Below are positions 1 through 64,000 of a DNA stretch of 64,000 nt, in pieces. A model generated the notes under the pieces. The model worked only from the letters and a program-made list of their open reading frames with translations, was not told the DNA's origin and did no database searches. The stretch comes from Thermasporomyces composti (lineage in GTDB: Bacteria; Actinomycetota; Actinomycetes; Propionibacteriales; Actinopolymorphaceae). Position numbers and translations under genes: made by a program. Every line of letters begins with the position of its first letter. Within the stretch, counting starts at the first letter, position 1. The stretch spans positions 2,728,001 through 2,792,000 of the forward strand of contig NZ_QTUC01000001.1 of assembly GCF_003386795.1 (NCBI RefSeq), read 5' to 3'.

Positions 1-1
1 G

Positions 2-3000
2 CTCAACGGCGGTGCCGGTCAGACGCTGGAGTACGCCTTCCAAGACTGGACGCTCGCGCAGCTCGCCAAGCAGCTCGGCAAGAAGGGCCTCAATATCACC
101 CAGTTCGCCGAGGTCACTGTGTCGTCGCAAGTGGCTGGACCATCGGTGGGGGAGCGCGCGATCGACGGGCGCCCCATGCGCTCGGCGGTAGATCCGAACG
201 AGAGCACCGAATGGAGGTCCGACGGTGAGCGTCATCCCTGGATCGAGCTGCGCTGGGACGAGCCGCGGACCGTGCGGAAGGTCGTCCTGTCCGACCGCCC
301 GGACCCCGACAGCAACGTCAACGCGGGCCGTCTGACGTTCAGCGACGGCAGCTCGGTCCTGGTGACCGACATCCCCGTCGATGGGACGAACAAGGTCGTC
401 GACGTGGGCACGAAGAAGGCGATCACGTGGGTCCGGTTCGAGGTGACCGGTGGCAGCGGCACGGACGTGGGCCTCGACGAAATCGAAGTTTGGGACGACA
501 CCGACCTCGGCGAGTACCTGCTCGAGCGGTCGCGGAACTGGCGCAACCTCTACGACCTGTCGACGGGGTTCATCCGACCACGAGCCGCCGACGGCACCTG
601 GTTGGAGGACTTCGACCCACTCAGCCCAAGCGACTTCGTCGAGGCCAACTCGTGGCAGGCGACGTGGTTCACCTCCCACGACGTCATGGGGCTGGCCAAC
701 CTCATGGGAGGTGAGGCGGCGTACGCGGACAAGCTCAACTACGCCTTCCGACGTGCCGAGGACTCGAACTTCATCGGCGCCTACGGCCAGGGCTACGTCA
801 GCTACGGCAACCAGCCGGGACTCCAGGTTGCGCACCTGTTCAACTACGTCGGCTACCCGTGGTTGACGCAGTACTGGGTGCGGCAGGTCAAGGACAAGAC
901 GTACGGGTCGATCTCCACGACCGACGGCTACGGACACCACGACGAAGACCAAGGCCAGATGGGCGCGATCAGCGCGCTGATGGCGATCGGGCTGTTCGAG
1001 GTGACAGGTGGTGGTCACAGCCGTCCGGTGTACGACATCACCTCACCGGTCTTCGATGAGATCACGATCAAGCTGCACCCGAACTACTACAAGGGCGGGA
1101 CGTTCCGGATCGTCACGCACGACAACTCCGCGGAGAACATGTACATCCAGCGCGCCAAACTCGACGGGCGTCTCTGGCGGCAAGCGTGGTTCCACCACGA
1201 CCAGCTCGTCGACGGCGGCACGTTGGAGCTGTGGCTCGGACCGGAGCCCAACACCAGGTGGGGCGTGTCGCCGCTGCCGCCGTCGGAGTCACCGTCGGAG
1301 AGGAAGGAGCCCGTCTACGCGACGGATCTGGAGATCGTCGGGCCCGACCGTGTGGCCGAGCCGTACAGCACTGTCCGCTTCGAGGCGCGGTTCGATCCCG
1401 CGTCGACGACGTGGCAGCGGGCGTTCTGGTCGGTGACCGAACCGGATGGATCGCCAACCGACAAGGCGATCATCGACGACGACGGCAACCTCACCGTCAA
1501 CCGTCGCGACGGCCAGGTACTGGTCACCGCCATCAACTCAGACAGCGGACCGCGCGTGACGGCGAGGAAGCTCGTCACGCTGGACCTGGACGTCGGCCTG
1601 CTGCGCGGCAACGCCGCCCGCTGGCCCGGCGTGACGGCGACCGCGTCGTCGGAGTACAGCGACGGCTACCGGGCGGACAAGGTGCACGACGGCGTCATCG
1701 GCTCCAAGGACGCCGGAGACTGGGCGTCGCGGGGAGAGCGCGAGCCGTGGGTCCAGCTCGACTGGGAGAACCCGATCCAGGCCGACCGGGTCGTCCTCTA
1801 TGACCGGCCGGGCGACGACGACGCCAATGGCGGGACGCTGCACTTCAGCGACGGCAGCACGGTCGAGGTGACCGACCTGCCCCGGAACGGTGGACCGAAG
1901 ACGGTGACGTTCCCCTTGAAAACGTTCACGTGGATGCGCTTCCAGATCGAGGGCGGCACGGGTCTCAATCCCGGCATGTCCGAGATCGAGGTGTACGCCA
2001 TCCCCTCCGTCCCTGGCCCGCCGACCGACGTGTCTGTGAAACGGCACGACGGTGAGGCCACGGTCTCCTGGCGGCCTCCCGTGTTCGACGGTGGTGCCCC
2101 CGTCCTTGGGTACGTGGTGACGCCGTACCGGGATGGAGTGGCGCAGGAGCCGACGACCGTCGACGAGAGCACCACTCAGACCGTCGTGACAGGGCTCGAC
2201 GTCGACGCGGATTACGCATTCACGGTGGCGGCCACGAACCTCCTCGGGACCGGGCCGGAGGCGCACGAGCCGGTCCTGGCGGCCCGGATCGAGGTCGTCG
2301 GGCCGGACGTCGTGCGGGTGCCCTATGGCTCCGCGCGCTATGAGGCCAAGGTGGAGCCCGACGATGCCACCACGACCCGTGTCACGTGGACGGTGACCGA
2401 GCCGGACGGGTCGCCGACCCAGAAGGCGGAGATCGACGCGGACGGCGTCCTCACCGTCAACCATCGCGAGGGTGCGGTGGTGGTCACCGCCACCGCGACC
2501 GACGGCAGTGGGGTCAGCGGTACCCGGACTGTCGTGCTCGACCTCGACCCCTCGCTCTACCGCGACAACGCAGCCCGGTGGCCTGGCGTGACCGCGACCG
2601 CGTCGTCGCAGTACAACGACGACCACGGACCGGCGAAGGTTCACGACGGCTTCGGCGCCGGCTCCGGCGAGTGGGCCTCGCGGGGTGAGCAGAATCCGTG
2701 GATCCAGCTCACCTGGGACCGGCCCATCCAGGCGGACCGAATCGTCCTCTACGACCGGCCCGGTATCGACGACGTCCACGGCGGAACGCTGAGCTTCAGC
2801 GACGGAAGCACCATCGAGGTGCGCGACGTGCCGACCACCGGTGAGCCGGCGACGGTGAGCTTCGAGCCGAAGACCTTCACATGGGTGCGTTTCCAGGTCG
2901 AGGGCGGCTCGGGACCGAATGTCGGCTTGCGCGAGTTGGAGGTGTTCGCACTCGCGTCCCCGCCGGACGCTCCCACGGACGTGACCGCCACCCCCGGCAA

Positions 3001-3244
3001 TGGATCGGTGACCGTCACCTGGGTGCCGCCGGAGTTCGACGGAGGTGCGCCACTGACCGGCTACCTCGTGACGCCGTATCGGGATGGGACCCCGCTGGAA
3101 CCGGTGACCGCGGACGCCGACGCGTACCGGGTCGTGGTGCGTGACCTGAGTCCGGGGAGCTCCTACGAGTTCACCGTGGCGGCCACCTCCATCGCCGGAG
3201 TCGGCGTGCCGTCTGAGCGTACCCCGCCGGTCACGCCGCGTTGA
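2..3244 (+). CDS. Modular GH92 alpha-mannosidase (5' truncated by window edge)
   Basis: Secreted-type glycoside hydrolase family 92 exo-alpha-mannosidase; the reading frame is open from the first codon, so the N-terminus lies outside the window (1080 residues visible). GH92 signatures are TLEYAFQDW (visible residues 8-16), EANSWQATW (about 214-222, the conserved E-x-N-x-W-Q) and DEDQGQM. A discoidin-like (F5/8-C or DUF7402-like) module of about 130 residues is inserted between TLEYAFQDW and the RSRNWRNLYD part of the catalytic barrel. Behind the catalytic part two similar blocks follow, each made of a bacterial Ig-like domain, a discoidin-like module and a fibronectin III domain. The accessory modules probably bind glycan or cell surface. 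No terminator is obvious before the convergent gene 58 bases downstream. The family call is firm; substrate linkage is not visible. Confidence 0.88.
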   Translation, partial: LNGGAGQTLEYAFQDWTLAQLAKQLGKKGLNITQFAEVTVSSQVAGPSVGERAIDGRPMRSAVDPNESTEWRSDGERHPWIELRWDEPRTVRKVVLSDRPDPDSNVNAGRLTFSDGSSVLVTDIPVDGTNKVVDVGTKKAITWVRFEVTGGSGTDVGLDEIEVWDDTDLGEYLLERSRNWRNLYDLSTGFIRPRAADGTWLEDFDPLSPSDFVEANSWQATWFTSHDVMGLANLMGGEAAYADKLNYAFRRAEDSNFIGAYGQGYVSYGNQPGLQVAHLFNYVGYPWLTQYWVRQVKDKTYGSISTTDGYGHHDEDQGQMGAISALMAIGLFEVTGGGHSRPVYDITSPVFDEITIKLHPNYYKGGTFRIVTHDNSAENMYIQRAKLDGRLWRQAWFHHDQLVDGGTLELWLGPEPNTRWGVSPLPPSESPSERKEPVYATDLEIVGPDRVAEPYSTVRFEARFDPASTTWQRAFWSVTEPDGSPTDKAIIDDDGNLTVNRRDGQVLVTAINSDSGPRVTARKLVTLDLDVGLLRGNAARWPGVTATASSEYSDGYRADKVHDGVIGSKDAGDWASRGEREPWVQLDWENPIQADRVVLYDRPGDDDANGGTLHFSDGSTVEVTDLPRNGGPKTVTFPLKTFTWMRFQIEGGTGLNPGMSEIEVYAIPSVPGPPTDVSVKRHDGEATVSWRPPVFDGGAPVLGYVVTPYRDGVAQEPTTVDESTTQTVVTGLDVDADYAFTVAATNLLGTGPEAHEPVLAARIEVVGPDVVRVPYGSARYEAKVEPDDATTTRVTWTVTEPDGSPTQKAEIDADGVLTVNHREGAVVVTATATDGSGVSGTRTVVLDLDPSLYRDNAARWPGVTATASSQYNDDHGPAKVHDGFGAGSGEWASRGEQNPWIQLTWDRPIQADRIVLYDRPGIDDVHGGTLSFSDGSTIEVRDVPTTGEPATVSFEPKTFTWVRFQVEGGSGPNVGLRELEVFALASPPDAPTDVTATPGNGSVTVTWVPPEFDGGAPLTGYLVTPYRDGTPLEPVTADADAYRVVVRDLSPGSSYEFTVAATSIAGVGVPSERTPPVTPR

Positions 3245-3301
3245 GACGGCGCTGCCAGGCCCGACATTGACGCGGAGACACGACAACGACGACGGATGAG
3301 T

Positions 3302-4495
3302 TCAGAGAGTGGACTGTCGTCGGGTCGCGTCTGGACGGTCCGCGAGCCCAGGACGGAGCTCCACCCCGAGCCCCGGCGCGCGGGGCACACGCACGTGTCC
3401 GTCGGAGACCTCGGGTAGGCCGTCCACCAGCTCGGCGTACCACGTGCGCAGGAACGCCCGAACGGTCTCCTGGATGAGGCCGTTGGGTTGGCTCGCGACC
3501 AGATGAACGCACGCCGCGAACGCGATGGGGCCGGAGCAGTCGTGGGGCGCGATCGGAAGGCCGAACGTGTCGGCGAGGCTTGCGATCTTCCGCGCCTCGG
3601 TGAGACCTCCGGTCCACCCCGGGTCGATGATGGCGACGTCGATCGCTCCGTCGCGCAGCAGCGGCAGGAAGCCGCGTCGACCGACGCAGGTCTCGCCGAG
3701 CGCGATCGGGACGTCGACCGCGCTGGCGAGGTGGTGGATCGAATCCTGAGCGTCGGCCCGAAGCGGGTCCTCGACCCAGAAGGGCTTGAAGGGTGCGAGC
3801 GCCTCGCAGATCTTCTCGGCTCCGCGTCGATACCAGAGACCGTGCAGCTCGACCAGGATCTCCATCTCCATGCCGACGGCTTCGCGAATGCTCTCCACCA
3901 CCGCGATGCCCCGGGCGAGCTGCTGGGGCGTGATGTCGGTGCCCCCGGTCTCCTCGGCGGCGAGGTCGAACGGCCAGACCTTCATGCCCCGGATGCCTTC
4001 GGCGTACAGCTCGCGGGCGAGCTCACCGGGCCGGTGCAGGAACGCGTGCAGGTCTTCGTACCGGTTGGCCGCCTGAAGCCCCCAGTTCGCGGACTCCTGG
4101 CGGGAGCTGCTGCCCACGTACCCAGGGCCGGCGCAGGTGTTGTAGATCGGTACCCGGTCTCGCAGCGAGCCGCCGAGCAGGTCGGCGACGGGAAGACCGG
4201 CGCGCTTGCCGAGCAGGTCCCACAGCGCCAGGTCGACCGCGCCGAGCGCCCGGACCTCCGCGCCACCGCCCTGGTAGCCGACGTACGGCGCGAGGTGCCG
4301 CGCCATGGCCTCCGGCGTCGGGTCCTCGACGCCGAGGAGCGCGGGCGCGATGGTCTCGTGCAGGTACGCCTCGACCGCCCCGGCGCCGAAGAACGCCTCC
4401 CCGACGCCCACGAGCCCCTCGTCCGTGTGCAGCCTGAGGATCAGCGTGTTCGGCTGGATGCCGAGCCGCAGGGTCTCGAGGGCGATGATCTTCAT
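3302..4495 (-). CDS. Enolase-superfamily (mandelate racemase/muconate lactonizing type) sugar-acid dehydratase
   Basis: A 397-residue protein with the enolase-superfamily capping domain and barrel. Likely metal ligands are E216 (in VELHG), E242 (in WVEDP) and E268 (in LGET); D291 and H318 (in APHDCSGP) sit where the general acid/base His-Asp dyad of the mandelate racemase subgroup is found. K172 lies in MKVWPFD and the usual second Lys of a KxK motif is absent, which favours an acid-sugar dehydratase over a racemase. The start ATG is only 4 bases after the stop of the upstream SDR gene, so the two are probably co-transcribed. Together with the SDR and the divergent sugar transporter it suggests dehydration of an aldonate derived from an imported sugar. 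The exact substrate cannot be read. Confidence 0.82.
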   Translation of the reverse strand: MKIIALETLRLGIQPNTLILRLHTDEGLVGVGEAFFGAGAVEAYLHETIAPALLGVEDPTPEAMARHLAPYVGYQGGGAEVRALGAVDLALWDLLGKRAGLPVADLLGGSLRDRVPIYNTCAGPGYVGSSSRQESANWGLQAANRYEDLHAFLHRPGELARELYAEGIRGMKVWPFDLAAEETGGTDITPQQLARGIAVVESIREAVGMEMEILVELHGLWYRRGAEKICEALAPFKPFWVEDPLRADAQDSIHHLASAVDVPIALGETCVGRRGFLPLLRDGAIDVAIIDPGWTGGLTEARKIASLADTFGLPIAPHDCSGPIAFAACVHLVASQPNGLIQETVRAFLRTWYAELVDGLPEVSDGHVRVPRAPGLGVELRPGLADRPDATRRQSTL

Positions 4496-4499
4496 CCGC

Positions 4500-5297
4500 C
4501 TACTCCACCGTGTCCTCGTCCATGGGGTACAGGCTCGCGCCGCCGTCGGCGACGAGGACGCTGCCTGTGAGGTAGCTGGCGAGCGGGCTCACCATGAACA
4601 GGAAGACGTCGGCCACCGCGTCCGGCGGCTGGAGGTATCCGAGCGGGATCGCCCGCTGCGCCCTCGCCCGGTACTCGGGTTCGGTATCCCACTGTCGTTT
4701 CGCCATGCCGGCGCCCACGATCCCGGGCGCCACCGCGTTGGCGCGGATGCGGTACGGCGCGAGCTCCCGCGCGAAGCTGCGAGTGAGCGACTTGAGCGCC
4801 GCCTTGCTCGCGTTGTACGGCGCGATCTCCGGCCACGGCACGTCCTGCACCCAGGACGTGGTGAAGACGAGCTGCCCCTCCTCGCCCCGGTCGATCCAGC
4901 GCTGGCTGGCCGCTCTCGCGAGGAGGAACGCCGCGCGCACGTTGACGTTCATGATCCGGTCGAACGCCTGGACGGGGAACCGCTGCACCGGGTGCGCCTC
5001 GACGACGCCCGCGTGGCAGCAGACCGTGTCCGGAAGCCCGTCGAGCAGGTCGGAGGCCGCGTCCAGCAGCCGCTCGACCTCGGCCTCGTCCGTGGTGTCG
5101 GCGCGGACGTAGCTCAGGCGGTCGTGGGCGGGCAGTGCCTTGGCCGCCGCGTCGTCGGGAAGGATGTCGTTGACGACCACCGCGGCCCCGAAGTCGAGAA
5201 ACCGGGAGACCATCGCGCGGCCGAGCGCACCGGCGCCCCCGGAGATGAGAATCCTTCGGCCGGACAGGTCCAACGGGTTCTGGGCAGCCTTCGCCAT
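4500..5297 (-). CDS. SDR family NAD(P)-dependent oxidoreductase
   Basis: Classical short-chain dehydrogenase/reductase of 265 residues, probably cytosolic. It has the glycine-rich nucleotide motif SGGAGALGR (residues 19-27) and the catalytic S148, Y161 and K165 (YNASK). The C-terminal ADGG segment is also typical. The start chosen is the ATG of MAKAAQ because AGGAGGTGAG stands about 10 bases upstream; a longer open frame to 5360 exists but has no better site. It is the first gene of a two-gene unit with the enolase-superfamily dehydratase. It likely oxidises a sugar, aldonolactone or 2-keto-3-deoxy intermediate in the same pathway (inference). Confidence 0.83.
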   Translation of the reverse strand: MAKAAQNPLDLSGRRILISGGAGALGRAMVSRFLDFGAAVVVNDILPDDAAAKALPAHDRLSYVRADTTDEAEVERLLDAASDLLDGLPDTVCCHAGVVEAHPVQRFPVQAFDRIMNVNVRAAFLLARAASQRWIDRGEEGQLVFTTSWVQDVPWPEIAPYNASKAALKSLTRSFARELAPYRIRANAVAPGIVGAGMAKRQWDTEPEYRARAQRAIPLGYLQPPDAVADVFLFMVSPLASYLTGSVLVADGGASLYPMDEDTVE

Positions 5298-5625
5298 CGG
5301 TCGTTCCCTCACCTCCTGGAACGCGTCACGGTGGTCAGGTCCCCTTCCCCGGAACGTCATCGCGTCGCTGTCCGGACGCGTTCACAGGTCTCGCGGGCGG
5401 TCGGCCGACAGATGCGACGCGCGCACCATTGTCGAGCGGGCGGGCGGGTACGTGAAGGACCCAGCGGCCGAGAGGACCAAGCCGGCCGCCCGGGCCCAGG
5501 AGGGACTGCCCAGGGCAGGACACCGTCCCGTGGCCAGTCGCGGCCACGCTGCTTCACGGAGCGTGAAGAGACGGTGGCGCGCGGGTAGCGAGACAGCACA
5601 GCGATCTCGTGAAAGGCAACGGACC
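5298..5625. other. Divergent intergenic region (328 bases), no gene seen
   Basis: Space between the SDR gene (minus strand) and the solute-binding protein gene (plus strand). It must hold promoters for both units. I see a perfect 7-3-7 inverted repeat at 5552-5568 (listed separately) and no convincing coding sequence; the open frame leading into the downstream gene lacks a start with a ribosome binding site. Confidence 0.5.
5552..5568. promoter_or_regulatory. Candidate operator CTTCACG-gag-CGTGAAG
   Basis: A perfect inverted repeat with 7-base arms and a 3-base spacer, 57 bases upstream of the solute-binding protein start in the divergent region. Size and symmetry fit a dimeric repressor such as the LacI, GntR or ROK proteins that control sugar transporters. 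No regulator gene lies next to it, so the binding protein is unknown. Confidence 0.5.
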
Positions 5626-6975
5626 ATGCCTGGACGCACGAACTCCATCCGGTCGGGAGACGTCTCACTCCCGCGCAGGTCGTTCTTGACGGGGTCCTCA
5701 GCTGTCCTTGGTCTCGCGGCACTTGGCGCGCTCACGTCCTGTGGCTCTGACGGTGGTGGCGGTGGCGGTGGCAAGGCGCTCGTCAGCTGGTCGGTCTGGG
5801 GAAACCCCGGCGAGGTCAAGCGGCTCCAGGAGTTCACCGACGACTTCAACGAGCGCAACCCGGGCATCGAGGCGAAGCTCATCCCGGTGCCGACCGACCA
5901 GTACGAGACCAAGCTTCTGACCCAGCTCAGCGGCAACACCGCGCCGGACGTCTTCTACGCGGGCGACACGCTCCTCGCGCGGCTCGTCAAGAACAACAGC
6001 ATCCTGCCGCTCAAGGAGCGGCTCGAGAGCGAGCAGAGCGAGTCACCGCCCGAGGACTTCTTCGAAGGGCTCTGGGGTAACGCGAAGGACCCCAGCGGCG
6101 AGATCTACGGCGTGACGGTCGACTGCAACCCCGTCGTCTTGTGGTTCAACACGAAGGTGCTCGCCGACGCGGGAGTGACCACGTTGCCGACCGAGCGCTT
6201 CGAGGCCGGGGAGTGGACCCGCGAGGCCTTCGAGGAGATCGCCGGCAAGGTGAAGGCGAGCGGCAGGCGGGTCGGCGCGCTCGGCAGCGACTGGATGTCG
6301 GTCTACAGCTGGATGACCGCGAACGGGGGGAAGGTCTACGAGAACGGGAGGTTCGTGGCCCACGAGGACCCCAAGTCCGTCGACGCGTTCGTGTGGTTGC
6401 GCCGGATGCTCGACCAGGGGGCCTTCGTCTACGCCGGCAGCCTCCCGGAAGGGCAGGGCCAGGAGGCGCTGTTCATGTCGAACAACATCGCCTTCGCCAT
6501 GGGCGTGGGTCGGTGGGTCCTTCCGTTGTTCAAGCAGAACTCCGCGCTCGAGTACGACATCGTGCCGTACCCCTCGCACGACGGCGCGCTTCCCGTGACG
6601 CCCGTCGCGACCGCTTCCATGGTCATCAACACGAAGGCGAGGGACCCTGACGCGGCCTTCACCTTCTTGACGCAGTTCGTCTCCCGAGAAGGGCAGGAGT
6701 TCCGCCTGGCCGACGCCGGCAACGCCGTTCCGAGCATCAAGGGCCCTGACCAGGTCGTGCTCGAGGGCGGTATCCCCGAGCACGCGCGGATCTGGTTGGA
6801 CCTTCGGGAGAAGGGCTACGCGCCACCGATCGAGGAGTCGCGGACACCGGGACTCCGCCAGGAGATCAGCAAGCGCATCGACGTGGTCTGGACCCGTGGC
6901 GGTGACGCTCGCGCCGCGCTCGCCGAGATCGGCGCCGTCGCGAACCGGATGATCGAGAAGGCCGCGAACGGGTGA
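5626..6975 (+). CDS. Carbohydrate ABC transporter solute-binding lipoprotein
   Basis: Extracellular substrate receptor (449 residues) of a CUT1-type importer. The N-terminus has a twin-arginine signal (PRRSFL, residues 16-21), a hydrophobic stretch and lipobox LTSC with the lipidated Cys39, followed by a glycine linker. The body begins with a typical sugar-binding fold (SWSVWGNPGE). The start is the ATG at 5626 with AAAGG upstream; the longer open frame into the divergent region has no good start. It is followed with a one-base overlap by the first permease. No ATPase gene is in the cluster, so it likely shares a general ATPase such as MsiK encoded elsewhere (established for actinobacterial CUT1 systems). 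Substrate not readable. Confidence 0.88.
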   Translation: MPGRTNSIRSGDVSLPRRSFLTGSSAVLGLAALGALTSCGSDGGGGGGGKALVSWSVWGNPGEVKRLQEFTDDFNERNPGIEAKLIPVPTDQYETKLLTQLSGNTAPDVFYAGDTLLARLVKNNSILPLKERLESEQSESPPEDFFEGLWGNAKDPSGEIYGVTVDCNPVVLWFNTKVLADAGVTTLPTERFEAGEWTREAFEEIAGKVKASGRRVGALGSDWMSVYSWMTANGGKVYENGRFVAHEDPKSVDAFVWLRRMLDQGAFVYAGSLPEGQGQEALFMSNNIAFAMGVGRWVLPLFKQNSALEYDIVPYPSHDGALPVTPVATASMVINTKARDPDAAFTFLTQFVSREGQEFRLADAGNAVPSIKGPDQVVLEGGIPEHARIWLDLREKGYAPPIEESRTPGLRQEISKRIDVVWTRGGDARAALAEIGAVANRMIEKAANG

Positions 6976-7973
6976 TGCGGGTGAAGACGCCCTGGACGTC
7001 GTCGGAGGGGCGAGCGAGCACCGTCGCGCCACCGACGGCGAGCCCGGAGCGAGCCGCGGAGGGCGGGCGGCCTGGTCCTCGTGCGAGCTCGGCTGCCCGC
7101 CGCCGCCTCGGGGAGGCGGCCTGGGGCTTCGCCTTCGTCGGGCCGCAGCTCGTCGGCCTCGTGGTGTTCGTCCTCGGCCCGCTCGTGTTCGCGATCGCCT
7201 TGAGCTTGATGACGTGGGACGGCTTCGGCACGCGGGAGTTCGTGGGCCTGGAGAACTTCGCCCAGCAGGCGCGGGACGAGACCTTCTGGGTCTCGCTCCG
7301 CAACACGGCGTACTTCACGGCGCTGCTCCTGCCGAGCGACCTGATCTGCTCGCTCCTCGTGGCGCTCGCGGTCAACAACGTCCGAGGGAAGGTCCTCTAC
7401 CGGCTCTTCTTCTTCATGCCGGTGGTGACGAGCTCGGTCGCGGTCTCGGTCGTCTGGCTGTGGCTGCTGAACGGCGAGTTCGGGCCCGTCAACAGCTACC
7501 TCAGGGACTGGTTCGGCATCGAGCCGCCCAACTGGATCGTCGATCCGGCCTGGGTCATCCCTGCGATCGCGCTCGTGAGCCTCTGGCGGGGCATCGGCTT
7601 CACCATGGTGATCTTCCTCGCCGGCTTGCAGGGGATACCCAGGACGCTCGTCGAGGCGGCGGAGATCGACGGAGCCGGCGCGCTGCGCACGTTCTGGCAC
7701 GTCACGCTGCCGATGCTGTCGCCGACCATCCTCTTCCTCACCATCACCTCGATGATCGGGTCGTTCCAGGTCTTCGACCTGGCCTACGTCATGACCAACG
7801 GCGGCCCCGGCGACGCGAGCCGCACGCTGGTCTTCCACATCTACGACCTGGCGTTCGTCGACTTCGAGTTCGGCGCGAGCGCCGCCTCTGCGGTGGTGCT
7901 GTTCGTGATCCTGCTCGTCCTCACGCTCGCCCAGCTGTGGGCACAGCGACGCTGGGTCTATTACGAGGAATAG
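6975..7973 (+). CDS. Carbohydrate ABC transporter permease (MalF-like)
   Basis: Inner-membrane permease of 332 residues with six predicted helices and the EAA loop (EAAEIDGAGALRTFWHVTLP) that docks the ATPase. A basic, Pro/Ser-rich N-terminal tail of about 35 residues precedes helix 1. The ATG overlaps the TGA of the solute-binding gene by one base (TGATG); a GTG three bases earlier is an alternative start. It partners with the next gene to form the channel of the importer. Confidence 0.88.
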   Translation: MRVKTPWTSSEGRASTVAPPTASPERAAEGGRPGPRASSAARRRLGEAAWGFAFVGPQLVGLVVFVLGPLVFAIALSLMTWDGFGTREFVGLENFAQQARDETFWVSLRNTAYFTALLLPSDLICSLLVALAVNNVRGKVLYRLFFFMPVVTSSVAVSVVWLWLLNGEFGPVNSYLRDWFGIEPPNWIVDPAWVIPAIALVSLWRGIGFTMVIFLAGLQGIPRTLVEAAEIDGAGALRTFWHVTLPMLSPTILFLTITSMIGSFQVFDLAYVMTNGGPGDASRTLVFHIYDLAFVDFEFGASAASAVVLFVILLVLTLAQLWAQRRWVYYEE

Positions 7974-8001
7974 CCGTCGCTCAGGAAGGAGCCACACCAC
8001 C

Positions 8002-8841
8002 ATGGCGAGACCCAGACCCGCGGCCTTGGTGTGGCGGGTGGCGCTGCACCTGTTCCTCGCCACGGGGGCGCTCCTCATGGCTCTGCCGTTCATCTGGATG
8101 GTCCTGAGCTCGTTCAAGGACATCTCGCAGGTCTTCGTCGTGCCACCCACGTGGTGGCCCAGCCCTGCGCATCCGGAGAACCTCGCCAACGCCTGGAACG
8201 CCTTGCCGTTCGCTCGGGCGTACCTCAACAGCGCCTACATCACCGTGACGATCGTCGTCGTACAGTTGCTCACCTGCGCGATGGCCGCCTACGCGTTCGC
8301 CCGGATCCGGTTCCCGTTCCGCGGCGGGCTGTTCGTGCTCTTCCTCGCCACGCTCATGGTGCCGAGCCAGCTCACCGTGATCCCGCTCTACCTCATCATG
8401 AAGTGGATCGGCTGGCTCGACACCCACTGGGCGATCATCGTGCCGGCCGCGCTGTTCAACGCGTTCGGCGTCTTCATGCTCCGGCAGTTCATCAAGGGGA
8501 TCCCGGTGACGCTTGAGGAGGCCGCGATCGTGGACGGCGCGAGCCGGTGGACCGTGTTCTGGCACATCGTGCTGCCGCTGCTGCGTGCTCCGCTCGCAGC
8601 CCTGGGGATCTTCAGCTTCCTCGCCCAGTGGAACAACTTCTTCGGACCGCTGATCTTCTTGAGCACGCCGGAGAAGTTCACCGTGCCGCTGCTCGTCGCG
8701 CAGTTCAAGGGTCAGTACACCACCGACTTCCCGTTGATGATGGCGGCCGCGTCGATCGCGGTGGTGCCCGTCCTGGTCGTCTTCGTCCTCGGCCAGCGGT
8801 ACATCGTCGAAGGCATCGCCCTGACCGGTGTCACGCGGTGA
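8002..8841 (+). CDS. Carbohydrate ABC transporter permease (MalG-like)
   Basis: Second channel subunit, 279 residues, with six predicted helices and the EAA loop EEAAIVDGASRWTVFWHIVLP region near residues 172-190. AGGAAGGAG lies about 10 bases before the ATG. The 28-base gap to the preceding permease keeps it in the same transcript. The C-terminus (GQRYIVEGIALTGVTR) is typical of the family. Confidence 0.88.
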   Translation: MARPRPAALVWRVALHLFLATGALLMALPFIWMVLSSFKDISQVFVVPPTWWPSPAHPENLANAWNALPFARAYLNSAYITVTIVVVQLLTCAMAAYAFARIRFPFRGGLFVLFLATLMVPSQLTVIPLYLIMKWIGWLDTHWAIIVPAALFNAFGVFMLRQFIKGIPVTLEEAAIVDGASRWTVFWHIVLPLLRAPLAALGIFSFLAQWNNFFGPLIFLSTPEKFTVPLLVAQFKGQYTTDFPLMMAAASIAVVPVLVVFVLGQRYIVEGIALTGVTR

Positions 8842-8847
8842 CGTCAC

Positions 8848-8915
8848 CCCAGAGGACCTGATGGGAGGACCCCACAGGACCTGACGGAAGGACTCACAGG
8901 ACTTGACGGAAAGGA
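8848..8915 (+). repeat. Three tandem 23-base units carrying Shine-Dalgarno-like cores
   Basis: Between the second permease and the secreted propeller gene a unit of about 23 bases (AGAGGACCTGATGGGAGGA, then ACAGGACCTGACGGAAGGA, then ACAGGACTTGACGGAAAGGA) occurs three times. Each unit ends in a purine-rich GGAGGA/GGAAGGA/GAAAGGA core, and the last core is the ribosome binding site of the downstream ATG at 8925. It reads as a ribosome binding site that was duplicated twice. Confidence 0.75.
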
Positions 8916-8924
8916 ATGGTCACG

Positions 8925-10094
8925 ATGAGCACAGCCGGTGCACTGCCTGGTCGCCGCCTGACCCGGCGAGGGCTGGTGTCGGCGGGGCTCGCGGCGGGAG
9001 GGCTCGCCGTCACCGGTGCCCGTGTCGCCTCGGCAGAGGGGAGGCCGCCACGCTCGACCGACGGTCCGCGGATGCCGGTCCTGCGTTCGGTCCGCCGCGC
9101 GAGCTGGCTGGAGGACATGTTCACCCGCTACGGCGACGCGGCCGACGCCAACACATGGAGCGGCGGTGACGGCACCTACTCGGCGAAGCTGCCGGACGGA
9201 CGGCGGATCTGGATGTTCTCGGACACGTTCCTCGGGCCGGTCGAGCCTGACGGGTCACGACCTGACGCGGCGTTCATCAACAACTCGATCGTCGTCCAGG
9301 AAGACGGCGAGCTTCGCACCATCCACGGTGGCACCCGCGAGAACCCGGCCGCGGTCCTGGCGCCGGAGGACCCGAACGCGTGGTACTGGGTCAACGCCAA
9401 CAACATCGCCGGCGGAACGCTCAACGTCATCTACCTCGAGTTCGCCAGGACCGGCAGCGGCATGTTCGACTTCGTCTGGCGGCGCACCGTCCTCGCCCGG
9501 TTCCACCTCGAGACGCTCGAGGTCCTCAGCGTGCACGAGCTCCCGTCCTCGGTGGAGAACCTCGAGTGGAACCCCTGGCTGCTCCGCGTGGGTCCGTACA
9601 CGTACATCTACGGGGTCGAGGATCTCGGCCAGAAGAAGTACATGCGGATCGCCCGCGTCCGGGGCGACGACCTCCTCGGCCGGTGGGAGTTCTTCACCGG
9701 TGACGGCTGGTCGTCGGTCGAGGCCGAGTCGACTCGCGTGCTCGCGGACGTGAGCAACAGCTACAGTGTCACGCCGATCAACGGCGGCTACCTGCTCATC
9801 ACTCAAGACACGTCCTTCCCGTTCAGCAACGAGATCGTCGGCTACTTCGCGCCGACGCCGACTGGCCCCTTCGGTGAGCGCACGGTGCTCTACCGGACAC
9901 CGGAGACCGGCCCGGACGGGACGTACGGGAACCCCAACGTGATCATGTACGGCCCGCACGAGCACCCGCAGTTCCGTCGAGGCAACACGCTCGTCGTCTC
10001 CTACGACGTCAACAGCCTGAACCCGGACGACGTCTGGAACGACGCCAGCATCTACCGCCCGCGGTTCGTCGAGCTCACCTTCGCTCCGCGGTGA
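8925..10094 (+). CDS. Tat-exported five-bladed-propeller-like protein (DUF4185/DUF5005-like)
   Basis: A 389-residue secreted protein. The N-terminus has a twin-arginine signal (TRRGLV) followed by an Ala/Gly-rich segment and an AxA-type cleavage site near VASAEG. The mature part (WSGGDGTYSAKLPDGRR, MFSDTFLG, NNSIVV, repeated aromatic/Asp blade motifs) resembles beta-propeller glycosidase-like domains of the DUF4185/DUF5005 type. DUF4185 includes characterised endo-arabinanases, but I cannot claim that activity here. The second ATG (8925) was chosen because AAGGA is 9 bases upstream; the first ATG at 8916 sits directly on that sequence. Its place at the end of a sugar importer operon suggests it releases or binds the imported glycan. 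Confidence 0.7.
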   Translation: MSTAGALPGRRLTRRGLVSAGLAAGGLAVTGARVASAEGRPPRSTDGPRMPVLRSVRRASWLEDMFTRYGDAADANTWSGGDGTYSAKLPDGRRIWMFSDTFLGPVEPDGSRPDAAFINNSIVVQEDGELRTIHGGTRENPAAVLAPEDPNAWYWVNANNIAGGTLNVIYLEFARTGSGMFDFVWRRTVLARFHLETLEVLSVHELPSSVENLEWNPWLLRVGPYTYIYGVEDLGQKKYMRIARVRGDDLLGRWEFFTGDGWSSVEAESTRVLADVSNSYSVTPINGGYLLITQDTSFPFSNEIVGYFAPTPTGPFGERTVLYRTPETGPDGTYGNPNVIMYGPHEHPQFRRGNTLVVSYDVNSLNPDDVWNDASIYRPRFVELTFAPR

Positions 10095-10114
10095 GAGGTC
10101 CCGACCGGCGTTGT

Positions 10115-10180
10115 CCATCTCCTGGGCACCGCATCCCCCTCTCGTGGGCGCCGCATCCCCCTCTCGTGGCCACGGCATCG
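10115..10180. repeat. Three copies of a 22-base tandem repeat after the propeller gene
   Basis: A unit with core TCTCGTGGGCGCCGCATCCCC recurs three times with a 22-base period, the third copy diverged. It lies between the propeller gene stop and the next promoter. No coding sense is apparent; it could act in transcript ending or be neutral expansion. Confidence 0.55.
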
Positions 10181-10256
10181 ACGGCCGTCCGCGTGGGAGT
10201 GTGAGAGTCGGTGTGAAGACGCGGACGCGGGTGGGCTGCGGGCGTCAGGCCGTGCC

Positions 10257-10305
10257 TTGAAGCCCCGCATCACGTGCTGTTATCTTCACAACCGAATTTC
10301 ACAAC
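10257..10305 (+). promoter_or_regulatory. Candidate sigma-70 promoter with two TTCACAAC direct repeats
   Basis: TTGAAG (10257-10262) and TATCTT (10281-10286) are separated by 18 bases and point to the FGGY kinase start at 10328. The octamer TTCACAAC occurs at 10285-10292 and 10298-10305, a 13-base offset, overlapping the -10 end and the likely start site. Direct repeats at this position fit a repressor operator, for instance of the DeoR type encoded at 17093 (inference). Confidence 0.5.
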
Positions 10306-10327
10306 GGCGTGATCGTGGAGGGGTCGG

Positions 10328-11830
10328 ATGCGGGAGGCCCGGCCGACGAGTCGGCGGGCATGGATGGGTGTCGACATCGGCACCCAGAGTGTGCGCGTCC
10401 TCCTCGTCGACGAGAGCGGCGCCGTCCTCGGCCGCGGCAGCGTGCCTCTTCCGAGCCGACGCTTCGACGACGGCCGTCACGAGCAGGATCCCGAGACCTG
10501 GTGGAACGGGTTCGCGGAGGCCTGCCAGGAGGCGCTGGCCGCGGCCGGACCGGTCGAGGTCGCCGGTCTGGCGTGCTGTGCCACGTCCGGGACCGTGCTC
10601 CTCGTGGAGGAGACGCCCACCGACCCCGCCCGACCTCTCACGCCCGGGCTGATGTACGACGACGGCCGGGCGGTCGAGGAGGGTCGCCGCATCGAGGAGG
10701 AGCCGGCGCCCGTGTGGGCGGAGCGAGCGCTGCGCCCTCAGCGGTCGTGGGCCTTGGCGAAGGCGCTGTGGATGCTTCGCCGCACGCCGCCCCGCCCCCG
10801 GATGCGGCTGGCTCACCAGGTCGACCTGATCACCTCGCGCCTGGTCGGACGGCCCACCGCGGTCGACACCAGCCACGCCCTGAAGACCGGCGCGGACCCG
10901 GTGGACGTCCGCTGGCCGGCCGAGGACCTGCGGCGGCTCGGGCTCGACCCGGCCCTGCTCCCTGACCTCGTGCGGCCCGGCACCATCCTCGGCACGGTGT
11001 GCCCGGCCGCGGCGGAACGGACCGGCCTGGCGGTCGGTGTCCCGGTGGTCGCCGGGATGACCGACGGTTGCGCCGCCCAGCTCGCGGCGGGGGTGCTGCG
11101 CCTGGGCGAGTGGAGCTTCGTGCTGGGCACGACGACGGTGCTCAAGGGGGTGTCCGACCGGCTGCTCCACGACCCGACCGGCGCGCTGTACTCGCACCGC
11201 TCACCGGACGACCTGTGGTGGCCCGGCGGCGCCTCGAACGCGGGCGCGGGTGCCCTGAGCGCGGCGTTCGACCTCGACGACTTCCCCCGGCTGGAGCGGC
11301 TCGCGGCGGAGCGTGAGCCCGCTCGGTGCCTGGCGTATCCGCTGGTGGGCACAGGCGAGCGGTTCCCCTTCCGGCAGCCGGAGGCGGAGTCGTTCCTCGT
11401 CGGCGCGCCGGCCGACGACGAGGTCGACCGCTTCGCCGCGATTTTGCAGGGCGTGGCGTTCGTCGCGCGGCTGTGCCTGGACCACGTACGCGCGTTGGGC
11501 GCCCAGGTGGGGGAGCGTGTCGTCGTGACCGGGGGCGCGACCCGCAGCGCCTACTGGACCCAGCTCCAGGCCGACGTCCTGCGGCGCGAGGTCGCGGTGC
11601 CCGAGCACGCGGAAGGCGCGCTGGGCATGGCGCTCCTCGCGGCGGCCACCGAGACCGGGCTGGCGACGGCCGCCCAGCGCATGGTTCGACCCGCGCGCGT
11701 GTTCCAGCCACGCACGCACGCCGACGTCTTCGACGAGCCGTACGTCGCCTGGGTCGACGAGCTGGCTCGGCGGGGATGGATCGGCGACAGCCTGGCCGAC
11801 GCCGCTCGTGCCGGCGCCGTGACCCCATGA
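10328..11830 (+). CDS. FGGY-family carbohydrate kinase
   Basis: A 500-residue ATP-dependent sugar/polyol kinase with the two actin-like domains of the FGGY family. The N-terminal phosphate-binding loop is MGVDIGTQSVRV (from about residue 13); the second-domain motifs include GMTDGC, FVLGTTTVLKG and VVTGGATRSAYWTQLQADVL. GGAGGGG precedes the ATG by about 6 bases. It is less like xylulokinase than the other two FGGY kinases in the window, so the substrate is open. The next gene, a histidine phosphatase, begins 13 bases downstream, and the pair is likely one transcript from the promoter at 10257. Confidence 0.85.
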   Translation: MREARPTSRRAWMGVDIGTQSVRVLLVDESGAVLGRGSVPLPSRRFDDGRHEQDPETWWNGFAEACQEALAAAGPVEVAGLACCATSGTVLLVEETPTDPARPLTPGLMYDDGRAVEEGRRIEEEPAPVWAERALRPQRSWALAKALWMLRRTPPRPRMRLAHQVDLITSRLVGRPTAVDTSHALKTGADPVDVRWPAEDLRRLGLDPALLPDLVRPGTILGTVCPAAAERTGLAVGVPVVAGMTDGCAAQLAAGVLRLGEWSFVLGTTTVLKGVSDRLLHDPTGALYSHRSPDDLWWPGGASNAGAGALSAAFDLDDFPRLERLAAEREPARCLAYPLVGTGERFPFRQPEAESFLVGAPADDEVDRFAAILQGVAFVARLCLDHVRALGAQVGERVVVTGGATRSAYWTQLQADVLRREVAVPEHAEGALGMALLAAATETGLATAAQRMVRPARVFQPRTHADVFDEPYVAWVDELARRGWIGDSLADAARAGAVTP

Positions 11831-11843
11831 CGGGAGGAGCGAC

Positions 11844-12488
11844 GTGACGCTCGTGTATCTGGTCCGCCACGGAGAGACGCCGTGGCACGCGGAGAACCGG
11901 TACTGCGGCCGGACTGACCTGCCGCTGACGGAGCGCGGCCGCCGGCAGGCCGAGGAGCTGGCCTCGTGGGCCGCCACGGCCGGCCTCGCCGCGGTCTACA
12001 GCTCGACGTTGCGGCGGGCGAGGGACACCGCGGCTCCCGCGGCGGCCGCCGCCGGTGTCCCGCACCAGGTGGACGAGCGTCTGGTGGAGCTCGACTTCGG
12101 CCTGGCCGAGGGCCTCACCTCCGCCGAGATGCGCGAGCGCTGGCCGGAGCAGCGGGCGGCGTTCGAGCGGGATCCCGTGGCGAACCCGCTCCCTGGCGGT
12201 GAGGACCCGAAGGCGGCGATCGCGCGCGGCTGTGAGGCGCTCGACGAGATCGTCGCCGCCCACCCGCGGGGCACGGTCCTCGTCGTCTGCCACAGCACGC
12301 TCCTCCGACTGGTGACCTGCGAGCTGGTCGGACTCGACCCGTCCCGTTACCGGGAGCTGTTCCCTCGCGTGGCCAACACCAGCGGCGCGGTGCTGCGCCA
12401 CGACGAGGGCTGGGAGCTGGTGGAGTTCAACCCCTCGTTGCACACCCAATCGACTACGTCTCGTGACGCATTCACCGACGCCACGTGA
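11844..12488 (+). CDS. Histidine phosphatase family protein (GpmB/CobC-like)
   Basis: A 214-residue branch-2-sized histidine phosphatase superfamily member. The phospho-accepting His9 is in VRHGE at the N-terminus; the second core His is in VCHSTLLR, and the acid residue in VELDFGLAEG. GTG start with GGGAGGAG 5 bases upstream. Members dephosphorylate small sugar phosphates or act as phosphoglycerate mutases; this one has no long mutase insertions. Being paired with an FGGY kinase suggests action on the same sugar phosphate pool, perhaps as a safety valve (inference). Confidence 0.82.
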   Translation: MTLVYLVRHGETPWHAENRYCGRTDLPLTERGRRQAEELASWAATAGLAAVYSSTLRRARDTAAPAAAAAGVPHQVDERLVELDFGLAEGLTSAEMRERWPEQRAAFERDPVANPLPGGEDPKAAIARGCEALDEIVAAHPRGTVLVVCHSTLLRLVTCELVGLDPSRYRELFPRVANTSGAVLRHDEGWELVEFNPSLHTQSTTSRDAFTDAT

Positions 12489-12523
12489 CGAGACGGTGGG
12501 ACGGGCGTGAAGAATGCCTGATG

Positions 12524-12543
12524 ATCACTTGCTCATACGTGAT
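12524..12543. promoter_or_regulatory. Candidate inverted repeat ATCAC-N10-GTGAT upstream of the polyol operon
   Basis: Five-base arms with a ten-base spacer, one helical turn plus, in the 215-base leader between the phosphatase gene and the operon-leading solute-binding gene. A TTGACT hexamer follows at 12582-12587 and could be a -35 element, but no convincing -10 is visible. Weak evidence. Confidence 0.25.
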
Positions 12544-12703
12544 GGACGTGCCGAGGTAACGGCTCTTCTTGTTAAAGACTCTTGACTTCCGTGTGAACTA
12601 GGCCTCAACCTTGTGTGTCAACATCCGGTGCGGCCCGCCTCGGGGCCCACCGTCACGAGGACAGGCGCGTTTCGCGCCGTCTTTCCGGAGGTCCAGGATC
12701 GAG

Positions 12704-14170
12704 ATGCACGACACGCGTTTCCACGGAAGCGGCGCCCCCGGCGCGCCAGGTGCGGGGAGCTCCTTCAGCCGCCGTCACGTCTTGCGGGCCATGGGCCTCG
12801 GTGCCGCCCTGGCCGCCGGAGCCCCGGTCCTCCAGGCCTGCGGTTTCGGCGGGACGGGCCAGAGCCAGGACTCCGAGGCGAACGAGGTGACCGGGAGCTT
12901 CGACTGGAAGAAGCACGACGGCAAGACCGTCCGGCTGCTCATGAACAAGCACCCGTACACCGACGCGCTCAAGGCCAACCTCGGCGCGTTCACGGAGAAG
13001 ACCGGGATCAAGGTCGAGATCGACGAGTTCCCGGAGTCCAACTACTTCGACAAGGTCACCCTCGAGCTGCGCTCCAAGCAGGGCAACTACGACGTCTTCA
13101 TGCTCGGCGCCTACATGGTCTGGCAGTACGGCCCGCCGGGCTACCTCGAGGATCTCAACCCCTGGATCCAGAACTCCTCCGCCACCCACGCGGAGTTCGA
13201 CCCCGACGACTTCTTCCCCAACCTGCTGACCGCGGGTCAGTGGAGCTTCAAGAACGGTGACCCCCTCGGCGGAGACAAGCAGTGGATGCTGCCGTGGGGC
13301 TTCGAGACCAACACCATCTGCTACCGCAAGGACGTCTTCGACACGCTCAAGGTCCAGCCGGCGGAGACGTTCGACGAACTCATCGAGCTCGCCACCATGC
13401 TGAAGAAGGAGGCGCCGGCCGCGGGCTTCGACGGGATGTACGGCATCTCCGTGCGCGGCTCGAAGGAGTGGGCCACCATCCACCCGGGCTTCATGACGAT
13501 GTACTCGCGGCTCGGCCTGAAGGACTTCGAGGTCGAGGGTGACCGGCTGGTCCCGAGGATGAACACGCCCGAGGCGGTCGAGTTCACCGAGAAGTGGGCG
13601 AAGATGGTCCGCGACGCCGGGCCGGCCGGGTGGACCTCCTACACCTGGTACCAGGCCTCCAGCGACCTGGGCGCCGGCAAGGCGGCGATGCTGTTCGACG
13701 CCGACATCGCGGCCTACTTCCAGAACGTCGACACGCCGGCCGCCGGCAAGCTCGCCTGGCACCCCGGCCCGAAGGGCCCGGACGGCTCGCTCGCCACGAA
13801 CATGTGGATCTGGTCGCTCGGGATGAACTCCGCCTCGAAGAACAAGGAGGCGGCCTGGTGGTTCCTGCAGTGGGCGACCTCCAAGGAACACCTGCAGTAC
13901 GCCGCGACCCAGCAGCAGCACATCGACGCGGTCCGGCAGTCGGTGGCGTCGTCGGCGGAGTACAAGGACCGGCTGTCGCAGGCCACCAACTTCATCGAGA
14001 CCTTCGAGGAGGTCATCGACCACACCAAGATCCAGTTCACACCGCAGCGCAACTTCTTCGACGCGACCACCTCCTGGGCGGCGGCGCTGCAGCAGATCTA
14101 CGGTGGCGCTGACGCCAAGACCACGCTCGACAAGCTCGCCTCGGACCTTGAGGAGAGGGTGAACGCCTAA
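12704..14170 (+). CDS. Solute-binding lipoprotein of the dual-ATPase polyol/sugar ABC importer
   Basis: First gene of the large operon; 488 residues. Twin-arginine motif SRRHVL (22-27) and lipobox LQAC with Cys46 place it on the outer face of the membrane. The mature protein is a CUT1-type receptor with long sequence after the lipobox (FDWKKHDGKTVRLLMNKHPY). The ATG at 12704 was taken because GGAGGT stands 11 bases before it; the open frame extends upstream to 12611 without a good site. It overlaps the next permease by one base. The match of operon partners (two ATPases, GlpD, DhaK-like kinase) resembles rhizobial glycerol and erythritol importers, so a polyol is the likely ligand (inference). 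Confidence 0.87.
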   Translation: MHDTRFHGSGAPGAPGAGSSFSRRHVLRAMGLGAALAAGAPVLQACGFGGTGQSQDSEANEVTGSFDWKKHDGKTVRLLMNKHPYTDALKANLGAFTEKTGIKVEIDEFPESNYFDKVTLELRSKQGNYDVFMLGAYMVWQYGPPGYLEDLNPWIQNSSATHAEFDPDDFFPNLLTAGQWSFKNGDPLGGDKQWMLPWGFETNTICYRKDVFDTLKVQPAETFDELIELATMLKKEAPAAGFDGMYGISVRGSKEWATIHPGFMTMYSRLGLKDFEVEGDRLVPRMNTPEAVEFTEKWAKMVRDAGPAGWTSYTWYQASSDLGAGKAAMLFDADIAAYFQNVDTPAAGKLAWHPGPKGPDGSLATNMWIWSLGMNSASKNKEAAWWFLQWATSKEHLQYAATQQQHIDAVRQSVASSAEYKDRLSQATNFIETFEEVIDHTKIQFTPQRNFFDATTSWAAALQQIYGGADAKTTLDKLASDLEERVNA

Positions 14171-15135
14171 TGACGGCGACCGAAGCGCCCGGCCGACGCC
14201 GCGCCGGCGGCGTGGTCACCGACGCGCCGCCGCGAGTGGACACCGCGCCCGCTGTGTCCCGGCGTCGCCGGGCGCTGCGGCCCTACCTGCTCGCGGTGCC
14301 CGCGGTGCTGCTGTGCGTGGGCATCCTGTACCCGTTCTTCCTCGCGGTGGCGTACACGTTCTTCAACTTCTCCGACGCCAACCCGCAGCCCAGCTTCGTC
14401 GGCCTGAGGAACTACGTCGAGATCTTCACCAGCGGCTCGTTCTGGAACTCCGTCCGGGTCACGGTGCTCTTCGCCGCGGTGGCCACGACGGTCGAGACCG
14501 TGCTGGGGGTCGGGGTCGCGCTCCTGCTCAACCGGAGCTCGCTGATCGGCCGCATCTTCGAGCGAGTGCTCATCGTGCCGCTCATGGTGGCGCCGATCAT
14601 CGCCGCGATCATGTGGAAGCTCCTCCTGCTGCCCGAGGTGGGCTGGGTCCGTCCCGTCTTGGAGGCCGTCGGCGTGACCGGCTACCGCGGCACCGACTCG
14701 CCGGTGTGGGCGTTCTTCTGGTCTGTCGTGGTCGACGCGTGGATCTACACGCCGTTCGTCGCCATCCTCGCGTTGGCGGGCTTGCGGTCGCTGCCGGCGT
14801 CGCCGTTCGAGGCGGCGGCGGTCGACGGCGCCGGCTGGTGGTTGACGTTCCGCCGGCTCACCCTGCCGATGCTGTGGCCGTACGTGCTGGTCGCGGTGAT
14901 CTTCCGGCTGATGGACTGCCTGAAGGTCTTCGACATCATCTACGGCCTGACCACCGGCGGCCCCGGCGACGCCACCACGACGCTGCAGATCAACGCGTAC
15001 CTGGAGGCGATCAGCTACGCCCGGTACAGCAGGGGCGTCACCTTCATGTTCATCCTGTGGATCGCCGTGTACCTGATCTCGATGGTCTTGGTGCGCTACC
15101 TCAACAGGATTCAGTCTCGGGCCGCGGGGGTGTGA
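14170..15135 (+). CDS. Polyol/sugar ABC transporter permease 1
   Basis: A 321-residue inner-membrane permease with six predicted helices after a basic 35-residue N-terminal tail. The ATPase-docking EAA loop reads EAAAVDGAGWWLTFRRLTLP. The ATG shares its A with the TAA of the solute-binding gene (TAATG), implying translational coupling. Forms the pore with the next gene. Confidence 0.88.
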   Translation: MTATEAPGRRRAGGVVTDAPPRVDTAPAVSRRRRALRPYLLAVPAVLLCVGILYPFFLAVAYTFFNFSDANPQPSFVGLRNYVEIFTSGSFWNSVRVTVLFAAVATTVETVLGVGVALLLNRSSLIGRIFERVLIVPLMVAPIIAAIMWKLLLLPEVGWVRPVLEAVGVTGYRGTDSPVWAFFWSVVVDAWIYTPFVAILALAGLRSLPASPFEAAAVDGAGWWLTFRRLTLPMLWPYVLVAVIFRLMDCLKVFDIIYGLTTGGPGDATTTLQINAYLEAISYARYSRGVTFMFILWIAVYLISMVLVRYLNRIQSRAAGV

Positions 15136-15138
15136 CCG

Positions 15139-15966
15139 ATGCGCAGGATGGTGACCTCCACGCTCGCCAATCTGGCGCTGCTGCTGTACTTCGCGTTCTC
15201 GCTCGTCCCGGTCGCGTTCATCGTCGCGCTCAGCCTGAAGACCAACGCCGAGCAGACCTCGACGTACCTGTTCTTCACGCCGACGCTGGAGAACTACGCA
15301 CGGGTGCTCGGTCTCGAAGGCGGCGGGTCGTCCTACGTGCGGTTCTTCCTGGCCAGCCTGGTCACCTCGGTCGGCGCCGTGCTGGTCTCGCTGGTGATCG
15401 GAATCCCGGCGGCGTACGCGGCCGCCCGCTACCAGTTCAAAGGCAGCGAGAACCTCATGTTCACGCTGCTCAGCTTCCGCTTCGCGCCTGAGCTGATCGT
15501 CATCATCCCGCTCAGCGTGATCTACCAGCAGCTTGGCCTCTACGACACGTTCGTCGGGATGATCTGGGTGCTCCAGCTGGTCACCATGCCGCTCGTGGTG
15601 TGGATCCTGCGGTCGTTCTTCCGGGAGATCCCGGCCGAGCTGGAGCAGGCGGCGTTGCTGGACGGCTACTCCCGTCGCCAGGCGTTCCTGAAGCAGGTGC
15701 TGCCGCTGGTGCGGCCCGGCATCGCGGCGGTGTGCCTGCTCGCCTTCATCTTCGCCTGGAACAACTTCATCTTCCCGTTCACACTCACCTCCAGTAACGC
15801 GCAGACGGTGACCGTGAGCTCGTTGGCGTTCCTGGGCGGGAACCAGGTGCGCTTCAACCTCGTCGCCGCCGGCGCGGTGATGGCGGCGCTGCCTCCGCTC
15901 ATCCTCGCGCTCGCCATCCAGCGATACCTGGTTCGTGGCCTGTCGTTCGGGGCGGTGAAGGGCTGA
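15139..15966 (+). CDS. Polyol/sugar ABC transporter permease 2
   Basis: A 275-residue MalG-type permease with six predicted helices and an EAA loop (EQAALLDGYSRRQAFLKQVLP). It begins 3 bases after the stop of permease 1 and ends in an ATGA overlap with the ATPase gene. Confidence 0.88.
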   Translation: MRRMVTSTLANLALLLYFAFSLVPVAFIVALSLKTNAEQTSTYLFFTPTLENYARVLGLEGGGSSYVRFFLASLVTSVGAVLVSLVIGIPAAYAAARYQFKGSENLMFTLLSFRFAPELIVIIPLSVIYQQLGLYDTFVGMIWVLQLVTMPLVVWILRSFFREIPAELEQAALLDGYSRRQAFLKQVLPLVRPGIAAVCLLAFIFAWNNFIFPFTLTSSNAQTVTVSSLAFLGGNQVRFNLVAAGAVMAALPPLILALAIQRYLVRGLSFGAVKG

Positions 15967-17096
15967 TGGCGACGATCGAGCTCGAAGGTCTCACGAAGCG
16001 GTTCGGCAAGGTCACCGCGCTCACCGACGTGTCGTTCACGGTGAACGACGGTGAGTTCTTCTGCCTGCTCGGGCCGTCTGGCGCCGGGAAGACCACGACC
16101 CTCAAGTGCGTCGCCGGCCTGGTCGAGCCGGACGGCGGGACGGTGCGCATCGACGGGGTGGACGTCGCCGACGTGGAGCCGACGCATCGCCACCTCGCGA
16201 TGTGCTTCGAGAGCTACGCGCTCTACCCGCAGTACAACGTCTTCGACAACATGGCCTCGCCGTTGCGGTCCCCGCGCATGCGGCTGCCGGAGGCGGAGGT
16301 CAGGCAGCGGGTCAGCCGGGTCGCCGAGCTGCTCGGCATCGACCAGCTCCTGGATCGCTCGATCACCCAGCTCTCCAACGGCCAGCGGCAGCGGGTCGCG
16401 CTGGGGCGGGTGTTGGTCCGCCCGGCCCACGCCTACCTGCTGGACGAGCCGCTCGCCCACCTGGACGCCAAGCTGCGCTCCACCATGCGCGCGGAGCTCA
16501 AGGCGATCAGCCGAGGCGACGGAACGGCCGACGCCGGCCGGACCACGACCATCTACGTCACCCACGACTACGTTGAGGCGCTGTCCCTCGCCGACCGCAT
16601 CGGCGTGATCCGCCATGGCCGTATCCTTCAGGTCGGCACGCCCACCGAGGTGTGGGCCAAGCCGGTGAACGCGTTCGTTGCGCTGGCGTTCGGCAAGCCG
16701 CGGATGAACATTCTCCAGGGCACGCTGGTGGCCCGCGACGACGGCGTACGCTTCGTCAGCCGGGACGGTGCCGTCGAGGTGCCGACGCCGGCGGTGGACG
16801 CTCAGCCGGGGGAGGCGGTCCAGTTGGGGATCCGGCCCCGGGACGTGACGCTGCACCTCGGTGCGGGGGACCCGCCACCAGGCCGCGTGCGGCTGGACGG
16901 CGTGGTCTACGTCCTGGAGCACCTCGGTCGGCAGACGGAGGTGACCGTCCAGATCGGGGAGAACCTCGTGTCGCTGGTCGCGTCACGGAGCGTGGCGCGG
17001 TCTCTGCGGCAGGACGACAAGGTGGGCATCCTCGTCGATCCCACGACGACGCACGTCTTCCTCGCGGGGGATGAAGGGAAGCGAGTTTCACGGTGA
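15966..17096 (+). CDS. ABC transporter ATPase 1 of the polyol importer
   Basis: A 376-residue MalK/UgpC-like nucleotide-binding subunit on the inner membrane face. Walker A is GPSGAGKT (36-43), signature LSNGQRQR, Walker B YLLDEP, and H-loop VTHDY. The Q-loop glutamine is replaced by Glu82 (CFESYALYP). A C-terminal TOBE-type regulatory domain follows residue 240. The gene overlaps the preceding permease and the following DeoR gene by a few bases. With the second ATPase at 20850 it probably forms a heterodimer, as in the rhizobial glycerol importer GlpS/GlpT (established arrangement; assignment here is inference). Confidence 0.88.
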   Translation: MATIELEGLTKRFGKVTALTDVSFTVNDGEFFCLLGPSGAGKTTTLKCVAGLVEPDGGTVRIDGVDVADVEPTHRHLAMCFESYALYPQYNVFDNMASPLRSPRMRLPEAEVRQRVSRVAELLGIDQLLDRSITQLSNGQRQRVALGRVLVRPAHAYLLDEPLAHLDAKLRSTMRAELKAISRGDGTADAGRTTTIYVTHDYVEALSLADRIGVIRHGRILQVGTPTEVWAKPVNAFVALAFGKPRMNILQGTLVARDDGVRFVSRDGAVEVPTPAVDAQPGEAVQLGIRPRDVTLHLGAGDPPPGRVRLDGVVYVLEHLGRQTEVTVQIGENLVSLVASRSVARSLRQDDKVGILVDPTTTHVFLAGDEGKRVSR

Positions 17097-17890
17097 CCGA
17101 GCAGCACAACGGCCGGGGCGGCCGCGTACGTTCGCCAGAGGAACGTCAGCGGCAGATCACCGACGTGGTGGCAGAACGCGGCAGCATCTCCGCGCAGGAG
17201 CTGGCCGCCATGTTCGGGGTCAGCGTCATGACCGTCCATCGCGACTTGGACGAGCTGGAGCGTCAGGGGGTCGTCCGCAAGTTCCGCGGTGGCGTCACCG
17301 CGCAGCCGTCGGGGGTCTTCGAGTCCAATGTGGCCTACCGGCAGAAGGCGATGCGGGAGCAGAAGCGCGCCATCGCCCGCCAGGCGGTTCGCCACGTCGA
17401 ACCCGGCACGTCGATCATGCTCGACGACGCCACCACAACGGCGCAGATGATTCCGTTCCTCGCCGAGCTGACGCCGCTGCGGGTGGCCACGAACTACCTG
17501 GAGGCGATGCGTCAGCTCAGCCAGATCAAGGGCATCGGCCTCATGGCGCTCGGCGGTGACTACGACCCGCTGCACGACTCGTTCCTCGGCACGACGTGCC
17601 TGGAGTGCATCGACGCGTTACGGGTGGACGCGGTGTTCGTCTCCACCTCCGCGCTCTCCGGGAAGTACGCCTACCACCAGGAGGACCGCATCGTCGCCGT
17701 CAAGCGCAAGATGCTCGAGGTCGCGGCCAAGCGTTACCTGCTCATGGACCACAGCAAGCTCGGCAAGGTGGCATTGCACAAGCTCGTCCCGCTCTCGGCG
17801 TTCGACCTGGTGATCGTGGACGCGGGCGCGCCCGCGGAGGTCCTCGCGGACCTGGAGCGGAACAACGTCGCGTACGAGGTGGCCTCATGA
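17093..17890 (+). CDS. DeoR/GlpR-family transcriptional regulator
   Basis: A 265-residue repressor-type protein. The winged HTH is at residues 20-60 (SAQELAAMFGVSVMTVHRDL), followed by the DeoR sensor domain (DDATTTAQMI, MDHSKLGK) that binds a sugar phosphate. GTG start in a GTGA overlap with the ATPase gene. Its place inside the operon suggests autoregulation with a phosphorylated pathway intermediate as inducer. Candidate operators are direct repeats such as TTCACAAC near 10285, not proven. Confidence 0.87.
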   Translation: MTEQHNGRGGRVRSPEERQRQITDVVAERGSISAQELAAMFGVSVMTVHRDLDELERQGVVRKFRGGVTAQPSGVFESNVAYRQKAMREQKRAIARQAVRHVEPGTSIMLDDATTTAQMIPFLAELTPLRVATNYLEAMRQLSQIKGIGLMALGGDYDPLHDSFLGTTCLECIDALRVDAVFVSTSALSGKYAYHQEDRIVAVKRKMLEVAAKRYLLMDHSKLGKVALHKLVPLSAFDLVIVDAGAPAEVLADLERNNVAYEVAS

Positions 17891-18549
17891 CCTGCGTCAA
17901 AGGCGTGATCCTCGACCTCGACGGCGTGATCGTCGACAGCGAGCACCTGTGGGAGCGCAGCTGGATCGACTGCTGCGAGAGTCGAGGCGGCACCTGGACC
18001 CACGAGGACACCACCACCTGCCAGGGGATGAGCGCGCCGGAGTGGGCTCGCTACCTCGCCGAGAAGGTCGGCACGCCCGACGAGGCGGAGGCCATCCAGG
18101 CCGAGTGCGTCGACTACGTCGTCGAGGCCATCCACGCCGGGCAAGCCCCGCTGCTCGACCGCGCCGACGACCTCGTCCTCAAGGTGAGCGCCCAGGTTCC
18201 GCTGGGTCTGGCGTCGTCAGCCGCCCGCCGCGTCATCGACGCGGTGCTCGAGCAGCACGGCATCGCCGACCGGTTCACCGCGACGGTGTCGAGTGAGGAG
18301 GTCCCGCGCGGGAAGCCGAACCCCGACGTCTACGCCGAGGCCGCGCGCCGGATCGGGATCACCCCCGACACCGGGATCGCGGTCGAGGACTCCAGCAACG
18401 GAATCCGCGCCGCGCACGCCGCTGGGCTGACCGTGGTCGCGATTCCCAACCAGCAGTACCCACCCAAGCCGGAGGCACTCGCCCTCGCGACGTACGTCGC
18501 CAGCGACCATGGCGACGCGCTCGACTACCTGCTGTCCCGACTGCGTTGA
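17887..18549 (+). CDS. HAD-superfamily phosphatase/phosphomutase (beta-phosphoglucomutase-like)
   Basis: A 220-residue HAD subclass I protein with a helical cap. The nucleophile motif is ILDLDGVIVDS (D and D of DLDGV), motif II is SSAARR, motif III is GKPNPDVY, and motif IV is AVEDSSNGIRAA. Similar proteins are sugar-phosphate phosphatases or beta-phosphoglucomutases. It is joined to the DeoR gene by ATGA and to the kinase gene by 11 bases. In this operon it may remove phosphate from a toxic or off-pathway polyol phosphate (inference). Confidence 0.83.
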   Translation: MTCVKGVILDLDGVIVDSEHLWERSWIDCCESRGGTWTHEDTTTCQGMSAPEWARYLAEKVGTPDEAEAIQAECVDYVVEAIHAGQAPLLDRADDLVLKVSAQVPLGLASSAARRVIDAVLEQHGIADRFTATVSSEEVPRGKPNPDVYAEAARRIGITPDTGIAVEDSSNGIRAAHAAGLTVVAIPNQQYPPKPEALALATYVASDHGDALDYLLSRLR

Positions 18550-18560
18550 CGGAGGCCGCC

Positions 18561-20321
18561 GTGACTCGCCTGTACAACGATCCCGCGAGGTTCAAGGACG
18601 ACATGGTGGAGGGCTTCCTCGCCGCGTACTCCAGGTATGTGGAGCGGGTTCCCGACACCTCCGGGGTGATGCGCGCGGGAGGACCCAGGCCGGGCAAGGT
18701 GAGCGTGATCGTCGGTGGTGGCTCGGGCCACTACCCGGCCTTCTGCGGTCTGGTCGGGCCGGGCCTCGCCGACGGCGCGGTCATCGGCGACATCTTCACC
18801 TCCCCGTCCACCCAACAGGCCTACCGGGTGGGAAAGGCGCTCGACGGAGGCGCCGGCGTGCTGTTCAGCTACGGCAACTACGCCGGCGACGTGATGAACT
18901 TCGGGCTGGCCGAGCAGCGGCTGCGCGATGAGGGCATCGACTGCCGCACCGTGCTCGTCACCGACGACATCGCCTCGGCTCCTTCGGACAAGCCGGAGAA
19001 GCGCCGGGGCATCGCGGGCGACTTCGTGGTCTTCAAGGTCGCGGGCGCGGCGGCCGAGCGAGGGGACTCCATCGACGAGGTGGAGCGGCTGGCGCGCAAG
19101 GCGAACGACCTGACCCGCACCATCGGCGTCGCGTTCGCTGGCTGCACGTTCCCGGGCAAGGACGAGCCGCTGTTCCGGGTCGACCCGACGAAGATGGAGC
19201 TCGGCCTGGGCATCCACGGCGAGCCGGGGGTGCGGACCACCGACCGGCTGAGCGCGGCGGAGCTGGCCGGGGAGCTGGTGTCCGCGCTGTTGGCGGAGCG
19301 ACCGGACGGTGCCGACGGCCGCGCCGCGGTGATCCTCAACGGGCTCGGCGCCACCAAGTACGAGGAGCTGTTCGTCCTCTGGAAGGACGTCGTGCCGCGG
19401 CTGCGTGAGGCAGGCGTCGAGCTGATCCTGCCCGAGGTGGGCGAGCTGGTCACCAGCCTCGACATGGCCGGCTGCTCGCTCACGATCTGCTGGCTCGACG
19501 ACGAGCTCACCCCGCTGTGGGAGGCTCCCGCCGACACGCCGGCGTTCCGTCGTGGCTCGGTGTCGTCCGCGTTCTCGACGGGCGCTGGGGCGTCGACAGG
19601 ATCGGCGACGTCGACGGCCGCGGTGCGGGCCGCGCGTGAGCGCCAGGCTGAGCGTCGCGTGGAGGAGGCGAGCCCGCAGTCGCGCGAGGTCGCCGCGACG
19701 GTCCGGCGCGCGCTCGACCGCATGCTCGAGGTGATCCGCGAGAACGAGGCCAGGCTCGGTGAGATCGACGCCATCGCCGGTGACGGCGACCACGGACGAG
19801 GCATGGTGCGCGGGCTGACCGCGGCGTGCGGGGCGGCGAACAACTCCACGTTGGGTGCCGGGCAGACGCTGCGGGCCGCCGGCGAGGCCTGGGCCGACAG
19901 CGGCGGCGGCTCGTCCGGCGTGCTGTGGGGCGCGCTGCTCCAGGCGATCGGCCGCGTGATCGGCGACCAGGAGGTCCCGGACGCCCGCACCGTGGTGGCG
20001 GCGCTGCGCGAGGCCACGGACGCCGTCACCCGGCTGGGTGGCGCCAACGTCGGCGACAAGACCCTCCTCGACGCGCTCGTCCCGTTCGTCACGACTCTCG
20101 ACGAGCGCGTCGCCGCTGGTGAGGCTTTGGGTGCCGCCTGGCGACGCGCCGCCGAGGAGGCCACCGCGGCCGCGGAGCGCACCCGTGAGCTCGTGCCGAA
20201 GGTGGGGCGGGCCCGCCCGCTCGCGGACAAGAGCGTGGGCAACCCGGACCCGGGAGCGGTGTCGCTGGCGCTCTGCCTGACCGCCGTGGGTGAGGTGCTG
20301 AGCGGAGGTGAGCAGGCATGA
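18561..20321 (+). CDS. Fused DhaK-DhaL kinase, likely a tetrulose/dihydroxyacetone-type kinase
   Basis: A 586-residue ATP-dependent Dha-kinase-family protein with DhaK (about 1-330) fused to DhaL (about 370-586) through an Ala/Ser/Gly linker. DhaK has the covalent substrate His219 in GIHGEPG and a glycine loop GGGSGHYPAF (52-61); true dihydroxyacetone kinases usually read GHEPAH here. DhaL has the Mg-ATP motif GDGDHGRGM and GGSSGVLWG. A GTG start at 18561 has GGAGG 5 bases before it; a TTG at 18546 in frame is less likely. Beside an RpiB-like isomerase this matches the erythrulose kinase plus isomerase pairing described in Mycobacterium smegmatis tetritol use (LerK/DerK, DerI). Substrate is inferred. 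Confidence 0.86.
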   Translation: MTRLYNDPARFKDDMVEGFLAAYSRYVERVPDTSGVMRAGGPRPGKVSVIVGGGSGHYPAFCGLVGPGLADGAVIGDIFTSPSTQQAYRVGKALDGGAGVLFSYGNYAGDVMNFGLAEQRLRDEGIDCRTVLVTDDIASAPSDKPEKRRGIAGDFVVFKVAGAAAERGDSIDEVERLARKANDLTRTIGVAFAGCTFPGKDEPLFRVDPTKMELGLGIHGEPGVRTTDRLSAAELAGELVSALLAERPDGADGRAAVILNGLGATKYEELFVLWKDVVPRLREAGVELILPEVGELVTSLDMAGCSLTICWLDDELTPLWEAPADTPAFRRGSVSSAFSTGAGASTGSATSTAAVRAARERQAERRVEEASPQSREVAATVRRALDRMLEVIRENEARLGEIDAIAGDGDHGRGMVRGLTAACGAANNSTLGAGQTLRAAGEAWADSGGGSSGVLWGALLQAIGRVIGDQEVPDARTVVAALREATDAVTRLGGANVGDKTLLDALVPFVTTLDERVAAGEALGAAWRRAAEEATAAAERTRELVPKVGRARPLADKSVGNPDPGAVSLALCLTAVGEVLSGGEQA

Positions 20322-20788
20322 CGATCACGTGGCGGGTGGCTGTCGGGTCCGACGAGGCCGGTTACGAGTACAAGGAGGCGATCCGGCAGGACCTCGAGAA
20401 GGATCCGCGCGTGGAGCTGGTCCGCGACTTCGGCGTCAAGGCCGGCGAGGTCGTGGCGTACCCCGAGGTGGGTCTGGCGGTGGCGGAGGCGGTCGCCCGT
20501 GGCGAGGTGGACCGCGGGGTGCTCGTGTGCGGCACCGGGATCGGCATGGCGATCAGCGCCAACAAGGTCCCCGGCGTCCGAGCCACCACGATCCAGGACA
20601 GCTACTCGTGCGAGCGGTCGGTGCTGTCGAACAACTGCCAGATCATCACGTTCGGGCAGCGGGTGATCGGGCTGGAGCTGGCCCGACGACTGGTCCACGA
20701 GTGGCTCGGGTACGTCTTCGACCCCTCCTCGCCGTCGCAGGCGAAGGTCGGCGTGATCACCGCCTACGAGCAGAGGAGAGGCACATGA
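20318..20788 (+). CDS. RpiB/LacAB-family isomerase, probably for a tetrose phosphate
   Basis: A 156-residue cytosolic aldose-ketose isomerase of the RpiB family. The catalytic Cys71 lies in VCGTGIGMAISANK. Compared with E. coli RpiB the ring-opening His99 is replaced by Ser104 (SNNCQ instead of HNDTN), and the His of GCDHVG is Glu (GSDEAG). Erythrose 4-phosphate cannot form a furanose ring, so loss of that His fits an EryI/DerI-type D-erythrulose-4-phosphate isomerase. It overlaps the kinase gene by ATGA. Family certain; substrate inferred from residues and context. Confidence 0.86.
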   Translation: MTITWRVAVGSDEAGYEYKEAIRQDLEKDPRVELVRDFGVKAGEVVAYPEVGLAVAEAVARGEVDRGVLVCGTGIGMAISANKVPGVRATTIQDSYSCERSVLSNNCQIITFGQRVIGLELARRLVHEWLGYVFDPSSPSQAKVGVITAYEQRRGT

Positions 20789-20853
20789 CCCCGCCGACGT
20801 TTCTCGAGGCTCGCGCAGCCGTCGAGGTGTCCCTGCCGGAGGTGGCCGGATGA
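20785..20853 (+). CDS. 22-codon ORF with ATGA overlaps on both sides
   Basis: A tiny ORF (MTPPTFLEARAAVEVSLPEVAG) starts in the ATGA of the RpiB-like stop and its own TGA lies in the ATGA of the next ATPase start. GAGGAGAG stands 6-13 bases before its ATG. The spacing means ribosomes that end the isomerase can translate it and then the ATPase. It matches no family I know; it may be a coupling peptide or the remnant of a deleted gene. Confidence 0.45.
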   Translation: MTPPTFLEARAAVEVSLPEVAG

Positions 20854-21920
20854 GCGACCTCACGCTCCAGAACGTGCGGAAGGTCTACCGCACGAAGGGA
20901 CGGCCGGAGGTGGAGGCGGTCCGCGGCATGACCCTGACCGTGCGCAGCGGCGAGCTGGTGGGTCTGCTCGGGCCCTCCGGCTGCGGCAAGTCCACCACGC
21001 TGCGGATGATCGCCGGCCTGGAGGACGTCACGAGCGGTGACATCCTCGTCGGCGGCAGGTCGGTGGTGGGGTTGCCGCCCCAGCGGCGCAACATCGGTGT
21101 CGCGTTCGAGAACTACGCGCTCTACCCGCCGCTCACGGTCCGGGAGAACATCGCCTTCGGGCTCGAGGCTCGGGGGGTCCGGGACCGGGACGCCAAGGTC
21201 GCCGCGGTCGCCGAGCGGATCGGGCTCACCGACATCCTCGACGCCATGCCGGCGGGACTGTCCTCGGGGCAGAAGCAGCGCGTGGCGCTGGCGCGGGCCG
21301 TCGTTCGGGAGCCCGACGTCCTGTTGCTCGACGAGCCGCTGTCCCACCTGGACGCGGCCGAGCGGGACACGACCCGTCGAGAGCTACGCCACCTGCAGCA
21401 GGAGCTGAACTACACCACGATCCTCGTCACCCACGACCAAGAGGAGGCGCTCAGCCTCGCCGACCGGGTCGTGGTGATGAACGACGGCGTGGTGCAGCAG
21501 GTGGGCACCCCGGACGAGGTGTACGACGACCCGGCGAACCTGTTCGTCGCCCAGTTCGTCGGTGAGCCGGCCATGAACCTCGTCGACGGTGTCGCCGACG
21601 GCGGCAAGGTTCGCTTGTCAGCCGAGGTGGTCGTGCCGGTCCCGGTCGAGCGGGCGAAGGGAGAGGTCGTGCTCGGCGTCCGCCCCGAGGACGTCCTCAT
21701 CACCGAGCCGGAGAAGGCGGACGTCACCGGTGTTCTCGTCGTCTACGAGGACCTGCTGGAGTACGGCCTGGCCACGATCGCGCTGCCGGGCGTCGAGCAG
21801 CGCGTCGTCGCTCAGACTCCGCCGGGGATGTCGCTCCACCCGGGCGACGAGACGCCGCTGGCGTTGCAGCGAGAGCGCACGTACGTGTTCGACAAGCGCA
21901 CAGGGGAGCGTGTTCGATGA
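20850..21920 (+). CDS. ABC transporter ATPase 2 of the polyol importer
   Basis: A 356-residue second nucleotide-binding subunit. Walker A GPSGCGKS (41-48), signature LSSGQKQR, Walker B LLLDEP, H-loop VTHDQ, then a TOBE-type domain from about residue 240. As in ATPase 1 the Q-loop Gln is Glu (E87, AFENYALYP). It lies 3.8 kb from ATPase 1 in the same operon and starts within the stop of the 22-codon ORF. Two unequal ATPases in one importer are known from rhizobial glycerol transport. Confidence 0.88.
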   Translation: MSDLTLQNVRKVYRTKGRPEVEAVRGMTLTVRSGELVGLLGPSGCGKSTTLRMIAGLEDVTSGDILVGGRSVVGLPPQRRNIGVAFENYALYPPLTVRENIAFGLEARGVRDRDAKVAAVAERIGLTDILDAMPAGLSSGQKQRVALARAVVREPDVLLLDEPLSHLDAAERDTTRRELRHLQQELNYTTILVTHDQEEALSLADRVVVMNDGVVQQVGTPDEVYDDPANLFVAQFVGEPAMNLVDGVADGGKVRLSAEVVVPVPVERAKGEVVLGVRPEDVLITEPEKADVTGVLVVYEDLLEYGLATIALPGVEQRVVAQTPPGMSLHPGDETPLALQRERTYVFDKRTGERVR

Positions 21921-22957
21921 CCGAGCCACGGACGATCCTCGTCGCCGGCGACGAGTTCGTGCTGCCGGAGTCCTTGCGAGGCGCCCTCGTCGAGGAGGTG
22001 GGCTCCGGCCACGAGGTGCGCGAGCTGGCGTTGCCGTGGCCGTCGACCCCGTTCGGCCCCGTGGCGGAGGTGGACGAGGCGTCCGGGACCGAGGAAGAGG
22101 TCATCGCCGCGCTCGACGGGGTGGAGATCGCGGTGACGCACCTGGCGCCGTTCACCGCGAAGGTGTTCGCCAACGCCCCCACGCTGCGTCTGGTCGTGGT
22201 GTCCCGAGGCGGGCCGGTCAACGTGAACCTGGACGCGGCGACCGAGCGCGGTGTCGCCGTCTGCTACGCGCCCGGGCGGAACGCCAACGCGGTCGCGGAG
22301 TTCACCATCGGCCTCACCATCGCGACCTGCCGCAACCTGGTGGCCGGGCACAGCGGTCTCGCCACGGGCTCCTGGCCGGGCCACTTCTACCAGTACGCCC
22401 ACGCGGGCTTCGAGATCGCGGGCTCCACCGTCGGACTCGTCGGGTACGGCGCCGTCGGCCGTCTCGTGGGTCGGCTGTTCACGGCGTTCGGTGCGCGCGT
22501 GCTGGCCTACGACCCCTACGTCGCCGACATGGAGCCGGGCGTCACGAAGGTCGAGGACCTGAGCGAGCTGTTGGCGGCCTCCGACATCGTCAGCCTGCAC
22601 CAGCGCGTCACGCCGGAGACGCGCGGTCAGATCGGCGCGGCCGAGATCGCGCGCATGCGGCGGGGCGCGGTGCTCATCAACACCGCCCGCGGCGCGGTGC
22701 TCGACTACGACGCGCTCTGCGACGCGCTGGACAGCGGCCACCTCGCCGCGGCCGGTCTGGACGTCTACGCCACCGAGCCGCTTCCGCCCGACTCGCGTCT
22801 GCTGCGCACCCGGAATGTCGTCCTGGCGCCCCACATCGCGGGATGCAGCCGCGAGGTGGCGGAGCGGGCGGCGCGCATCTGCGCCGCCGAGGTCGGCCGG
22901 TGGCTGCGCGGGGAACCGTTGCGCAACTGCGCCAATCCTGTGGTGCTGGAGGGGTAG
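21917..22957 (+). CDS. NAD-dependent D-isomer 2-hydroxyacid dehydrogenase (SerA/GhrB-like)
   Basis: A 346-residue dehydrogenase with the family's catalytic domain and Rossmann insert: GLVGYGAVGRLVG nucleotide loop, NTARGAVLDY with the substrate Arg, TEP with the supporting Glu, and APHIAG with the catalytic His. The N-terminal part has VVSRGGPVNVN, as in phosphoglycerate-dehydrogenase-like proteins. ATGA overlap with ATPase 2. A role in turning over a 2-keto or 2-hydroxy acid by-product, or a four-carbon phosphonate such as 4-phosphoerythronate, is possible but not visible in the sequence. Confidence 0.84.
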   Translation: MTEPRTILVAGDEFVLPESLRGALVEEVGSGHEVRELALPWPSTPFGPVAEVDEASGTEEEVIAALDGVEIAVTHLAPFTAKVFANAPTLRLVVVSRGGPVNVNLDAATERGVAVCYAPGRNANAVAEFTIGLTIATCRNLVAGHSGLATGSWPGHFYQYAHAGFEIAGSTVGLVGYGAVGRLVGRLFTAFGARVLAYDPYVADMEPGVTKVEDLSELLAASDIVSLHQRVTPETRGQIGAAEIARMRRGAVLINTARGAVLDYDALCDALDSGHLAAAGLDVYATEPLPPDSRLLRTRNVVLAPHIAGCSREVAERAARICAAEVGRWLRGEPLRNCANPVVLEG

Positions 22958-22959
22958 CC

Positions 22960-24405
22960 ATGTACCTCGGGATCGACATCGGCACCTCGGTGACCAAGGC
23001 CGCCGTCTTCGACGCCGACGGGCGGCTGCGGGCGGTCGAGGCGCGTCGGACTCGGCTCGACAGCCCTACGGACGGCTGGTTCGAGCAGGATCCGGACGAG
23101 GTGCTGGAGTCGGTCGCCGCCGTCGTCCGCGCTGTGGTGACCACGGTCGGCACTCCGCCGACCGTGGTGGGGCTCACCGGCCAGGGAGACGGGGTGTGGC
23201 TGGTCGACGCCGACGGCCGCCCGGTGCGTCCGGCGATCTCCTGGATGGACGGCCGCGCCGTCGCCATCCTGCGGCGCTGGGTGGCCGACGAGGTGGTGGA
23301 GAAGGTGTTCCGCACCACCGGCAACACCATGTTCCCCGGCTCGGCTGCCCCGATCCTCGCGTGGCTGGCCCAGCACGAGCCTGACACCTTGGCCCGTGCC
23401 GCCACCGCCGGCTACTGCAAGGACGTCGTCATGCAGCGGCTCACCGGGGTTCGGGCCACGGACTCCTCCGACGCGTCGCTGCCGTTCCTGAACCCGCACA
23501 GCCGTCGCTACGACGACGACGTGCTCGCCTGGACGGGCCTGTCGGCGTGGGCGCACCTGCTCGCGCCGATCGTGACCCCGCGCCCGACCGGGACGCTCAC
23601 CGCCGAGGCGGCCGACCTGCTCGGCCTGCCGGCCGGCACACCGGTCGCCGCCGGGCCCTTCGACCTGCCGGCCTGCGCCCTGGGGTCGGGCGTCGGGCGA
23701 CCTGGCGAGGGGCACGTCATCATCGGGACCACGCTGGCCTGCCAGGTCCTCGTCGACCGCGTGGACACCTCCGGCGAGGTGGCGGGGATGACCCTGGCCA
23801 CGGCGACCCAGGGCAGGTGGCTCCGGGCGATGCCGGCCATGGTCGGCACGGCCGCGATCGACTGGGTGCTCGACCTGGTCGGGGAGTCGCACGAGGCGCT
23901 GGAGGGGCTGCTCGCCCAGGCGCCGCGCGGCGCTCGTGGGGTCACGTGCCTGCCGTACTTCTCCCCGGCCGGGGAGCGGGCGCCGTTCCTGGAGCCGGCC
24001 GCCCGAGCCAGCTTCGACGGGCTCACCGTGCAGACGACCAAGGCCGACGTGGTGCGCGCCGCCTGCGAGGCGGTGGCGTTCGCCGCCCGACACTGCTTCG
24101 AGGCGGCGGGCCTGTCCGGTGAGGTGGCGGCGTGCGGGGGAGGCACCCGCAGCGCGACGTGGCTGCAGATCTTCGCCGATGTGCTCGGCCGACCGGTGCG
24201 GATCGCGCCGCAGCCGGAGACGGGAGCCCGGGGCGCGGTGCTCGCCGCGCTCGACGCGCTCGGTCACCAGGTCGACCTGGCCACCTGGACGGCCCCCGAC
24301 GGGGTGGTGGAGCCGGGACCAGACGCGACGTACTACGCCGAGGCCTACGCCGGCTTTCGCGCCCGCGTGGACGCCGCGCGCGAGCGATGGAAGGGAGACG
24401 AGTGA
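22960..24405 (+). CDS. FGGY-family kinase, erythritol/L-xylulose kinase-like
   Basis: A 481-residue FGGY kinase. Motifs: LGIDIGTSVTKA (N-terminal phosphate loop), GLTGQGDGVWLVD, SWMDGRAV, IIGTTLACQVL and ACGGGTRSATWLQIFADVLG. The GQGDG-WL-D pattern is the one I associate with erythritol kinase EryA and L-xylulokinase LyxK rather than glycerol kinase. GGAGGGG lies 6 bases before the ATG. It would make the first polyol phosphate, which the GlpD-like enzyme downstream could oxidise, as EryA and EryB do (inference). Confidence 0.85.
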   Translation: MYLGIDIGTSVTKAAVFDADGRLRAVEARRTRLDSPTDGWFEQDPDEVLESVAAVVRAVVTTVGTPPTVVGLTGQGDGVWLVDADGRPVRPAISWMDGRAVAILRRWVADEVVEKVFRTTGNTMFPGSAAPILAWLAQHEPDTLARAATAGYCKDVVMQRLTGVRATDSSDASLPFLNPHSRRYDDDVLAWTGLSAWAHLLAPIVTPRPTGTLTAEAADLLGLPAGTPVAAGPFDLPACALGSGVGRPGEGHVIIGTTLACQVLVDRVDTSGEVAGMTLATATQGRWLRAMPAMVGTAAIDWVLDLVGESHEALEGLLAQAPRGARGVTCLPYFSPAGERAPFLEPAARASFDGLTVQTTKADVVRAACEAVAFAARHCFEAAGLSGEVAACGGGTRSATWLQIFADVLGRPVRIAPQPETGARGAVLAALDALGHQVDLATWTAPDGVVEPGPDATYYAEAYAGFRARVDAARERWKGDE

Positions 24406-25166
24406 GCGATCCGATCGACGAGCTGGTCGCGTTGTCACGCACGCTCGGCGAGCCGCACCGAGACCTCGTCGTGCTCGCGGAGGGCAACACCTCCGTGCGG
24501 GTCGACGAGGGTCGGATGGTGGTGAAGACGAGCGGATCGCGGCTCGGTAGCGCGAGTCGCGACGACTTCGTCGAGGTGGAGACCAAGCCACTGCTCGAGC
24601 TGATCGACTCCGCCGAGACCGACGACAGCCTGGTCGACGCGGCGATGCGCGCCGCGCGGGGCGGGCAGGAGCGACCGCGGCCCTCGATGGAGGCGCTCGT
24701 CCACGCGGTGTGCCTGCGTCAACCAGGCGTTGACGTCGTGGCCCACACCCATCCGGTCGCGGTGAACGCGATCCTCTGCTCCGACCAAGCCGAGCGGCTG
24801 GTCGACGGCGCGTTGTTCCCCGACCAGGTCGTGGTGATGGGCCGGCACGCGGTGCTCGTTCCGTACGCCGATCCCGGTCTCGCGCTCGCGCGCGCGGTGA
24901 ACGCCGAGCTCGAGCGGTTCGTCGCCGAGCACGGCCGGCCGCCGAAGGTGGTCTACCTCGCCAATCACGGGATCTTCGTCCTCGCCGGCAGCACCGCGGA
25001 GGCGTTGGCGGTCACTGAGATGACGGTGAAGACGGCGCGGGTGCTCTCCGGGGTGCTCGCCGTCGGGCGTCCCCGGTACTTGACCGAGGCCCAGGCCGAC
25101 CGGATCGACACCAGGCCGGACGAGGCGCTGCGGCGGCGCCGACTGGCGGAGGGGTCGCCATGCTGA
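24402..25166 (+). CDS. Class II aldolase/adducin family protein 1
   Basis: A 254-residue zinc-dependent aldolase-fold protein. Likely residues are E97 and metal ligands H115 and H117 (AHTHP) and H189 (ANHGIF); AEGNTSVR is the phosphate-binding N-terminal loop. It resembles the aldolase half of RhaD-type bifunctional proteins more than FucA. GTG start in a GTGA overlap with the kinase, with AAGGGAG just upstream; an ATG at 24387 is an alternative. It overlaps the next aldolase by 7 bases, so the two are translated together and may form a hetero-oligomer (inference). Confidence 0.82.
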   Translation: MSDPIDELVALSRTLGEPHRDLVVLAEGNTSVRVDEGRMVVKTSGSRLGSASRDDFVEVETKPLLELIDSAETDDSLVDAAMRAARGGQERPRPSMEALVHAVCLRQPGVDVVAHTHPVAVNAILCSDQAERLVDGALFPDQVVVMGRHAVLVPYADPGLALARAVNAELERFVAEHGRPPKVVYLANHGIFVLAGSTAEALAVTEMTVKTARVLSGVLAVGRPRYLTEAQADRIDTRPDEALRRRRLAEGSPC

Positions 25167-25810
25167 TCGAGGAGGCGCGCGTCGAGGTCGTCGAGTACGC
25201 GCGGCGGCTGGTCCCCGATCGCCTCGTGGTGGGCACGGCCGGCAACATCAGCGTGCGGGCGGGGGACCTCCTCGCGGTGACCCCCAGCGGCTTGGACTAC
25301 GACAAGCTCACGCCTGAGCTGGTGTGCGTGTGCGACCTGGCCGGCAAGCAGGTGGACGGCCCGCTCAAGCCGACCAGCGAGATGCCGATGCACCTCGCGG
25401 TGTACCACCACACCGAGCACACCGCGGTCGTCCACACGCACTCGACGGCCGCCACCGTGGTGTCCACGCTGGTCGACGAGCTCCCGCCCGTCCACTACGT
25501 CATGGCGTTCTTCGGCGGGCCGGTCCGGGTGTCGCCGTACGCCACGTTCGGCACCCAGCAGCTCGCCGAGAACATGCTGAAAGCCCTGGAGGGGCGCACC
25601 GGCTGCATCCTCGGCAACCACGGCACGGTCACCGTGGCCGACAGTCTGGCCAAGGCGTACACGCTGAGCCAGACCCTGGAGTGGCTGTGCGAGGTGTGGC
25701 TGCGCGCGAAGAGCGTCGGCGAGCCACGGCTGCTGCCGCCCGAGGAGATCGCGAACGTCGCCGCGAGGGTCGTCGGATACGGTCAACAACCGCCGGAGGA
25801 GACCTCATGA
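25160..25810 (+). CDS. Class II aldolase 2, L-fuculose-1-phosphate aldolase-like
   Basis: A 216-residue FucA-size aldolase. The catalytic Glu is E74 (SEMPMH) and zinc ligands H92, H94 (VHTHS) and H154 (GNHGT), matching FucA E73/H92/H94/H155 nearly position for position. TAGNISVR forms the phosphate loop. It should split a ketose 1-phosphate to dihydroxyacetone phosphate plus an aldehyde. ATGA overlap with the GlpD-like gene. Its presence widens the operon beyond tetritols, perhaps to pentitols or deoxy sugars. Confidence 0.85.
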   Translation: MLIEEARVEVVEYARRLVPDRLVVGTAGNISVRAGDLLAVTPSGLDYDKLTPELVCVCDLAGKQVDGPLKPTSEMPMHLAVYHHTEHTAVVHTHSTAATVVSTLVDELPPVHYVMAFFGGPVRVSPYATFGTQQLAENMLKALEGRTGCILGNHGTVTVADSLAKAYTLSQTLEWLCEVWLRAKSVGEPRLLPPEEIANVAARVVGYGQQPPEETS

Positions 25811-27501
25811 AGTCGACGCTGAACCGCGACCAGCGTGCCGATGCGTTGCGACGCATGGCGCACGACACCTTCGACGTCGTCGTCATCGGAGGTGGGGTCA
25901 CCGGCGTCGGCACCGCGCTGGACGCGGTCTCCCGTGGCCTGTCGGTGGCGCTGCTGGAGGCGGACGACCTGGCCAGCGGAACGTCGTCGCGCTCCGGGAA
26001 GGTGTTCCACGGCGGGCTGCGGTACCTGGAGCAGCTCAACTTCAAGCTGGTCAAGGAAGCGCTCACCGAGCGCGACCTGATGGTGGACCGGCTCTGCCCG
26101 CACCTCGTGTCGCCGGAGAAGTTCCTGTTCCCGTTCACCCGGCGGTGGGAGCGTCCTTACGTCGGGGCCGGCGTCCTGCTTTACGACCTGCTCCGGCTCA
26201 CCGGCACGCGCAGTGTGAAGGGGCACCGGCACCTCACCCGGGCCGGTGTGCTGCGGGAGGCGCCGGCGCTCAAGCCCAACGTCACCGGCGGTGTGCAGTA
26301 CTACGACGTCCGCGTCGACGACGCCCGCCACACCATGACGGTCGCCAGGACCGCGGCGGCGCTGGGCGCCCAGATCGCCACCCGGGCTCGGGTGGTCGAC
26401 GTGCTGCGGGAGGGCGACCGGGTCACCGGTGTACGGGCCCGAGACGAGGAGAGCGGTGAGGAGGTCACCGTCCGGGGACGCACGGTCGTCAACGCCACCG
26501 GCGTCTGGGCCGCGGAGGTGCAGGACCTGGCGGGACAGCGCTCCATCGACGTCACCGCCGCCAAGGGCATCCACTTGGTCGTGCCGGGCGACCGCATCGA
26601 CTCCAAGACCGGGCTCATCGTCAAGACGCACGACAGCGTGTTCATCATCCGGCGGTGGTTCGACTACTGGCTCATGGGCACCACGGACACGGAGTGGGAC
26701 CACGAGCGGGACGACCCCGCCGCCACCAAGGCCGACGTTGACTACCTGCTCACCCAGGCGAACCGCCTGTTGCGCACACCGCTCGCGCATTCCGACGTGG
26801 TCGGGGTGTACGCGGGGCTGCGGCCACTGGTGAGTGGGAAGGGGAGCGCCGGGACGACCGCGGCGCTGTCCCGGGACCACGCGGTGGTGGAGGGACCTCG
26901 CGGGATGTTCACCGTCGTCGGCGGCAAGTACACCACCTACCGGATCATGGCGCGGGACGCGGTGAACGCCGCCGCCACCCGGCTGGGGCGCGAGGTGCCG
27001 CCGTCACGGACCGAGCGGCTGCCGATCCATGGCGCGGTCGGCTACGAGGCGATGTACCACCAGCGTCGGGCGTTGGCCGCCGAGTCCGGTCTCGACGAGC
27101 GGTGGATCGTCCACCTGCTCGGCCGCTACGGCACCGCGACGACCGACCTGCTGGACCTCATCGCCGACCAACCATCGCTGGGGCAGCCGGTGCCAGGGGC
27201 GCCCGGCTACCTGGCCGCCGAGCTCCACTACGCGGCGAGCCACGAGGGAGCGCTCCACCTGGAGGACGTGCTGGTCCGCCGTACCCGGATCTTCATGGAG
27301 ACGCCCGACCACGGTCTGGAGGCGGCGCCGTTCGCGGCGACGGTGGTCGGTGAGGTGCTCGGGTGGGATGAGCTTCGGCGCAAGGAGGAGGTCGAGCGCT
27401 ACCGCGTGGAGCGGGAGGCCGACCGACGGGCGACCGAGGCGCTCACCGACGCCGAGGCGGTGCGGGTCCGCCACGCAGTCCGCGCCGGGGAGGGCGAGTG
27501 A
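25807..27501 (+). CDS. FAD-dependent glycerol-3-phosphate dehydrogenase family protein (GlpD/EryB-like)
   Basis: A 564-residue membrane-associated flavoprotein. FAD-binding motif VVVIGGGVTGVG near residue 20, then DDLASGTSSRSGKVFHGGLRY typical of GlpD, TVVNATGVWA, and the C-terminal GlpD domain after residue 400. Length equals aerobic GlpD. It would pass electrons from sn-glycerol 3-phosphate, or from erythritol 4-phosphate in an EryB-like role, to quinone. It sits between an aldolase and an FGGY kinase, each with a 4-base overlap. A glycerol role and a tetritol role cannot be told apart from sequence here. Confidence 0.87.
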   Translation: MKSTLNRDQRADALRRMAHDTFDVVVIGGGVTGVGTALDAVSRGLSVALLEADDLASGTSSRSGKVFHGGLRYLEQLNFKLVKEALTERDLMVDRLCPHLVSPEKFLFPFTRRWERPYVGAGVLLYDLLRLTGTRSVKGHRHLTRAGVLREAPALKPNVTGGVQYYDVRVDDARHTMTVARTAAALGAQIATRARVVDVLREGDRVTGVRARDEESGEEVTVRGRTVVNATGVWAAEVQDLAGQRSIDVTAAKGIHLVVPGDRIDSKTGLIVKTHDSVFIIRRWFDYWLMGTTDTEWDHERDDPAATKADVDYLLTQANRLLRTPLAHSDVVGVYAGLRPLVSGKGSAGTTAALSRDHAVVEGPRGMFTVVGGKYTTYRIMARDAVNAAATRLGREVPPSRTERLPIHGAVGYEAMYHQRRALAAESGLDERWIVHLLGRYGTATTDLLDLIADQPSLGQPVPGAPGYLAAELHYAASHEGALHLEDVLVRRTRIFMETPDHGLEAAPFAATVVGEVLGWDELRRKEEVERYRVEREADRRATEALTDAEAVRVRHAVRAGEGE

Positions 27502-29006
27502 GCCGACCGGTCGTCGTCGGGGTCGACGTCGGCACCACCTCGGTGAAGGCGGTGGTGGTCGACGACACCTGGCACGTGCGTGGCCAGGCCGGCGAGGAGT
27601 ACCCGACCCGGTACGTCGGCGCTACCGGCGCGGAGCAGGACCCGGACGACTGGTGGCGCGCCACCGCCTCGTGCGTGTCCGCGGCGTTGTCAGACGCGGG
27701 CGTCGCGTCGAGTGACGTGGCGGCGGTCGGTGTCTCCAGCCAGGCGCCGACCGTGGTGCTCCTGGACTCCGACGGCAGGCCCCTCGGGCCGGCGCTGGTC
27801 TGGCTGGACCGGCGCGGCCAGTCCGAGTGTGCGCGTCGCGCCGGTGACACCGACCGGATCGTCGAGCTGACCGGCAACCGTCCCGACTCCTACTACGCCG
27901 CGCCGAAGCTGGCCTGGTTGCTGCGGGAGAATCCCGGGCTCGCCACCCGGGCCGCCGCCATGGTGATGGCGAACGGCTACGTCGTGCACCGGCTCACCGG
28001 CGTGGTGTCGGCGGACACCACCCACACCGGGCTCTCCCTGCTCAACGACTTGGACGCCGGTGACTGGTCGACGGAGCTGGCCGAGCTCTGGGGCGTTCCC
28101 CGGCGCTGGCTGCCGCCGGTGTGGGAGCCGACCGCTGTGGTGGGGACGGTGCGTCCGGAGGCGGCGAGCGTGACCGGGCTCGCGGCCGGGACCCCGGTGA
28201 TCGCCGGGCTGGTCGACGGCGCGGCCGCCAGCGTCGAGGCCGGGGTGGTCGCGCACGGCGACGTGTGCGAGATGACCGGCCAGTCGACGGTGGTCAACGC
28301 CGCGGTGGAGGTGGCCGCGGCGCGGGCCTCGACCGGGGCGCTCAGCGTCATGCCGTACCCGATCCCAGGGCACCACCTGGTCTTCGGCGCGATGGTCGCC
28401 ACGGGCGGCATCCTGCGGTGGTTCCGCGACGAGCTCACCGAGGACTCGACAGGTGACACGTACGCGGCCCTCGACGCGCTCGCCGGCACCGCGCCGCTCG
28501 GCAGTGGAGGGCTGGTCATGCTGCCGTACTTCCTCGGTGAGCGCTCCCCGATCTGGGACAGTGACGCTCGCGGCGCCTTCGTCGGGCTCTCGCTGTCCAC
28601 GAGCCGAGCGGACTTGGTGCGCGCGATCCTCGAGGGCACCGCCTACGGGCTGGCCCACAACCTCGACGAGATGGCGGCGCTCAACCTGCGTCCCAGCACG
28701 CTCCGCGTCGTGGGCGGCGGGTCTCGGGGACGCACCTGGAACCAGATCAAGGCCGACGTGACCGGCGTGCCCGTGGAGGTGCCGGCCGAGTCGCTGGGGG
28801 CTCCGGTGGGGACCGCGCTCGTCGCCGCGGCCGGCGTCGGGCTCCTCACCGACCTGGTGGAGGTGGCCCGTGCCCGGTACGCCGTCGGCGAGCGCTACGA
28901 GCCGGATCCCGCGCGGCACACGGCCTATCGCCGTCGCTACCAGATCTACCGCGAGCTCTACCCGAGCCTGGCCAAGGTGCACCAAATGCTCGCCGAGCTG
29001 CGGTGA
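27498..29006 (+). CDS. FGGY-family kinase, xylulokinase-like
   Basis: A 502-residue kinase and last gene of the operon. Motifs: VGVDVGTTSVKAVV, VSSQAPTVVLLD, WLDRRGQ, MTGQSTVVNAAV, and RVVGGGSRGRTWNQIKADVTG. The overall pattern is closest to xylulokinase-type members. GTGA overlap with the GlpD-like gene. After the stop there is a short stretch with repeated GGTGACGT and the convergent helicase gene 63 bases on; no strong hairpin is seen. Confidence 0.85.
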   Translation: MSRPVVVGVDVGTTSVKAVVVDDTWHVRGQAGEEYPTRYVGATGAEQDPDDWWRATASCVSAALSDAGVASSDVAAVGVSSQAPTVVLLDSDGRPLGPALVWLDRRGQSECARRAGDTDRIVELTGNRPDSYYAAPKLAWLLRENPGLATRAAAMVMANGYVVHRLTGVVSADTTHTGLSLLNDLDAGDWSTELAELWGVPRRWLPPVWEPTAVVGTVRPEAASVTGLAAGTPVIAGLVDGAAASVEAGVVAHGDVCEMTGQSTVVNAAVEVAAARASTGALSVMPYPIPGHHLVFGAMVATGGILRWFRDELTEDSTGDTYAALDALAGTAPLGSGGLVMLPYFLGERSPIWDSDARGAFVGLSLSTSRADLVRAILEGTAYGLAHNLDEMAALNLRPSTLRVVGGGSRGRTWNQIKADVTGVPVEVPAESLGAPVGTALVAAAGVGLLTDLVEVARARYAVGERYEPDPARHTAYRRRYQIYRELYPSLAKVHQMLAELR

Positions 29007-29069
29007 CCCCGGGCGACGGTGACGTGACCCCGAACCACGGTGACGTCCGCCCCGAGCTGAGGTGAGAGC

Positions 29070-31595
29070 TCACGGGGCGAACGCGTGCGGCGGCCCGACC
29101 GAGACGACTCGGATGACGGCGTGGCCGGCCTCGTCCGAGGCCGGCAGGTCGACCTCGGCGCTGATGCCCCAGTCGTGGTCGCCGTTCGGGTCGTCGAAGA
29201 TCTGGCGGACCTTCCACCGGTCCGGTTCGGTCTCGACGAGGAACAGGTGGGGTCCGCGCGCGTTCGGACCCGTGCCGAGCTCGTCGTACTCGCGGAAGTA
29301 CGCCTCGATCGCCTCCGCCCAGGCGTCGGCGTCCCAGCCCGACTCGGCGTCCAGCGCCCCGAGCTCGTCGTAGCGACGTAGCGCGGCCAGCTCGACCCGG
29401 CGGAACATCGCGTTGCGGACCAGGACCCGGAACGCGCGGGTGTTGGCGGTGACGGGTGCCGGGCGATCGGGCTCGGTCGGGCGCGACGTCGACTCCTCGA
29501 CCGGGTTCGTGAGCCGCTCCCACTCGTCGATCAGGCTGGAGTCGACCTGCCGGACCAGCTCACCCAACCATTCGGTGAGGTCGACGAGCTCCTCCGTCCG
29601 CGCCTCCTCCGGCACGGTCTGCCGCAGCGCCTTGTAGGCGTCGGCAAGGTAGCGCAGGACGAGGCCTTCGGAGCGGGCCAGCCCGTAGTAGCTGATGAAC
29701 TCGGTGAACGTCATCCCCCGCTCGTACATGTCGCGGGCAACCGACTTCGGCGACAGCTCGTGGTCGGCGACCCACGGATGCCCCCGCCGGTAGATCTCGT
29801 ACGCCGTCTCGAGCAGGTCGGCCAGCGGTCGGGGGTGGGTGACCTCCTCCAGCAGCTCCATGCGGGTGTCGTAGTCGAGCCCTTCCGCCTTCATGGCCGC
29901 CACCGCCTCAGCGCGCGCGTTGGTCCGCTGCGCGTCCAACACCGGGCGGGGGTCCTCGAGGGTGGCCTCTAGGACGGAGAGCACGTCGAGGGCGTACGTC
30001 GGAGACTCGCGGTCGAGCAACTCCAGCGCCGCGAGGGCGAACGGCGACAAGGGCTGGTTGAGCGCGAAGTCGAACTGCAGGTCGACGGTGAGCCGCACGC
30101 GGCGCCCCGTCTCGTCCGGCTCGTCGAGCCGCTCGACCACGCCCGCCGCGAGCAAGGCACGGTAGATGGCGATGGCGCGACGGATGTGGCGGCGCCGCGC
30201 CGCCGGGTCCTCGTGGTTGTCGGTGAGCAGGCGTCGCATCGCCTCGAAGGCGTCGCCGGGTCGGGCGATGACGTTGAGCAGCATCGCGTGGGTGACCTTG
30301 AAGCTCGACGTCAGCGGCTCCGGATCGGCCGCCACGAGACGGTCGAAGGTGGGACGGCCCCAGCCGACCCACCCCTCCGGTGGCTTCTTGCGGACCACCT
30401 TGCGCCGCTTCTTCGGGTCGTCGCCCGCCTTGGCCAGCGCCTTCTCGTTCTCGACGACGTGCTCGGGTGCTTGCACGACGACCCGGCCCATCGTGTCGAA
30501 GCCGGCCCGGCCGGCGCGCCCGGCGATCTGGTGGAACTCGCGGGCGTTGAGGAGGCGCACCTTCTGGCCGTCGAACTTCGTCAACCCGGTGAAGACGACG
30601 GTGCGGATGGGCACGTTGATCCCCACGCCGAGGGTGTCGGTTCCGCAGATCACCTTCAGAAGCCCGGCCTGGGCGAGGGTCTCGACCAGCCGGCGGTACC
30701 TCGGCAGCATTCCCGCGTGGTGGACCCCGATGCCGTGGCGCACCAGCCGGGACAGGGTGCGGCCGAAGCCCGCGGTGAAGCGGAAGTCGCCGATCGCGCG
30801 GGCGATCGCGTCCTTCTCCGCCCGGGTGCAGACCTTCAGGCTGGTGAGCGCTTGGGCACGCTCCACCGCCGCCGCCTGGGTGAAGTGGACGACGTAGATC
30901 GGCGTCTCGCGGGTGCTGATGAGCTCCTCGAGCGTCTCGTGCAGGGGTGTGGTGACGTAGGAGTACACCAGCGGTACCGGTCGGTGCGCGGAGCGGATGA
31001 CCGCCGTGGGCCGGCCGGTCCGGCGGGTGAGGTCCGTCTCGAAACGGGTGACGTCACCCAAGGTCGCCGACATCAGGAGGAACTGCGCTTTCCGCAGCTC
31101 GAGCAGCGGGACCTGCCAGGCCCAGCCACGGTCGGGGTCGGCGTAGAAGTGGAACTCGTCCATGACCACCTGGCCGATGTCGGCGTCCTCGCCTTCGCGA
31201 AGCGCGATGTTGGCCAGGATCTCCGCGGTGCAGCAGATGAGGGGCGCTTGCGGGTTGACGCTCGCGTCGCCGGTCATCATGCCGACGTTCGCCGGCCCGA
31301 ACGTCTCGCAGAGCGAGAAGAACTTCTCCGAGACCAGGGCTTTGATGGGCGCGGTGTAGAAGGTGCGCTGTCCCTGTGCCATCGCGCTGAAGTGCGCGCC
31401 GGTCGCCACCAGGCTCTTCCCGGAGCCGGTGGGGGTGTTGAGGATGACGTTGGCGCCGGACATGAGCTCGATGAGCGCCTCCTCCTGGTGGGGGTAGAGC
31501 GTGAGCCCTTGGTCGGCTGTCCACCGGGTGAAGGCGTCGAAGAGCGAGTCCGCGTCGGGTTCGGCGATGTCCAGCGGCTGCAGCGGCGATGTCAT
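29070..31595 (-). CDS. DEAD/DEAH-box helicase with DUF3516 C-terminal domain
   Basis: An 841-residue SF2 helicase of the actinobacterial DUF3516 type, probably an RNA helicase. Motifs: P-loop TPTGSGKS (54-61), motif II MDEFHFYAD, motif III MSATLG, motif VI GRAGRAGFDTMG. The second half is the DUF3516 region, rich in helices. The ATG at 31595 has GAGG 5-8 bases upstream; an ATG at 31607 adds four residues. The frame stays open far upstream but overlaps the divergent HAD gene, so that extension is not real. Confidence 0.88.
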   Translation of the reverse strand: MTSPLQPLDIAEPDADSLFDAFTRWTADQGLTLYPHQEEALIELMSGANVILNTPTGSGKSLVATGAHFSAMAQGQRTFYTAPIKALVSEKFFSLCETFGPANVGMMTGDASVNPQAPLICCTAEILANIALREGEDADIGQVVMDEFHFYADPDRGWAWQVPLLELRKAQFLLMSATLGDVTRFETDLTRRTGRPTAVIRSAHRPVPLVYSYVTTPLHETLEELISTRETPIYVVHFTQAAAVERAQALTSLKVCTRAEKDAIARAIGDFRFTAGFGRTLSRLVRHGIGVHHAGMLPRYRRLVETLAQAGLLKVICGTDTLGVGINVPIRTVVFTGLTKFDGQKVRLLNAREFHQIAGRAGRAGFDTMGRVVVQAPEHVVENEKALAKAGDDPKKRRKVVRKKPPEGWVGWGRPTFDRLVAADPEPLTSSFKVTHAMLLNVIARPGDAFEAMRRLLTDNHEDPAARRRHIRRAIAIYRALLAAGVVERLDEPDETGRRVRLTVDLQFDFALNQPLSPFALAALELLDRESPTYALDVLSVLEATLEDPRPVLDAQRTNARAEAVAAMKAEGLDYDTRMELLEEVTHPRPLADLLETAYEIYRRGHPWVADHELSPKSVARDMYERGMTFTEFISYYGLARSEGLVLRYLADAYKALRQTVPEEARTEELVDLTEWLGELVRQVDSSLIDEWERLTNPVEESTSRPTEPDRPAPVTANTRAFRVLVRNAMFRRVELAALRRYDELGALDAESGWDADAWAEAIEAYFREYDELGTGPNARGPHLFLVETEPDRWKVRQIFDDPNGDHDWGISAEVDLPASDEAGHAVIRVVSVGPPHAFAP

Positions 31596-31706
31596 GACAA
31601 GCCTCATCGTGCCGTAGCGGCGGCGGAGGCCGCCGCCCTGGTACGGCTCGTGCGTACGGAGGTGGGCTCGTGAGCTCACGACGTGGACAGGTGGGAGGAT
31701 CCCGGG

Positions 31707-32432
31707 GTGCGCGCGGTGTTCTTCGATCTGGACGAGACGTTGCTCGACCACACGTCCGCGGTCCGTGTCGGCGCGGCCGCGTTGGCGAAGGAACTCGGGC
31801 ATCCGAACCCCGCCGAGGCGATCGAGTCGTGGTTCGCCCTGGAGCGACACTTCTTCGACCGCTACCTGGCGGGCGAGCTGTCCTTCCTCGAGCAGCGACG
31901 GGCGCGAGTTCGCGGGCTGGCCGCCGAGGTCGGTCGGGAGCTCGACGACGCCGAGGCCGATGCCGTGTTCGCCACGTACTTCTCCCACTACCAAGCGTCG
32001 TGGGTGGCGTTTCCTGACGTGGAGGCCTGTTTCGCCGAGCTTCGGACGCGCGCGGACGTTCGGCTCGGGGTCGTGACGAACGGCGACGCCAGAGGCCAAC
32101 GGGCCAAGCTCGCCCGACTCGGGCTGCTCGACGCCATGGACGTGGTGGTCACCGCCGAGGAGGTGGGCTGCGCCAAGCCGGATCCGAGGATCTACCGCGC
32201 GGCGTGCGAGCGCGCCGGCGTGCCGGTTGAGGACGCGGTCATGGTCGGGGACCGGCTGGACGTCGACGCCGACGGCGCACGCGCCGCTGGGCTGCTCGGC
32301 GTGTGGCTTGACCGCGGTGGCCAGCTCAGTGGCGCGCGACACCCCGCTGCTCACGACGGCTCCCGACTCGTCAGGATCTCCAGCCTGACGGAGCTTCCCG
32401 CGCTCGTGGCGGACGGGACCGGTCAGTCCTGA
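31707..32432 (+). CDS. HAD-family hydrolase
   Basis: A 241-residue HAD phosphatase, cytosolic. Nucleophile motif FFDLDET (Asp7, Asp9), motif II VVTNGD, motif III CAKPDPRIY and motif IV MVGDRLDVDADGARAAG. GTG at 31707 was chosen since GGGAGGA is 8 bases upstream; an in-frame GTG at 31683 is possible. Divergent from the helicase. Substrate unknown; the family often takes sugar or nucleoside monophosphates. Confidence 0.84.
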   Translation: MRAVFFDLDETLLDHTSAVRVGAAALAKELGHPNPAEAIESWFALERHFFDRYLAGELSFLEQRRARVRGLAAEVGRELDDAEADAVFATYFSHYQASWVAFPDVEACFAELRTRADVRLGVVTNGDARGQRAKLARLGLLDAMDVVVTAEEVGCAKPDPRIYRAACERAGVPVEDAVMVGDRLDVDADGARAAGLLGVWLDRGGQLSGARHPAAHDGSRLVRISSLTELPALVADGTGQS

Positions 32433-32492
32433 CCCGCACGGACGTCGAGGTTCGCGTCAGGGCACGGTCGTCCAGGCGTGTCCCCGTGGTGG

Positions 32493-33164
32493 CTAGAGGC
32501 CGGTCAGCCGGTGGATCCACACGTGGGGCAGTCGGGTGGGAAGCGTCTCGACCACGCGCCAACGTCGCCGTGCCGCAGTGAGGAAGTCCCCGGCCAGGGG
32601 GCGATCCGGGTCGGCGATCCACACCTGTCCATCGGGCGCGACCAGTCGAGGGAGCAGGTCGAGCAGCTCGTCAACGTTGCGTTGACCGTAGAGCACATCG
32701 GAGGCCAAGACCAAGCTCCACGGTGCTCTGGGGAGCAACGGAGTCGGATCGTCCCACGAGCACACACAGGTCTCGACGTCGACGCCGTTCTGCTCGGCGT
32801 TCACCGCCGCGAACACCGTCGCGTCCTCGGAGCGGTCGGTCGCCAGCACACGCGCGCCAGACAGTGCCGCGGCGATCGACGGCAGACCCAAGCCGCAGCC
32901 GAGCTCGAGTGTGGAGACGCCCTGCCAATCATGCGCTGACAGCGCGTAGGCGAGCTCGATGCCGCTCGGCCACAGCTCGGCCCAGTACGGCGGGTAGGAC
33001 TCGTCGACGTCCTCCTCATACAGCAACGCGGCTGGATCGCGCGGATGTACGAACCGAATGCTCCCCCGGTGTAGCTCGATCGACCCCGCCACGAGATCCA
33101 GTCGTGGGTCGGTGCGCTCATCACGTGGGGGCATGTCGGATGGTGTGGGGGAGTCGGATGTCAC
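32493..33164 (-). CDS. Class I SAM-dependent methyltransferase (METTL21/lysine-methyltransferase-like)
   Basis: About 223 residues. The SAM motif I is LELGCGLGLPS, followed by ATDRSEDA (acidic end of beta 2), a WDDP motif and LASDVLYG. The layout (YWAELWPSGIELA before motif I) is like the METTL21/FAM86 protein methyltransferases and the nicotinamide N-methyltransferase-like family. No clear ribosome binding site precedes either the GTG at 33164 or the ATG at 33134. A CAGACT hexamer 6 bases before the GTG would suit a leaderless transcript, so the longer start is listed. The substrate is not known. Confidence 0.75.
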   Translation of the reverse strand: MTSDSPTPSDMPPRDERTDPRLDLVAGSIELHRGSIRFVHPRDPAALLYEEDVDESYPPYWAELWPSGIELAYALSAHDWQGVSTLELGCGLGLPSIAAALSGARVLATDRSEDATVFAAVNAEQNGVDVETCVCSWDDPTPLLPRAPWSLVLASDVLYGQRNVDELLDLLPRLVAPDGQVWIADPDRPLAGDFLTAARRRWRVVETLPTRLPHVWIHRLTGL

Positions 33165-33842
33165 GGTCCAAGTCTGCCGGGACCTCGGCGCGCCTCGACA
33201 ACGCGTCCCCTCGTCTCGATTGGTGAGACGTCGCGTGGCTACGACGCCAACCCCGACGACGCCGAGGAGGCGGGGTCGCGAGGTCACGTCCCGGACACCA
33301 CCCCACGTTGTCAATACCTCCTTGTCACTTCGTCTCCTGTCACTCTGTCTCCTTGCCACTACGAGGCCGTGTCACCAGGACGTTCAGCGTCGTGACGTCT
33401 CCGCCCGGACCTCGCCCTAGCGCGGAAAGGACGAAGCAGGAGCATCTGTCCGGAACCGCGGCGTTCCCGCTGGTACGACCGTTCCCGCCCGACGGATAGA
33501 CGCGCTTGTTCCCGCGTTTTGCCTTCACGGGTCCACTTCTTGCGCAGACTGAGGTAAGGAGACGCCGCCTGGGTGTCTCGCATGCTCGTCACCGGCACGG
33601 TCGGTCGCCGGCACGGTCGGCGCCCGCGTGTCAGGTGCGAGGAACGGCCCGAACAGGCCTTCCGCACAGAACAGCTGAACGTGGCGGAGGCGACACGCAC
33701 TGGTACGAGATCGCTCCACGGATGACGACACGTTCGCGGACAGGCGCGACGTTCCGCGGGCGGGTGCCCACGACAGCGGTGACCGGTGACACCCGCCACC
33801 GCGAACGTGAGCACGGCGGAGCGAACTCGGGGGAGTGGGCTC
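33165..33842. other. Intergenic region (678 bases), no gene supported
   Basis: Lies between the divergent methyltransferase and TPR genes. It holds a short tandem repeat at 33322-33360 (listed) and several open frames without ribosome binding sites or recognisable products. It must contain the TPR gene promoter, which I could not place. Confidence 0.5.
33322..33360. repeat. Two and a half copies of a 15-base repeat TGTCACTNYGTCTCC
   Basis: TTGTCACTTCGTCTCC is followed directly by TGTCACTCTGTCTCC and a partial TTGCCACT. On the minus strand each unit reads GGAGACRNAGTGACA. No coding context; could be an operator array or neutral. Confidence 0.5.
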
Positions 33843-36800
33843 GTGGTGGAACGACAGGATGACGCCCGGCAGAACGCGCAGGGGGCACGTCCCTGGGTTC
33901 GCACGTTGGCGATGGTGGGACTCTTCCTGCTGGCGCTGGCGGCCTTGGCGGAGACGGTGACGGCGGGCGCGTTGCGGCCGTTGACCGGGGCGCTGATCCT
34001 GCTCGCGGTGGCGGCGTTCGCGGTGGCCGGTGTGGGGAAGCTCACCGAGCCATCGACACCGGTCGAGGAGCACGTCGAGGACGCCGTCGACGAGGAGGAC
34101 GTGGAGGACACGGACGCCGCGGTCGAGGACGACGTCGAGCGGGCACCAGGTGGTCCAGAAGGCGTGACCAGCGGCGGGACGCGGGCCCAGGCGGAGCGCA
34201 CTGGGGCGAGTCCTGCTCGCACGACGCCACGACACCGCGCTCGGGAGGCACGCGAGCCGGTGCGGGAGGCCCCGGAACGGCAGCTTCCTCGGCTGTCCGA
34301 CCTCACCGATGTCGCGCTCGGTGCGACGGCCACCCAGTTCACCGCACGGGGGCAGGCCCCCTACGTGCGCCGACCGGCGGTCGACGGACGGCTCGCGACG
34401 CTGGTGGGCACCAGCGGCGCGCCGTACCCGTTCGTCGTCGTGGTGGGCGCCGCGAAGGCGGGGAAGACCCGCACCGCGATCGAGGCGGTCCGCGCGGCGC
34501 TCGGGGCGAAGAACCCGCCCGTCTTCGCGCCTCGGACCGGTGGGGAGCTGGCGGAGGTCGTCCGTGAGCACCGCGAGGTCGCGCGGGCCCGCCAGCGCGC
34601 TGAGCCTCGGCGTGGTCGTGACACCGGCCGGGGAACCGGCCGCCCGCCGGACCGGAGCGCTGGCCAGGAGCCGACGCGGCGGCAGGTGTCGAAGACCGCG
34701 CAAAAGCTCGCGGCCGCTCGCCGCGAGACGGTCAGTCAGCGCATCCCCGGACAGCGGTCCAGCGAGTGGGGCACGGGTTCCCAGCCGTGGCTGATCTGGC
34801 TGGACGACCTGCGCGCGGCGGATCTGATGCACCTGTCGAACGACGTCCTCGACGCGGCCCTGGAGCGTGGCGTCATCGTCGCCACCATGACCGACCTGGA
34901 GTGGGACCGGGTGATGGCGAGTCGAGGCGAGGTGGTGGCACCCGCGCGAGAGGCGCTCCGGCGGGCGACGAAGGTGTGGCTCGACTCTCGTCTGACCGCG
35001 TCGGAGAAGAACGAAGCCGAGCGGATGTACCCACACATCCAGGTGACATCCAGCATCGGTGAGGCGCTCATCGCCGGCGAGCAACTGATCGCGAGGTTCC
35101 ACAGCGGTCGGGAGTCGTCGCCGGCGGGCTACTCCATCGTTCAAGCGGCCGTGGACGCGCGTCGGGCGGGTCTTGGTCGACCGTTGACCGAGGCCGAGCT
35201 GCGTGGGCTCTACCCGCTCTACCTGCGCCGAGTCCGGATGGACCTCGACCCGACCACGCGGCTGTTCGAGGAGGGCCTGGCCTGGGCGAAGGAGCCGGTC
35301 TCCTCCGGCGTCGGTCTGCTCGTCAGCCGGAACGGCACGCCCGGCCTGGAGGCGATCGACTACGTGGTCGCGATGGAGGAGGGCGCCGACGGCCGCGAGG
35401 CGCGTCCGGTGTTCGACGCCATGTGGCAGGAGCTGATCGCGGCGGTTCCCGCGCGGGACGCCTTCGCGATCGGTGTGGGAGCCTGCTTGCGTGACAACAG
35501 TGCCGCGGCGGAGGCGGCGTTCCGCAAGGTGATCGAGGAGGACCACGCGGGACCGGCGCCGCAGGCGGCGGTCAACCTCGGCTTGCTTCTGTGGGAGCAG
35601 GGCGACATCGCCGGTGCTCGGTCGGCGTTCCGGCAGGCGATGGAGTCGCGTGACGCTGACCAGGCCCCTCGCGCCGCCGACCACCTCGGCACGCTGCTGC
35701 TGCAGGTCGACGACGTCAGCGGTGCGCGTGCCGCTTACCAGGAGGCGATGGACTCGGGCCATCCGGACGTCGTGCCGATCGCCGCGGACCACCTCGGCAC
35801 GCTCCTGCACCAGCTCGGGGACGTCGCCGGCGCTCGGTCGGCGTACCAGCGGGCGGTGGAGTCCGGCCACCCCGCTGTCGTGCCGCGAGCCGCGCTGAAC
35901 CTGGGCTCGCTGTTGCTCGAGCGTGGTGACGCCGCGGGCGCGGAGGCGGCGTTCCGGCGGGCGGTGGACTCCCGCCATCCGGACGTCGTGCCCGAGGCGG
36001 CGTTGCGGCTGGGGTCGCTGCTGGAGGACCGCGGTGACCGTGCCGGCGCGGAGACGGCGTACCGACGGGCGTTCGAGTCCGGCCGGGAGGACGTCGCGGG
36101 GGTCGCGGCGATGCGGCTGGGGTCTCTCCTGCGGGAGCAGGGAGATCTCACCGGCGCGCGGGTCGCGCTCCAAGCGGCTGTCGACGCCGACGACCCGCAG
36201 GTGACGCCGAAGGCCGCGCTGCAGCTTGGCACGTTGCTCATGGAGCAGGGCGACCTCTCCGGGGCGGAGAAGGCGTACGAGAAAGCGATGGACTCCGAGG
36301 ACGAGGACGTCGTGCCCATGGCCGCGATGCAGCGGGGATCGCTGCTCAAGCAGCGAGGGGACCTGGCCGGGGCCCAGGTGGCGTACCGGCGGGCGATGGA
36401 GTCCGGCCATCGTGACGTGGCGCCGCGCGCGGCCAACAACCTTGGTGTGCTGTTGGCGCAGCAGAACGACGACCGCGCCGCCCGAGCGGCGTACGAGCGG
36501 GCGGTCGACTCCGGGCACCCGGACGTTGCGCCGCTCGCCGCGAACAACCTCGGCGTCCTGTTGGCCCAGCACAACGACGTGGAGGGCGCGCGACGGGCGT
36601 ACGAGCTGGCCGTCGAGTCTGGCCACGAGGACGCCGTCCCCCGCGCCGCGCTCAACCTCGGCATGCTGCTCGACGCCCACGGCGACGTCGCTGGCGCGCG
36701 GCGGGCTTACCAGCGGGCGGTCGACTCCGGGCACACCGACGTGGTACCGGTGGCCGCGGTGAATCTCGGCGTCCTGCTCCGGGAGCAGAAGGACTTCGCC

Positions 36801-37166
36801 CGGGCTCGCGCGGCGTTCCGCCAGGCGATCGACGCCGGCTACCTCGACATCCCGCCGGTGCCTCCTGACCGGCTGCGACTCCTCATGGCCGAGGACGGCG
36901 GTGTGGTGCGCACCCAGCCGGCCTGGCTCGCGGGTCGCGGCGGTCTCACCGGCGAAGGCGCCGACGGCGACGGCTCGTCGGATCAGGCGACCCCCGACGC
37001 TGCCATCCGAGTCACCGGCACGCCGACGGACGCGGCGTCCCTCGACGGGGAAAACGTCGACGGGGAGAGCTTCGACGGGGACGGCCACGACGGCCGGGTC
37101 GCGACCGGCAACGGGTCACCGGGCACGTCGGACGGTGGGGCGGACGAGCAGACAGGCAGCCGCTGA
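33843..37166 (+). CDS. Membrane-anchored P-loop protein with 12-13 tandem TPR-like repeats
   Basis: A 1107-residue protein of unknown role. Residues 20-66 form two hydrophobic helices (an anchor), then an acidic/charged linker, then an NTPase-like part with P-loop GAAKAGKT (about 202-209) and a hydrophobic WLIWLDDL Walker-B-like strand near 316. From nucleotide 35508 a 36-residue unit (108 bases) with consensus A-x-x-AYxxAVDSGHPDVVPxAAxNLGxLL repeats twelve times plus a partial copy, a TPR/Sel1-like solenoid. A disordered Gly/Asp/Ser tail ends it. GTG start with GGGGGAG 8 bases upstream. The architecture recalls STAND-type signal proteins, but no effector domain is seen. Confidence 0.82.
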   Translation: MVERQDDARQNAQGARPWVRTLAMVGLFLLALAALAETVTAGALRPLTGALILLAVAAFAVAGVGKLTEPSTPVEEHVEDAVDEEDVEDTDAAVEDDVERAPGGPEGVTSGGTRAQAERTGASPARTTPRHRAREAREPVREAPERQLPRLSDLTDVALGATATQFTARGQAPYVRRPAVDGRLATLVGTSGAPYPFVVVVGAAKAGKTRTAIEAVRAALGAKNPPVFAPRTGGELAEVVREHREVARARQRAEPRRGRDTGRGTGRPPDRSAGQEPTRRQVSKTAQKLAAARRETVSQRIPGQRSSEWGTGSQPWLIWLDDLRAADLMHLSNDVLDAALERGVIVATMTDLEWDRVMASRGEVVAPAREALRRATKVWLDSRLTASEKNEAERMYPHIQVTSSIGEALIAGEQLIARFHSGRESSPAGYSIVQAAVDARRAGLGRPLTEAELRGLYPLYLRRVRMDLDPTTRLFEEGLAWAKEPVSSGVGLLVSRNGTPGLEAIDYVVAMEEGADGREARPVFDAMWQELIAAVPARDAFAIGVGACLRDNSAAAEAAFRKVIEEDHAGPAPQAAVNLGLLLWEQGDIAGARSAFRQAMESRDADQAPRAADHLGTLLLQVDDVSGARAAYQEAMDSGHPDVVPIAADHLGTLLHQLGDVAGARSAYQRAVESGHPAVVPRAALNLGSLLLERGDAAGAEAAFRRAVDSRHPDVVPEAALRLGSLLEDRGDRAGAETAYRRAFESGREDVAGVAAMRLGSLLREQGDLTGARVALQAAVDADDPQVTPKAALQLGTLLMEQGDLSGAEKAYEKAMDSEDEDVVPMAAMQRGSLLKQRGDLAGAQVAYRRAMESGHRDVAPRAANNLGVLLAQQNDDRAARAAYERAVDSGHPDVAPLAANNLGVLLAQHNDVEGARRAYELAVESGHEDAVPRAALNLGMLLDAHGDVAGARRAYQRAVDSGHTDVVPVAAVNLGVLLREQKDFARARAAFRQAIDAGYLDIPPVPPDRLRLLMAEDGGVVRTQPAWLAGRGGLTGEGADGDGSSDQATPDAAIRVTGTPTDAASLDGENVDGESFDGDGHDGRVATGNGSPGTSDGGADEQTGSR
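35508..36890 (+). repeat. Tandem 108-base coding repeats (TPR-like solenoid)
   Basis: Twelve complete units start every 108 bases from 35508 (next 35616, 35724 and so on) and a thirteenth partial unit starts at 36804. Units differ in sequence but keep the frame and the LGxLL and AAYxxAV positions. Neighbouring units late in the array (9 and 10, 10 and 12) are the most alike, as expected from recent unequal crossover. Confidence 0.85.
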
Positions 37167-37170
37167 GGCC

Positions 37171-37189
37171 GGACGGCATAGGTCCGTCC
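37171..37189. terminator. Weak hairpin GGACGG-N7-CCGTCC between convergent genes
   Basis: A 6-bp stem with a 7-base loop just after the TPR gene stop and before the convergent P450 stop. No T-run. It might end transcription from either side, but the stem is short. Confidence 0.3.
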
Positions 37190-37252
37190 AGAGAACGGCC
37201 CGTCCAGAGCGGCTCGTTCGGAGAGGCCTGTCAGGGCCGGGCCGAGAACCGG

Positions 37253-38455
37253 CTACCAGGTGACCGGGAGGTTGTGGACCCCGTAGATCACCATGTCGGT
37301 GCGCATCCGGATCTGCTCCGGCGGGACGGCCAGGCGCAGGCGGGGGAACCTGTCCAGCAGCGCCGCGTACCCGGTCCGCAGCTCCAGCCGCGCCAGCTGC
37401 TGGCCCAGGCACTGGTGGATGCCGTGGCCGAAGGTGAGGTGGGACGTCGACGGTCGGGTGACGTCGAGGCGGTCGCCGTCGTCGAGCAACGCCGGGTCCC
37501 GGTTGGCGACGGGGAGCGAGAGCGTCACCACGTCACCGGCGCGGACCAGCGTGCCGTCGAGCTCCACGTCCTCCAGCGCGGCGCGGGTCGGCCCCACGTG
37601 GATGATCGTGAGGTAGCGGAGCAGTTCCTCGACCGCGTCGTCGATCAGCTCAGGGGCGGCGCGGAGCGCGGCGAGCTGGTCGGGGTGGCGAAGCAACGCG
37701 TAGACCCCGATCCCCAGCATGTTGGCGGTGGTCTCGTGGCCGGCGACGAGGAGCAGCTGGGCGATGCCGGTCAGCTCCTCGTCGGTGAGGGAGCCGTCCC
37801 TGGCCAGGGCGCTCAGCAGGTCATCGGCCGGGTGAGCCCGCTTCGCCGCGACGAGGTCGCCGAGGTAGCGGCGCACGGCGACGAACGCGGACATGACCTG
37901 CTCGGTGTTCGAGCGGAGGCTCATCAAGACCTTGGTGTGTCCCTGGAACTCCGCCCGGTCGGCATACGGGACACCCAACAGCTCGCAGATGACGAGGGAG
38001 GGAATAGGAAACGCGAACGTCGGAACGAGGTCCACCGGCGGGCCGTGCCGCTCGACGTCGTCCACGACCTGGGTCGTGATCTGCGCGACCCGAGGCGCGA
38101 GCTCGCTCACCCGCCGCTGGCTGAAGTGCCGCGTGAGCAGCCGACGGTACCGGGTGTGCTCGGGCGGGTCCATGCCGAGGAACATGCCCGGCTCGGCGGG
38201 CTCCGGACGCATGCTCACGGTGAACGGCAGCGGAACCCGCTGGAGCTCCCGGCGCCGGCTGAAGCGTCGATCGGCCAGGATCCGTCGGGCCAGGTCGTAA
38301 CTCGTCACGAGCCAGCCCTGGTGTCCCTCCGGGTACGCAAGCGGACTGATCGGCTCCTGCTCCCGGAGCCGAGCGAGCTCCTCTGGCGGGTCGAACGGGT
38401 TCGTACGTGCGGTCGGCAGCTCTGGGGCCTTCGAGGATGACGTGTGAGCGGCCAT
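37253..38455 (-). CDS. Cytochrome P450
   Basis: A 400-residue soluble bacterial P450. I-helix AGHETTANM, ExxR in EELLRY, and the haem loop FGHGIHQCLGQQLARLEL with axial Cys349. N-terminus lacks a membrane anchor, as usual in actinobacteria. GGAGGAGAAGG lies about 5 bases before the ATG. No ferredoxin or ferredoxin reductase gene is adjacent, so electrons must come from partners elsewhere. Substrate not predictable; the protein is of the CYP105/107-like size class. Confidence 0.9.
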   Translation of the reverse strand: MAAHTSSSKAPELPTARTNPFDPPEELARLREQEPISPLAYPEGHQGWLVTSYDLARRILADRRFSRRRELQRVPLPFTVSMRPEPAEPGMFLGMDPPEHTRYRRLLTRHFSQRRVSELAPRVAQITTQVVDDVERHGPPVDLVPTFAFPIPSLVICELLGVPYADRAEFQGHTKVLMSLRSNTEQVMSAFVAVRRYLGDLVAAKRAHPADDLLSALARDGSLTDEELTGIAQLLLVAGHETTANMLGIGVYALLRHPDQLAALRAAPELIDDAVEELLRYLTIIHVGPTRAALEDVELDGTLVRAGDVVTLSLPVANRDPALLDDGDRLDVTRPSTSHLTFGHGIHQCLGQQLARLELRTGYAALLDRFPRLRLAVPPEQIRMRTDMVIYGVHNLPVTW

Positions 38456-38830
38456 CGCCTTCTCCTCCCCCTCGTCGGTGGCCCTCTCCTGGTGGACGTG
38501 CGTCGCGCCAGGCGACCTCGCAGGACTGGGGCCCTGCTAGCCAGCGAAGCATTCGGTGACTCGCCATGCCAACTCGCGCTTGCCCAGGGCGGGACGGCCA
38601 GGTGTCCCATTCGATTCGCACGCGGGCATAGCGGACCACCCACTCGGGTAGGGCAGCCGGGTAGGGACGGAACGGCCAGGGACGTGCCGCCTTCATCGCC
38701 CGAGCCACTGCGCGCCCGGTGTCGCGCATCGGCGTCCCTGCCGTCGCGGATGTCCCAGCTCCTCACGTCCGGACGGTGCGTGACGGGCGGCGCCGCGTCG
38801 TGGCGTATCGAGAGAGGGCTGGTGGGCGAG
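38456..38830. other. Divergent intergenic region (375 bases), no gene supported
   Basis: Between the P450 and the plus-strand membrane coiled-coil protein. Open frames on both strands run through it but have no ribosome binding sites or family features. No strong palindrome seen. Confidence 0.45.
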
Positions 38831-39451
38831 ATGGACTGGTGGAACGGGCTCGACGCGGACGTCCAGCGCTACCTCCTCCTCGCGGCCGCCGCGTTGGCGG
38901 GAGCGCTCGTGGCGATGGTCGCGACACCGGTGGGCGCCCGTCGCGGCACGCGAGGCGTCCTCAGGTTGCTCGAGCGCCACAGCTCCGCCGAGCGCGCCCG
39001 CTGGGAGGCCGAGCTACGCGACCGCCGGGAGCTGGTGATGCTGCGAGAGCGTCAGCACGCCTACGCCACCTTGCTCGCCGCTGCGTGGCGGTACGAGCAC
39101 ACGACTCTCGACCTGCGCCGCGCCCGTCGGGACGCGGAGGAGCCGACTCAGCGCCACGCCTCTGGAGGCTTGGGCCTCGGCCCCGCCGACCAGCCCGCGA
39201 CGACCGGCGACCCGACGCTCGCCGCACTGACGTCGACTCAGGAACACCTTCGCGACGACCTGGCGCAGGCGCGGGAGATGGTGCGGCTGCTCGCCCCGAG
39301 CCCGGTCCGGCAGGCGATGGACCGGTGGTTCGTCGAGTTGCTACGCGGCGACCTCGCGGCCGCGACGCGAGCTCGCAACGAGTTTCTCGCGCACGCCCGC
39401 CGAGACCTCGGCGTCGACCCGCCTCGGGAGCTCGTTGACGAGCCGGCCTAG
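38831..39451 (+). CDS. Conserved hypothetical membrane-anchored coiled-coil protein, paralogue A
   Basis: 206 residues. One transmembrane helix near residues 12-33, then basic and long helical sequence (ERARWEAELRDRRELV, RERQHAYATLLAAAWRYEH), and a conserved tail LAQAREMVRLLAPSPVRQAM and ARNEFLAHARRDLGVDP. It is a clear paralogue of the protein at 42180, which shares LCQAREVVRLLGPTGIQ and ADVGVEP at the same positions. ATG at 38831 chosen before the membrane helix; a GTG at 38822 is close. Its TAG overlaps the TAG of the convergent DivIVA-like gene in a shared CTAG. Function unknown. Confidence 0.65.
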   Translation: MDWWNGLDADVQRYLLLAAAALAGALVAMVATPVGARRGTRGVLRLLERHSSAERARWEAELRDRRELVMLRERQHAYATLLAAAWRYEHTTLDLRRARRDAEEPTQRHASGGLGLGPADQPATTGDPTLAALTSTQEHLRDDLAQAREMVRLLAPSPVRQAMDRWFVELLRGDLAAATRARNEFLAHARRDLGVDPPRELVDEPA

Positions 39452-40134
39452 CGCGGGTCGAACGGCGACGTCGTCGTCGCCGTGGTCGCGGACGCGCCAA
39501 CGGAGACCGACCAGGAGACGTCTGAGATCTGGGCGAGCTGCTGCTGTGGCGGTGGCGAGGGCTGCTGCTGTTGCGGGGCGGGCATTCGGGGCAGGTCGCC
39601 GAGCTTCTCGACTTCCTCGGCCAGGGCGTCCAGGACGGACTTGAGCTGGACCTGCGCCACGCGGGCGAACGTGCGGACGTACTCGATCTCCGGGATCGGG
39701 CGCTGGTAGCCACCGGCCTCGACCTTCTCCGCTGCCGCATCGCTGCGCTGTGCGGCCTTCTGCGCCGCCTCGTGTGCGCGTTGCAGGATTTCTCGCTGCT
39801 GCCGGCGGGCGTTCGCCATGAGGTCACGCGCGTGCTGGACGGCTTCCGCGACGAGCCGATCGGCGACCTGCTGAGCTTGGCTGAACAGCGCGACCGCGTG
39901 CGCGTTGATCTCGCCCGTGCTCTCGGTTCTCGCGTCGCGTTCGGCGCGCAGGCGTTCGACCTCGGCGCGCAGCTTGGCGCGCTCGGCGTCGGCTTCCTCG
40001 ATCTGGGTCGCGAGCGTCTCGAGGAAGGCGCGAACCTCCTGTTCGTCCAGGCCTCGCATCCGGTGGCTGAAGGTGGCGTTGCGGATGGCCCGAGGGGACA
40101 TGTGGCGTGTGGTCCGCGGGGAGAGCTCTGTCAT
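39448..40134 (-). CDS. DivIVA/Wag31-domain coiled-coil protein
   Basis: 228 residues. The N-terminal segment FSHRMRGLDEQEVRAFLETL matches the DivIVA membrane-binding motif, with MRGLDE where Wag31 has RRGYDE. A long coiled coil (about 40-150) is rich in Ala, Arg, Glu and Gln, followed by a Gln/Pro tail with QQQQPSPPPQQQ. The full-length polar-growth Wag31 is normally encoded near ftsZ, so this is an additional small paralogue. Its ATG lies in the ATGA stop of the flavohaemoglobin gene, so it is translated with that enzyme. A scaffold or stress role is only inferred. Confidence 0.78.
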   Translation of the reverse strand: MTELSPRTTRHMSPRAIRNATFSHRMRGLDEQEVRAFLETLATQIEEADAERAKLRAEVERLRAERDARTESTGEINAHAVALFSQAQQVADRLVAEAVQHARDLMANARRQQREILQRAHEAAQKAAQRSDAAAEKVEAGGYQRPIPEIEYVRTFARVAQVQLKSVLDALAEEVEKLGDLPRMPAPQQQQPSPPPQQQLAQISDVSWSVSVGASATTATTTSPFDPR

Positions 40135-41294
40135 CGGTCGTCACCTGACCTGCTGCCTGACGCTGTGGGTCGTTGCTCGAAGGCGAAGTCCTCGGCTCGG
40201 ATGTCCTGACGGGGCATGCCCGCCTTGGTCAGCTCCGACACGGTGTGAGCGACCATCTGCGGGGACCCGCAGACCATCGCGACCCTGCCCCGCCACTGCC
40301 CGCTCTGCGCGGCGACGGTCCCGACCAGGCCCCGCGGCCCGGGGAACGTCGGGTCGTCGGAGACCACCTCGGTGTAGGTGAACCAGGGACGGCTGGCCAA
40401 CTGCGTGAGTCGTTCGCGTTCGTAGAGGTTCCACGGCACGCGCGCTCCGTGGAAGAGGTGGACGTTGGGTGCGCTGCCTTGGGCGAGCCACTCTCGGTCG
40501 ATCTGTTCGAGGACCGCGCGCAGGGGTGCCAGGCCGGTGCCACCCGCGACGAGGAAGAGGTCACGGGTGTCGCCGGGCTCGCGGGTCAGCTGCTCGCCGA
40601 TCGGGGCCGCGATGCGTACCGTGTCACCGACCCGGCTGGACTGGACGATCGCGGTGCTCACCTGTCCACCGTCGACGAGCTGGACGTGGAACTCGAGCGT
40701 GCCGTCCTCTCGGGGAGCGTTGGCGGGACTGTAGTAGCGCCAACGCCGTGGCCGCTGGGGTACCTCCACCGCCAAGGACTGGCCTGGCCGGAAGGTGTAC
40801 GGCTCACGTGGCTTGACCTGCAGGATGGCGATGTCGAGAGTGCGCCGCTCGACCGCGACGATGTCGGCTTCCCACCAGGCGGGCTCCGACGCGGCGGCGG
40901 CTTCCGCGGCCTGCACCATGATCCTCGCGATGATGCCGTAGGCGGAGGCCCAGTCGGCGGCGAGCTCGTCGGTCCAGGCGGGCCCGAGGAAGTGCCGTAG
41001 GGTGGCGAGCAATGACGCGCCCACGCTGTGGTAGTGCTCGGCGATGACGCCGAATCGTCGATGGTCACGGCCGAGCTGCTCGACGAAGGCGGTGACCTCG
41101 TCGAGGTGGTCGACGTAGCTGACAATGTGGCCAAGCGCGCTCACGAGCTTGTCCCGCTGCGCGGCCATCGAGACCGGGAACATCTCGCGCAGCTCGGGAT
41201 TGCTCAGGAACAGGTGGGAGTAGAAGAACAGCGGCACCTCGTCGCCGTTCTTTATCACGAGCTCCCAGCTATTCTTGAGAGCTTCGGTGTCCAT
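40131..41294 (-). CDS. hmp: Flavohaemoglobin (nitric oxide dioxygenase)
   Basis: 387 residues in the Hmp layout: globin (1-137), FAD-binding ferredoxin-reductase domain and NAD-binding domain. Haem-pocket residues are Tyr25 (B10, FFYSHLF), Gln46 (E7) and proximal His87 (EHYHSVG). FAD motif RRWRYYSPA and NAD motif VAGGTGLAPL are present. It would oxidise NO to nitrate with NADH and oxygen. The start is 4 bases after the truncated haemoglobin stop, and its stop overlaps the DivIVA-like start. The operon order trHb, flavohaemoglobin, DivIVA-like is unusual. Confidence 0.9.
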   Translation of the reverse strand: MDTEALKNSWELVIKNGDEVPLFFYSHLFLSNPELREMFPVSMAAQRDKLVSALGHIVSYVDHLDEVTAFVEQLGRDHRRFGVIAEHYHSVGASLLATLRHFLGPAWTDELAADWASAYGIIARIMVQAAEAAAASEPAWWEADIVAVERRTLDIAILQVKPREPYTFRPGQSLAVEVPQRPRRWRYYSPANAPREDGTLEFHVQLVDGGQVSTAIVQSSRVGDTVRIAAPIGEQLTREPGDTRDLFLVAGGTGLAPLRAVLEQIDREWLAQGSAPNVHLFHGARVPWNLYERERLTQLASRPWFTYTEVVSDDPTFPGPRGLVGTVAAQSGQWRGRVAMVCGSPQMVAHTVSELTKAGMPRQDIRAEDFAFEQRPTASGSRSGDDR

Positions 41295-41298
41295 GAAT

Positions 41299-41709
41299 TC
41301 AGAGCGTCCCAGCGGTGACGATGTCTTTTTCGTGGGCGACCAGCGTGCTTCCGACCCGGTCGATGATGTCGGGGGCGACGTCGGCCTCGCGCAACGCGGT
41401 GACGAGATGCATCACGACGCGAGCGAAGTCGTCGCTGCCGATGCGCAAATGCGCGTGAGCGTCGTGCAGGTCTCGGCCGTCGTATTCGGCGGGTCCGCCG
41501 AGGACCTGGGAAATGAGCAGGACTTGGTGTCGCTTGAGACGCGGCATGTCGACGCCGTCGAAGAAGGGTGCGAGCTGGGGGTCAGCGAGGATGAGTTCGT
41601 AGAAGCGTTGGACGACGTGACGGACAGCTGGAGCGCCGCCGATGCGCTCGTAATCACTTGGAGTGTTGGTGATGGGGGCGTCAGTCCCGCTGCTGGCGCT
41701 ATCCCGCAT
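41299..41709 (-). CDS. glbN: Group I truncated haemoglobin
   Basis: 136 residues with a 2-on-2 globin fold after a 17-residue Ser/Thr-rich tail. YERIGGAPAVRHVVQRFYELI holds the family start with Tyr37 at B10; proximal His85 is in DAHAHLRI; FFDGVDMPRLKRHQ is typical of the N group. AAGGGGAGGGAG precedes the ATG by about 6 bases. It probably detoxifies NO or carries oxygen as mycobacterial GlbN does. First gene of the three-gene unit; an AT-rich patch at 41778-41794 upstream may hold the promoter. Confidence 0.87.
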   Translation of the reverse strand: MRDSASSGTDAPITNTPSDYERIGGAPAVRHVVQRFYELILADPQLAPFFDGVDMPRLKRHQVLLISQVLGGPAEYDGRDLHDAHAHLRIGSDDFARVVMHLVTALREADVAPDIIDRVGSTLVAHEKDIVTAGTL

Positions 41710-42179
41710 TGAGTCTCCCTCCCCTTTAGACAGGGCATTGCTACCAGCGCTTGACCGGACCGCGCAACACAGTGGTCCGGTATATCCGTTTTTTCGCGTG
41801 TGATCTTGCCGCTGTCCCAAAGGGCATTTGACGCGCCAAGCGAGCTCCTGGTTCCACGGTCTTTCGACGCGAGCTGGCCAACGCCTGCGGCCGACCACGC
41901 CGTTGGTGTCAACGAGACATTGACGATCGCGCTCGGTGATCACGTCGGCGTCGGAGCCCTTGCCCTCCGGGTGTCGCGACGCGTGTGACCCGCTTCGCCT
42001 CATCGAGCACCAAGGTCGGGTGTGAGTCGACGGTTGCGGTCGATGGCTCGCCGGCCGGGTGGCTCGTCGAGGGGAGTCGATCAGCCGAGTGCGGTGCGTG
42101 ATCGTCTGCGCGACTCTCGTCGCGATTGATGACCATGTGTGGTAACGCGAGTACCGTCCGTAGGGACCTAGGAGGTGCC
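41710..42179. other. Divergent intergenic region (470 bases), no gene supported
   Basis: Between the truncated haemoglobin and paralogue B. It includes GGTATATCC followed by a T-run (41779-41794), the most AT-rich spot in the locus and a likely promoter for the haemoglobin unit. No classical NsrR or FNR box was recognised. Confidence 0.45.
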
Positions 42180-43010
42180 ATGAGCGGATGGACCACGTGG
42201 GGTCGACGATTGTGCCGAGTCATCCTGCTCTCTGGGATGCTCGTCGCGGCGGTCACGACCGTGGCCGCGCGGTCGCGTGTGGTACGTGCGGTCCACGAGT
42301 CCGTTCGAGGGCTCGGTCGGCGGTCGCGACCGCGCTGGTGGGTGCGTAGCGACGAGGACTCGGAGGGCCGGCGACGGGATCGGCTGCGCGGCGAGCACCT
42401 CGAGGCGGTGCAGACGGCGCAGCGCTTGGAAGACGCTCGAAGGACGGAGCGTCGAGACGCCTACGCGCGCTTCATGTGCCTGGTGCGGGAGTACGAGCGG
42501 GCCACCGCCGAGGTCGTGGCGGCACGGCGAGGCTCACGTCGCGCGATCGATCGGTCCGGGGCGGAGTGGACCGGCCTGGAGTGGATCGGGAACACCTCCG
42601 ACATCATCCTCGAGGCGTCCGAGCGGCAGGCCCGCGTGTGGACCGACCTGTGCCAGGCGCGCGAGGTGGTCCGGCTCTTGGGGCCGACCGGGATCCAGCC
42701 CTTGGCCGACCGCTGGCTCGAGGCGCTCGACGCGGGCCCAACGGCCGCTCAGCAGGCCCGAGAGGCTTTCGTCGCCTACGCGCGGGCCGACGTCGGGGTC
42801 GAGCCGAGCCCTGACCCTCACGTCGGGGACCACGCCGACGTCGCGAGGGCGCTGTCGGGACGCGACGCCGTGGGTGGCCGAAACGTCCACGCTCGGGACG
42901 TTCCTCGGCTTGAGCCTGGGACTAAGCCCGGCCGTCGCCAGGGCGGCGCCGCGGATCCGGACGGTGACTCTCGACCCGGCGGTCACGTGGACTCGAGGCC
43001 TGTGACCTGA
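42180..43010 (+). CDS. Conserved hypothetical membrane-anchored coiled-coil protein, paralogue B
   Basis: 276 residues. A hydrophobic helix at about 11-30 (VILLSGMLVAAVTTVAA) is followed by a very basic stretch, a long helix (RRDAYARFMCLVREYERAT), and the conserved tail LCQAREVVRLLGPTGIQ / DRWLEALDAG / ARADVGVEP, all of which align to the protein at 38831. The C-terminal 60 residues are unique and disordered. AGGAGGT is 4-5 bases before the ATG. Unknown role; the two paralogues bracket the haemoglobin operon. Confidence 0.62.
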   Translation: MSGWTTWGRRLCRVILLSGMLVAAVTTVAARSRVVRAVHESVRGLGRRSRPRWWVRSDEDSEGRRRDRLRGEHLEAVQTAQRLEDARRTERRDAYARFMCLVREYERATAEVVAARRGSRRAIDRSGAEWTGLEWIGNTSDIILEASERQARVWTDLCQAREVVRLLGPTGIQPLADRWLEALDAGPTAAQQAREAFVAYARADVGVEPSPDPHVGDHADVARALSGRDAVGGRNVHARDVPRLEPGTKPGRRQGGAADPDGDSRPGGHVDSRPVT

Positions 43011-43106
43011 AACCGGCCACCTCGATCCTTCGGACATGAGGTCGCCAGTGACGAGTAGGCTCGAAACGTACCCGTCGCCGGGCTCCCCGCGAGGGAGGGG
43101 GACGCC

Positions 43107-43766
43107 ATGGTCGTCCAGGTTCACGAGTCCCAACGGGTTCCCGTCGCGGGCGTCGAGCTGCACGCCGATCTCGGCGTTCCCGACCACGCGCGCGGTGTCG
43201 TGGTCTTCGCGCACGGGAGCGGCAGCAGCCGCTTCAGCCCACGGAACCGCTACGTCGCCGACGAGCTCCGGACCGCGGGTCTCTGCACGGTACTCGCTGA
43301 CCTCCTGACCCCACGGGAAGAGGAGATCGACCGCCGCACCGGTGAGCTGCGGTTCGCCATCGACATGCTGGCCGTCCGCGTCGCGGCGCTCACCGACTGG
43401 GTGACGACCTACGAGCCGACCGCGGATCTGCCGGTGGGCCTGTTCGGCGCGAGCACGGGCGCCGCCGCCGCGCTCATCGCGGCAGCCGCGCGACCCGAGG
43501 TGGTCACGGCGGTGGTCTCCCGAGGCGGTCGACCCGACCTCGCCGGCGAGTTCCTTCGCATCGTGCGCCAGCCCACACTGCTCATCGTCGGCGGCGCCGA
43601 CACCACAGTCCTCGAGCTCAACGAGGCGGCGCTCGAACTCCTGCCAGGCGAGAAGCGGCTGGAGGTCGTCCCGGGCGCTTCGCATCTGTTCGAGGAGCCC
43701 GGCGCTCTGGAGCAGGTCGCCGGGCTGGCGGCGTCTTGGTTCGTCGGTCACCTCGGCGGGTCGTAA
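43107..43766 (+). CDS. Alpha/beta hydrolase (dienelactone hydrolase-like)
   Basis: 219 residues with the catalytic triad Ser116 (GASTG), Asp165 (VGGADT) and His193 (GASHLFE). FAHGSGSS supplies the oxyanion-hole region. Dienelactone-hydrolase-like proteins of this size are often linked or fused to phosphoribosyltransferases in actinobacteria; no such gene is adjacent here. A long purine-rich GAGGGAGGGGGA site precedes the ATG. Substrate unknown. Confidence 0.82.
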   Translation: MVVQVHESQRVPVAGVELHADLGVPDHARGVVVFAHGSGSSRFSPRNRYVADELRTAGLCTVLADLLTPREEEIDRRTGELRFAIDMLAVRVAALTDWVTTYEPTADLPVGLFGASTGAAAALIAAAARPEVVTAVVSRGGRPDLAGEFLRIVRQPTLLIVGGADTTVLELNEAALELLPGEKRLEVVPGASHLFEEPGALEQVAGLAASWFVGHLGGS

Positions 43767-44025
43767 CCGCGCCCGCCACCCGAGCTGCCTGAGGTGTCTC
43801 ACCACCAAACCTGACGAGCTGCGCCCACGAGTTGACACGCCTGTCGGATGATGGGTGTAGGAGGGGGTGGCGTCGCGCAGGTGAGTCAGCCTCCTGGCAT
43901 CACGGGCGGTCGTCTCGCGTCGTCCGCGGGGTCCGCCACGGCCATGGCACCATGTCAAGTTCTGGTCCAAGGCGTGTCCCACGAGCACCTGCGCCGTGGG
44001 GGACCGCGGGTTTGGGGGAGCTGCG

Positions 44026-46716
44026 ATGACCGATGACGGGCGGCTGATCGCCGGGCGCTACCGGCTGACCGCTCGGCTCGGAAGCGGGGGCATGGGGGTG
44101 GTGTGGCAGGCGCGCGACGAGCGCCTCAACCGCCCCGTCGCGGTGAAGCGACTCTTCGTGCCCTCGTACCTGACGGGACCGGAGGCTGAACAGGCCAAGC
44201 TGCGCGCGATGCGGGAGAGTCGCATCGCGGCGCGCATCCAGCACCCGAACGTCGTCGCCATCTACGACGTGGTCGAGGACGACGGGCACCCCTGCCTCGT
44301 CATGGAGTACGTCCAGTCACGCAGCTTGGCGGAGGTGCTCGCCGAACGGGGCAGTCTCACCCCGGCCGAGGTCGCCCGGATCGGTGTCCAGATGGCGCAG
44401 GCACTGGCGTCCGCCCACGCGGCCGGCGTCGTGCACCGAGACATCAAGCCGGCGAACGTGCTCCTGGGCGTCGACGGCATGGCCAAGCTCGTGGACTTCG
44501 GGATCGCCCGGGCCGTCGGTGATGTGACCTTGACCGCGACCGGGCTGATCTCCGGCACGCCCGCTTACCTGGCGCCCGAGGTCGCGAGAGGAGGGGACGC
44601 CACCTTCGCGTCCGACGTGTTCTCCTTGGGCTCGACCTTGTACGCCGCGGTCGAGGGCGAGCCGCCCTTCGGCCGGGACGAGAACGCCATTGCGCTGCTC
44701 CACAAGGTGGCGTCCGGCGTCATCCGACCGCCGCGCCGGGCCGGACCGTTGACCGGCGTCTTGCTGCGTCTCCTCCACGTTCGCCCCGAGCAGCGGCCGA
44801 CCATGGCCCAGGCGGCGGTCGCGCTCGCGAACGTGGTAGCGGGATTCGCGCCGACCCAGCGGTTGGCCGCGCTCGCGGCGACGGAGACGAGCGCCGCCGA
44901 GACAGACCAGGAGGCCGTCGAGACGCGTGCGTTGCGGCCCGCGGCGGAGTCGCGAGCGTCTCACGCGCAGACGGCGGTCCTGCGGCCGGAGAGCACGTCG
45001 GGCGAGGCCAAGGTCGCCGAGGCCCCGACCGCGAAGGCCCAGGCCGTCGGAAGCGTGGGGAACACGGCCGTCGGCTCGTCGACCGTGGCCGTGCCCGCAG
45101 CCGAGCCGCTCGCCGCGTCAGGCGGCGCCGCGTCACCTCGGGTGACCACACGCCGGGGGAGTGGACTCCTGGACGCTTTGCGCGTCCGCCGCGCCGGGCG
45201 CCGGGCGCCGGTCGACTCCGAGCCGGTTCCGACAGCGCGGGCGGCCGAGCCGTCCGCGCCGGGTTCGACGGACGCGCCGGCCGTGACTGTCACCCCACCG
45301 CAGCTCGACGAAGACCTCGGCGGGGACACGGCGAGGCGGCCTGACGACGCCCAGACGTCCGCGATCGACGAGGCCCGCGTACCTCAGACGAGCCGGCTGT
45401 CGCGGCCCGCGGTCGGGGACAGCTCGACGACGGACGGGATCGAGACCGCTGACGAGGCAGCGACCGGTCCAGGGACAACCGACCACGAAGCGGTCGACGG
45501 CACGGCACAGCCGACGACGGACCAGGAGGCGGCCGACCCGGCTGGGGATGGCGCCGCGGTCGGGCGGGCCACGGACGAGGACGCGAACGCCGACCAGGCC
45601 GTCGACTCGGAGGCGGCCACGGACGAGGACGCGGCCGCCGAGCTCTCAAGGACCGAGCCCTCGAGCACCGAGGTTCCGACAACCGAGCCGGCGGACGCTC
45701 AGGCGCCCACGGTCAGCTCGGCTTCCGAGTCGCCGGCCTCCGCCGCGGCGGCTCTCGGCAACGGCGAGGTGTCCGAGCGGGCCGAGCCTGACGCCACAGC
45801 GGCGGTGACACATCGGCTTGACGCCGTGGCCGCTCCCACACTCGCCCTGAGCCAGCCGGTCACCGAGTCGGCGGGGGTGCAGGACTCCGCGCCGCTGGGC
45901 GACACCACACCGGGTGACACGACCCCGGGTGACACCACACCGGGTGGCGCCGCGCGAGGTGAGAGCGACGCAGGGGACGTCAGGTCAGCGGACGGCAGGT
46001 CGGGTGACCTCGTGTCGCCCGGACCCACGGAGGCGCTCACGCCTGTTCCCCAGGGCGCGCCGCTCGCCACCACGTGGCTCCCGGGCCAGGATGAGCTCTG
46101 GACCGACCGCACCGGTCGCCGCTGGGTGCCCGTGGTCGTGGTCGTCGTGCTGCTCCTCGCCCTCATCGGTGCCGTCGTCGCGGCGGCATGGGCGGCGTTC
46201 GGCGACCGGGACACGAGTCGGCAGCTCGACGACGCGAGCAAACCCTCGCCACAGGTGAGCTCGGTCGCGTCGGCGCCACCGTCGTCCACACCGACGCCCA
46301 CCCCGTCGCCGTCGGCGAGTCCGACGGCAGCACCGACGGTGACGGTGACGGTGACCGTGCCACCGCCCTCGTCACCGCCTGCGCAACCGCCTGCGCCAGC
46401 GAGCAAGGTCGCCGCCATCACCGAGTACTACGCCCTGATGCCTCACCAGCTCGAGGTCGGTTGGGCGCGCTTGACCCCGAGGTATCAGCAGAGGACCGCG
46501 CGAGGCTTCGGTGGCTACCAGAGCTTCTGGAACCAGATGGCGAGCGTGTCGGTCACCAACGTCCGCGACGCCGGAGGGAACCGGGTCACGGCCCAGGTCA
46601 CGTACGTGCGGAAGGACGGCCGGGTCTTCGTCGAGCGTCACCTCTACACGCTGGTGAACCAGGGTGGTCAGTGGCTCATCGACGCCTCGTCGGTCCTGTC
46701 GAGCGTCCAGCGCTGA
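44026..46716 (+). CDS. Transmembrane Ser/Thr protein kinase with extracellular NTF2-like domain
   Basis: 896 residues. The kinase domain (1-270) has GSGGMGVV, catalytic Lys41 (VAVKRL), HRDIKPANVL and DFGIAR. A disordered Ala/Glu/Asp/Thr linker of about 400 residues includes three perfect GDTTP-type pentapeptide repeats. A transmembrane helix lies near 701-722 (VVVVVVLLLALIGAVVAAAW), then a Ser/Pro/Thr stalk and a C-terminal domain (ITEYYALMPHQLEVGW to LIDASSV) typical of NTF2-like sensor domains. No PASTA repeats, so muropeptide sensing is unlikely. ATG at 44026 with GGGGAG 7 bases before it. Confidence 0.87.
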   Translation: MTDDGRLIAGRYRLTARLGSGGMGVVWQARDERLNRPVAVKRLFVPSYLTGPEAEQAKLRAMRESRIAARIQHPNVVAIYDVVEDDGHPCLVMEYVQSRSLAEVLAERGSLTPAEVARIGVQMAQALASAHAAGVVHRDIKPANVLLGVDGMAKLVDFGIARAVGDVTLTATGLISGTPAYLAPEVARGGDATFASDVFSLGSTLYAAVEGEPPFGRDENAIALLHKVASGVIRPPRRAGPLTGVLLRLLHVRPEQRPTMAQAAVALANVVAGFAPTQRLAALAATETSAAETDQEAVETRALRPAAESRASHAQTAVLRPESTSGEAKVAEAPTAKAQAVGSVGNTAVGSSTVAVPAAEPLAASGGAASPRVTTRRGSGLLDALRVRRAGRRAPVDSEPVPTARAAEPSAPGSTDAPAVTVTPPQLDEDLGGDTARRPDDAQTSAIDEARVPQTSRLSRPAVGDSSTTDGIETADEAATGPGTTDHEAVDGTAQPTTDQEAADPAGDGAAVGRATDEDANADQAVDSEAATDEDAAAELSRTEPSSTEVPTTEPADAQAPTVSSASESPASAAAALGNGEVSERAEPDATAAVTHRLDAVAAPTLALSQPVTESAGVQDSAPLGDTTPGDTTPGDTTPGGAARGESDAGDVRSADGRSGDLVSPGPTEALTPVPQGAPLATTWLPGQDELWTDRTGRRWVPVVVVVVLLLALIGAVVAAAWAAFGDRDTSRQLDDASKPSPQVSSVASAPPSSTPTPTPSPSASPTAAPTVTVTVTVPPPSSPPAQPPAPASKVAAITEYYALMPHQLEVGWARLTPRYQQRTARGFGGYQSFWNQMASVSVTNVRDAGGNRVTAQVTYVRKDGRVFVERHLYTLVNQGGQWLIDASSVLSSVQR
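45901..45945 (+). repeat. Three tandem 15-base units encoding DTTPG in the kinase linker
   Basis: GACACCACACCGGGT occurs three times in a row (middle copy with third-position changes). It encodes DTTPG repeats in the disordered linker of the Ser/Thr kinase and is a likely length-variable site. Confidence 0.7.
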
Positions 46717-46957
46717 CACCCATGTGCCCGAGCCGGCACCGTGCCGTTCGCGCCGGCCGAACCGCCGTGGCTCCGCATGTCCCCAGTTCGCCCGCCGGCG
46801 TGACGGCATGAGCCCGAGGTTCCGCGGATGCCTCGCCGCGAGGGACATCACGAGGCAACCCGAAGCGTCCGGCGGGCGTCCAGGGTTATGCCCACACGGT
46901 GACGGGGTGGCTGGTGGAGACGCGTCCATGACACCGGGGATGGGAGGAGCCGACGAC

Positions 46958-47692
46958 ATGGCGTGGAGTGGGGTCAGTCGGTGGCGTGTCGGTGTCCTCG
47001 TGTCGGCTCTGGTCGTCGGATCGCTCACGGGCTGTGGCGCCGGCTCGTCGCCCGAGCCGTGGACCGCGCCGAGCCGGGAGCCCGATCCCCCGCCCACGAC
47101 CGAACCCACGCCCACGCGCGAACCGACGCGCGACCCGACACCGGCGAGGACCCCACCGCCCGGTGTTCGCATCTCCGCGCAGGTCACCCAGCTCGGCGAC
47201 AGCCGCCTCGCGATCGACTACCAGGTCGCCAACGGTGGTGACGAGCCGATCGTGGTGTTCGACGGGGTGCCCGCGCGGGACAGCCCGAACCCGGCCGAAC
47301 CCGTAGCGGAGGCGTTCTACGCGATCGGGACCGGCTCCTTCGGCGCACGTCTCACCAAGCAGGTGTTCCCGACACCGCCCGGGGTGGCGGTCCACGCGCG
47401 GCACGTGCTGCACGGCACGGTGGTCCCACCCGGCCGCTCCGTGGAAGCGCACGCCGAGACCGATGTGCCGACGACAACCCGGTATCCGTACCAGGGGGTC
47501 GGCGGCCAACCGCCCGTGCCGGCGACGATCCACGAGGTCGAGCTGTGTCTGGGGGTCGCCCGCGCGGCGGACGTCCACCCACTCCCCACCGGTTCCGACC
47601 CCGCGCATCCGGTCTACGCGCACGACGAGTTCACGTTCCGCCACCAGTACGTCTGGTGCTCTGGGCCCTACGGCGTGAGCGTCGGCGAGTGA
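46958..47692 (+). CDS. Putative lipoprotein, function unknown
   Basis: 244 residues with a type II signal peptide: WRVGVLVSALVVGSLTGC, lipidated Cys26. A Pro/Thr/Arg-rich linker (residues 30-70) follows, then a beta-rich globular domain with LAIDYQVANGGDEPIVVFD reminiscent of an immunoglobulin-like or intracellular-proteinase-inhibitor fold. Two Cys near the C-terminal half (VELCLG and VWCSG) could form a disulfide. Start at 46958 because GGGAGGAG is 8 bases upstream; ATGs at 46928 and 46940 are in frame. It follows the kinase by 241 bases and may not be co-transcribed. Confidence 0.7.
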   Translation: MAWSGVSRWRVGVLVSALVVGSLTGCGAGSSPEPWTAPSREPDPPPTTEPTPTREPTRDPTPARTPPPGVRISAQVTQLGDSRLAIDYQVANGGDEPIVVFDGVPARDSPNPAEPVAEAFYAIGTGSFGARLTKQVFPTPPGVAVHARHVLHGTVVPPGRSVEAHAETDVPTTTRYPYQGVGGQPPVPATIHEVELCLGVARAADVHPLPTGSDPAHPVYAHDEFTFRHQYVWCSGPYGVSVGE

Positions 47693-47701
47693 GATAGCAC
47701 C

Positions 47702-47729
47702 GCGCCCGGGGCACAGGCGCCCCGGGCGC
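47702..47729. terminator. Perfect 11-bp GC hairpin between convergent genes
   Basis: GCGCCCGGGGC, loop ACAGGC, GCCCCGGGCGC. It lies between the stops of the lipoprotein gene and the minus-strand oxidoreductase gene, so it can serve both directions. No T-tract follows, as is common in high-GC actinobacteria. Confidence 0.8.
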
Positions 47730-47760
47730 CTCCATCCCGCGCGCTCGCTCGCCGGCGTCG

Positions 47761-48834
47761 TCAGCGACCGGCGAGCACCCGGATGATCTCGGCGAACAGA
47801 TCGAGGTCGGCCACGAAGTCCTCCGGGCTGGTCTTGGGCGGGAAGCCCTCGGTGACGGCCCGGTGGAAGTACTCCAGCTCGTGGGTGTACGGGTCCTTCA
47901 GATGCGGCCGGGTCACGGTCCGGGTGAACGCGTCGCCGGAGGTCTCCTCGATCACCAGAAGCGTCGGGAAGTGCCGGACATAGGGGGTGTCGTACTGGAC
48001 CCGCACGGAGGACGTCTCGCCGTAGACCTCGATGTGCGCGTCGAAGCGACGCTGCTCGTCGACGCCGGTCTCGTAGGTGACGACGAAGTCGTCGTAGTCG
48101 AGCAAGGCCGCGAGGAAGCCGCCGCCTTGCCAGTGCCGGGCGGCCGCGACCCCGCGGGGTCGTCCGAGTAGCTCCCGCAGGGCAGACAGGTCGTGGCAGC
48201 CCAGGCCGCACAGGAGCCGGTAGGCGGCGACGAGGTCGTCCGGCACGTCCCCGATCGCGTCCCGGACCAGACGTCGGCCCCGCGCGCGACGCTCGGCGAT
48301 GGCGTCGGAGGGAACATCAGGTGGCCGGACGACGGGGGTGGTCTGCTCGATGATGAGCCGGTTCCGGCCGATGATGTCGCGCACCCTCGCGTAGTTGACC
48401 CGACCGAGGCTGGCGACCTTCGCCTTGGCCTCCTCGAACGCCGGAGCGAAGCGTCGCATGTAACCGACCATGACGGTGAGTCCGGTCCGGTCGCGGGTGT
48501 CGATCACCTCGTCGGCCTCACGACGGCTCAGGCACATCGGCTTCTCCACCAGCACGTGCGCGCCTTGCCGCAGGGCCTCGACGACGTACTGGGTGTGGTA
48601 CTCGTCGCTGGTGAGGACGAGGACACAGTCGAGCTCTTGCTCGCGCAGCATGGTCGTCGCGTCGGTGTACCTGGCGTGGACGCCATATCGGTCGCCGACC
48701 GTCTTCAGCAGTGTCGGGGAGATGTCGCAGACTGCGCGAAGGTCGTAGAGCTCGGGGAGCGAGCGCAGGATCGGCAGGTGGATGATCTGCGCGACTTCGC
48801 CGAGGCCGATGACCCCGGTCCGGAGTGGACTCAC
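47761..48834 (-). CDS. Gfo/Idh/MocA-family oxidoreductase 1
   Basis: 357 residues. NAD(P)-binding motif GVIGLGEVAQIIHLP (residues 7-21), the EKPM motif (VLVEKPMCLS) with the conserved Lys, and a C-terminal beta-sheet substrate domain with the CHDLSALRELLG helix carrying His/Asp. GTG start with GAGGAGGG about 9 bases upstream. It is 90 bases downstream of the glycosidase gene on the same strand and likely co-transcribed. Members oxidise or epimerise sugars and inositols; the substrate here probably comes from the glycosidase. Confidence 0.85.
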   Translation of the reverse strand: MSPLRTGVIGLGEVAQIIHLPILRSLPELYDLRAVCDISPTLLKTVGDRYGVHARYTDATTMLREQELDCVLVLTSDEYHTQYVVEALRQGAHVLVEKPMCLSRREADEVIDTRDRTGLTVMVGYMRRFAPAFEEAKAKVASLGRVNYARVRDIIGRNRLIIEQTTPVVRPPDVPSDAIAERRARGRRLVRDAIGDVPDDLVAAYRLLCGLGCHDLSALRELLGRPRGVAAARHWQGGGFLAALLDYDDFVVTYETGVDEQRRFDAHIEVYGETSSVRVQYDTPYVRHFPTLLVIEETSGDAFTRTVTRPHLKDPYTHELEYFHRAVTEGFPPKTSPEDFVADLDLFAEIIRVLAGR

Positions 48835-48924
48835 CGCTCGGCCCTCCTCGACGGCCCGATCTGGCTCAGCATCGGGCGCTCCTCGTGAAACCCTGTGGCA
48901 ATCGTGGCTCTACGCCGGCCGTCG

Positions 48925-50949
48925 TCACCGCGGGGAGACGACGACCAGGCCGTGGCCGTCGACCAGCGTGACGGTGGTGCGCACGTAGCCGTCCTCCCAC
49001 GACGCCGGCAGCTCCTGCCCGTGCGGCTGCAGAGTCACCCGCGGGGTGGGGCCGTCCCACCGGATGGCGAGCTCACAGTCGACGAGCGGGAAGGGATCGG
49101 TCACCAGGTCGAGCCGGTCACCTTGGCGAGACGGCAGGAAGCTCAGCAGGTGGACGACCCGGGTGTCGCCCCGGTCGACCACGGAGGTCTCCAGGTGGGC
49201 TGGTCCACCGGCGCGAAGCAGCGGGTCCGGCAGGAGGCGCCGGAGGCACGCGCCGAGCACCTCGCGGTAGGCGACGTAGCCGTGGCGGGCGAACGCGTAC
49301 AGCAGCGGCTCCGCGACGGTGATGACCCGGCCCCGGCCCACCGCGTTCTCCACGATCGCCGCGTGGTCGGTCTCGCGGTCGGGCGGGGTGTAGCTGTGCC
49401 CACAGAAGTTGTCGTAGGAACGCTCGAAGTACGGCTCGACCACCGTCGCCAACGTCGTGGCGGTGGCGGACGGCCGCAGGCGCAGGCCGCGCTCGTACAC
49501 CACCGTGTCCCGGTCGGAGACGGACCCCGCGAGGTCGCGGAGCGGGTCGGTCAGGCGAAGGAACGTGTGGGTGTACGGCGACTCCTCGAGCGCCTCCACA
49601 CCCAGCTCCGGCAGGATCGGCGCGGTCCCATCGGCACAGGCCGCCCCGACGACGAGCGCGCTCCCACCGGCGTGGAGGTAGTCGGCGAGGGCTCGGCGGC
49701 CGGCAGCGTCGAGGCGGGTGGACTCCGGGACGACGAGGACCCGGTAGCGATCGAGCCGCGCGTCCGGCGTCGTGACGTCGAACTGGTGACGGAGCTGCTG
49801 GAGCGCTCGCACCGCGCCGATCTGCGCGTCGTCGGGCGCGTGGTCCAGCTCCGGTCCCTGGCTCACCAGGATCGCGACCTCCGTGCGGATCTCGCCGTCG
49901 ACCACGAACGGCTCGCAGGCGCGCAGGTGTCGGTAGACGTCACCGATCAGTCGGTACGCCGCCCGGTCGGGAGCACCCCGGGGATGGAGCACGTCCCCCA
50001 CGCTCACCCCGAACCCGAGGGAGAGCAGTTGGCACGCCTCGTACTTCAAGGCGGCGGCCGGCTTGTAGCCGGCGTTGTCGCCCCAGCTGCGGTGGAAGCG
50101 CCCGGTCATGCCGAATGCCGGTAGCCCGCACGCGCGCACGAACCGCCCGATGAACGGCGTATAGCTGTAGCCCCAGCCCCCGGTGGGGAGGGCCTCGATC
50201 TCCACGTGGGTGGCGAACTCACGCTCGTGCGGGGCGAGGGTCCGGGGCCTGGAGTTGAAGAAGATCGTGGCGGGCTGGCTCCGGGCGTTCGCCGCGCGCA
50301 CCATGTCCCGGTACCGCGCCATGTAGCGGTGCGCCACCATGCGCGCGTAGCGGCTCCGGTGCTCTGGGTCGGTCGGGTCCAGACCGGCCTTGCGCATGCC
50401 GTCCACGGCCCAGCGGCTCACGCTCGGCTGGTCCCAGCACATGTCGAGGAAGATGCCGTCGACCGGCGCGAACCGGCGCAGCACCTCGTCGAGCTGGTCG
50501 GCGAAGTAGTCCTGGTACGGGCTGGACATGTCCAGGATCTGCCAGCCCGCCTCGAAGGCGGAGGAAGCCCGCTTGACCTGTCGCAGGTCCGGGCCGAGGG
50601 CGACCCACTCCGGGTGCGTGTTGGCGGCGTACTCGTCGCACTGCACGCTCAGGTAGATCGGGGTCTTGATGCCGACCGCCCGCAGCGCCTCCCGCTGCTC
50701 AGCGAGCAGGTCCAGGCCGGCCGGCAGCCCAGGGTGTCGCGCCGGATGGTCGGTGTCGAAGTAGAGGTGGCCGTGATGGCACTTGGCGAAGAGCGTGACG
50801 GCGTCGACCCCGGCCTCGACGAAGGGCTCGGCGAACGTGGAGGGGTCGAAGTCGGTGCCGACGTCAGGGATGCCTGGTCCGGTGTGGAAGTCGAGGTGGA
50901 TGTGACGCCGGGGAAGTGAGGGGGCGACGGTCGTGGAGGCGTCTGACAT
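48925..50949 (-). CDS. GHL6/GH42-like glycoside hydrolase with trimerisation domain
   Basis: 674 residues, no signal peptide, so probably cytosolic. The N-terminal part (IHLDFHTGPGIPD, FAKCHHGHLYFDT, GIFLDMCWDQPS) matches the hypothetical glycosidase-6 (GHL6) barrel found with alpha-fucosidase and beta-galactosidase-like proteins. The middle (LVVPESTRLDAAGRRALADY) is a beta-galactosidase trimerisation-type glutamine-amidotransferase fold, and a beta domain ends the protein. GGAAGGAG lies 5 bases before the ATG. It is divergent from the enolase-superfamily gene at 51123. Activity cannot be named; hydrolysis of an imported oligosaccharide is the likely role. Confidence 0.78.
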   Translation of the reverse strand: MSDASTTVAPSLPRRHIHLDFHTGPGIPDVGTDFDPSTFAEPFVEAGVDAVTLFAKCHHGHLYFDTDHPARHPGLPAGLDLLAEQREALRAVGIKTPIYLSVQCDEYAANTHPEWVALGPDLRQVKRASSAFEAGWQILDMSSPYQDYFADQLDEVLRRFAPVDGIFLDMCWDQPSVSRWAVDGMRKAGLDPTDPEHRSRYARMVAHRYMARYRDMVRAANARSQPATIFFNSRPRTLAPHEREFATHVEIEALPTGGWGYSYTPFIGRFVRACGLPAFGMTGRFHRSWGDNAGYKPAAALKYEACQLLSLGFGVSVGDVLHPRGAPDRAAYRLIGDVYRHLRACEPFVVDGEIRTEVAILVSQGPELDHAPDDAQIGAVRALQQLRHQFDVTTPDARLDRYRVLVVPESTRLDAAGRRALADYLHAGGSALVVGAACADGTAPILPELGVEALEESPYTHTFLRLTDPLRDLAGSVSDRDTVVYERGLRLRPSATATTLATVVEPYFERSYDNFCGHSYTPPDRETDHAAIVENAVGRGRVITVAEPLLYAFARHGYVAYREVLGACLRRLLPDPLLRAGGPAHLETSVVDRGDTRVVHLLSFLPSRQGDRLDLVTDPFPLVDCELAIRWDGPTPRVTLQPHGQELPASWEDGYVRTTVTLVDGHGLVVVSPR

Positions 50950-51122
50950 CTGACTCCTTCCGGTCTGGACTTCGACCTACTCTGCCGCATCGCGCCAGCG
51001 CGCGGGGATGTCGTCTCGGCAGCGTGCGTGTCCTATGACGGACTCGGACCGGGTCACGCTCTGTCCCCCGTTGCTAGCGTCCACGCACAGGAACCGTGGG
51101 ACCGCGTCGTGGAAGGCCTCGC

Positions 51123-52283
51123 ATGAAGATCACCGATGTGACGGCGTATCCGGTCCAGGGTGAGCGACGTCCGTACCTGCTGGTCGCCGTCGACACCGAC
51201 GAGGGCATCACCGGGGTCGGCGAGGCCGGCCTGTCCGGCCATGAGCAGGCCGAGGTCGGAGCGTGCCAGCAACTGCGGGAGCTCGTCCTGGGGCAGGACC
51301 CGTTCCGCACCGAGCACCTGTGGCAGGTCATGACCCGCGGGACCTTCTTCCCCGCACGAGGTGTGCTGGCCTCCGTCGTCTCCGCGATCGACATCGCGCT
51401 CTGGGACATCAAGGGGAAGGCGCTCGGCCAGCCGCTGTACAACCTGCTCGGCGGGCGAGTGCGCGACCAGGTGCCGTGCTACACCCACCTGCGAGGAGGC
51501 CGCCGCACGCACGACGATCCAGAGGGTCACCACGACGCGGTGGAGGCGGCGCGGGCGGCGGTCGCGGAGGGCTGGCGGTACCTGCGGTTCAGCCCGGACG
51601 ACGAGGACGGCGTTCTGGAGCCCGGCCGGTCGGCTCGCCGCGCGGCCCGGCGCATGGAGGCGCTGCGCGACGCGCTCGGGGATGACGTCGAGCTCCTCGT
51701 CGACGTCCACACGCGTTTCGGCCTGCCGGAGGCGGTGTGGTTCTGTGACGCGATCGCTGACCAGCGGCCCTACTTTGTCGAGGACGCGCTCCGCTCGGAG
51801 TACCTGGAGGGCTACCGCCGCCTGCGCCAGGCGTCACGGGTGCCGCTCGCGGCCGGCGAGCAACTCGACTCCAAGACCGCGTTCCGGCCGCTCCTCGAAG
51901 AGGAGCTCATCGACTACGCCCGGATCGACCTGTGCAACGTCGGCGGTATCACCGAGGCGCTCAAGGTGGCGGCCATGTGCGAGGCGCACGACATCCGGGT
52001 CGCGGTGCACAATCCGCTCGGTGTCGTGAGCACCGCCGCGTGCCTCCACTTCAATCTCGCGCTCACCCCGTTCGGCGTCCAAGAGCAGCCCTATCGACCA
52101 GGCGTTGACGCCGAGGTCTTCCCGGTGCAGGCGTTCGAGTTCCGCGACGGCGCGCTGGTGCCCGGTGACGCGCCGGGACTCGGTGTCGAGCTGGACCGTG
52201 ACGCCGCGCTGGCGCGGCGGTTCGACGGCAGTGCGCGTCTCCCGCTGTTCCGCCGCGCGGACGGGTCGTTCACGAACTGGTGA
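51123..52283 (+). CDS. Enolase-superfamily dehydratase, mannonate/galactonate dehydratase-like
   Basis: 386 residues. Likely metal ligands D194 (in DVHTRF), E220 (FVEDA) and E246 (AAGEQ); H196 and H296 (VHNPLG) are placed as in the ManD and galactonate dehydratase-like group. The start ATG has GGAAGG 5 bases upstream; the frame is open earlier without a better site. Different enough from the enolase-superfamily protein at 3302 (which ends in HDCSGP) to act on another acid sugar. Next in the unit is a Gfo/Idh/MocA gene, a common pairing for sugar to aldonate to keto-deoxy acid routes. Confidence 0.84.
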   Translation: MKITDVTAYPVQGERRPYLLVAVDTDEGITGVGEAGLSGHEQAEVGACQQLRELVLGQDPFRTEHLWQVMTRGTFFPARGVLASVVSAIDIALWDIKGKALGQPLYNLLGGRVRDQVPCYTHLRGGRRTHDDPEGHHDAVEAARAAVAEGWRYLRFSPDDEDGVLEPGRSARRAARRMEALRDALGDDVELLVDVHTRFGLPEAVWFCDAIADQRPYFVEDALRSEYLEGYRRLRQASRVPLAAGEQLDSKTAFRPLLEEELIDYARIDLCNVGGITEALKVAAMCEAHDIRVAVHNPLGVVSTAACLHFNLALTPFGVQEQPYRPGVDAEVFPVQAFEFRDGALVPGDAPGLGVELDRDAALARRFDGSARLPLFRRADGSFTNW

Positions 52284-52322
52284 GCGCGCGCTCGGCGCCC
52301 TGAGCCCAGGGGCGTCGAGTCT

Positions 52323-52397
52323 GTGTCGAGAAGTTCAGTGTCGAAAAGAGCAGTGTCGAGAAGCCGAGTGTCGAGAAGACCAGTGTCGAGAAGAAGG
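52323..52397 (+). repeat. Five perfect-period 15-base tandem repeats (GTGTCGAGAAGNNNN)
   Basis: GTGTCGAGAAG plus four variable bases repeats exactly every 15 bases at 52323, 52338, 52353, 52368 and 52383 in the leader of the Gfo/Idh/MocA gene. The fifth unit ends AGAAGAAGG, which together with the following GTGG forms the ribosome binding site for the GTG at 52406. It is too short in period and lacks spacers to be CRISPR. Confidence 0.85.
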
Positions 52398-52405
52398 GTG
52401 GCGCT

Positions 52406-53521
52406 GTGACGGAGCCGTTGCGGATCGGTGTCGTCGGCGCGGGCACGCTCGTGCAACGCGGCATCCTCCCGCACTTGAGCCAGGAGGACGTGCACGATCG
52501 GGTTCGCCCGCAGGCGGTGTGCGACCCGGTGCCCGGACGCGCGGCGGAGGTCGCCGCGAGGTTCGGTGTCCCCCGCGCGTACGAGAGCTACGAGGAGCTG
52601 CTGGAGCACGGGGACGTGGACATCGTCACCATCGCCTCCCCGATCGGTCTGCACTACGAGCAGTGCCGGATGGCGCTCGACGCGGGCAAGCACGTCCACG
52701 TCAACAAGACCATGACGACGACGGTGGCTGAGGCGACCGACCTCATCGAGCGGGCACGCGATCGCGGTTTGAAGATCGTCGCCTCACCGGGCGAGGCCCT
52801 ACGGCCGCACAACACCTACATCAAGGAGCTTCTCGCCGACGGCGCGATCGGCACCCTGTGCTGGGCGACGTGTGGAGCGGCGTTCGGCACCTACCACGAG
52901 GACGAACCCGAGCGCCTCGCGCAGGGTACCCCCATCGACCCGTCGTGGTACTTCCGCAAACCCGGAGGCGGCCCGCTGTACGACATGACGGTCTACAGTC
53001 TGCACGGTCTGACCTCCATCCTGGGGCCGGTGCGACGGGTCAGCGCGATGTCCGCGACACGCATCCGAGAGCGCACGTTCCACGGCACGACGGTCCCGTG
53101 CGACGCCGACGACAACACGGTCATGCTGCTCGACTTCGGCGACGGGTTGTTCGCGTTCGCCTACGGCACGGCGGCCGGCACGATCAACCGTGGCTTCACC
53201 GGCAACTACTTCGGGACGAAGGGTGCGATCCTCGGGCTGGAGATGAACGGCCGTCCGTTGGAGTTCCCCGGCCACGAGATCGCCCGCCAGGCTCCTGGAG
53301 TCCTCGGCCTGCAGTGGCTGCTGCCACACGTCGTGGGGCCTCATCGGCACATCGACGAGCAGCACGTGTTCGAAGACATCATGCAGCTCGTCGACTGGGT
53401 TCGCGACGACATCCCGACCGTGGTCACCGCCGAGCACGCCCGCCACGTCATCGACATCATCGAGTCCGCCTACCGGTCTGCCGCGACGGGCCAGACCGTC
53501 GAGCTCACCACGACGTTCTAG
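52406..53521 (+). CDS. Gfo/Idh/MocA-family oxidoreductase 2
   Basis: 371 residues. Nucleotide motif GVVGAGTLVQRGILPHL near the N-terminus; the EKP motif is changed to VNKTM (HVNKTMTTT), keeping the Lys but losing the Glu and Pro. DMTVYSLHGLTSILG supplies the substrate helix with Asp and His. GTG start, with the site formed by the last unit of the 15-base repeat array. Follows the enolase-superfamily dehydratase by 122 bases and converges on the permease gene at 53591. Confidence 0.83.
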   Translation: MTEPLRIGVVGAGTLVQRGILPHLSQEDVHDRVRPQAVCDPVPGRAAEVAARFGVPRAYESYEELLEHGDVDIVTIASPIGLHYEQCRMALDAGKHVHVNKTMTTTVAEATDLIERARDRGLKIVASPGEALRPHNTYIKELLADGAIGTLCWATCGAAFGTYHEDEPERLAQGTPIDPSWYFRKPGGGPLYDMTVYSLHGLTSILGPVRRVSAMSATRIRERTFHGTTVPCDADDNTVMLLDFGDGLFAFAYGTAAGTINRGFTGNYFGTKGAILGLEMNGRPLEFPGHEIARQAPGVLGLQWLLPHVVGPHRHIDEQHVFEDIMQLVDWVRDDIPTVVTAEHARHVIDIIESAYRSAATGQTVELTTTF

Positions 53522-53590
53522 CGCCTCGGCATCCGGGTCGCGCTCGCCCGGCGAGCTCGCGGTCTGGCCGGCGTCGTGACCACGCTCGGC

Positions 53591-54490
53591 CTACTTGAGG
53601 GCACCACGGGTCAAGCCGGCGACGAACTGCCGCTGGAAGAAGATGAACACGAGGATCACCGGCAGCGAGGCCACCAAGGCTCCCGAAAGCAGCATGCCGT
53701 ACCGGTAGTCGTAGGGGCCGACGAGCGACGAGATCCCCAGGTTGAGGACGAACATGTCCGGGTCCGTGGTGATCACCAAGGGCCAGAAGAAGTCGTTCCA
53801 CAAGGTGAGGAACGTCAAGATGCCGAGGACCGCCAGGCCGGGACGCACCAGCGGCAGGACGATCCGCCACCAGATGCGGAACTCCGTCGCTCCGTCGACG
53901 CGGGCGGCGTCCAGCAGCTCGTTGGGAACCGCCAGGGTGTACTGCCGCATGAGGATGATGCCGAACGCGGTGACCGCTCGCGGAACGATGAGCCCTTCGT
54001 AGGTGTTGAACCAGCCGAACGTCCGCATGATCTCGAACTGCGGGACGAGCAGCACCTGCGTGGGCAGCAGGATCGTCGTCAGCATGATGACGAGCAGCAC
54101 GTTCTTGAACCGGAAGTCATGCTTGGCGAAGGCGAACCCGGCGAGCGAGGCGAGCAGGACGGCCAGGACCGTCCCGCTCACCGCGACGACGGCCGTGTTG
54201 AAGATCCATCGCAGCACGGGGAAGCCGGTGACCAGCGCCTCCATGTTCGACAGCGTCCACACCCGGGGGAGCAGGGTGAGGTCGGACGAGAAGATCTCCT
54301 CCTGGGGCTTGAACGCTCCGAACGCCATGTAGAGGTAGGGCACAACCTCGACCGTGACGCCGGCGAGCAGCACGAGGTGCAGGACGACGATGCCGGCGAG
54401 CGTCAGCCACCAACGTGGCGGCCGGTCGCGTCGCACTCGAACCGCGTAGTGTCGCCTCGACGCCTGTACTTCCTTGTCCACTACCGCCAT
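53591..54490 (-). CDS. Carbohydrate ABC transporter permease (MalG-like) of locus I
   Basis: 299 residues, six predicted helices, with the EAA-type docking loop (LLDAARVDGATEFRIWWRIV). GGAGAGGA lies about 10 bases before the ATG. Last gene of a three-gene importer operon on the minus strand; 69 bases separate its stop from the convergent oxidoreductase, without a clear hairpin. Confidence 0.88.
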   Translation of the reverse strand: MAVVDKEVQASRRHYAVRVRRDRPPRWWLTLAGIVVLHLVLLAGVTVEVVPYLYMAFGAFKPQEEIFSSDLTLLPRVWTLSNMEALVTGFPVLRWIFNTAVVAVSGTVLAVLLASLAGFAFAKHDFRFKNVLLVIMLTTILLPTQVLLVPQFEIMRTFGWFNTYEGLIVPRAVTAFGIILMRQYTLAVPNELLDAARVDGATEFRIWWRIVLPLVRPGLAVLGILTFLTLWNDFFWPLVITTDPDMFVLNLGISSLVGPYDYRYGMLLSGALVASLPVILVFIFFQRQFVAGLTRGALK

Positions 54491-54529
54491 GTCCGTGGCG
54501 TCCTCTCCGTGTCCGAGCCAGTGCGTCCG

Positions 54530-55471
54530 CTAGTCGCCGGGTGACGCCCAGCCGCCGAAAAGCTTGATGTTGATGGCCGAGACGATCAGCAAGAAGAACG
54601 TCATCACGTAGGCGATCGCGCTGGCGTAGCCGACGTTGAAGAACTGGAAGCCCTGGTTGTAGATGTAGAGCGTCACGGTGAGCGAGGCGTCGGCCGGACC
54701 GCCGCCGTCGGTCAGCAGCAACGGCAGCGCGAAGAGGTTGTACGAGCCGATGATCGCCTGGAGCACCACGAAGAGCGCGATGGGACGGAGCAACGGCATC
54801 GTGATGTACCGGAACGACTGCCAGCGTCCTGCTCCGTCGATCGCCGCGGCCTCGTAGAGATCGTTGTCAATGCCGTTGAGCCCGGCCATCCAGTACAGCG
54901 CGTTGATGCCCGTCCACGTCCACAGCCCCATCAGGACGATGGTGAACATCACGATGCCGCGGTCGGTCAGCCAGGCGACCGAGTCGAGCCCGATCCTGTT
55001 GAGGCCGAAGTTGAGCAGGCCGTACTGCTCGTCGAAAACGCGGGCGGCGATGACGGCGATGACCACCTCGGAGGTGAGGACGGGGAAGAAGAACGCGGTG
55101 CGAAAGAAGGTCTTCCACCGCACCCACCGGGAGTTGATCGCCAACGCCAGCAGAAGCGACAAGCCGCCGATGAGGACGATGCTGCCGATGGCGTAGAACG
55201 TGGTGTTCCGCATCGCGAGGGCGAAGCGCTCGTCGCTGAACAGGTGCAGGTAGTTGGTGAGTCCGGCGAACGACCGTTCCTCGAACCCGAAGCCCTTGGT
55301 GAAGCTGAGCCAGAAGGAATAGAGGATCGGGTACAAGCCGAAGATGAGAAAGAGAATGAAGAAGGGGGAGATGAAGAGGTACGGAGCGATCTGACGCTGG
55401 CGACGCCACCACCACTCCCGGGCCGGCTGGAAGGGCCGGCCGAGAGTGGACGCGAGTGTCGAGGCTGACAT
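54530..55471 (-). CDS. Carbohydrate ABC transporter permease (MalF-like) of locus I
   Basis: 313 residues, six predicted helices after a basic N-terminal segment (REWWWRRQRQIAPYLFISP). Docking loop EAAAIDGAGRWQSFRYITMP. Ends 39 bases before the second permease and starts 18 bases after the solute-binding gene, so all three are one transcript. Confidence 0.88.
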   Translation of the reverse strand: MSASTLASTLGRPFQPAREWWWRRQRQIAPYLFISPFFILFLIFGLYPILYSFWLSFTKGFGFEERSFAGLTNYLHLFSDERFALAMRNTTFYAIGSIVLIGGLSLLLALAINSRWVRWKTFFRTAFFFPVLTSEVVIAVIAARVFDEQYGLLNFGLNRIGLDSVAWLTDRGIVMFTIVLMGLWTWTGINALYWMAGLNGIDNDLYEAAAIDGAGRWQSFRYITMPLLRPIALFVVLQAIIGSYNLFALPLLLTDGGGPADASLTVTLYIYNQGFQFFNVGYASAIAYVMTFFLLIVSAINIKLFGGWASPGD

Positions 55472-55489
55472 GGGCGTGGTCCTTTCCCG

Positions 55490-56809
55490 CTAGGCCGTGG
55501 CGAACTCGATGGCGTCGAGCGCCTTCTGTTGGGCCCGTGCCAGTGCGTCCTTCGGCGACATGTCGAGGTCCTGGAGAGGAGGCGTCAGTCCGTGACGCAC
55601 GAAGACACTGGTGGTCTCGGGCCAGAACGGCGAGACATAGGTCGTGTTGATCTCCGGTGACACCTCGTTGATGAGGCTGCCGACTCGCTGACCGTCGAAG
55701 AACTCCATCGGCTGGGTCAGCACGGGGGCGTCGAAGGCCGGTCGGTAGGTCGGCCAGACCTGGCGCAGCTCGAAGTCCCCCAGCAACGCCTCGACGTTGG
55801 TGTGCTCGAAGAGCACGAAGTCCAGCGCCTCCTCGATGAACTCACTGGTGTTCAAGACGGCGACGCCGGTGCCGCCCTGGGTCGCCGTTCGCGAGCCGCC
55901 CTCGCTCCAGCGCGGGAACGGCATGAGGTGCCACTTGCCTTTGGTCTTGGGGATGTTCTGTTGGATGAAGCCACTGAACTGCCACGAGGGACCTAGCAGG
56001 GAGGCGATGCGTCCCTCCTCCAGCGCGATGTTGTAGCTGTGTCCTTGGGGGCGGTGGGTCGACCAACCATCCTTGAGGGCTTGCTGCATCCAGGTGAGAG
56101 TGCGCAGACTCTTCTCGCTGTCGAGGACCGGTTGGCCCTTCTCGTCGAAGAAGCCGCCGCCCTGCTGGAGCGTCATGAGCCACCACTGGCCCCAGTCCAG
56201 GTACTGCTGGTCGATCAGGTAGTTGCCGGTGTCCCGGTGGAAACGCTTGGCCTCCTCGACGAACTCGTCCCAGGTCTGAATCTCGGTGTTGACGCCGGCC
56301 TTTTCCCATATGTCCCAGCGGTAGCTCAGCAGACAGGCGTTGAGCTCGTTCCCGATGCCATAAACCTTTCCCTGCCAGGTCCAGGGGTCGGTCGCCGACG
56401 GGTGGTAGAGGTTGTCCCACTCGCCCATCTCGACCAGCTTGGGCTTGAGGTCGACGAACAGGACGTCACCTTTGATGTAGCGGGCGAACTGGCTGATCTC
56501 CACGTCAGCGATGTCGGGTCCGCCCGAGCGGGCCTGTGCGGTGACCAGGAGCTGGTCGTGCATCTGCCGATAGGGCAGAATCAGCCACTCGATCTCGAAG
56601 TCGGGGTTCTTGAGCCGCTTATAGAGCTCGAACGCTCGCTGTTGCCAGGCGATGCGCGTGTCCGTGAAGGCCCAGAAGCTGAGCTTCTTCTTCGCTCCGC
56701 GGTTGAAGTTCGGGGCTCTGCCACAGCCGGAGAGCAGAGACGATCCCGCCAGGCTCGCTCCCACCGCGGCAGCCTTCTTGAGAACGGACCTCCTGCTAAT
56801 CTGCGCCAT
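55490..56809 (-). CDS. Carbohydrate ABC transporter solute-binding lipoprotein of locus I
   Basis: 439 residues. Twin-arginine signal SRRSVLKKAA at the N-terminus and lipobox LSGC with Cys29. Mature part begins KKLSFWAFTDTRIAWQQRAF, a CUT1-type receptor. It leads a solute-binding/permease/permease operon that lacks an ATPase gene; as in locus B, a shared MsiK-like ATPase is expected. Its substrate is probably an oligosaccharide handled by the neighbouring GHL6 glycosidase and oxidoreductases (inference). Confidence 0.88.
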   Translation of the reverse strand: MAQISRRSVLKKAAAVGASLAGSSLLSGCGRAPNFNRGAKKKLSFWAFTDTRIAWQQRAFELYKRLKNPDFEIEWLILPYRQMHDQLLVTAQARSGGPDIADVEISQFARYIKGDVLFVDLKPKLVEMGEWDNLYHPSATDPWTWQGKVYGIGNELNACLLSYRWDIWEKAGVNTEIQTWDEFVEEAKRFHRDTGNYLIDQQYLDWGQWWLMTLQQGGGFFDEKGQPVLDSEKSLRTLTWMQQALKDGWSTHRPQGHSYNIALEEGRIASLLGPSWQFSGFIQQNIPKTKGKWHLMPFPRWSEGGSRTATQGGTGVAVLNTSEFIEEALDFVLFEHTNVEALLGDFELRQVWPTYRPAFDAPVLTQPMEFFDGQRVGSLINEVSPEINTTYVSPFWPETTSVFVRHGLTPPLQDLDMSPKDALARAQQKALDAIEFATA

Positions 56810-57477
56810 GCTCGTGAAGCCTCCAAGCGCTCGAAGACACGAAGAGGCCGCACATCAGGCAGCTGGCCGAGGGCCGGTGAATCCTGAGGACTTCCCGTGC
56901 GAGCCCTGTGTCGTTGTCCCGGATTCAGCTTGTCGTCAGGCGTGGCGGACGTATTCAGATGTGTCTCGACGCCGCTGAGCGGCGCCGACCGGAGTCTGAT
57001 GGTGATGTCGGCGCTCGTGAGCGTATCGCCCGGCCTGATAGCGGGCCAGCCCGTGACCTCAATCGGACCCCGTTCCACACACGGCGTTCGAGATTTCGGC
57101 TGGTGGACCCACGGGAGGGCGTCGAATTTCCGGGTCGACGCGTGAGGCAGTCGGTCGTCCTGTCCATTTTTCCGTCAGAGATGTCTCCTCGTTATCGCCA
57201 ATTTCACGCCGGTGCCCGGTGTGGGCTCTTGCGGCTGGTCACGATCTCGCGACGACACGGGGCGCCCCGGGCGTGGGTGGCTGGCTGTCGAGCTGGCTCT
57301 GTCGAGGACCGGTCGTGACGAGAGGAAGTGCCAGGGTGGGACCACGGTCTGGTGGGTATGGGGACCGGGAAGGTCTCGCGGGCGTGGAGACGTTGTGCGG
57401 GGAGTACGCCGCGAGGCGACGGGGACCGTTGTGGTCAGCTTCGGCCGGCCATCGGAGGGAAGTGGCGGTCCGTCGTG
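56810..57477. other. Divergent intergenic region (668 bases) upstream of kaiB, no gene supported
   Basis: Lies between the solute-binding gene (minus) and kaiB (plus). Open frames are present on both strands but none has a ribosome binding site plus recognisable product. TCCAAGCGCTCGAA at 56822-56835 has a palindromic AGCGCT core, as in LacI-family sugar operators, close to the transporter start. GGAGGGAAG at 57454-57462 is the likely kaiB ribosome binding site. Promoters could not be placed. Confidence 0.45.
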
Positions 57478-57780
57478 ATGAGGTACAAGTTTCGGGTTTA
57501 TGTCGCCGGCCACACCGAGCGCTCGGAGGCAGCGGTCGCGAATCTCACGGCGGTGTGCGAGACCTACGTGCCCGGGAGGTACGAGATCGAGGTCATCGAT
57601 GTCTCCGAGCGTCCCGATCTGGCAGAGACCGAGAGCATCGTCGCCACACCGACCGTCGTCCGCCAGGGGGTCATCCCGCAGCGTCGGGTGATAGGTGACC
57701 TTTCGGACTCCGCCCGCACAGCCGCCGCGCTCGGCCTACCGGCGGTAGGCGAGCCCTATGGGGAGCTGTGGTGGACATGA
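57478..57780 (+). CDS. kaiB: KaiB-family circadian clock-like protein
   Basis: 100 residues, almost the length of cyanobacterial KaiB. YKFRVYVAGHTERSE matches the KaiB N-terminal strand and loop (LYVAGNTPNS in Synechococcus); IVATPTVV holds the conserved cis-Pro region and RRVIGDLSD the hallmark IGDLSD. In the clock, KaiB refolds to a thioredoxin-like form and binds the KaiC CI ring; those core positions are kept. Start ATG with GGAGGGAAG 15 bases upstream; a GTG three bases earlier is equally possible. Its stop overlaps the kaiC-like start by ATGA. Confidence 0.88.
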   Translation: MRYKFRVYVAGHTERSEAAVANLTAVCETYVPGRYEIEVIDVSERPDLAETESIVATPTVVRQGVIPQRRVIGDLSDSARTAAALGLPAVGEPYGELWWT

Positions 57781-59279
57781 TCAGTGCACAAGCTCAGCTC
57801 GACCGGACGCCGACCGGGATCAGCGGCCTGGACGAGGTGATGATGGGGGGTCTTCCCTCGGGGCGGACCACGCTCGTCACGGGGACGTCGGGGAGCGGGA
57901 AGACCGTGGTCGCGATGGAGTTTCTCGCGCACGGGATCGCGGAGTTCGGCGAGCCGGGCGTCTTCGTCACTTTCGAGGAGAGCGCCCCGGTGATCCGGGC
58001 GTGCCTGCTTGAGTTCGGCTTTCCGATCGAGGAGTGGGAACGCGAGGGACGATGGGAGTTTCTCGAGGTGCCGACGGACCTCACCGACAGCGTGGAGGTC
58101 GTCGGCAGGTATGACTTCGGAGCTCTCGTCGCGCGCATCCAGCGCGTGGTCGAGCGCACGCACGCCAAACGCCTCGTCATCGATTCCTTGGGTGCGCTCT
58201 TCGCCACCCTTCCCGACAAGCGGTACGTGCGGGTCGAGCTCGTCCGCATTGCCCAAGCGCTGGCTCGCATGGGCGTCACGGCGATGATGACCTCGGAACG
58301 GAGGGAGGAGTACGACGGGATTTCCCTCCACGGTGTCGAGGAGTTCGTGCTCGACAACGTCCTCGTGCTGCGCAACGTCTTGGACGAGGAACGCCGGCGT
58401 CGCACGGTCGAGGTCGTGAAGTTCCGGGGCGCTCCCCACCACACCGGTGAGTGGTTGTTCACGATCGACCCGCGGCGAGGCGTCACGGTGCTTCCCCTCG
58501 CCTTCATGTCGTCGCGAGGTCAGGCGTCGACCGAGCGGGTCTCGACCGGTGTCGCCGAGCTCGATGACATGTGCGGGGGCGGCCTCTTCCGGGACGCCAT
58601 CGCGTTGGTGCGCGGTCCCGCGGGAAGCGGCAAGACGCTGCTGGCGTTCCACTTCCTCGCCACGGCGTTCCGGACGGGAGAGCGCTGCCTGTTGGTCACC
58701 TTCGACGAGTCGCGGGCGCGGGTCGTTCGGGACGCGGCCGGATGGGGCGTGGACATACCCGCGATGGAGCGCACCGGACAGCTGCGGTTGCGCGCGACCT
58801 ATCCGGAGGCCGAGTCCCTCGAGGAGCACTTCCTGACGCTGAAGCGCGACATCGAGGAGTTTCGTCCCGACCGGTTCGTCCTGGACCCGCTGTCGGCGCT
58901 CGCCCGGATCGCTCCTCGGCAGAGCGCCCTCGACCTCGTGGTGGCGCTGACCACCGTTCTTCGCGAGCACGCGGTGACGTCGTTGCTCACCTCGTCGCTG
59001 CTCCGACCGGGCGCGCTGTTCGGAGCGGCAGGACCGAGCGGGTTGTCGAGTCTCATCGACGTGCTCATCCTGCTCCACTACCGGGAGTGGGACGGGCGGC
59101 TCGAGCGGTCGATCGCGATCCCGCAAGTCCGCGGCTCAGACCACGACCTGGCGGTTCGGCCGTTCGTCATCGACTCGTCCGGTATCCACATCGAGACAGC
59201 CGAGCGTGTCATCCCGGATGCGCGTGCCCCGGCGGCCTGGCCGTTCGAGGCCGGTGAACCGCAAGGAGGAAACGTCTGA
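57777..59279 (+). CDS. kaiC: KaiC-family tandem RecA-like ATPase/autokinase
   Basis: 500 residues with two KaiC domains. CI: Walker A GTSGSGKT (36-43) and the catalytic Glu pair E67-E68 (VTFEES). CII: Walker A GPAGSGKT (280-287) and D310-E311 (VTFDESRA), where cyanobacterial KaiC has Glu-Glu; the first of these is the base for autophosphorylation. Ser424-Ser425 (GLSSLIDVLILLHY) align with the phosphosites Ser431-Thr432. The C-terminal tail that binds KaiA is short, and no kaiA is present. ATG in an ATGA overlap with kaiB; GTG at 57768 is an alternative. Role could be a timer or stress-responsive signalling ATPase. Confidence 0.88.
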   Translation: MISAQAQLDRTPTGISGLDEVMMGGLPSGRTTLVTGTSGSGKTVVAMEFLAHGIAEFGEPGVFVTFEESAPVIRACLLEFGFPIEEWEREGRWEFLEVPTDLTDSVEVVGRYDFGALVARIQRVVERTHAKRLVIDSLGALFATLPDKRYVRVELVRIAQALARMGVTAMMTSERREEYDGISLHGVEEFVLDNVLVLRNVLDEERRRRTVEVVKFRGAPHHTGEWLFTIDPRRGVTVLPLAFMSSRGQASTERVSTGVAELDDMCGGGLFRDAIALVRGPAGSGKTLLAFHFLATAFRTGERCLLVTFDESRARVVRDAAGWGVDIPAMERTGQLRLRATYPEAESLEEHFLTLKRDIEEFRPDRFVLDPLSALARIAPRQSALDLVVALTTVLREHAVTSLLTSSLLRPGALFGAAGPSGLSSLIDVLILLHYREWDGRLERSIAIPQVRGSDHDLAVRPFVIDSSGIHIETAERVIPDARAPAAWPFEAGEPQGGNV

Positions 59280-59312
59280 GGCGGGGCAGCCACGGATCCT
59301 GAGTCGCAGACG

Positions 59313-59348
59313 CCCCTTGCCTCGCCCGGGGCACGAGCGAGGCAGGGG
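59313..59348. terminator. Strong hairpin after kaiC
   Basis: CCCC-T-TGCCTCGC pairs with GCGAGGCA-GGGG (8 bp, a one-base bulge, then 4 bp) around an 11-base loop. It lies between the kaiC stop and the stop of the convergent small gene, so it likely ends both transcripts. Confidence 0.75.
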
Positions 59349-59367
59349 ATGAGCGAAGGGCGAGACG

Positions 59368-59529
59368 TTACTCGCTGATCGCCTCCCGAGCCCGGTCGGC
59401 CGCGTCGCGGGCGCCGGACTCGTTCATGCCGGACCTGGCCTGGTCGTCCCGCATCTGCTGCTCTTGTGCGGCACGATCCTTGGCCTTGGCCTTCTCCGCC
59501 TTGTGCTTCGCCTTCTCGCGGGCACCCAT
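59368..59529 (-). CDS. Small Lys/Ala-rich helical protein, unknown function
   Basis: 53 residues, MGAREKAKHKAEKAKAKDRA then QQMRDDQARSG, ending DAADRAREAISE. Wholly charged and helical, no membrane segment. AAGGAGGA sits 6 bases before the ATG, a near-perfect site, which supports expression. Reminds of actinobacterial stress-induced small proteins but I cannot name a family. Confidence 0.6.
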   Translation of the reverse strand: MGAREKAKHKAEKAKAKDRAAQEQQMRDDQARSGMNESGARDAADRAREAISE

Positions 59530-59709
59530 GACGTTCCTCCTTGCGTGATGTGCGCCCCGGAGGGCACCTGCCGAGCGTCTACCCGCGAGCTCCTGTGGAC
59601 GAACCGGCGTCGACGCCACGTCCACCAAGGTGCGAACTTCGGCGCGGACGGTGACGCGGGGTGACCCCGTTGGACAGACACCGTTGGACGGGCCCCGTCA
59701 GACGGGACC

Positions 59710-59755
59710 GTCAGGCAGACGCCGTCAGACAGTCGTCAGGCAGACGCCGTCAGAC
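59710..59755. repeat. Two perfect 21-base direct repeats at the glycosyltransferase 3' end
   Basis: A 21-base unit beginning GTCAGGCAGACGCCGTCAG starts at 59710 and again at 59735 (offset 25). Related CCGTTGGACAGAC and CCGTCAGACGG elements stand just before. The second copy overlaps the stop codon of the minus-strand glycosyltransferase. Confidence 0.6.
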
Positions 59756-60670
59756 GATGGGTGGTCGCCCGAGCATGGTCATCCGCCACACCGTCCGCCA
59801 GCGCAGGGGGCGCCGCGGTCCGCAGGGTGAGGTCCAGCCCTCGATGAAGCCGCCGAACCAGGCGCGCAGTCCGGCCAGTGGCGGGCGACGGACGAGCGTG
59901 ATGAGGATCCACATGCCGAGGTAGATCGGCACCAGGACGGCGGGAAGGTTGCGTCGTGCGAGCCAGACCCGGTTCCGCGCGTTGAGCCGGTAGTAGAGCG
60001 CGTGGCGGGTTGGCGAGGTCCGCGGGTGGCGAAGCACGATGTCCGGGCGGTAGTCGATGCGCCAGCCCGCGTCGAGCGCGCGCCACGCGACGTCGGTCTC
60101 CTCGTGCGCGAAGAAGTAGTCCGTTGGCCAGTCACCGGCCTGGTCGAACACAGCCATACGAACCGCGCTCCCGCCACCGAGGAAGGTCGTGACCTGTGAC
60201 GGCCGGAGCGGGTCGCTCGCGCGAAGCCGCGGGACGTGACGGCGCTGTGTGGCGCCGGTCTCGTCGACGATGCGAAAGCTGATGATGCCGAGCTTGGGGT
60301 CGGCGGCGAACGCGGCGCGCACCTTTTCCGCGGCATAGGGGTCAGGCAGGTACCCGTCGTCGTCGAGGAACATGACGACGTCCACGTCGTTCGAGACTCG
60401 AAGCGCCGTCAACGCGGCGTTGCGGCCTCCCGCCACGCCGATGTTCCGCGGGATCACGATGCCCTGGACGCCTGCCGGCAGCTGCGGCAGCGTCGTGCCA
60501 TTACCGACGACGACGATCCGCATCGGAGGGCCCGCCTGGGCCAGGACGGACTTGAGGAGCGCGGTGAGCTCGGCAGGTCGGTCGCCCATCGTGAGGATGA
60601 CGACCCCGAGCCGCACCCGCGCGGCGACTGCCGTGCGGGTGGCGGTCCGCGGCTGGCCGATTGCCCTCAC
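59750..60670 (-). CDS. Glycosyltransferase family 2 protein
   Basis: 306 residues, GT-A fold. VVILTMGDRPAELTALL opens the nucleotide-sugar domain; NIGVAGGRNAAL, FLDDDGYLPDP (metal-binding DxD-like) and the HEETDVAWR acceptor/catalytic motif follow. A hydrophobic segment near residues 240-260 (VPIYLGMWILITLV) may attach it to the membrane. Most like rhamnosyl- or galactofuranosyl-type GT2 enzymes of cell-wall glycan synthesis. GTG start after GGGGGG. Product unknown. Confidence 0.85.
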   Translation of the reverse strand: MRAIGQPRTATRTAVAARVRLGVVILTMGDRPAELTALLKSVLAQAGPPMRIVVVGNGTTLPQLPAGVQGIVIPRNIGVAGGRNAALTALRVSNDVDVVMFLDDDGYLPDPYAAEKVRAAFAADPKLGIISFRIVDETGATQRRHVPRLRASDPLRPSQVTTFLGGGSAVRMAVFDQAGDWPTDYFFAHEETDVAWRALDAGWRIDYRPDIVLRHPRTSPTRHALYYRLNARNRVWLARRNLPAVLVPIYLGMWILITLVRRPPLAGLRAWFGGFIEGWTSPCGPRRPLRWRTVWRMTMLGRPPIV

Positions 60671-60712
60671 ATAACCCCCCGCTCACGCCCTGGCGGAAGA
60701 AGTGACAGATGG

Positions 60713-60740
60713 AAAGTACCCCGCGACGGATCGTAACGAA
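60713..60740 (-). promoter_or_regulatory. Candidate promoter TTCGTT-16-TACTTT for the glycosyltransferase
   Basis: Read on the minus strand, TTCGTT (60740-60735) and TACTTT (60718-60713) are 16 bases apart and lie about 45 bases before the GTG at 60670. Moderate match to the sigma-70-like consensus; no other candidate was seen in the 212-base gap. Confidence 0.4.
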
Positions 60741-60882
60741 CTATGGGTCGATTCGGGGGGAATGCGCGAGTGCGGCTGGCCCGGTCACGGGGCGCTCGGG
60801 GCTGGGCCGGCTCGTCACGACGTGCCTGGCGATCATGGCCGGGTCGGTCCGCTGTGAGGGTTGGCGGTGCTGCCGTGCGGAG

Positions 60883-61350
60883 TCAGCCGCGGCGCGGCGC
60901 GTCCTGCCTCGCCGCGTGCTCGGCCAGCCCTGAGGCACAGGCCTCGATGAACTCCGTCAAGATCCGCCGGTAGAGCCAGCCGGTCCCAGGCAGCTTCGGC
61001 AGGAAGGACGAGCGCCAGTGGATGGTCGTGCCGCCCTCGGTGGGTTCGAGGTCGACGTCGGCCCGGTAGTCGCGGAGCGGCAGCCCGGAGAGGAAGGCGT
61101 AGCTGAACCTGCGCCCGGGCACGAGCTCCACGACCTGTTCGCGGCTGGTGACCTTGCTCCCGCGCCAGCGGCTGCGGAAGACCCGGATAGCGCCGACCCC
61201 CTCCGGATCCTCGCCGTCCGCGGGCTGTTCCAGCTCGAAGGATCCGATGGGGGACCACTGAGGCCAGCTGGCGCCGTCGCGAAGCAAGGCGTACACGGTG
61301 TCGGGGTGCGCGGTGGTGTGCGCGCGGACGTCGATGTGCTGCCGTTTCAC
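60883..61350 (-). CDS. SRPBCC (START/Bet v1-like) family protein
   Basis: 155 residues. The N-terminus (DVRAHTTAHPDTVYALLRDGASWPQWSPI) is the polyketide-cyclase/dehydrase-type helix-grip start, and the C-terminal helix reads LYRRILTEFIEACASGLAEHA. GTG start, GGAGGGGG upstream. Divergent from a TetR gene with a shared operator, so it is probably the target of that regulator. Ligand unknown; family members bind hydrophobic compounds. Confidence 0.82.
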   Translation of the reverse strand: MKRQHIDVRAHTTAHPDTVYALLRDGASWPQWSPIGSFELEQPADGEDPEGVGAIRVFRSRWRGSKVTSREQVVELVPGRRFSYAFLSGLPLRDYRADVDLEPTEGGTTIHWRSSFLPKLPGTGWLYRRILTEFIEACASGLAEHAARQDAPRRG

Positions 61351-61374
61351 TGCCCCCTCCGCGGGTGAACCATG

Positions 61375-61397
61375 TGGTACATGTACCAGATGGTACA
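61375..61397. promoter_or_regulatory. Overlapping TetR-type operator: TGGTACA TGTACCA GA TGGTACA
   Basis: Three alternating half-sites form a perfect 14-base palindrome TGGTACATGTACCA (61375-61388) and a second inverted repeat TGTACCA-GA-TGGTACA (61382-61397) that shares its middle half-site. It lies in the 69-base divergent space between the SRPBCC and TetR genes, ideal for one regulator controlling both. Confidence 0.75.
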
Positions 61398-61419
61398 GAG
61401 GCGATCGTGAGGAGACACG

Positions 61420-62064
61420 GTGGGTGACGCGCGACAGCGACTGCTGGCAGGAGCGATCGAGTACGTCGCGGAGAACGGCGTCAACAACCTCACCCTGAGG
61501 CGGCTCGCCGCCGAGCTCGGCACCAGCCACCGCATGCTGCTCTACCACTTCGGCTCCAAAGAGGGCCTGCTCGTCGAGGTGGTCCGGGAGGTGGAACGGC
61601 GGCAACGCCAGGCGCTGGCGGAGCTCGAGCGAGAGCTCGACGCCAACGTCGACGGTGTCGCCGCGGCGGCCGAGTTGACCCGGCGCTTCTGGGCTCGGCT
61701 GGCCGATCCGGCCATGGCTCGGTACGAGCGACTGTTCTTCGAGCTCTACGGCCACGCGCTCCAGCGCGACCCGGGGGCGGCACCGCTCCTCGACGGTGTC
61801 GTCGAGAGCTGGCTGGCGCCGCTCACCGAGCTCGTCCGGACCTTGGGCGTCCCGGCGGAGTCGGCGCCGGCCCGGGCCCGACTCGGCCTGGCGGTCGTGC
61901 GCGGCCTCCTTCTCGACCTGCTCGCCACCGGTGACCGTGCTGGCGTGGACGCGGCGCTGGAGGAGTTCATCGCTGGTTTCACCCATCACGACGCGGCACA
62001 GTCGGGTGACGGTGCCGCGGGTCGGCCGAGTGGCCCGGTCAGTGCGGACAGCGCATCCAGCTGA
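61420..62064 (+). CDS. TetR/AcrR-family transcriptional regulator
   Basis: 214 residues. HTH at about 22-45 (NLTLRRLAAELGTSHRMLLYHFGSKEGLL), then an all-helical ligand domain with ARYERLFFELYG. GTG start with GAGGAGA 6 bases upstream. Divergent from the SRPBCC gene with the palindrome TGGTACATGTACCA between them, which it most likely binds. Ligand unknown. Confidence 0.87.
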   Translation: MGDARQRLLAGAIEYVAENGVNNLTLRRLAAELGTSHRMLLYHFGSKEGLLVEVVREVERRQRQALAELERELDANVDGVAAAAELTRRFWARLADPAMARYERLFFELYGHALQRDPGAAPLLDGVVESWLAPLTELVRTLGVPAESAPARARLGLAVVRGLLLDLLATGDRAGVDAALEEFIAGFTHHDAAQSGDGAAGRPSGPVSADSASS

Positions 62065-62081
62065 CCACCGGGCGCGGGCGG

Positions 62082-62519
62082 ATGGTGGGACGAGACGCGG
62101 GAAATGGGCACCGTGTGACGTTCACCGAGGTGATGAGCTGGGCCGCCCGAGGTTTCGACGGGCTCGGAGTCGTCGTCCTCCTCGTCGGTCTGGTGTGGTC
62201 TCTCGTGCTTGCGGCGCGCATCTGGCGGCGCAGTGGGGAAGGCCGACAGGGGTATCACGCGCTCCGGGAATCCTTCGGTGGCGTGCTTCTCCTCGCCGTG
62301 GAGATCCTGGTGGCGGCCGACCTGATCAGGACCGTCGCCGTCGCGCCGACGCTCGAGAACGTGGCGGGCCTGGGGCTGGTCGTGGTGATCCGGACCCTGC
62401 TCAGCTTCTCGCTCCAGATCGAGATGGAAGGCGTGGTTCCGTGGCGGCGTGGCCTGACCGGCGGGCTCGGCCGGGCGACGGCGCGGGCGAACCCGCCCCT
62501 GGAGCCGCCACCTGGGTGA
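62082..62519 (+). CDS. DUF1622 family membrane protein
   Basis: Up to 145 residues with three hydrophobic segments: GLGVVVLLVGLVWSLVLAA, FGGVLLLAVEILVAADLI, and LGLVVVIRTLLSFSLQIEME. The tail RTLLSFSLQIEMEG is typical of DUF1622. A GTG at 62115 (VTFTEVMSW) is an alternative start that fits the family length better; neither has a strong ribosome binding site. Starts 17 bases after the TetR stop and may be co-transcribed. Confidence 0.72.
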   Translation: MVGRDAGNGHRVTFTEVMSWAARGFDGLGVVVLLVGLVWSLVLAARIWRRSGEGRQGYHALRESFGGVLLLAVEILVAADLIRTVAVAPTLENVAGLGLVVVIRTLLSFSLQIEMEGVVPWRRGLTGGLGRATARANPPLEPPPG

Positions 62520-62528
62520 GGCGGGCGC

Positions 62529-62774
62529 TCAGCTCCCCCTCTTGCGTCGGAACTCACGGCGAGCGCGCGCCGGGCCGGCGCCTTCTCGCAGCTTCGGCTC
62601 GGCGTAGCTGGCACCGCCAGCGAGATGCCGTGCCTGGTGGTGCCGCTGCTTACGTTGGAGAGTCTCCAGGAACTTGCGGCGTACCTCGTCATCCTCCACG
62701 CCGCGCGCGGCGTCCGGTGTCTCAGGCCCGCCCGTCCTGCTGGGCTCGTGGGTGTCGTGATCCTGGCCGACCAT
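62529..62774 (-). CDS. DUF5302 family small protein
   Basis: 81 residues, charged. [16 protein letters not shown] and the C-terminal REFRRKRGS agree with the actinobacterial DUF5302 pattern (RRKFxEALxRK near the start and REFRRKSG at the end). Ends 9 bases from the convergent DUF1622 stop. No function is known. Confidence 0.7.
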
Positions 62775-62957
62775 GGGTGCAGCCTGTCATGCGCAGCGGG
62801 GCGGAGGCGAGCTTTCCCGGGGTTTGTGTCGTGCCGAGCGTGCGTCAAGCCTGTCGGACACCGCGTTTGGTGCGGCGAGGCGCGGGGAGTCTTCTCTCAT
62901 CGACAGCGGCGTGCTCGACGGCCGCGCATGCCGTCGGCGACCAGTTGGGGGACCTCG

Positions 62958-64000
62958 GTGGCCACACTGCGCACGGAGACAGCGGCACAGCCGGGTGAGC
63001 GCCCACGCCCGCGACACGCCCGAGGCCGGGCCATCGTCCGGTGGATAACGACGACCGACCACAAGCTCATCGGCCAGCTCTACCTCGCCACCTCGTTCGT
63101 CTTCTTCCTGCTCGCCGGCTTGATGGCCATGTTCATGCGCGCCGAGCTGGCGGTTCCCGGCCTCCAGCTGTTCGGCTCCGACCGAGGGCCGGAGATCTAC
63201 AACGAGCTGTTCACCATGCACGGCACGATCATGCTGCTCCTGTTCGCGACACCGCTGTTCGTCGGCTTCGCGAACGTCATCATGCCGTTGCAGATCGGCG
63301 CGCCGGACGTGGCGTTCCCGCGCCTGAACATGCTGAGCTACTGGATGTTCCTGTTCGGCGGGCTCATCGTGATGGGTGGCTTCCTCACGCCGCACGGCCC
63401 GGCGTCCTTCGGCTGGACCGCGTACCCGACGCTCAGCGAAGCGCGACACTCGTCCTACATCGGCGCGGACCTGTGGGTCATGGGGCTCTACCTGGCGGGT
63501 CTCGGCACGATCCTCGGCGGTGTCAACTTCGTCACGACGATCTTCTGCATGCGGGCGCCGGGCATGACGATGTTCCGGATGCCGATCTTCACCTGGAACA
63601 CGCTGCTCACCAGTGTGATGGTCCTGCTCGCGTTCCCGATCCTCGCGGGCGCCTTGGTCATGCTCGAGGCGGACCGACGGCTCGGCACGCACATCTACGA
63701 CGCCGCGCACGGCGGGCCCATCCTGTATCAGCACCTGTTCTGGTTCTTCGGCCACCCCGAGGTCTACATCATCGCGCTGCCCTTCTTCGGCATCATCACC
63801 GAGATCATCCCGGTCTTCAGTCGCAAGCCCCTCTTCGGCTACGTCGGCATGGTGGTGGCCACCATCGCCATCGCGCTGCTCTCGATGGCCGTGTGGGCGC
63901 ACCACATGTTCGTGACCGGGGCCGTCAACCTGCCGTTCTTCTCGCTCATGACGTTCCTGATCGCGGTGCCCACGGGCATCAAGTTCTTCAACTGGATCGG
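62958..64000 (+). CDS. ctaD: Cytochrome c oxidase subunit I (3' truncated by window edge)
   Basis: Haem-copper oxidase catalytic subunit; 347 residues visible. GTG start with GGGGGA 5 bases upstream gives [11 protein letters not shown] then [14 protein letters not shown], the usual A-type oxidase start. Conserved ligands: His in FTMHGTIML (low-spin haem), HPEVY (Cu-B His and the cross-linked Tyr), and the His pair in WAHHMFVTG. Six or more membrane helices are seen. The gene runs off the window. Proton-channel residues beyond the visible part cannot be judged. Confidence 0.93.

Follow-up and report, generated by a model that had tools for sequence, protein, structure and literature searches.

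A KaiA-less kaiB-kaiC operon in Thermasporomyces composti and an actinobacterial KaiC clade with an altered CII active site

The window analysed here is a 64,000-nt stretch of the Thermasporomyces composti genome (contig NZ_QTUC01000001.1, positions 2728001-2792000). Its plus strand contains a kaiB gene (57478..57780, ATG at 57478, TGA ending at 57780, 100 aa), with a possible alternative GTG start at 57475, directly 5' of the ATG. It is followed by a double-domain kaiC gene (57777..59279), which encodes 500 aa from the ATG at 57777, or 503 aa from the first in-frame GTG at 57768. The kaiB TGA and the kaiC ATG overlap in an ATGA junction (57777..57780). The KaiB product matches the KaiB family (PF07689) with E 7.7e-21 (74.1 bits, against a gathering cut-off of 27), matches PDB KaiB entries with E values down to 7e-22, and contains the YVAG, ATPT and IGDLSD motifs. 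The KaiC product matches the KaiC domain (PF06745, E 6.4e-105) over two stretches, indicating two KaiC domains, and matches PDB KaiC with E 1.9e-139; it passes the NCBIfam model PRK09302 (528.9 bits, cut-off 408), but falls below the stricter circ_KaiC model TIGR02655 (413.7, cut-off 546.25). Because both proteins lie far above the Pfam cut-offs, chance resemblance can be set aside. The KaiB hallmarks, the ATGA junction and the two KaiC P-loops, all described in a sequence-only reading of this DNA, were found again.

Structure prediction agrees with these assignments. The AlphaFold2 model of KaiB (pLDDT 82) has a beta-alpha-beta-alpha-beta-beta-alpha order and, as one predicted state only, looks like the fold-switched form; its best Foldseek matches are the KaiB proteins of R. 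sphaeroides and Legionella and the fold-switched KaiB of T. elongatus. The AlphaFold2 model of KaiC, built from four sequences, has an overall fold borne out by structure search, and at pLDDT 66 and pTM 0.47 it serves for that fold and not for active-site geometry. Both frames are open, with coding-type GC3. This actinobacterium carries a true kaiB-kaiC operon without kaiA.

The host genome (Actinopolymorphaceae; one contig, 4.37 Mb, 97.6% complete) encodes one KaiB domain and one double-domain KaiC. KaiA (PF07688) gave no match in this genome up to E 10, with the S. elongatus control above the cut-off, in agreement with the earlier description of the operon as KaiA-less. The same reading had seen no SasA-like kinase or response regulator nearby, and this holds: none of the 26 receiver domains of the genome lies within the window, and the genome has no KaiB domain other than that of kaiB itself (next best match E 0.1), and so none of the SasA type. 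Since the upstream gene is divergent and the downstream gene convergent, kaiBC stands alone, as had been proposed. Upstream, across an intergenic stretch of ~670 bp, lies a minus-strand ABC transporter of the sugar type, made up of two permeases and a binding protein (53591-56809); its solute-binding protein gene (55490-56809) is the one nearest to kaiB. Downstream, a small Lys/Ala-rich minus-strand ORF (59368-59628; an inner ATG gives a product beginning MGAREKAKHKAEKAKAKDRAAQEQQ) has no Pfam match. Between the convergent genes lies a G+C-rich plus-strand hairpin (59314..59348, 12-bp main stem; region MFE -50.8 kcal/mol, z -3.1). The hairpin said to close the operon is thus present and strong, but, lacking a T-run, it falls short of the standard form of an intrinsic terminator, and a consensus terminator scan found no terminator-like site there. 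Further along the plus strand, the window also encodes a DUF1622 protein (62082-62519, PF07784, E 1e-19).

The relationships of the window KaiC were studied in a 51-row tree, drawn mainly from whole genomes and plasmid records, from which distant outgroups and the Synechocystis KaiC2/KaiC3 reference sequences were left out. In the phylogeny that had been suggested as a check, the window KaiC groups with double-domain KaiCs that have a KaiB partner rather than with KaiC-like ATPases that lack one. It falls, on a long terminal branch (0.69), in a 12-row clade with 100/100 support, comprising the window, nine Actinopolymorpha copies and two from another actinomycete family, with L146 as sister. 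A tree of the CI half by itself gives the same clade (bootstrap 94), so the altered CII columns described below do not create it. Two architectures are represented in the tree. In the first, which includes the window, kaiB precedes a kaiC of ~500 aa; this KaiB-first superclade, the window's half of the tree, also holds cyanobacterial, chloroflexal, planctomycete and other actinobacterial KaiCs. In the second, kaiC precedes one or two kaiB genes, often with a kinase behind, and KaiC, mostly 560-620 aa, ends in an extended C-terminal tail; Cereibacter (Rhodobacter) sphaeroides is an example. These KaiC2-type rows make up a clade of their own (100/100). A KaiC2 label for the window protein, prompted by its Ser-Ser pair, was rejected on phylogeny, gene order and its short tail.

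A double-domain KaiC together with KaiB is present in seven of eight sampled Actinopolymorphaceae genomes, and Actinopolymorpha rutila DSM 18448 has three kaiBC pairs (one KaiC copy is at position 4436992 of NZ_JACBZH010000001.1). Strong KaiB matches are patchy outside the family (14/392 genomes sampled at the order level, 9/395 at the class level and 18/396 at the phylum level). Paralogue turnover in Actinopolymorpha is seen in one relative (G757), which has, besides an intact kaiBC, a kaiC without its CI half (L116, 8001-8993) and a kaiC fragment (L117, 8491-9201). Separately, weak KaiB-domain matches (E 1e-6 to 1e-3, profile positions 17-78) occur in ~25-30 genomes of one actinomycete family, mostly of one genus (loci L018-L038, e.g. 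G241:C42:150336-150512), and possibly represent another thioredoxin-like family.

The two halves of the window KaiC differ in how far their active sites are conserved. The CI half has its P-loop (GTSGSGKT, 57882..57905, plus strand, as for all KaiC features here), followed 3' by the catalytic Glu pair (57975-57980, in FEES), and K224/R226 (KFR) and the R-linker are intact. The CII half has an intact P-loop (GPAGSGKT, 58614..58637) and keeps D378, R385, R451 and R459, so that ATP binding by CII is likely. At the catalytic E318 position, however, it has Asp (GAC, 58704..58706, followed directly by an intact E319 codon), at T426 Gly (59031-59033) and at K457 Gln (CAA, 59124..59126); the S431/T432 phosphorylation positions are Ser-Ser (59046..59051). 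These changes were missed on first reading because both P-loops are intact.

The alterations are common to the whole clade. All 12 KaiCs, the window included, have E318D, K457Q and R393L and have lost T426 and H429, and two have also lost E319; L169, a further member found later, shows the same pattern (D318, A431-G432, Q457). Outside the clade, E318 is present in 40 of 41 KaiCs, and K457 and E319 in all 41; the sole Asp318 belongs to a KaiB-less KaiC-like protein. Within the clade, S431 is kept in the window only, with Thr in two others, and the T432 position is Ser, Gly or Ala; 10 of the 11 other aligned members lack Ser/Thr at 431, 432 or both, so the Ser-Ser pair is not kept by selection clade-wide. 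Single phosphosite losses also occur outside the clade (e.g. L153, L146). On the clade stem branch, CII accumulated 0.34 changes per site against 0.08 for CI, about four times more. Conserved positions are kept at 92.5% in CI and 75.5% in CII, measured against 19 reference sequences picked because their motifs are intact, and at 94.6% in KaiB; for the two KaiC halves, the unselected counts over 41 KaiCs therefore weigh more. By sequence, the clade has kept the N-terminal ATPase half and KaiB and rebuilt the C-terminal autokinase half.

Gene neighbourhoods also differ between the altered clade and actinobacteria with an intact CII. In three of four intact-CII loci tested, a receiver-domain gene precedes kaiB (L121, L143 and L152; not L124), and in three of the four kaiC is followed by a PAS kinase (L121, L124) or a PAS-GGDEF protein (L143). 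None of the altered-clade loci showed a receiver gene 5' of kaiB. Three of its loci have the order kaiB-kaiC-PAS histidine kinase (L126, L127, L169), and four Actinopolymorpha copies have, 3' of kaiC, a DosS-type-like GAF protein resembling a histidine kinase, in which the phospho-accepting His is Cys or Tyr (L109, 7198-8886; L111, 10547-12235; L113, 11218-12915; L115, 10289-11863). A linked PAS kinase or GAF gene is absent at the window and at five of nine Actinopolymorpha copies. Linked phospho-signalling parts were lost alongside the KaiC change, a correlation within one clade only. Elsewhere in the window's genome, an unlinked GAF-GAF histidine kinase with an intact His (G000:C1:757150-758802), which shares 35% identity with the GAF pseudo-kinase linked to kaiC, is a candidate partner of KaiBC.

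The residues altered in CII include ones on which the S. elongatus clock depends. In that system, E318 activates T432/S431 for phosphoryl transfer, and K294, K457 and R459 bind the phosphates of ATP (PMC2777353). Both E318D and E318A are arrhythmic, with the loss of phosphoryl transfer ascribed to E318A only and not to E318D (PMC2777353), and replacement of T426, S431 or T432 by Ala abolishes the rhythm (PMC2778140). The KaiB of R. sphaeroides recognises CI in its post-hydrolysis state, and phosphorylation influences this binding only marginally (PMC10076222). In surveys, the CII motifs are highly conserved across KaiCs (PMC5520375, PMC6989803), and kinase activity was reported for every KaiC tested (PMC5520375). 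A search of the open-access literature turned up no papers on what KaiBC does in actinobacteria or on naturally occurring KaiCs deficient in kinase activity. Phosphorylation is regarded as the core of Kai timing. We know of no biochemistry for any member of the 12-row clade.

The reading that we favour, with a probability of roughly 0.55, is that KaiB-KaiC acts as a switch that responds to ATP/ADP and is driven by the CI ring, its phosphorylation memory having been weakened or lost. By analogy with published work on other KaiBCs, ATP-bound KaiC would form hexamers, the CI ring would slowly hydrolyze ATP, and the ADP-bound CI ring would allow docking of fold-switched KaiB, so that the amount of KaiB-KaiC complex would report the cellular ATP/ADP state. 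CII would still bind ATP, with phosphate transfer poor or nil, and the phosphorylation memory behind a 24-h clock would consequently be weak or gone. A KaiBC working with little or no phosphorylation would be allowed by the published roles of E318, T426 and K457 together with the binding of KaiB to CI in R. sphaeroides. The sequence nevertheless leaves room for kinase activity, as the substitute Asp is itself acidic, E319 is retained and both window phosphosites are Ser, so that weak phosphorylation of the window Ser-Ser pair could still occur. The suggestion of a timer or an energy-signalling ATPase made from the window alone thus survives in its second part, energy signalling being plausible, while a clock is without support, E318, T426 and K457 being replaced clade-wide.

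A working KaiA-less hourglass timer, in which the Ser-Ser pair is autophosphorylated despite D318 and Q457 and the system is reset by KaiB and a falling ATP/ADP ratio as in R. sphaeroides and R. palustris, is possible, though doubtful. KaiA-less KaiBC systems do act as timers elsewhere (PMC10076222, PMC4794148), KaiB and CI are well conserved, and the window has Ser at both 431 and 432. Such a timer would, however, have to work with R393L in addition to E318D, T426G and K457Q, with a phosphosite pair that nearly all relatives have broken, and with a 25-aa tail in place of the ~100-aa C-terminal coiled coil that drives KaiA-independent phosphorylation in R. sphaeroides. The timer or clock reading is weaker than that of a switch: changes fixed across the clade at residues that the S. 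elongatus clock needs for autophosphorylation make an energy-state switch the likelier of the two.

The genes found beside kaiBC in other actinobacteria, whether receiver, PAS kinase and GGDEF genes at intact-CII loci or the PAS kinases and GAF pseudo-kinases of the altered clade, together with the unlinked His-intact kinase of the window's genome, would also fit a KaiB-KaiC that serves as the input module of a two-component pathway, merely gating a histidine kinase encoded elsewhere in the genome. This is improbable, as the linkage is missing at the window and at most of the Actinopolymorpha copies, and the unlinked kinase, which looks like a common DosS-type enzyme, may have nothing to do with KaiBC. 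Least credible, and very unlikely, is that kaiBC is a weakly constrained relic near loss, without an important function in the lineage. The long terminal branch of the window KaiC, the truncated and broken kaiC copies of G757 and the loss of conserved CII positions point that way; against it stand the open, coding-type frames, the presence of kaiBC in nearly all sampled genomes of the family, the high retention of conserved positions in CI and KaiB, and CII changes that are specific and shared, not random.

Extended to the lineage, a more tentative proposal, somewhat short of even odds, is that these Actinomycetes lack the phosphorylation cycle, keep the CI ATPase and KaiB, and use them as an ATP/ADP switch that in some species is coupled to a histidine kinase or pseudo-kinase. 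The point that the first reading overlooked, an altered CII active site common to a whole clade, matters here: a clade that has fixed the clock-stopping E318D of S. elongatus while keeping KaiB and CI would set the function of the CI ATPase and KaiB apart from the phosphorylation timer and, if so, an independent role of CI and KaiB would become testable in culturable heterotrophs.

Among known systems, the closest to the window are the Actinopolymorpha KaiBCs (e.g. A. rutila L039) and those of L126, L127 and L169, from three genomes of another actinomycete family, which have the same kaiB-kaiC order, near-contiguous or overlapping, and KaiCs 50-54% identical to that of the window, with the same E318D, K457Q and loss of T426. 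Unlike the window, several of these loci encode a PAS kinase or GAF pseudo-kinase 3' of kaiC, and their 431/432 positions are Ala-Ser, Thr-Ser, Ala-Gly, Ala-Ala or Thr-Gly instead of Ser-Ser. The intact-CII actinobacterial systems (L121, L124, L143, L151, L152, L146) share the KaiB-first order, the KaiC of ~500 aa and the superclade; by contrast, their CII Glu pair, K457 and phosphosites are intact (except T432 in L146), and their loci often have a receiver-domain gene on one side and a gene for a PAS kinase or GGDEF protein on the other. The KaiC2-type hourglass of R. sphaeroides and R. palustris resembles the window in lacking KaiA, in its Ser-Ser phosphosites and in the proposed ADP-dependent binding of KaiB, but differs in its kaiC-kaiB-histidine kinase order, its placement in a separate clade and its C-terminal extension of ~100 aa (past T. 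elongatus position 482, 92-119 aa in most KaiC2-type rows). The cyanobacterial S. elongatus and T. elongatus systems share the double-domain KaiC (~42% identity to the window KaiC in the fold search), kaiB upstream of kaiC, and an intact CI ATPase site and R-linker; unlike them, the window has no KaiA and no comparable KaiA-binding tail, and its KaiC carries E318D, T426G and K457Q.
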